From: Nanoarchaeota archaeon
Lineage (GTDB): Archaea; EX4484-52; LFW-46
DNA: 14,318 nt
Reading direction: 5' to 3'
Assembly: GCA_018897155.1 (NCBI GenBank)
Contig: JAHILE010000021.1
Coordinates: forward strand, 1 to 14,318
Below, piece by piece: positions 1 through 14,318 of this stretch. A program made the position numbers and the translations under genes. Each line of letters begins with the position of its first letter. Positions within the stretch are counted from its first letter, which is position 1. The notes under the pieces were generated by a model. That model searched no databases and was not told where the DNA came from. It saw only the letters and a list, made by a program, of their open reading frames with translations.

Positions 1-1
1 T

Positions 2-340
2 TCACCTTCTCCCCCACCACTTCGCCCATTCCAACCATTTTTCATTCTCAGAGCCTTTATCCGCAACATCAACCATAAACACCGCCGCGCTCTGCTCTTT
101 CGCGCAGCCGTCAATCCGCGCCTTCATCACAATCCCTGCGCGCAAGCTGCTTTTTTTGGCATCGACGCCGACAATCTTTACAGGCCGGACAAGCACAATC
201 GCGTCGAACGGAAATTTCAAATTGTCTTCAAGCGCGCATAAAACACCTAAAAACTCTTCCTCCTCGCCGTAACAATCGACAGTTGCCTCTTCGAGCATTT
301 TCTCGTATTCGGCTTCTTTATTTTGAGGACTTTTGGCCAT
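2..340 (-). CDS. CcbP-like small acidic protein (putative Ca-binding family)
   Basis: The 112-residue product resembles the CcbP calcium-binding family by overall pattern: an acidic YGEEEEF segment near the start, then LEDNLKFPFDAIV, a short beta-rich core with GIVMKARIDG, and a C-terminal ENEKWLEWAKWW helix. CcbP was described as a cytosolic calcium-binding protein in cyanobacteria; a calcium role here is inferred from resemblance only. I chose the ATG at 340 because GGTGA lies five bases before it. An in-frame GTG at 349 would add three residues. The gene overlaps the end of the DUF6155-like gene by 23 nt, so the two are probably co-transcribed and translationally coupled. The stop codon TGA is at the very edge of the window (2-4), so the protein is complete. 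Confidence 0.7.
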   Translation of the reverse strand: MAKSPQNKEAEYEKMLEEATVDCYGEEEEFLGVLCALEDNLKFPFDAIVLVRPVKIVGVDAKKSSLRAGIVMKARIDGCAKEQSAAVFMVDVADKGSENEKWLEWAKWWGRR

Positions 341-884
341 AAGATTCACCGCTACTGCTTCCTAATTCTTCATAGATATCGCCAAGAGTATCGTGATAAC
401 CCCAACCCATCCCTTTTGTCTTTGTTACAATATCTTCTAACCGTTGCCTGAACTTATCAATAAGAACGGCATCCCCGATTCTGTTAAGGAGCTTGACCGC
501 ATCGTCATACATCGTCTCCATGCTTGAATAAAACCGTTCGTCTATATCTCCGTACTTACGGGTAAACTCAGTTCCTGTCTCAACGTAAAATATCATGAGA
601 TCTATCAGAAGAGCATTATCTTTTGAAGCTTTCTTAAAATCGCTGATGGCTCTTTTCGCTTCAGACAGCTTTAACTGCGGCCATCCGCTACGTTTGTAAA
701 ATCCACTTAATATCTTTTGTTTATAATGCTCAATTGATTCCGAGTGCTTTTCGCTACCGCATAGTTTTGCTTCAAGCCACGCCGCATTATCTTTTCTAAG
801 CTTTGCAAGTTCAAGAATGAGCTTAACAAGTTCTTTATTTCCAGATAGCTCCAAACGCCGCCTGAGTTCTGCAAGTTCCGCCAT
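318..884 (-). CDS. DUF6155-like helical protein
   Basis: The 188-residue alpha-helical protein has the layout of the DUF6155 family. A first helix pair (ELVKLILELAKLRKDNAAWLEAKL) is followed by HYKQKILSGFY, an AISDFKKASKDN segment, and the most conserved part, LIDLMIFYVETGTEFTRKYGDIDERFYSSM, given here in pieces across residues 95-125. The family has no established function. The frame stays open to an ATG at 941, but that start falls inside the promoter. A TATA box (ATTTATAAGC, minus strand, 917-926) lies about 37 nt before the ATG at 884, and GGTGG lies five bases before it. A GTG at 893, 28 nt from the TATA box, would be the leaderless alternative. The gene leads a two-gene unit with the CcbP-like gene. 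Confidence 0.75.
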   Translation of the reverse strand: MAELAELRRRLELSGNKELVKLILELAKLRKDNAAWLEAKLCGSEKHSESIEHYKQKILSGFYKRSGWPQLKLSEAKRAISDFKKASKDNALLIDLMIFYVETGTEFTRKYGDIDERFYSSMETMYDDAVKLLNRIGDAVLIDKFRQRLEDIVTKTKGMGWGYHDTLGDIYEELGSSSGESYGQKSSK

Positions 885-915
885 CACTTCCACCCACTTT
901 CTGCTTGCATTAAAA

Positions 916-949
916 CGCTTATAAATCCGCGCGCTATGCATTGCCGATA
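916..949 (-). repeat. 34-nt direct repeat, copy 1 (promoter of the DUF6155-like gene)
   Basis: On the minus strand this reads TATCGGCAATGCATAGCGC, five variable bases, then TTTATAAGCG. Copy 2 lies at 2425-2458 in the same orientation; 19 and 10 bases at the two ends are identical and only the middle five differ. The TTTATAAGCG part is a good archaeal TATA box for the downstream DUF6155-like gene. Confidence 0.9.
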
Positions 950-977
950 CACCTCAGAGATTTTGCGATCAGTCATA

Positions 978-1487
978 TCATCTTTCAAGCATTGATTTTG
1001 CCTTGTTGATAAAATGTATTGCTTTTTCGCGAAGCTGCTTTATATGTTCAATATCAAAAAGCAATTTAGTAGAATAACTTGCTTTCTGCCGCTCGCTTTT
1101 GATGTCCGTATATATTTGTATTTCATTTCTTGTAAGCGAAAGACCATCATATAACTCTATTTCTTCTTTTGAAAATTCCACATAGTGCTTTATCAAAAAA
1201 CATACGGTTGCAGTATGGTCTTTTGAAGCAAAGCCCTTTTTTGCGAGAAGCGCAAGGCTTGAGTGGTATAGCGCATAATAAAAACCAGTAATCGCCCAAT
1301 CCGGAAACTTATTTTCTTTTATGAGGGAATAAGCAAATTCAATATTGTGGTCTGATTTTTCCATATGGGCTTTTACAAGGTTTTCGCTGGCAGGGATTTT
1401 CTGGATGATGCCCGCATCCAGATAATGGCGATAGCTTCTCTCCAGAGCGTCCTTATTTTCCAGCCATAATTTAATTTGCGGGTTCAT
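978..1487 (-). CDS. HEPN-domain protein, partner of the MNT nucleotidyltransferase (toxin-like)
   Basis: This 169-residue protein carries a HEPN domain of the archaeal UPF0332-like type. The core runs from about residue 37 (NLVKAHMEKSDHNIEFAYSL) through DWAITGFYYALYHSSLALL at 63-81 and the KDHTATVCFL segment at 89-98. In MNT-HEPN modules the HEPN protein is usually an RNase toxin or an AMPylation target of its nucleotidyltransferase partner. The usual catalytic R-x4-6-H motif is not evident: the candidate is R120-N-E-I-Q-I-Y126, with no histidine. The start ATG at 1487 lies within the end of the upstream nucleotidyltransferase gene (17-nt overlap), which indicates one operon with translational coupling. 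HEPN fold is well supported; toxicity is inferred. Confidence 0.85.
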   Translation of the reverse strand: MNPQIKLWLENKDALERSYRHYLDAGIIQKIPASENLVKAHMEKSDHNIEFAYSLIKENKFPDWAITGFYYALYHSSLALLAKKGFASKDHTATVCFLIKHYVEFSKEEIELYDGLSLTRNEIQIYTDIKSERQKASYSTKLLFDIEHIKQLREKAIHFINKAKSMLER

Positions 1488-2094
1488 TCAGCATAACCTC
1501 ATAATAATCCATATTGCCGCTGATGCAAAAGCCGCTCTGTTTTGCCTCAATTACAACGCGATTACCGCCTTTAGCGTATGAATTTCGGGTTGTGTAAAAA
1601 ATATTTAGCGGATATATGCTTGACGCGCTTATTTTTTCTTCGATTTGCTCAAAAGCGGCCTTTATTTCCTCTTCATACAGCTTCTGAAGCTTCTTGTTTT
1701 TAAACGAATGCAGGACAACAAGCAGGTCTATGTCGCTTCCGTTTTTTTCCTGTTTTCGTGACGCTGAACCGAATAAAATCACGAATGACAGGGATTTTGG
1801 CATTTCGGCCAAAAACTTTTTAACCGGCGCCTTTACATCTATGTTCAAACGCTCAAGCCGTTCGCAATCGAACAAACTGAACAGGATTTTTGCCTTAGCT
1901 TTATATTTTAGAAGATAAAACGTGTTCGCTTTTTCCCGAATTGATGCCGTTTCTTTCTTCAGTTTTTTTAGCGCATTCTGTAAAGAGCTGTCAGATAAAC
2001 CTGTATGCACTTTTAGTTGATTATAGTAAAGCAGTTTCTTTTTTGTTTCGTAAAATGCAAAGTATATCTTTTCTTCGGCAGATAATTTTTCCAT
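1471..2094 (-). CDS. MNT-type nucleotidyltransferase with N-terminal winged-helix domain (antitoxin-like)
   Basis: The 207-residue protein has an N-terminal winged-helix DNA-binding region (about residues 5-65; LKVHTGLSDSSLQNALKKL is the likely recognition helix). A minimal nucleotidyltransferase domain follows. The signature G109-S110-x10-D121-x-D123 (LFGSASRKQEKNGSDIDLLV) is intact and should bind metal and nucleotide. In known MntA/HepT-type pairs this enzyme neutralises the HEPN partner by AMPylating it, so an antitoxin role is likely by context. The fused winged helix suggests it also represses its own promoter, where two palindromes occur at 2128-2163. A TATA box 25 nt before the ATG predicts a leaderless mRNA. 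Domain assignment is firm; the regulatory role is inferred. Confidence 0.88.
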   Translation of the reverse strand: MEKLSAEEKIYFAFYETKKKLLYYNQLKVHTGLSDSSLQNALKKLKKETASIREKANTFYLLKYKAKAKILFSLFDCERLERLNIDVKAPVKKFLAEMPKSLSFVILFGSASRKQEKNGSDIDLLVVLHSFKNKKLQKLYEEEIKAAFEQIEEKISASSIYPLNIFYTTRNSYAKGGNRVVIEAKQSGFCISGNMDYYEVMLNEPAN

Positions 2095-2112
2095 ACCTGT
2101 GCTTAGTTGAGC

Positions 2113-2124
2113 ATATTTATATAG
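2113..2124 (-). promoter_or_regulatory. TATA box of the MNT-HEPN operon
   Basis: Minus-strand CTATATAAATAT is centred about 25 nt before the MNT start codon at 2094. This predicts a transcript that begins at or next to the ATG. Confidence 0.75.
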
Positions 2125-2127
2125 TTA

Positions 2128-2163
2128 CGCCACTTTTTGGCGCAATTGCGCCACTTTCTGGCG
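2128..2163. promoter_or_regulatory. Double-palindrome operator upstream of the MNT-HEPN promoter
   Basis: Two 15-bp dyads, CGCCA-CTTTT-TGGCG (2128-2142) and CGCCA-CTTTC-TGGCG (2149-2163), are spaced 21 bp apart, about two helical turns. Between them is a perfect 12-bp palindrome, GCGCAATTGCGC (2140-2151). The array abuts the BRE side of the TATA box, a usual place for an archaeal operator, and is a likely target of the winged helix in the nucleotidyltransferase. The symmetry is seen directly; the binding protein is inferred. Confidence 0.7.
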
Positions 2164-2164
2164 T

Positions 2165-2404
2165 TTAATCGTGAAAATACGTTTTATGGAAACAATCGTC
2201 GCACATCCCGTTGTGCCAATCCTTGTTATGCGCCGAGATTTTCTTGCTGCATTTCTTGCAGTTGAAGTTCATGTCCTCATCATGCTTTTTGTGAAATGTT
2301 TTCATTTTTTCTTCTGTTTCCTCCCCGCTAATTGATTCGATAAAAGAACCGTCTGCCCAAAAGCCGAGGTCTTTATCATGTTTTTGTTTATTCATTAGCC
2401 CCAC
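2165..2404 (-). CDS. Small zinc-binding protein, unknown function
   Basis: The product is 79 residues from GTG at 2404, or 76 from ATG at 2395. The C-terminal half holds two CxxC knuckles, CKKC and CDDC, about 20 residues apart with histidines between and after them (NKDWHNGMCDDCFHKTYFHD). This looks like a treble-clef or zinc-ribbon site. The N-terminal half is charged and hydrophilic (KQKHDKD, EETEEKMKTFHKKHDED). The TATA box inside repeat copy 2 is about 26 nt before the GTG, which fits a leaderless start there; GGGG precedes the ATG. The gene ends two bases from the MNT operator, so it may be read through into the MNT-HEPN pair. I do not recognise a named family. Confidence 0.7.
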   Translation of the reverse strand: MGLMNKQKHDKDLGFWADGSFIESISGEETEEKMKTFHKKHDEDMNFNCKKCSKKISAHNKDWHNGMCDDCFHKTYFHD

Positions 2405-2424
2405 ATGATTTGAGTATATCTAAG

Positions 2425-2458
2425 CGCTTATAAACCATTGCGCTATGCATTGCCGATA
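2425..2458 (-). repeat. 34-nt direct repeat, copy 2 (cas6 3' end plus promoter of the zinc protein)
   Basis: The sequence matches copy 1 at 916-949 except for the central five bases. On the minus strand its first 16 nt encode the last codons and the TAG stop of cas6 (I-G-N-A-stop). The rest is the TATA box of the downstream zinc-protein gene. The copies are 1,509 bp apart and enclose the HEPN, MNT and zinc-protein genes. Confidence 0.9.
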
Positions 2459-3213
2459 GATTTTATAATATTCATAAACCCAAACCCCAACGAATTCCGC
2501 TCGCCAAACCCGCACTCAATCCCGAACTCCAAAAGCTTCCTCTGCTCCTCGGACATATATGAAAACGAAAACTCCCAGATTGATCCGGCAACCTGATATT
2601 CCTTTCCGCCTTCGATAATGTAGCTTGCCGCCGGCTTCTTGTAGCGGTATTGCTCAAAAACTGGAAATTCGTCAATCGCAGTACTATAATATTCATTATA
2701 CTTCTTGAACAAGTTCTCGTTCAATTGCTTCACAAACGCGCTAAAGTCAATAGAAGGCCGCCAATAGACATAATTTTTCTTTCTCTCTGCCGGCGGGATG
2801 CCGTACAAATCATAATTCTTCTCCGGAATTCTTATTGTAATCGGAGTGGCGGCAATGATAGTTGCGCCGCCAGAAAGTTTCGGCTTAATAATTGACGTTC
2901 CTGTAACCGCAAAGGACATGTCTCCGATATTTACGGGCGCGCCTTTCTCCTTCAAATTTTCGATTTCTGCCTGAACAGCTTTAATTATTTTTTCATTAGG
3001 TGAAGAAAAAAGCAAATTTCTTGACTCGCCTGCACCCATAGCAGCTATCGGGTATATGTTCGAAAAACAGAAAAACTTGTATCCTTTCTTGTCATGAAGC
3101 GAATCACTGCCTGCGTTCCTCAGCAAATTATAGAAAAAGCCCTGCATTTTGGCGTGGTATTTCATTTCGTAAGCGCAATCTTTCAGGGACTTTAAACGGA
3201 ACAAGAGCCGCAT
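2443..3213 (-). CDS. cas6: CRISPR-associated endoribonuclease Cas6 (orphan)
   Basis: The 256-residue protein has the length and layout of Cas6, the endonuclease that cuts CRISPR precursor RNA within repeats. The N-terminal ferredoxin-like domain begins MRLLFRLKSL and continues with the typical KMQGFFYNLL and LHDKKGYKFFCFS segments. The C-terminal glycine-rich loop G235-F-G-E-R-N-S-L-G-F-G245 is the family hallmark. H40 and K46 have the same six-residue spacing as His46 and Lys52 of Pyrococcus Cas6, and Y28 is a candidate for the third catalytic residue. No other cas gene or repeat array is visible in the window, so it must serve an array elsewhere or have been recruited for another RNA. The start fits a leaderless mRNA, with a TATA box 27 nt upstream. 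Confidence 0.88.
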   Translation of the reverse strand: MRLLFRLKSLKDCAYEMKYHAKMQGFFYNLLRNAGSDSLHDKKGYKFFCFSNIYPIAAMGAGESRNLLFSSPNEKIIKAVQAEIENLKEKGAPVNIGDMSFAVTGTSIIKPKLSGGATIIAATPITIRIPEKNYDLYGIPPAERKKNYVYWRPSIDFSAFVKQLNENLFKKYNEYYSTAIDEFPVFEQYRYKKPAASYIIEGGKEYQVAGSIWEFSFSYMSEEQRKLLEFGIECGFGERNSLGFGFMNIIKSIGNA

Positions 3214-3232
3214 AAACTTCTATGAAGAAGAA

Positions 3233-3246
3233 GATATATTTAAAGC
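3233..3246 (-). promoter_or_regulatory. TATA box of cas6
   Basis: Minus-strand GCTTTAAATATATC lies about 27 nt before the cas6 ATG at 3213, with no Shine-Dalgarno sequence between, so the transcript is probably leaderless. Confidence 0.7.
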
Positions 3247-3269
3247 TATCGCATATTCGATTGCCAGCG

Positions 3270-3587
3270 TCAATAATTATCCAGCGTCTCAAGAATGTCA
3301 TTGTCGGAACCGTCTTTTTTATTTTTCAGAAGTTTTTTTATGCGCGCGGAAGCCGTTTCTTTTGATACCGCAATTTCAGGCCTTGACAATTGCGAAACCT
3401 GCCTCTGAAGCTTTTCCTGGCGCGCGTAAATCTCAACAATCGCAAGCCAGAGCTGCGCGATTGCAGGATCTCTTTGAGTTTCGTATACGCTCCTGTTCCT
3501 TGCAATTATGCTTAAGAGCTCATTAAGCTTTCGCGCGGATTCGCGATCTGATTTCAGCAGTTCATCAAGAAGCGCATTCTTTGGCAT
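3270..3587 (-). CDS. Hypothetical 105-residue helical protein
   Basis: I do not recognise a family. The protein is predicted to be mostly alpha-helical and charged: LLDELLKSDRESARKLNELL, then a helix with QLWLAIVEIYARQEKLQRQV, and a lysine-rich tail KKLLKNKKDGSDNDILETL. No cysteine or signal sequence is present. The helices could form a small coiled coil or a nucleic-acid-binding bundle, but nothing proves that. The start at 3587 is supported by an A/T-rich TATA-like element (minus GCATAAAAAG, 3609-3618) 26 nt upstream, so the gene has its own promoter rather than depending on a neighbour. It is divergent from the membrane-protein gene at 3680. Confidence 0.65.
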   Translation of the reverse strand: MPKNALLDELLKSDRESARKLNELLSIIARNRSVYETQRDPAIAQLWLAIVEIYARQEKLQRQVSQLSRPEIAVSKETASARIKKLLKNKKDGSDNDILETLDNY

Positions 3588-3679
3588 ACATTATATAAAC
3601 ACAGAATCTTTTTATGCGTTTAGAAGACGGCTTTTTGCGCTGATTTAGCTTTTTAAGCATCATCCGCGAATTATTAGAT

Positions 3680-4444
3680 ATGGGCGGCTTTTTTTCAAAA
3701 CTCATAACATCACTCCTTGGAGAAAAAGAAGAGAAACCAAAAGAGCAAAGCGAGCGGCTTGCCGAAGTCAAATCCGCGCTTTCAAGCCGTGTGCATGCAC
3801 GACCAGGAGAATATGATGATGCTGAAGGCGAAAGCACAATATATACCATGATTAAGAAAGCATATCGCCGCGTGGCGTCTGCCCTGTCGAAAAAGAGCAA
3901 TGATCGACGCGCTGTTGCCATGACCGGAGTTGCTGTTGCAGTCTTAATCACGCTTCTATCATACACCCAATTATTTTTTTACCTGCACGGAACCGTTCTT
4001 GCAATTATTTTCATCCTTATCGCCGCGATGTCAAAACTAATACAAAAACTTATTCCGACTGTTGTTGGTTTTGACATGTGCCTCTTCTTTACCGTACTGG
4101 TTGGAATCGCGTACCACCCCCTCGCTGGAATCGCAGTAGGTGTATTATCATCAACACTGGGCTCTATTATCCGGGGACAATACGATATGACAAATGTCAT
4201 AATGCCGAATGCGGGCTACATTGCCGCGGGAATTCTGCTTCCGTTCTTTGCAGGTTCAAGCATAATGGTTACCGGAATGGTTCTTACAGCAGTATATATT
4301 ATTCTGATGTCAATAATATTCTGGTTTAAATATTATTCAATAAGCAACACCGCAACATTTGTTGTGACTTCGCTTGCATTTAATTACGTGCTTTTCAGCA
4401 GCTATTCAACTTACTTTTTAAAGATAATGGGAGTCAATGGTTAG
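3680..4444 (+). CDS. Polytopic membrane protein, unknown function
   Basis: The 254-residue protein has a cytoplasmic-looking, highly charged N-terminus (residues 1-75). It is followed by about six hydrophobic segments, near 79-100, 104-120, 127-158 (possibly two), 176-192, 194-216 and 222-245. The second half, with GVLSSTLGSIIRGQYDMTNV and PNAGYIAAGILLPFF, is loosely reminiscent of ECF-type substrate-binding or MreD-like small membrane proteins, but I cannot assign a family. CTTTTTAAGC at 3648-3657 lies about 28 nt before the ATG and predicts a leaderless mRNA. The coiled-coil gene 100 nt downstream on the same strand has its own possible promoter. Confidence 0.75.
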   Translation: MGGFFSKLITSLLGEKEEKPKEQSERLAEVKSALSSRVHARPGEYDDAEGESTIYTMIKKAYRRVASALSKKSNDRRAVAMTGVAVAVLITLLSYTQLFFYLHGTVLAIIFILIAAMSKLIQKLIPTVVGFDMCLFFTVLVGIAYHPLAGIAVGVLSSTLGSIIRGQYDMTNVIMPNAGYIAAGILLPFFAGSSIMVTGMVLTAVYIILMSIIFWFKYYSISNTATFVVTSLAFNYVLFSSYSTYFLKIMGVNG

Positions 4445-4548
4445 GTATTTAAACCTTTCGAGACAAAAAAAGAGAGTGATGAAAGGGAATGTATTTAATT
4501 TCTCTGCAAAAAATCACATATACTCAATAATCACAAACGATGATAATA

Positions 4549-5487
4549 ATGCCTGAAACATCAAATACTGAAGAACAAAAGAACGCGGCGGATTCTGGCG
4601 CACAAGAAGCAAGTAAACCGAATACGGTTAAAACTGAAAACACTTCTGGCACAAATAATGCGAATAATTCCGAAAGCAACCGAAATGAAAGCCCGAAGTC
4701 AGCTGAACTGAGGAAGAAACGCGATGATCTCAATGAATCCGTAAAGAAATTAATTTCTGAAAGCAAGCAATCATACTCAGGCCTTGAAAAGCTGCGCAAC
4801 GATCTTAGGGAGAAAAAAGCGCAAAGAGATGCAGAGAACAAGATAATACAAGGATACAAGGCAAAACGCGACGCAGTTAATGAGCGGCTCAAAAAAGAGC
4901 GTGACGCCCTGAACAAAATTCGCGAGGAATTAAATCAGATAAAGCGGGCAAGCTTAGAGAATCCAAAGAACATAGAAAAAGAAATCAAGCGCCTTGAATG
5001 GGATGTCCAGACAAAGCACCTCAACGCAAAGGCGGAAGACGCTTTGTGGGGCAAAATAAATGCCCTTCGCCGCGAGCTAAAATCAATGGACACATACACA
5101 AATAAAAAAGACGAACTGAAAAACTCAAGGAAAGCGGTTCGCATAATTGAAAAAGAGGCGCGCGACATACACAAGCTCGTTATGGAGCACTCGGAAAAAA
5201 GCGAGATATATCACAGAGAACTTCTTGCAATTTTCGAAGATATAAAGAAAATGGATGACATACTTCCTGAACTGACAAAAAGTATTATGGAAGCCAAATC
5301 CGCAGCTGACGAAGCGCATAATGAGTACCTTGATGCAAAGGGAATCTCCCGAAAGCACCGCGATACATACGATGCCGCAACGCGAAAAGAGCTCAAGGAA
5401 AAATCAGATGAGCTTTTAGCTGAATTCAAGAAAGGAAAGAAGCTCAGCCTCGAAGACATCATGGCAATACAGGCAGGGGAAAAATAA
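4549..5487 (+). CDS. Archaeal coiled-coil protein, COG1340-like
   Basis: This 312-residue, highly charged protein has a disordered Asn/Ser/Glu-rich N-terminus (to about residue 45) and is otherwise almost continuous coiled coil. Its hallmarks match the archaeal COG1340 group: NIEKEIKRLEWDVQTKHLNAKAEDALWGKINALRREL in the middle (given here across pieces of residues 140-180) and the C-terminal FKKGKKLSLEDIMAIQAGEK. The group is uncharacterised; a scaffold-like or filament-forming role is a guess. The frame also opens at ATG 4540. I prefer 4549 because a weak TATA-like ACATATACT lies 28 nt upstream, as for other genes here. A GC-rich terminator hairpin follows at 5620-5640. Confidence 0.82.
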   Translation: MPETSNTEEQKNAADSGAQEASKPNTVKTENTSGTNNANNSESNRNESPKSAELRKKRDDLNESVKKLISESKQSYSGLEKLRNDLREKKAQRDAENKIIQGYKAKRDAVNERLKKERDALNKIREELNQIKRASLENPKNIEKEIKRLEWDVQTKHLNAKAEDALWGKINALRRELKSMDTYTNKKDELKNSRKAVRIIEKEARDIHKLVMEHSEKSEIYHRELLAIFEDIKKMDDILPELTKSIMEAKSAADEAHNEYLDAKGISRKHRDTYDAATRKELKEKSDELLAEFKKGKKLSLEDIMAIQAGEK

Positions 5488-5619
5488 GAATTTCTAAAGA
5501 AAAAAATCGCGCGCAATATTGGGTTTCCTGGAATCCTTAACACGCGTATGAAGATTTTCTGATTACTATGTGCTTAGTATGATATAAAAATGATAATAAA
5601 TTCAAGAAAGAAATAAAAC

Positions 5620-5640
5620 GCCCCCTTTCGGGGGCTTTTT
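5620..5640. terminator. GC-rich hairpin terminator between convergent genes
   Basis: The stem GCCCCC / GGGGGC (5620-5625 with 5630-5635) closes a TTTC loop and is followed by five T residues. On the other strand the hairpin is followed by GTTTTA, so it can serve both the coiled-coil gene (plus) and the small membrane protein gene ending at 5682 (minus). The form is that of a bacterial intrinsic terminator; archaea mainly need only the T-tract. Confidence 0.75.
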
Positions 5641-5681
5641 GTTAATTAATTAAAATTTAGTTTTAACGTTTTGTATTGGAT

Positions 5682-6023
5682 TTAAGCATCTCTTGCAATG
5701 CCGTAAATCTGTTTCAAAGCGACAATAATCACTGCAGGAGTGACGAATGTCATAATGCCTACAAGAATTTTATTAAGCATTTCGCCAACTACTGGCACTG
5801 CTTGAATTCCTGTTCCCGCAAGGGATGAAACAAGAACCATAGACACTGCAGCGAGCAAGAATGGTCCGGTTTCCTTATCAGTCACATTTATCAAACCAAC
5901 GATAATACCCAAAACAACTAGTGCTTCGGTTACGTAGGTCGGATTCAATGTCACAAGACTTGCAACTACGGCGATAACGACACCGCCAATAAATGCATAA
6001 CTTCCTATTTGTTCAAGTTTCAT
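5682..6023 (-). CDS. Small four-helix membrane protein, unknown function
   Basis: The 113-residue protein is almost wholly hydrophobic, with likely membrane segments near residues 9-28, 33-46, 56-72 and 88-106. A short polar INVTDKETGP loop connects the second and third. No catalytic motif or cysteine is present, and I recognise only that it is a conserved-looking small archaeal membrane protein. Start choice is well supported: TATA box GATATAAAGCC is about 34 nt upstream and AAGGTGA is seven bases before the ATG. This is one of the few genes here with a Shine-Dalgarno-led start. It ends 40 nt from the terminator hairpin shared with the coiled-coil gene. Confidence 0.75.
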   Translation of the reverse strand: MKLEQIGSYAFIGGVVIAVVASLVTLNPTYVTEALVVLGIIVGLINVTDKETGPFLLAAVSMVLVSSLAGTGIQAVPVVGEMLNKILVGIMTFVTPAVIIVALKQIYGIARDA

Positions 6024-6133
6024 TCAGATTCACCTTAAATGTATTGGTTCAGAGGCTTTATATCCGTTTGGGTATCTCGATTTTGCCCGATTTTCGGACA
6101 GAGTTGCCATTTTCAGGCAAAGAAATCAATAGA

Positions 6134-6781
6134 TTAGAATACTTTGACTTTGCTTACTGCGCCGACAAGCTTCTCAAATTTGTAGGGGTCGCCGCCAGTA
6201 ATTTTTCCATAATGCATAGGAACTGCGATTTTCGGCCGGATCACGCGCACTGCTTCTGCAGCATCCTCCTCATTCATTGTAAACTGCCCGCCCATTGGAA
6301 GAAGAGCAGCCTCAATCTGCAGCTTCTCAAGATTTGACATTTCAGGTATTAAATCAGTATCTCCCGCATGATATATCTTGATTCTTCCAAAGCCAAGAAC
6401 GTAGCCGACGCCTTTTCCTTGAGGATGATACGGCTTTTCGATATTGTATGCCGGCACAGCCTCTATTTCAATGTTTCCGAAAACAAGCTTGCTTTCTTGA
6501 TGCACAAGATGCGTCTTTACCTTTGCCTTCAGCAGATCCATATAATTTAAAGAATTTGCACAGGCTTCCGGCAGTATAATAATAGTTTCCGGCTTCATCA
6601 GCCTCTTTATATTTGGCAAAGCAAAATGGTCATAATGCTCATGAGTCACGAGAATTAGGTCTGCCTGCTGCGTGTATTCCGGAAGGATATACGGGTCGAT
6701 ATAAATTATCTTTCCGGCATTTATCTTAAATGATGAGTGTCCGAACCAATCCAGAGTTATATTCTTCAAAACAAGAGTCAT
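6134..6781 (-). CDS. Metallo-beta-lactamase-fold hydrolase, UPF0173/UlaG-like
   Basis: The 215-residue protein has the compact metallo-beta-lactamase fold of the UPF0173/UlaG-like hydrolases. The start (ITLDWFGHSSFKI) is typical. Metal ligands are H47-x-H49-x-D51-H52 (THEHYDHF), then H138 and D141 in YHAGDTD and H190 in VPMHYG. These give a complete two-metal site, so it should be an active hydrolase. The substrate is unknown; UlaG itself opens L-ascorbate-6-phosphate lactone, but many relatives are uncharacterised. A TTTAAA box centred near 6806 lies 25 nt before the ATG at 6781, giving a leaderless transcript. It is on the same strand as the permease upstream but has its own promoter. Confidence 0.88.
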   Translation of the reverse strand: MTLVLKNITLDWFGHSSFKINAGKIIYIDPYILPEYTQQADLILVTHEHYDHFALPNIKRLMKPETIIILPEACANSLNYMDLLKAKVKTHLVHQESKLVFGNIEIEAVPAYNIEKPYHPQGKGVGYVLGFGRIKIYHAGDTDLIPEMSNLEKLQIEAALLPMGGQFTMNEEDAAEAVRVIRPKIAVPMHYGKITGGDPYKFEKLVGAVSKVKVF

Positions 6782-6826
6782 ACGGATAATTGAATTCCGC
6801 AGTTTAAATTTCTTAAAAAGCCCTAA

Positions 6827-8137
6827 TCAGGGGTTCTCGTTCTGCGACATGAAATAAATTATTCCTGCGAGCATTATCAGGCTCCCGTAGGTTATTGCAG
6901 TATTGCCTGATTTCGACAAAAGTATTGCGCAGGATATCGCGCCGACAACAGCTGAAATTGATATGTTTCCGATTGATAAAGGCGCCCTGAATTTCGGCTT
7001 GAATGATGCGTCTGTGCGCAAAATAATCAGCGAAAAATTGACTGAAAAAAATGCCGCGAATATCGCAAAGTTGGTGAGATTTGCAAGAAGCATTATGTTG
7101 CCTACGGCAGCAAGAACTATTGCAAAAATCGATGTCACTAATACGGACATATAAGGGACGTTGTTTTTCGGATGTATGTATCCGAGAGATTCCGGAAATG
7201 AATGGTCTTCGCGCATCCCGTAAAGTATTCTCGATGTCATTATGCTGCCGATAAGAACCGTGCTTGCGGTCGCAAAAAGCGCGATTATAGATAACAAAAA
7301 GCCTGTCGGCATAGCATACCCCAGTTTTACCGATGCTGTTGATACGGCAAGAGCAAGAGGCGCCTCAGAAACTGCAAGAGCCCCATAATCCGCCATGCTT
7401 ACGGACACAATTGCGATAAGGATATAGATGACTGTCGCGCCAATTATTGAAATTATGAGCGCTTTTGGAACAACTTTTTTCGAATTGCGGATTTCCTCAG
7501 ACATGTTAGCGATGCCTTCAAAACCGATGTAGGCAAAAAACATAAGCGATGAAGCGGCCACAATACCTTCAATTCCTTTGCTGAAATCAAAAATGTCCGC
7601 CATACCGAATTTTCCAATATATGTCATCCCAAGAGAGATTACAAACATAAGGCCAATAACCTGCACTATTGATGTCAGGACAACAAGCCGTGTTGAGAAT
7701 TTCAAGCCGAGAAGATTTACAACCATGCAAAAAAAAAGCAACCCCACAGCAACTGGTATTTCAGGCAGCCCGGTAAGGCTATGAAAATAGCCGGCAAATC
7801 CTGTAGAAACAGTAGCCATTGCCGCTATCCCTGCAAAAATAGTAAGCCATCCGATGACAAAAGAGAACATTCTGTTTCGTGTTGCGTGCTTTGTAAAATT
7901 ATATTCTGCGGCGTCTTTTGAGAATGCTGAAGAAAGCTCAGCGTATGAAAATCCTGAAAATAATGCAACAAAGCCGCCAATCACAAATGACAGCCAGAGC
8001 GCATTTCCCGCAAGCCCTGCCCCTTTTCCGATAAGGGCATAGATTCCCGCGCCTATTATGATGCCCATACCGTAGACCACTGCATCAAAAAGCGTAAGCT
8101 CTTTTTTCAGATGCTGGCGGATAAATCGCGATCTCAT
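6827..8137 (-). CDS. APC-superfamily amino acid permease
   Basis: The 436-residue integral membrane protein has about twelve hydrophobic segments and the APC-family signature in the first helix, GMGIIIGAGIYALIGKGAG (residues 24-42), which binds the amino-acid backbone. Other family features are FSGFSYAELSSAFSKDAAEY around the second helix and FFAYIGFEGIANMSEEIRN in the sixth. It most likely imports or exchanges amino acids or amines, driven by an ion gradient; the substrate cannot be read from sequence. I use the ATG at 8137 rather than the adjacent TTG at 8140 because a TATA box (minus CCATATATAAA, 8159-8169) lies 27 nt upstream. The gene is divergent from tRNA-Asp and is not linked to obvious metabolic genes. 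Confidence 0.9.
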   Translation of the reverse strand: MRSRFIRQHLKKELTLFDAVVYGMGIIIGAGIYALIGKGAGLAGNALWLSFVIGGFVALFSGFSYAELSSAFSKDAAEYNFTKHATRNRMFSFVIGWLTIFAGIAAMATVSTGFAGYFHSLTGLPEIPVAVGLLFFCMVVNLLGLKFSTRLVVLTSIVQVIGLMFVISLGMTYIGKFGMADIFDFSKGIEGIVAASSLMFFAYIGFEGIANMSEEIRNSKKVVPKALIISIIGATVIYILIAIVSVSMADYGALAVSEAPLALAVSTASVKLGYAMPTGFLLSIIALFATASTVLIGSIMTSRILYGMREDHSFPESLGYIHPKNNVPYMSVLVTSIFAIVLAAVGNIMLLANLTNFAIFAAFFSVNFSLIILRTDASFKPKFRAPLSIGNISISAVVGAISCAILLSKSGNTAITYGSLIMLAGIIYFMSQNENP

Positions 8138-8158
8138 CAAATAATTATTGGCGCTGCG

Positions 8159-8169
8159 TTTATATATGG
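8159..8169 (-). promoter_or_regulatory. TATA box of the permease gene
   Basis: Minus-strand CCATATATAAA is centred 27 nt before the ATG at 8137. This predicts a leaderless mRNA. Confidence 0.75.
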
Positions 8170-8182
8170 TTTAGAGTCGATT

Positions 8183-8193
8183 AATATTTAAAG
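8183..8193 (+). promoter_or_regulatory. TATA box of tRNA-Asp
   Basis: AATATTTAAAG is centred about 38 nt before the mature tRNA 5' end, giving a short 5' leader for RNase P. Confidence 0.65.
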
Positions 8194-8225
8194 ATTACAT
8201 TTGAAGAATAATGAGTTAAAAACGC

Positions 8226-8413
8226 GCTCAGGTAGTATAACCGGCTAGTATAGAGGCCTGTCACGCCTCTGATCCGGGTTCGAGCACAGTCGGTTTCTTT
8301 CTCTTTTTTCAAAAAAAAGAGAAAGACAAGTCCGGGTAGAAAGAGAAAAAACGATGACCTCAACTTTGTTGAGGCCAAAAATCCGGACACTGTCGAAAAT
8401 CCCGGCCTGGGCG
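8226..8413 (+). tRNA. tRNA-Asp (GTC) with a T-loop intron
   Basis: The gene folds as a complete tRNA once an intron at 8285-8399 is removed. The acceptor stem is GCTCAGG (8226-8232) with CCTGGGC (8406-8412), seven pairs with one G-U, and discriminator G at 8413. The D-arm is GTAT/GTAT with a nine-base loop containing GG at 8243-8244. The anticodon stem GAGGC/GCCTC (8253-8257, 8265-8269) is perfect and the loop CTGTCAC gives anticodon GTC at 8260-8262, for aspartate. The variable region has four bases. The T-stem CCGGG/CCCGG (8274-8278, 8401-8405) is perfect. After splicing, the T-loop reads TTCGAGT, the usual seven-base form. Exons are 8226-8284 and 8400-8413. G at the discriminator position is as expected for tRNA-Asp. 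CCA is not encoded. Confidence 0.95.
8285..8399 (+). other. 115-nt tRNA intron at position 59/60, with BHB splice motif
   Basis: The exon-intron junctions form a canonical bulge-helix-bulge. The T-stem (8274-8278/8401-8405) is the outer helix. The central 4-bp helix is TTCG (8279-8282) with CGAA (8394-8397). The three-base bulges are AGC (8283-8285) and AAT (8398-8400). The inner helix is ACAGT (8286-8290) with ACTGT (8389-8393). Cutting after the second base of each bulge gives the exons. The intron itself folds further: a perfect 14-bp hairpin at 8296-8309/8313-8326 with loop CAA, an 8-bp stem at 8330-8337/8381-8388 directly stacked on the inner helix, and a 7-bp hairpin CCTCAAC-TTT-GTTGAGG at 8358-8374. 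Confidence 0.93.
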
Positions 8414-8436
8414 TAAGAGGAAAGGTTCAATTTATA

Positions 8437-8457
8437 GCGGGGTTTAAAATACCCTGC
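8437..8457 (+). promoter_or_regulatory. Dyad centred on the integrase TATA box
   Basis: GCGGGGT (8437-8443) and ACCCTGC (8451-8457) are inverted repeats with one mismatch, which would be a G-U pair in RNA. They flank TTAAAAT, the TATA box, centred 28 nt before the integrase ATG at 8474. A protein bound to this dyad would block TBP, so it is a candidate operator of the integrase. Confidence 0.55.
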
Positions 8458-8473
8458 CGGAGAATTGAGCCGT

Positions 8474-9943
8474 ATGAAACCTAAAGAAGATTTAAGAGAA
8501 TTGATCTATAACCAAGATAGAAAGATTGACAACCTGATAAATCGCTTGAAAAATAACAAAGCAATCAGTGAAACAAATAAACAGCTTCTTCTGGACTTTA
8601 GAGAAAAATCGAGGTCAAAGCATCTGAGCAAATGCCGTATTGAAATACAACTTCAATCGCTTTATAGAATAGCTCCCTACGCGCCAGATGACTTAAAAAA
8701 AGCCACGCAAAAAGATGTGGAGAAAATAATGGCTGAGATTCTGGACAAACATTATAGTCCGTGGACTATTGAGACCATTAAGGCTGTTCTTAAAAGCTTT
8801 TTCAGATGGATGCGCGATGTCCCTAAAACAGATCCAGCGCCTATAGAAGTGCGCTGGATAGAAAGATGCACACCGCCAAATAAATTATCAAAAGAGGATC
8901 TAATCACCGAAGAAGACTTAACAAAGATGATTAACAGCACGCCAAACACAATGCACAAGGGCGCAATGTCCTCATTACATGAAGGCGCTATCCGCCCGGG
9001 AAGTGAATTCTTAGGAATGCGGATAAAAGATGTTTCGTTTTTTGAAGACTATGCAGTCATAAGAGTGCGGGGAAAAATGGAAAAGAAAAATGGTGATAGA
9101 GAAGTATATTTAGTGCGTAGCCATGATTTGCTTCGCGCATGGGTTGATAACCATCCATTCAAGAACGATCCAGAACATCCGTTATGGATAGTCACAACAG
9201 ATATGAAAAAAAGGATTCGTCCTGAAGAGCATAAAGGCATCTGTTGGAACTGCGGACGCCAAAATGATCTGGAAAAGCTATTGCATCCTGAGCAACAGGT
9301 ATCTTCAAACGGAAGAACAGACCCTTTGTGTTCTCGTTGCGAAGCAAATTTGAATCTTGAAAAATTATATGGCAAAGTTATTTCCCTTAAATATCTGAAC
9401 AAAATACTGAAAGAAGCAGCAAAGAAAGCCGGAATCAAAAAGCGGATATATGGATACCTGTTCAGGCATAGCGGGGCGACAATCCTATACGGAACAATTG
9501 GCGAGGCGCTGGCAAAGAGAGTTATGGGACACTCTGCGGATACTCGTTGCGCGCGGGTCTATAATCACTTGAACAACGATGATTTGCTTGATGGAGTAAA
9601 GAGAGCTAACGGATTGCCTGAAGATGAGAAGAAAATTGAGCCGACCGGCGTATGCCCGAAGTGCAGCCATCCGAACGGCTACGGAGCAGCTACCTGTTCA
9701 CGTTGTGGAATGTGCCTAAGTCTTGAAGCAGCCATTGAAGTAAAAATAAAAGAGGAAGATGAGTTGGAGTATAAGGCGAGATCTAAGAAGCTATTAGATT
9801 TTGTCGAAAATAACCCTCGATTACTGAAGACGCTTGGCGAGGAATTGGAGAAGGCCCAGGCAGCAGGAAATACCGCGGATAGCAAGGAGCCTCCATCAAT
9901 AACGCAGGTTTGTGGAAAGGACAAAATAGGAAATGCCGTATAA
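8474..9943 (+). CDS. Tyrosine recombinase (integrase) with zinc-knuckle motifs
   Basis: The 489-residue protein is a tyrosine recombinase. An N-terminal helical core-binding domain spans about residues 20-125 (SPWTIETIKAVLKSFFRWMRD is typical). The catalytic domain runs from about 145 to 375: R174 in GAIRPGSEFLGMRIKDV, a beta-hairpin lysine region GKMEKKNGDREVYL, R331-H332 in LFRHSGAT, H353 in MGHS, and nucleophile Y363 in ARVYNHL. The residue usually histidine in HxxR is Y328. A zinc knuckle (C257/C260 and C286/C289) is inserted between the catalytic arginine and the RH motif, and a second (C394/C397, C408/C411) follows the nucleophile. The gene starts 60 nt after tRNA-Asp, a typical archaeal integration setting. 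The ATG at 8474 fits a leaderless start; TTG at 8465 is the alternative. Confidence 0.9.
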   Translation: MKPKEDLRELIYNQDRKIDNLINRLKNNKAISETNKQLLLDFREKSRSKHLSKCRIEIQLQSLYRIAPYAPDDLKKATQKDVEKIMAEILDKHYSPWTIETIKAVLKSFFRWMRDVPKTDPAPIEVRWIERCTPPNKLSKEDLITEEDLTKMINSTPNTMHKGAMSSLHEGAIRPGSEFLGMRIKDVSFFEDYAVIRVRGKMEKKNGDREVYLVRSHDLLRAWVDNHPFKNDPEHPLWIVTTDMKKRIRPEEHKGICWNCGRQNDLEKLLHPEQQVSSNGRTDPLCSRCEANLNLEKLYGKVISLKYLNKILKEAAKKAGIKKRIYGYLFRHSGATILYGTIGEALAKRVMGHSADTRCARVYNHLNNDDLLDGVKRANGLPEDEKKIEPTGVCPKCSHPNGYGAATCSRCGMCLSLEAAIEVKIKEEDELEYKARSKKLLDFVENNPRLLKTLGEELEKAQAAGNTADSKEPPSITQVCGKDKIGNAV

Positions 9944-10486
9944 GAACGTAGCTTTCCTGATGTGCTAAAGAGAACAGGTATGCTTACTCATTATGCGCGG
10001 ATGAGTGAGCATGTCCTCGTTACGTAACTGCTTTGATGTCCGTGCAGAATTATCGATTTTGTCTATTCCACAATGTGCTGTATCTTATGGCGCTGTATCA
10101 AAATTATCTTTGAGCCACACACAAATTCACGCGCGCCTTTGTAACGGCATTGCATGTATAGCATATTATGTCGTCTTTTGGTTTGAATTTACGGGAATAA
10201 CGTTTCAAGCATCGCATTTTGATGCAGAATTACGTTTTTGGGCCTGGCGACAGCCGTGAGGGAGCTTACGTGATTTACGATATTACTGAAGAGTGCTTAA
10301 TGGGGTCAAAAGTACACCTGTGCGCGAGAAAATTGAGCGTGAATTATGCCATTATTTTATGCATTATTGGCTGCTTTATGGCGCGCGCCAACTCTTGCAT
10401 TGCGCGCCTTCATCCTGTGAAACCTGCATACTCGCGGCATCAATGACCGAAAACTATTTATATTCACTAAGTACATAATACACTAA
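9944..10486. other. Noncoding stretch between integrase and ATPase genes
   Basis: About 540 nt without a credible gene, the longest gap in the window. Open frames here have no recognisable protein character. It holds the hairpin at 9977-10015, a perfect 12-bp palindrome TGGCGCGCGCCA at 10379-10390 with a second GCGCGCC nearby at 10402-10408, and at its right end the ATPase promoter. It may be decayed element DNA or the element's noncoding control region. Confidence 0.5.
9977..10015 (+). terminator. Strong hairpin downstream of the integrase (terminator or site-specific element)
   Basis: ATGCTTACTCAT (9980-9991) and ATGAGTGAGCAT (10001-10012) pair over 12 bp with one G-U, extendable by three weaker pairs, around a nine-base loop TATGCGCGG. 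It starts 33 nt after the integrase stop. No T-tract follows, so a terminator role is not assured; a recombination or protein-binding site is the alternative. Confidence 0.45.
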
Positions 10487-10493
10487 GTGAATA
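10451..10493 (+). promoter_or_regulatory. Promoter and inverted-repeat operator of the ATPase gene
   Basis: The TATA box ACTATTTATATT (10453-10464) is followed by the inverted repeat TATTCACT (10461-10468) / AGTGAATA (10486-10493). CACTAAGT also recurs directly at 10465-10472 and 10481-10488. The arms cover the expected transcription start, so a bound repressor would block polymerase. The symmetry is seen; the regulator is unknown. Confidence 0.6.
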
Positions 10494-11923
10494 CTATGAG
10501 ATTCATAAACCGCCATGTTGAGCTTAAAGAGCTTGAGGATTGCTATGCCTTTTCAAAGAAAAGGCTTTTTTCCGTAGTAATCTATGGAATGAGGCGAGTA
10601 GGCAAGACAGAACTCATTAAGGAGTTCTCGAAGGATAAGGAATCTATATACTTTTTCGTCTATGACAACAAAACGTCAAAGGCGCTTCTAAGCGAATACG
10701 AAGAGGAGCTAAAGAGAAGAAAGATCATCGAGCCTCTTGTCAGGATTGAGACCTGGGAGAATTTCGCCGATGTTTTATTTGAGAAATGCAAAAACATGAT
10801 TGTAGTTTTTGACGAGTTCCAGAACTTCAGGGAAATATATCCCGCCATTTTCTCAGTATTCCAAAGAAAATTTGACGAGAATAAAGACGTTCCAATGCTC
10901 ATGATATTTTCCGGCTCCATTATCGAAATGATTAAGAGGACGTTTGAGGATATGAAAGCTCCGCTTTATGGCCGGATAAAGACTAAGATAAAGCTCGCGC
11001 CATTGTCATACAAAGACACAAAGGCCATGCTTGGCATTCTTGATTATAAAGAAGAATCTGATGTTGTGGAGTTCTATTCTATATTTGGCGGCGTACCGAA
11101 ATACTATGTTGCAATAGAGGATTTTGAGCTTAATGGAAAGCCGCTGATGGATGTTTTGACGTATCTATTTTTGAGAGAAAATGCGCCGTTTGGCTCTGAA
11201 GTGCTTGATGTTCTGAGGCAGGAATTCGGCAAAAAGAAGGGCACATACTATACGATATTAGAAGCCATAGCCACAGGGCATACAAAGCTGAATGAAATCG
11301 CAACTTATGCAGGGCGCAATATGACTTCAATCACAAGATACCTGAATGATCTGACCGAGAAATATGAGATGGTGGGGCGCATTGTTCCTGTGACCGAAGA
11401 CCCGGAAAAAACCAGAAAAGGCACGTATGTAATTAGAAATCCGGTGATGGCCTTCTGGTTCAGGTATATTCACAGAAACATCAGCCTTTTTGAAGGGAAA
11501 AACTTCTCAGAGCTTGTTGGCATAATTAAGAAGGATTTAGTGCGCTATGAAGGCAGGCAGTTTGAGCTTGTGGGGCGCGAATTCTTCACAGAGCTTAACG
11601 CTAAAGGCACGATGCCGTTCAGGTTCTCAAAAATCGGGACATGGTGGGGCCCGTATCGCGATAATGAAGAGCGGAAGATTGCGGAGATAGATATTGTTGC
11701 CCTGAACGAACAGACAAAAGAGATTTTATTCTGCGAATGCAAATGGCAGGATAATGTTGATGCTAAAAAGATTTTGGCCGAATTGAAGGAAAAAACTAAA
11801 TTCGTGCAATGGAACAATGAGAAAAGAAAGGAGCATTACGCGATTTTCGCAAAGTCGTTTAAGGAGAAAATCAAAGAGCAGAACGTAATGCTTTTTGACC
11901 TGAAGGATTTGGGGAAGGCGTGA
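10487..11923 (+). CDS. Archaeal AAA ATPase with DUF234 / PD-(D/E)xK-like C-terminus (COG1672)
   Basis: The protein is 478 residues from GTG 10487, or 475 from ATG 10496 (numbering below uses the ATG). It opens with the usual RFINRHVELKELEDCY, then Walker A G31-M-R-R-V-G-K-T38 and Walker B IVVFDEF with D106-E107, followed by a sensor-like MIFSGS. A winged-helix region lies in the middle (TKLNEIATYAGRNMTSITRYL). The C-terminal DUF234 domain keeps a PD-(D/E)xK nuclease-like core, D399 in EIDIVAL and E414-x-K416 in CECKW. This expanded archaeal family is uncharacterised and often linked to mobile or defence DNA. The GTG is 28 nt from the TATA box, which fits leaderless initiation; the ATG matches the family start equally well. 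It may be cargo of the neighbouring integrase element. Confidence 0.9.
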   Translation: MNTMRFINRHVELKELEDCYAFSKKRLFSVVIYGMRRVGKTELIKEFSKDKESIYFFVYDNKTSKALLSEYEEELKRRKIIEPLVRIETWENFADVLFEKCKNMIVVFDEFQNFREIYPAIFSVFQRKFDENKDVPMLMIFSGSIIEMIKRTFEDMKAPLYGRIKTKIKLAPLSYKDTKAMLGILDYKEESDVVEFYSIFGGVPKYYVAIEDFELNGKPLMDVLTYLFLRENAPFGSEVLDVLRQEFGKKKGTYYTILEAIATGHTKLNEIATYAGRNMTSITRYLNDLTEKYEMVGRIVPVTEDPEKTRKGTYVIRNPVMAFWFRYIHRNISLFEGKNFSELVGIIKKDLVRYEGRQFELVGREFFTELNAKGTMPFRFSKIGTWWGPYRDNEERKIAEIDIVALNEQTKEILFCECKWQDNVDAKKILAELKEKTKFVQWNNEKRKEHYAIFAKSFKEKIKEQNVMLFDLKDLGKA

Positions 11924-12013
11924 TTTTTGAAGAGCACGTGCATCATCTCTTTCTTTGCGCGAAATTCCTCGCGTCTCCATCAAAAATATAAATCTCAATA
12001 TTCAACCGTTTCT

Positions 12014-12499
12014 ATGAAACATATGCGCGCCTTCCTCTCAACATGCAAAAATGCCGGAGTGCCCGAACTGGAAAAGACGCGCGATGAGCTCGACATTCTT
12101 GGAAAGCAAATTATCGGGGCTTTGGCAAAAAGAAAACAATACGGATTTAATTCGGCAAAATACTCTGAAAAAAGCAAATATATTGAGGCAAATCTGCGCG
12201 CAGAATTGTATCTTCCGATTCTTGAAATCCTGTGCGAAAATATGAAGATCGGCAAAAAAGCAACATCAATTGACGCAACTATTCTTGGGCTTCTGCAAAA
12301 GCGGATGAGCCTTGGGCTCAAAGCAGCCAGATTGAAAATAAAATCAAATATGCCGCTATGCGACCTCAAACGTGAAGAAGAAATTTACAATAATGCCGAA
12401 AAAGACGCAAAAAGATGCGGAATTCCGCCCGAAACCGCAAGAAAAATATTCAAAATAATTGTCAAAAAAACAAGAGAAGTACAGGAAAAGCTGCTTTAG
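12014..12499 (+). CDS. Tandem chorismate-mutase-like protein (AroQ fold)
   Basis: The 161-residue protein contains two AroQ-type halves. The second (about 78-161) matches E. coli chorismate mutase residue for residue in spacing: R97, K108, D117, R120, E121 and Q157 correspond to R28, K39, D48, R51, E52 and Q88. It lacks the R11 equivalent (G80). The first half (about 17-65) supplies R23 and R40 with the R11-R28 spacing of 17 but lacks most later residues. Chorismate mutase converts chorismate to prephenate for Phe/Tyr synthesis, and an intramolecular active site is plausible. No other aromatic-pathway gene is nearby. The frame opens upstream at TTG 11927, but AATATAAATC lies 25 nt before the ATG at 12014, which sets a leaderless start. 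Confidence 0.75.
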   Translation: MKHMRAFLSTCKNAGVPELEKTRDELDILGKQIIGALAKRKQYGFNSAKYSEKSKYIEANLRAELYLPILEILCENMKIGKKATSIDATILGLLQKRMSLGLKAARLKIKSNMPLCDLKREEEIYNNAEKDAKRCGIPPETARKIFKIIVKKTREVQEKLL

Positions 12500-12566
12500 A
12501 AATTAGCGTCCGATAATCAATCAAAATCCTTAAATCCGCGCGAATCCCATAATTCGCTGTGTTCCT

Positions 12567-12686
12567 ATGCGCGAAATATGCCCTGACTGCGGCTGCCTTG
12601 TGAATCTTCCAGAAATTGTCGGCGAGGGCCGCTGCAACTGCATGTGCCACAAGAAAATGAGATATTATGAAAATGATTTTATTTGA
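12567..12686 (+). CDS. 39-residue zinc-ribbon-like protein
   Basis: A complete short gene running from ATG 12567 to TGA 12686. The product starts MREICPDCGCLVNLPEIVGE and has the cysteines CPDCGC near residues 5-10 and CNCMCH at 23-28, followed by a basic, aromatic tail. The pattern CxxCxC ... CxCxCH looks like a small zinc site. A TATA box (CTTAAATCC, 12529-12537) lies about 34 nt before the ATG, independent of the upstream gene. Length is below ordinary gene-calling limits. Function is unknown; single-ribbon proteins of this kind are often accessory to nucleic-acid machinery, but nothing here proves it. Confidence 0.65.
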   Translation: MREICPDCGCLVNLPEIVGEGRCNCMCHKKMRYYENDFI

Positions 12687-12711
12687 TTAGGTACACGTCA
12701 GCGGTTTTGCG

Positions 12712-12734
12712 AAGTTTTGCCGAAGGCAAAATTT
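12712..12734. terminator. Hairpin between convergent genes
   Basis: TTTTGCC (12715-12721) and GGCAAAA (12725-12731) pair perfectly around GAA and extend to ten pairs with one G-U. With the A/T-rich flanks on both strands it could end transcription from the zinc-ribbon gene (plus) and the HD gene (minus). Confidence 0.55.
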
Positions 12735-12736
12735 GG

Positions 12737-12771
12737 GTGGAGCGAGCGAAGCGAACGAAAGTTCATTCCAC
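12737..12771. repeat. GCGA-rich low-complexity element in an inverted repeat
   Basis: GTGGA (12737-12741) and TCCAC (12767-12771) enclose a tract of GCGA/GCGAA repeats that ends with GAAC-GAAA-GTTC (12753-12764). The core AGCGAACGAA recurs on the minus strand near 14268-14277. It does not resemble coding sequence and may be a dispersed intergenic element. Confidence 0.4.
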
Positions 12772-12779
12772 GCCGCCGC

Positions 12780-13454
12780 CTATAATTTGCCGTTTATTTC
12801 TTTTTTCAGTCGTTCAAAGAATCCGGTCATAAATTCTAATCTTTGTCTGCCAATTTCCTTTGCTTTTTTAGTGTACAATTTATCGGGAATATGCCTAATT
12901 TTTGTTTCAAACTCAAGATTTGGAGCATGTTTTAACATTTCTTTAATCCGCCCATTCATTTTTCCGCCAACAAGATTATCTTTAACGTAGTCTTCAACAG
13001 GAGTATCCGAATAAATTTTTTCGCCATACTGTCCTGCTATCATAAAAGACCGTGCAATTCCGGTTGAGCCAAGAATGTCTAATTTATCGGCATCAAATAG
13101 AATTTGGGCTTCTTTTGTTTGTGGTTCGCTTCCTGTTCTGTATCTATGAGAGATAATGCAATTTTGAATATGCCTTATTTTATCTATCGGAAAGCCCACA
13201 TCCCTAAGAATAGGAATTGCCATTGCCGAACTTAAAACTGCATGATCCGTATTTCCAGAAGAATCATTATCTTCTTTAACCCGTGCGATATCGTGTAATA
13301 AAGCAGCAGCTTTCAGAACATCTGAATCAACACTTTCATTTTCTGCAAGGTGTAAGCATAAATTATATACGCGCATAATATGGTCCATACTATGGGCAGA
13401 ACAGGAAAGTTCTTTTTCAACAGCTTCTTTGATTTTTTGAAATTTTTGTTCCAT
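12780..13454 (-). CDS. HD-domain phosphohydrolase
   Basis: The 224-residue protein carries an HD domain like the uncharacterised YedJ-type metal-dependent phosphohydrolases. The metal-binding residues are visible: H25 in HSMDHIMRV, H54-D55 in ALLHDIARV, a histidine in CIISHRY at about 103, and aspartates in LFDADKLDILG at 121-126. Such enzymes hydrolyse phosphate esters, often nucleotides; the substrate here is unknown. The C-terminal third (FMTGFFERLKKEI) is helical. The TATA box ATATTTATATTTTC (minus, about 13474-13487) is 27 nt before the ATG and predicts a leaderless transcript. It converges with the small zinc-ribbon gene. Confidence 0.87.
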   Translation of the reverse strand: MEQKFQKIKEAVEKELSCSAHSMDHIMRVYNLCLHLAENESVDSDVLKAAALLHDIARVKEDNDSSGNTDHAVLSSAMAIPILRDVGFPIDKIRHIQNCIISHRYRTGSEPQTKEAQILFDADKLDILGSTGIARSFMIAGQYGEKIYSDTPVEDYVKDNLVGGKMNGRIKEMLKHAPNLEFETKIRHIPDKLYTKKAKEIGRQRLEFMTGFFERLKKEINGKL

Positions 13455-13605
13455 ATACTAAGAGGTAGTTAGTGAAAATATAAATATCCATAAAGGCGGG
13501 GCGAAGTGAATTTCGCACAACTCCCAGCAAATCCAAACCTGCCATGTTATGCGCAACTTCTTTCAAAGAGATGCATTATTTAAACAGGAACTGCCAATAG
13601 AATAT

Positions 13606-13923
13606 ATGGACCGAATTCATTTGGGTATTTTGCTTGGAGCCATTGCAGGGATAATTGACGTCATTCCGATGCTTCTTCAAAACTTAACATGGGATGCTAA
13701 TCTTTCTGCGTTTTCATTCTGGATTGCCGCAGGATTTTTCATTGCGGTTTCCGACATTAAACTGAAAGGCGCGCTAAAGGGCGTGGCCGTCTCCCTTGTT
13801 CTGCTTATTCCGTTGGCATTTATAATCGGCTGGAAAGAGCCGGCAAGCTTAATACCGGTTCTGATTATGAATTTAATTCTCGGCTCTTCTTTGGGCATGC
13901 TCATAGATAAATTCAGCAAATAA
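13606..13923 (+). CDS. Small membrane protein, unknown function
   Basis: From the ATG at 13606 the product is 105 residues and almost wholly hydrophobic. It has about four membrane segments: LGILLGAIAGIIDVIPMLL, FSFWIAAGFFIAVSDI, GVAVSLVLLIPLAFIIG, and PVLIMNLILGSSLGMLI. The glycine-rich first helix followed by DVIPM recalls a conserved small membrane family, but I know no function for it. The frame is open to an ATG at 13549, which would add 19 hydrophilic residues. I prefer 13606 because ATTATTTAAAC (13575-13585) lies 26 nt upstream, the spacing seen at other genes here. The DUF357 gene follows after 18 nt, so the two are probably one operon. Confidence 0.75.
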   Translation: MDRIHLGILLGAIAGIIDVIPMLLQNLTWDANLSAFSFWIAAGFFIAVSDIKLKGALKGVAVSLVLLIPLAFIIGWKEPASLIPVLIMNLILGSSLGMLIDKFSK

Positions 13924-13941
13924 TTCAAAAAAGGAATCGCC

Positions 13942-14181
13942 ATGTCAACCGAAACTCAGCTCATCGCAGAAACAAAAAAATGGCTGAAAAAAGCAGAAGC
14001 AGAATTCAAAAAGACAAAGCCCAAAGGAACGAAGGGAACTGATTTCGCAAAAAACATCGCCGCGTACCTTAACGACACAAAATATTTCTCGAAAAAAAAG
14101 GACTATGTTCGCGCCTTTGAAGCAGTAATCTGGGCATGGGCGTGGATTGAAATCGGGCGCGAGACAAAAATCCTTGAATAA
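13942..14181 (+). CDS. DUF357 family protein
   Basis: The 79-residue protein is a good match in form to DUF357, a short all-helical family found in archaea. An amphipathic first helix with TKKWLKKAEAEF is followed by AKNIAAYLNDTKYFSKKKDY and the conserved end AFEAVIWAWAWIEIGRETKIL, whose paired helices form a small TPR-like hairpin. Its function is unknown. The start is supported by AAAGGAA seven bases before the ATG, a Shine-Dalgarno-led start expected for a second gene in an operon with the membrane protein 18 nt upstream. Confidence 0.85.
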   Translation: MSTETQLIAETKKWLKKAEAEFKKTKPKGTKGTDFAKNIAAYLNDTKYFSKKKDYVRAFEAVIWAWAWIEIGRETKILE

Positions 14182-14207
14182 AGAAATTGCCTAAAATTTG
14201 CGCATCC

Positions 14208-14267
14208 GTTCGCGAACTCTGTTCACTTGCGTTCTCAGCTTTTGAGGACTCCTTCAATTCCTCAAAA
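14208..14267. repeat. Palindrome and inverted repeat at the right edge
   Basis: GTTCGCGAAC (14208-14217) is a perfect 10-bp palindrome. TTTTGAGG (14240-14247) and CCTCAAAA (14260-14267) are perfect 8-bp inverted repeats with a 12-base loop. Positions 14182-14318 hold no gene that I can see; the hairpin may end the DUF357 operon. Confidence 0.45.
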
Positions 14268-14318
14268 TTCGTTCGCTCTCGGCTTTTTCAACCATTCACA
14301 AACGTTATCGGGTTGAAA

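Follow-up and report, generated by a model that had tools for sequence, protein, structure and literature searches.

A tRNA-Asp gene split in the T loop by one copy of a dispersed intron and repeat family in a DPANN archaeon

Positions 8226-8413 (forward strand) of the window, that is, of the whole 14,318-nt stretch of DNA analysed here, read as a complete tRNA-Asp(GTC) gene interrupted after tRNA position 59 (59/60). The locus is composed of the following elements:

8183..8192, forward strand: TATA-like box (aatatttaaa), 34-43 nt 5' of tRNA-Asp, assigned from sequence only
8226..8284, forward strand: exon 1, tRNA-Asp(GTC) positions 1-59 (cloverleaf drawn by hand; intron finder)
8260-8262, forward strand: anticodon GTC, in the loop CTGTCAC
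8274..8290, forward strand: 5' half of the bulge-helix-bulge (BHB), with CCGGG (8274-8278), TTCG (8279-8282), bulge AG^C (8283-8285) and ACAGT (8286-8290)
8285..8399, forward strand: T-loop (59/60) intron of 115 nt, supported by the exact BHB, the fold and a position kept in the sister genome
8389..8405, forward strand: 3' half of the BHB, with ACTGT (8389-8393), CGAA (8394-8397), bulge AA^T (8398-8400) and CCCGG (8401-8405)
8400..8413, forward strand: exon 2, tRNA-Asp positions 60-73, with discriminator G73; CCA is not encoded

Removal of the intron restores a canonical tRNA-Asp with a full cloverleaf and G73. The acceptor stem GCTCAGG/CCTGGGC comprises 7 bp, one G-U among them; the D arm keeps A14, G18G19 and A21; the anticodon stem is GAGGC/GCCTC, and the T stem CCGGG/CCCGG encloses the rejoined T loop TTCGAGT. 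Exon 1 shares 95% identity with its counterpart in the sister genome (G001), while exon 2, TCCCGGCCTGGGC, is common to the sister and to the intron-less tRNA-Asp genes of another family. The stretch tatttaaagatta is also found upstream of the sister-species gene (L044), and the TATA-like box may act as the tRNA-Asp promoter.

The BHB is an exact 5-4-5 motif (hBHBh'): an outer helix CCGGG/CCCGG, a central helix TTCG/CGAA and an inner helix ACAGT/ACTGT, with two 3-nt bulges. The split gene has a minimum free energy of -68.6 kcal/mol (z = -5.3), equalled by 0 of 200 shuffles; this fold contains the tRNA arms and the BHB helices, the register of the inner helix being slightly off canonical. In the sister genome (L044), tRNA-Asp is split at the identical position by a related intron, so that chance cannot account for the split. 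The first-pass annotation, which had described a tRNA-Asp with a 59/60 T-loop intron and a textbook BHB, is thus confirmed by direct reading, by the fold and by the sister locus. It had also placed 115 nt near the long end for archaeal tRNA introns; here this length is unexceptional, the T-loop introns of both genomes spanning 20-215 nt. A group I or other catalytic intron was discarded, as Rfam gave no match.

Neither ARAGORN nor Rfam at its gathering score reported the gene, because these finders miss T-loop introns: the Rfam tRNA model picks up exon 1 alone, with 25.7 bits, under its cut-off. In a search with the spliced tRNA as query, the split gene (positions 1-59 matched) was the sole tRNA-Asp found in this 96%-complete genome; a second, intact copy, which would have counted against the reading, did not emerge. 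On the contig of the sister that carries the split tRNA-Asp, we note an intron-less tRNA that resembles tRNA-Asp and has the anticodon ATC (L099, G001 C31:25927-25999).

Could the split gene be a pseudogene, or the integration scar of the tyrosine recombinase gene that starts ~60 nt downstream? This integrase (PF00589, 8477-9943) adjoins tRNA-Asp here and is absent at the sister locus. Moreover, family f2 (L125, L126) repeats the last ~25 nt of tRNA-Asp ~105 nt downstream in an att-like manner, which indicates that tRNA-Asp has been an integration target in the order. Against a scar, however, stand an exact BHB, exons conserved in two species and the status of the split gene as the only tRNA-Asp found; a duplicated exon 2 was looked for within the window and not found. 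We regard such an origin as most improbable. The recombinase itself (8477-9943, forward strand) has zinc-finger-like cysteines. Elsewhere in the window, positions 978-2094 (reverse strand) hold an overlapping pair, a HEPN-like protein and a nucleotidyltransferase-like one with a GSASRKQEKNGSDIDLLV motif, possibly a toxin-antitoxin pair.

The split tRNA-Asp belongs to the DPANN phylum EX4484-52 rather than to Thermoproteota, the setting that the first-pass annotation had named for T-loop introns together with heteromeric endonucleases. Scanned over a named genome collection, the intron pattern matched contigs of LFW-46 only; LFW-46 is the lineage LFWA-IV of phylum EX4484-52, DPANN, sister to Nanohaloarchaeota (PMC8561730). 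LFW-46 contig L059 and G001 locus L044 carry the same tRNA-Asp locus, and on this ground G001, the sole relative of the same genus, is almost certainly LFW-46. For LFW-46, 18 tRNA types were reported (PMC8561730); T-loop introns may help explain the under-counting of tRNAs by standard finders in these genomes.

The Asp intron is one copy of a dispersed family and no isolated case. A locus search returned seven more sites in this genome and the same family in G001. Hand reading and the finder together place 59/60 introns of 20-215 nt in at least 13 tRNAs of this genome and at least 14 of the sister; both genomes are draft metagenome bins with a partial tRNA inventory. The tRNAs with a 59/60 intron in this genome are:

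Asp-GTC, Leu-GAG, Ser-GCT, Ala-CGC, Pro-GGG, Pro-CGG, Leu-CAA
Thr-GGT, Arg-CCT, Ile-GAT, Glu-CTC, Gln-CTG, Arg-TCG

The finder required a T stem, an acceptor and a BHB, and some of the anticodons, read by hand, may be off. Its control gave one intron-type match in 94 kb of flanks, with a start like that of a real tRNA. Among the 27 T-loop introns tabulated over the two genomes, the T stem pairs 5/5 in all 27 and the central BHB helix pairs 4/4 in 22 and 3/4 in five; the strict 5-4-5 motif occurs in 13 and is lacking in 14.

Homologous introns occur in different isoacceptors, here and in G001, and their presence varies between the two genomes. Ile-GAT and Leu-GAG have a 59/60 intron here but not in G001, whereas G001, and not this genome, has one in Ser-GGA and Pro-TGG. 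Orthology is backed by a neighbouring tRNA-Met in both genomes for Ile-GAT and by a similar downstream flank for Leu-GAG. The Thr-GGT intron measures 113 nt here and bears the repeat core described below; in G001 it is core-less and 41 nt long. Each such difference may reflect either a gain or a loss. Further afield, the tRNA-Asp genes of family f2 are uninterrupted, and the finder recovered no T-loop intron among the 27 recognised tRNAs of family f6. Family f3 of the same order (G003, L171-L200) has ten tRNAs with 59/60 introns of 26-49 nt, several of which share TGCTGCGGA...CCGCAGCTGAAAA; these form a separate homologous family, unrelated to the Asp-type one. T-loop introns are thus common in part of the order, their families differing by lineage.

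The larger part of the Asp intron is a structured repeat:

8291..8380, forward strand: dispersed repeat element (core); covariance model 97 bits, 1.9e-20 in the genome search, with copies found by BLAST
8294..8326, forward strand: polypyrimidine/polypurine hairpin Y1:R1, from the RNAalifold consensus; R1 arm at 8314-8326, AAAAAGAGAAAGA
8327..8337, forward strand: spacer CAAGTCCGGGT, whose CCG covaries with CGG at 8291-8293
8338..8350, forward strand: R2, AGAAAGAGAAAAA, exact mirror of the R1 arm and possible third strand of a triplex
8358..8374, forward strand: second hairpin CCTCAA/TTGAGG, from the consensus structure

Thirteen aligned cores share a common fold, in which CRG/CYG closes a long hairpin of polypyrimidine and polypurine arms and the second hairpin follows. 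RNAalifold detects double, both-sided changes in 11 pairs across the whole core; consensus pair 2:43, between the spacer CCG and the CGG at 8291-8293, is G-C in 8 cases and A-U in 5. A covariance model built from these 13 cores matches 13 times in this genome (G000) and 21 times in G001, the distinct copies being fewer, since low-scoring matches include fragments and the reverse strand of the palindromic hairpin. At E 1e-4 it has no match in the other 32 of the phylum's 34 genomes. Pairing between the spacer and a tail close to the 3' splice site is seen in 16 sense introns; the distance of this tail from the 3' end of the intron hardly varies, and the pairing total was reached by 0 of 5000 shuffles.

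The core is not confined to sense introns at 59/60. It is inverted in both Ser-GCT genes (L004, L049), where the BHB is still exact, and one copy lies inside the canonical 37/38 anticodon-loop intron of G001 Ser-CGA (L111 1539-1630). Intergenic copies exist as well: all five inspected begin 1-3 nt past a stop codon, in the sense orientation. The last observation invites the reading that intergenic copies came first, perhaps serving as a 3'-UTR or transcription-terminator element, and that the introns were derived from them; the core does have a U-rich tract and a strong hairpin. Most full-scoring copies, however, sit in tRNA introns, and a terminator within a tRNA gene would be harmful; we find this order of events unlikely. 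Further palindromic repeats are nested within the core at L003, L008, L047, L050, L103, L152 and L158, often between the spacer AATC and CCGGGT, possibly with a short duplication.

R2, the 13 nt that follow the spacer, mirrors exactly the 13 nt that precede it (the R1 arm), with 13/13 matches in four sequence variants. Between different variants, the mirror match mostly falls to 6-11. Over six sequences, 72 of 78 positions match, which 0 of 200,000 shuffles did (largest value, 63). The arms Y1, R1 and R2 stay in step across the four variants, in introns of either orientation and intergenically. Read as a plain direct repeat of the R1 arm, R2 matches at 9-12 of 13 positions, poorer than the 13/13 of the mirror in all four variants; purine tracts are, however, of low complexity. 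For this reason, and because the variants share ancestry, the mirror repeat is a lead and not a demonstration. Purine mirror repeats are capable of forming R*R:Y triplexes. One may go further and picture the core as an undescribed mobile element whose function needs a triplex, with R2 laid on Y1:R1, and for which the invariant tRNA T loop is a safe site to be spliced out from; we offer this as a speculative and rather doubtful extension.

A stronger competitor holds that the T-loop introns are ordinary, immobile short introns of 20-45 nt, whose loops offered a harmless insertion site to the ~90-nt core, a DNA element in its own right that resembles MITEs or REPs. Core-less 59/60 introns do exist (Gln-CTG, 20 nt; Arg-CCT, 29 nt; Leu-CAA, 33 nt), and the Thr-GGT intron is core-bearing here and core-less with 41 nt in the sister. 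The intergenic, inverted and 37/38 copies, the palindromes that the core itself hosts and the Y1 transposase genes of this genome point the same way. On the other hand, the sense element starts a few nucleotides from the splice site, its 5' end makes the BHB inner helix in most introns, the 3' tail of sense copies is conserved as well, and the empty sites have no short intron at all. We consider this account a serious possibility, though not the one we favour.

The genome has one locus for a splicing endonuclease (PF01974, E 1.4e-27):

L001 1474-2331, reverse strand: EndA gene, with order-wide EndA loci L063-L091

The open frame has 285 aa; given the overlap of its first ~50 residues with a tRNA, a protein of ~232 aa is likely. 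It is a single-domain chain with no fused domain, and its best match is M. jannaschii 1A79. Beyond this gene, a genome search for a second (beta or structural) subunit gave noise only, in a search that a very diverged subunit could escape. A heteromeric (alpha-beta)2 or an epsilon2 enzyme is therefore not supported, and the only endonuclease found, a single-domain alpha-type chain, differs from the heteromeric type that the first-pass annotation had associated with T-loop introns. From the catalytic triad (Y115, H125 and K156 in M. jannaschii), Tyr and His are kept; Lys is replaced by Ala or Ser in all aligned members of the order, and activity is therefore not assured. Ahead of the second helix region, at the place of the ASL loop in ARMAN-2, the EndA of the order carries an insertion of ~4 residues with a conserved FGK. 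Loops of the ARMAN-2 and crenarchaeal endonucleases carry a lysine that aids cleavage at diverse sites (PMC12397907); as a speculation, the FGK loop might compensate for the replaced lysine. The replacement was dismissed as the cause of T-loop introns: it is also found in f6, yet 0 of 27 recognised tRNAs there have one.

We propose the following path. TTCR at tRNA positions 54-57 is nearly invariant, and an intron ending in YGAA-NN would form the 4-bp central BHB helix with it in any tRNA; the T stem would then be the outer helix, and the two ends of the intron would supply the inner one. The same cassette could thus be excised at 59/60 from almost any tRNA. The single-chain EndA, probably alpha4-like, would cut both bulges, and a ligase, presumably RtcB, would join the exons by the known archaeal route; the tRNA-Asp pre-tRNA would be transcribed, cleaved and ligated in this way. 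The structured ~90-nt core may spread or be exchanged at the DNA level, as inverted, 37/38-intron and intergenic copies suggest; the same inverted and intergenic copies disfavour a spread purely by reverse splicing. The intron thus looks mobile or formerly mobile. No target-site duplication or dedicated transposase could be tied to the core. Y1 (IS200/REP-type) transposase genes number three here and one in the sister (L167-L170); mobilisation from beside them was set aside, as the core model had no match in the fetched flanks. A viral origin was likewise dropped when an exact-pattern scan of viral contigs gave nothing.

Altogether, we hold it very probable that the locus is a working tRNA-Asp gene with a spliceable BHB intron, drawn from a dispersed, genus-specific DPANN family of introns and repeats. 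One point against this reading is that the strict 5-4-5 motif is missing from 14 of the 27 introns, while a narrow specificity is ascribed to alpha4 enzymes (PMC6379350). If the reading is true, the large-scale spread of tRNA introns known from Thermoproteales took place independently in a DPANN phylum with reduced genomes, where the endonuclease is apparently a single chain with a replaced catalytic lysine. The filled and empty sister sites and the intergenic copies make the gain of archaeal tRNA introns directly testable.

Among known systems, Thermoproteales come closest. Very similar introns were reported there in different tRNAs (Fujishima 2010, as described in PMC4090602), with a gain after speciation by an unknown mechanism thought to act on DNA (the 2010 study, as described in PMC4090602). 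As far as that secondary description goes, both cases have homologous introns in different isoacceptors and presence or absence between close relatives; ours differs in belonging to DPANN EX4484-52, in lying mainly at 59/60, in its intergenic and inverted copies, in a structured core with a covarying mirror repeat and in the fact that no heteromeric endonuclease was found. Over genome contigs, the exact intron pattern matched LFW-46 only, in a scan that a diverged relative would escape. Introns at 59/60 in Crenarchaeota and Nanoarchaeota (PMC4090602) have the same position and BHB motif, but the open literature searched holds no dispersed DPANN family, and the open papers searched gave no report of such dispersed tRNA introns for EX4484-52 or other DPANN, an absence that is not thereby proven. 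The Asgard Atabeyarchaeia and Freyarchaeia have tRNA sets rich in introns at non-canonical positions (PMC11291895), as here; homology of introns between tRNAs is not mentioned in the available portion of that article. In Caldiarchaeum, disruption of tRNA-Thr similarly linked intron gain to a mobile element and a recombinase, but at a single locus and with a 1.8-kb element (PMC3293823). Finally, the epsilon2 and (alpha-beta)2 endonucleases with ASL or CSL loops (PMC12397907) bear a lysine-containing insertion in the same alignment region and come from genomes with diverse introns, whereas the enzyme described here is a single-domain chain whose loop exceeds that of M. jannaschii by ~4 residues and whose canonical lysine is replaced.
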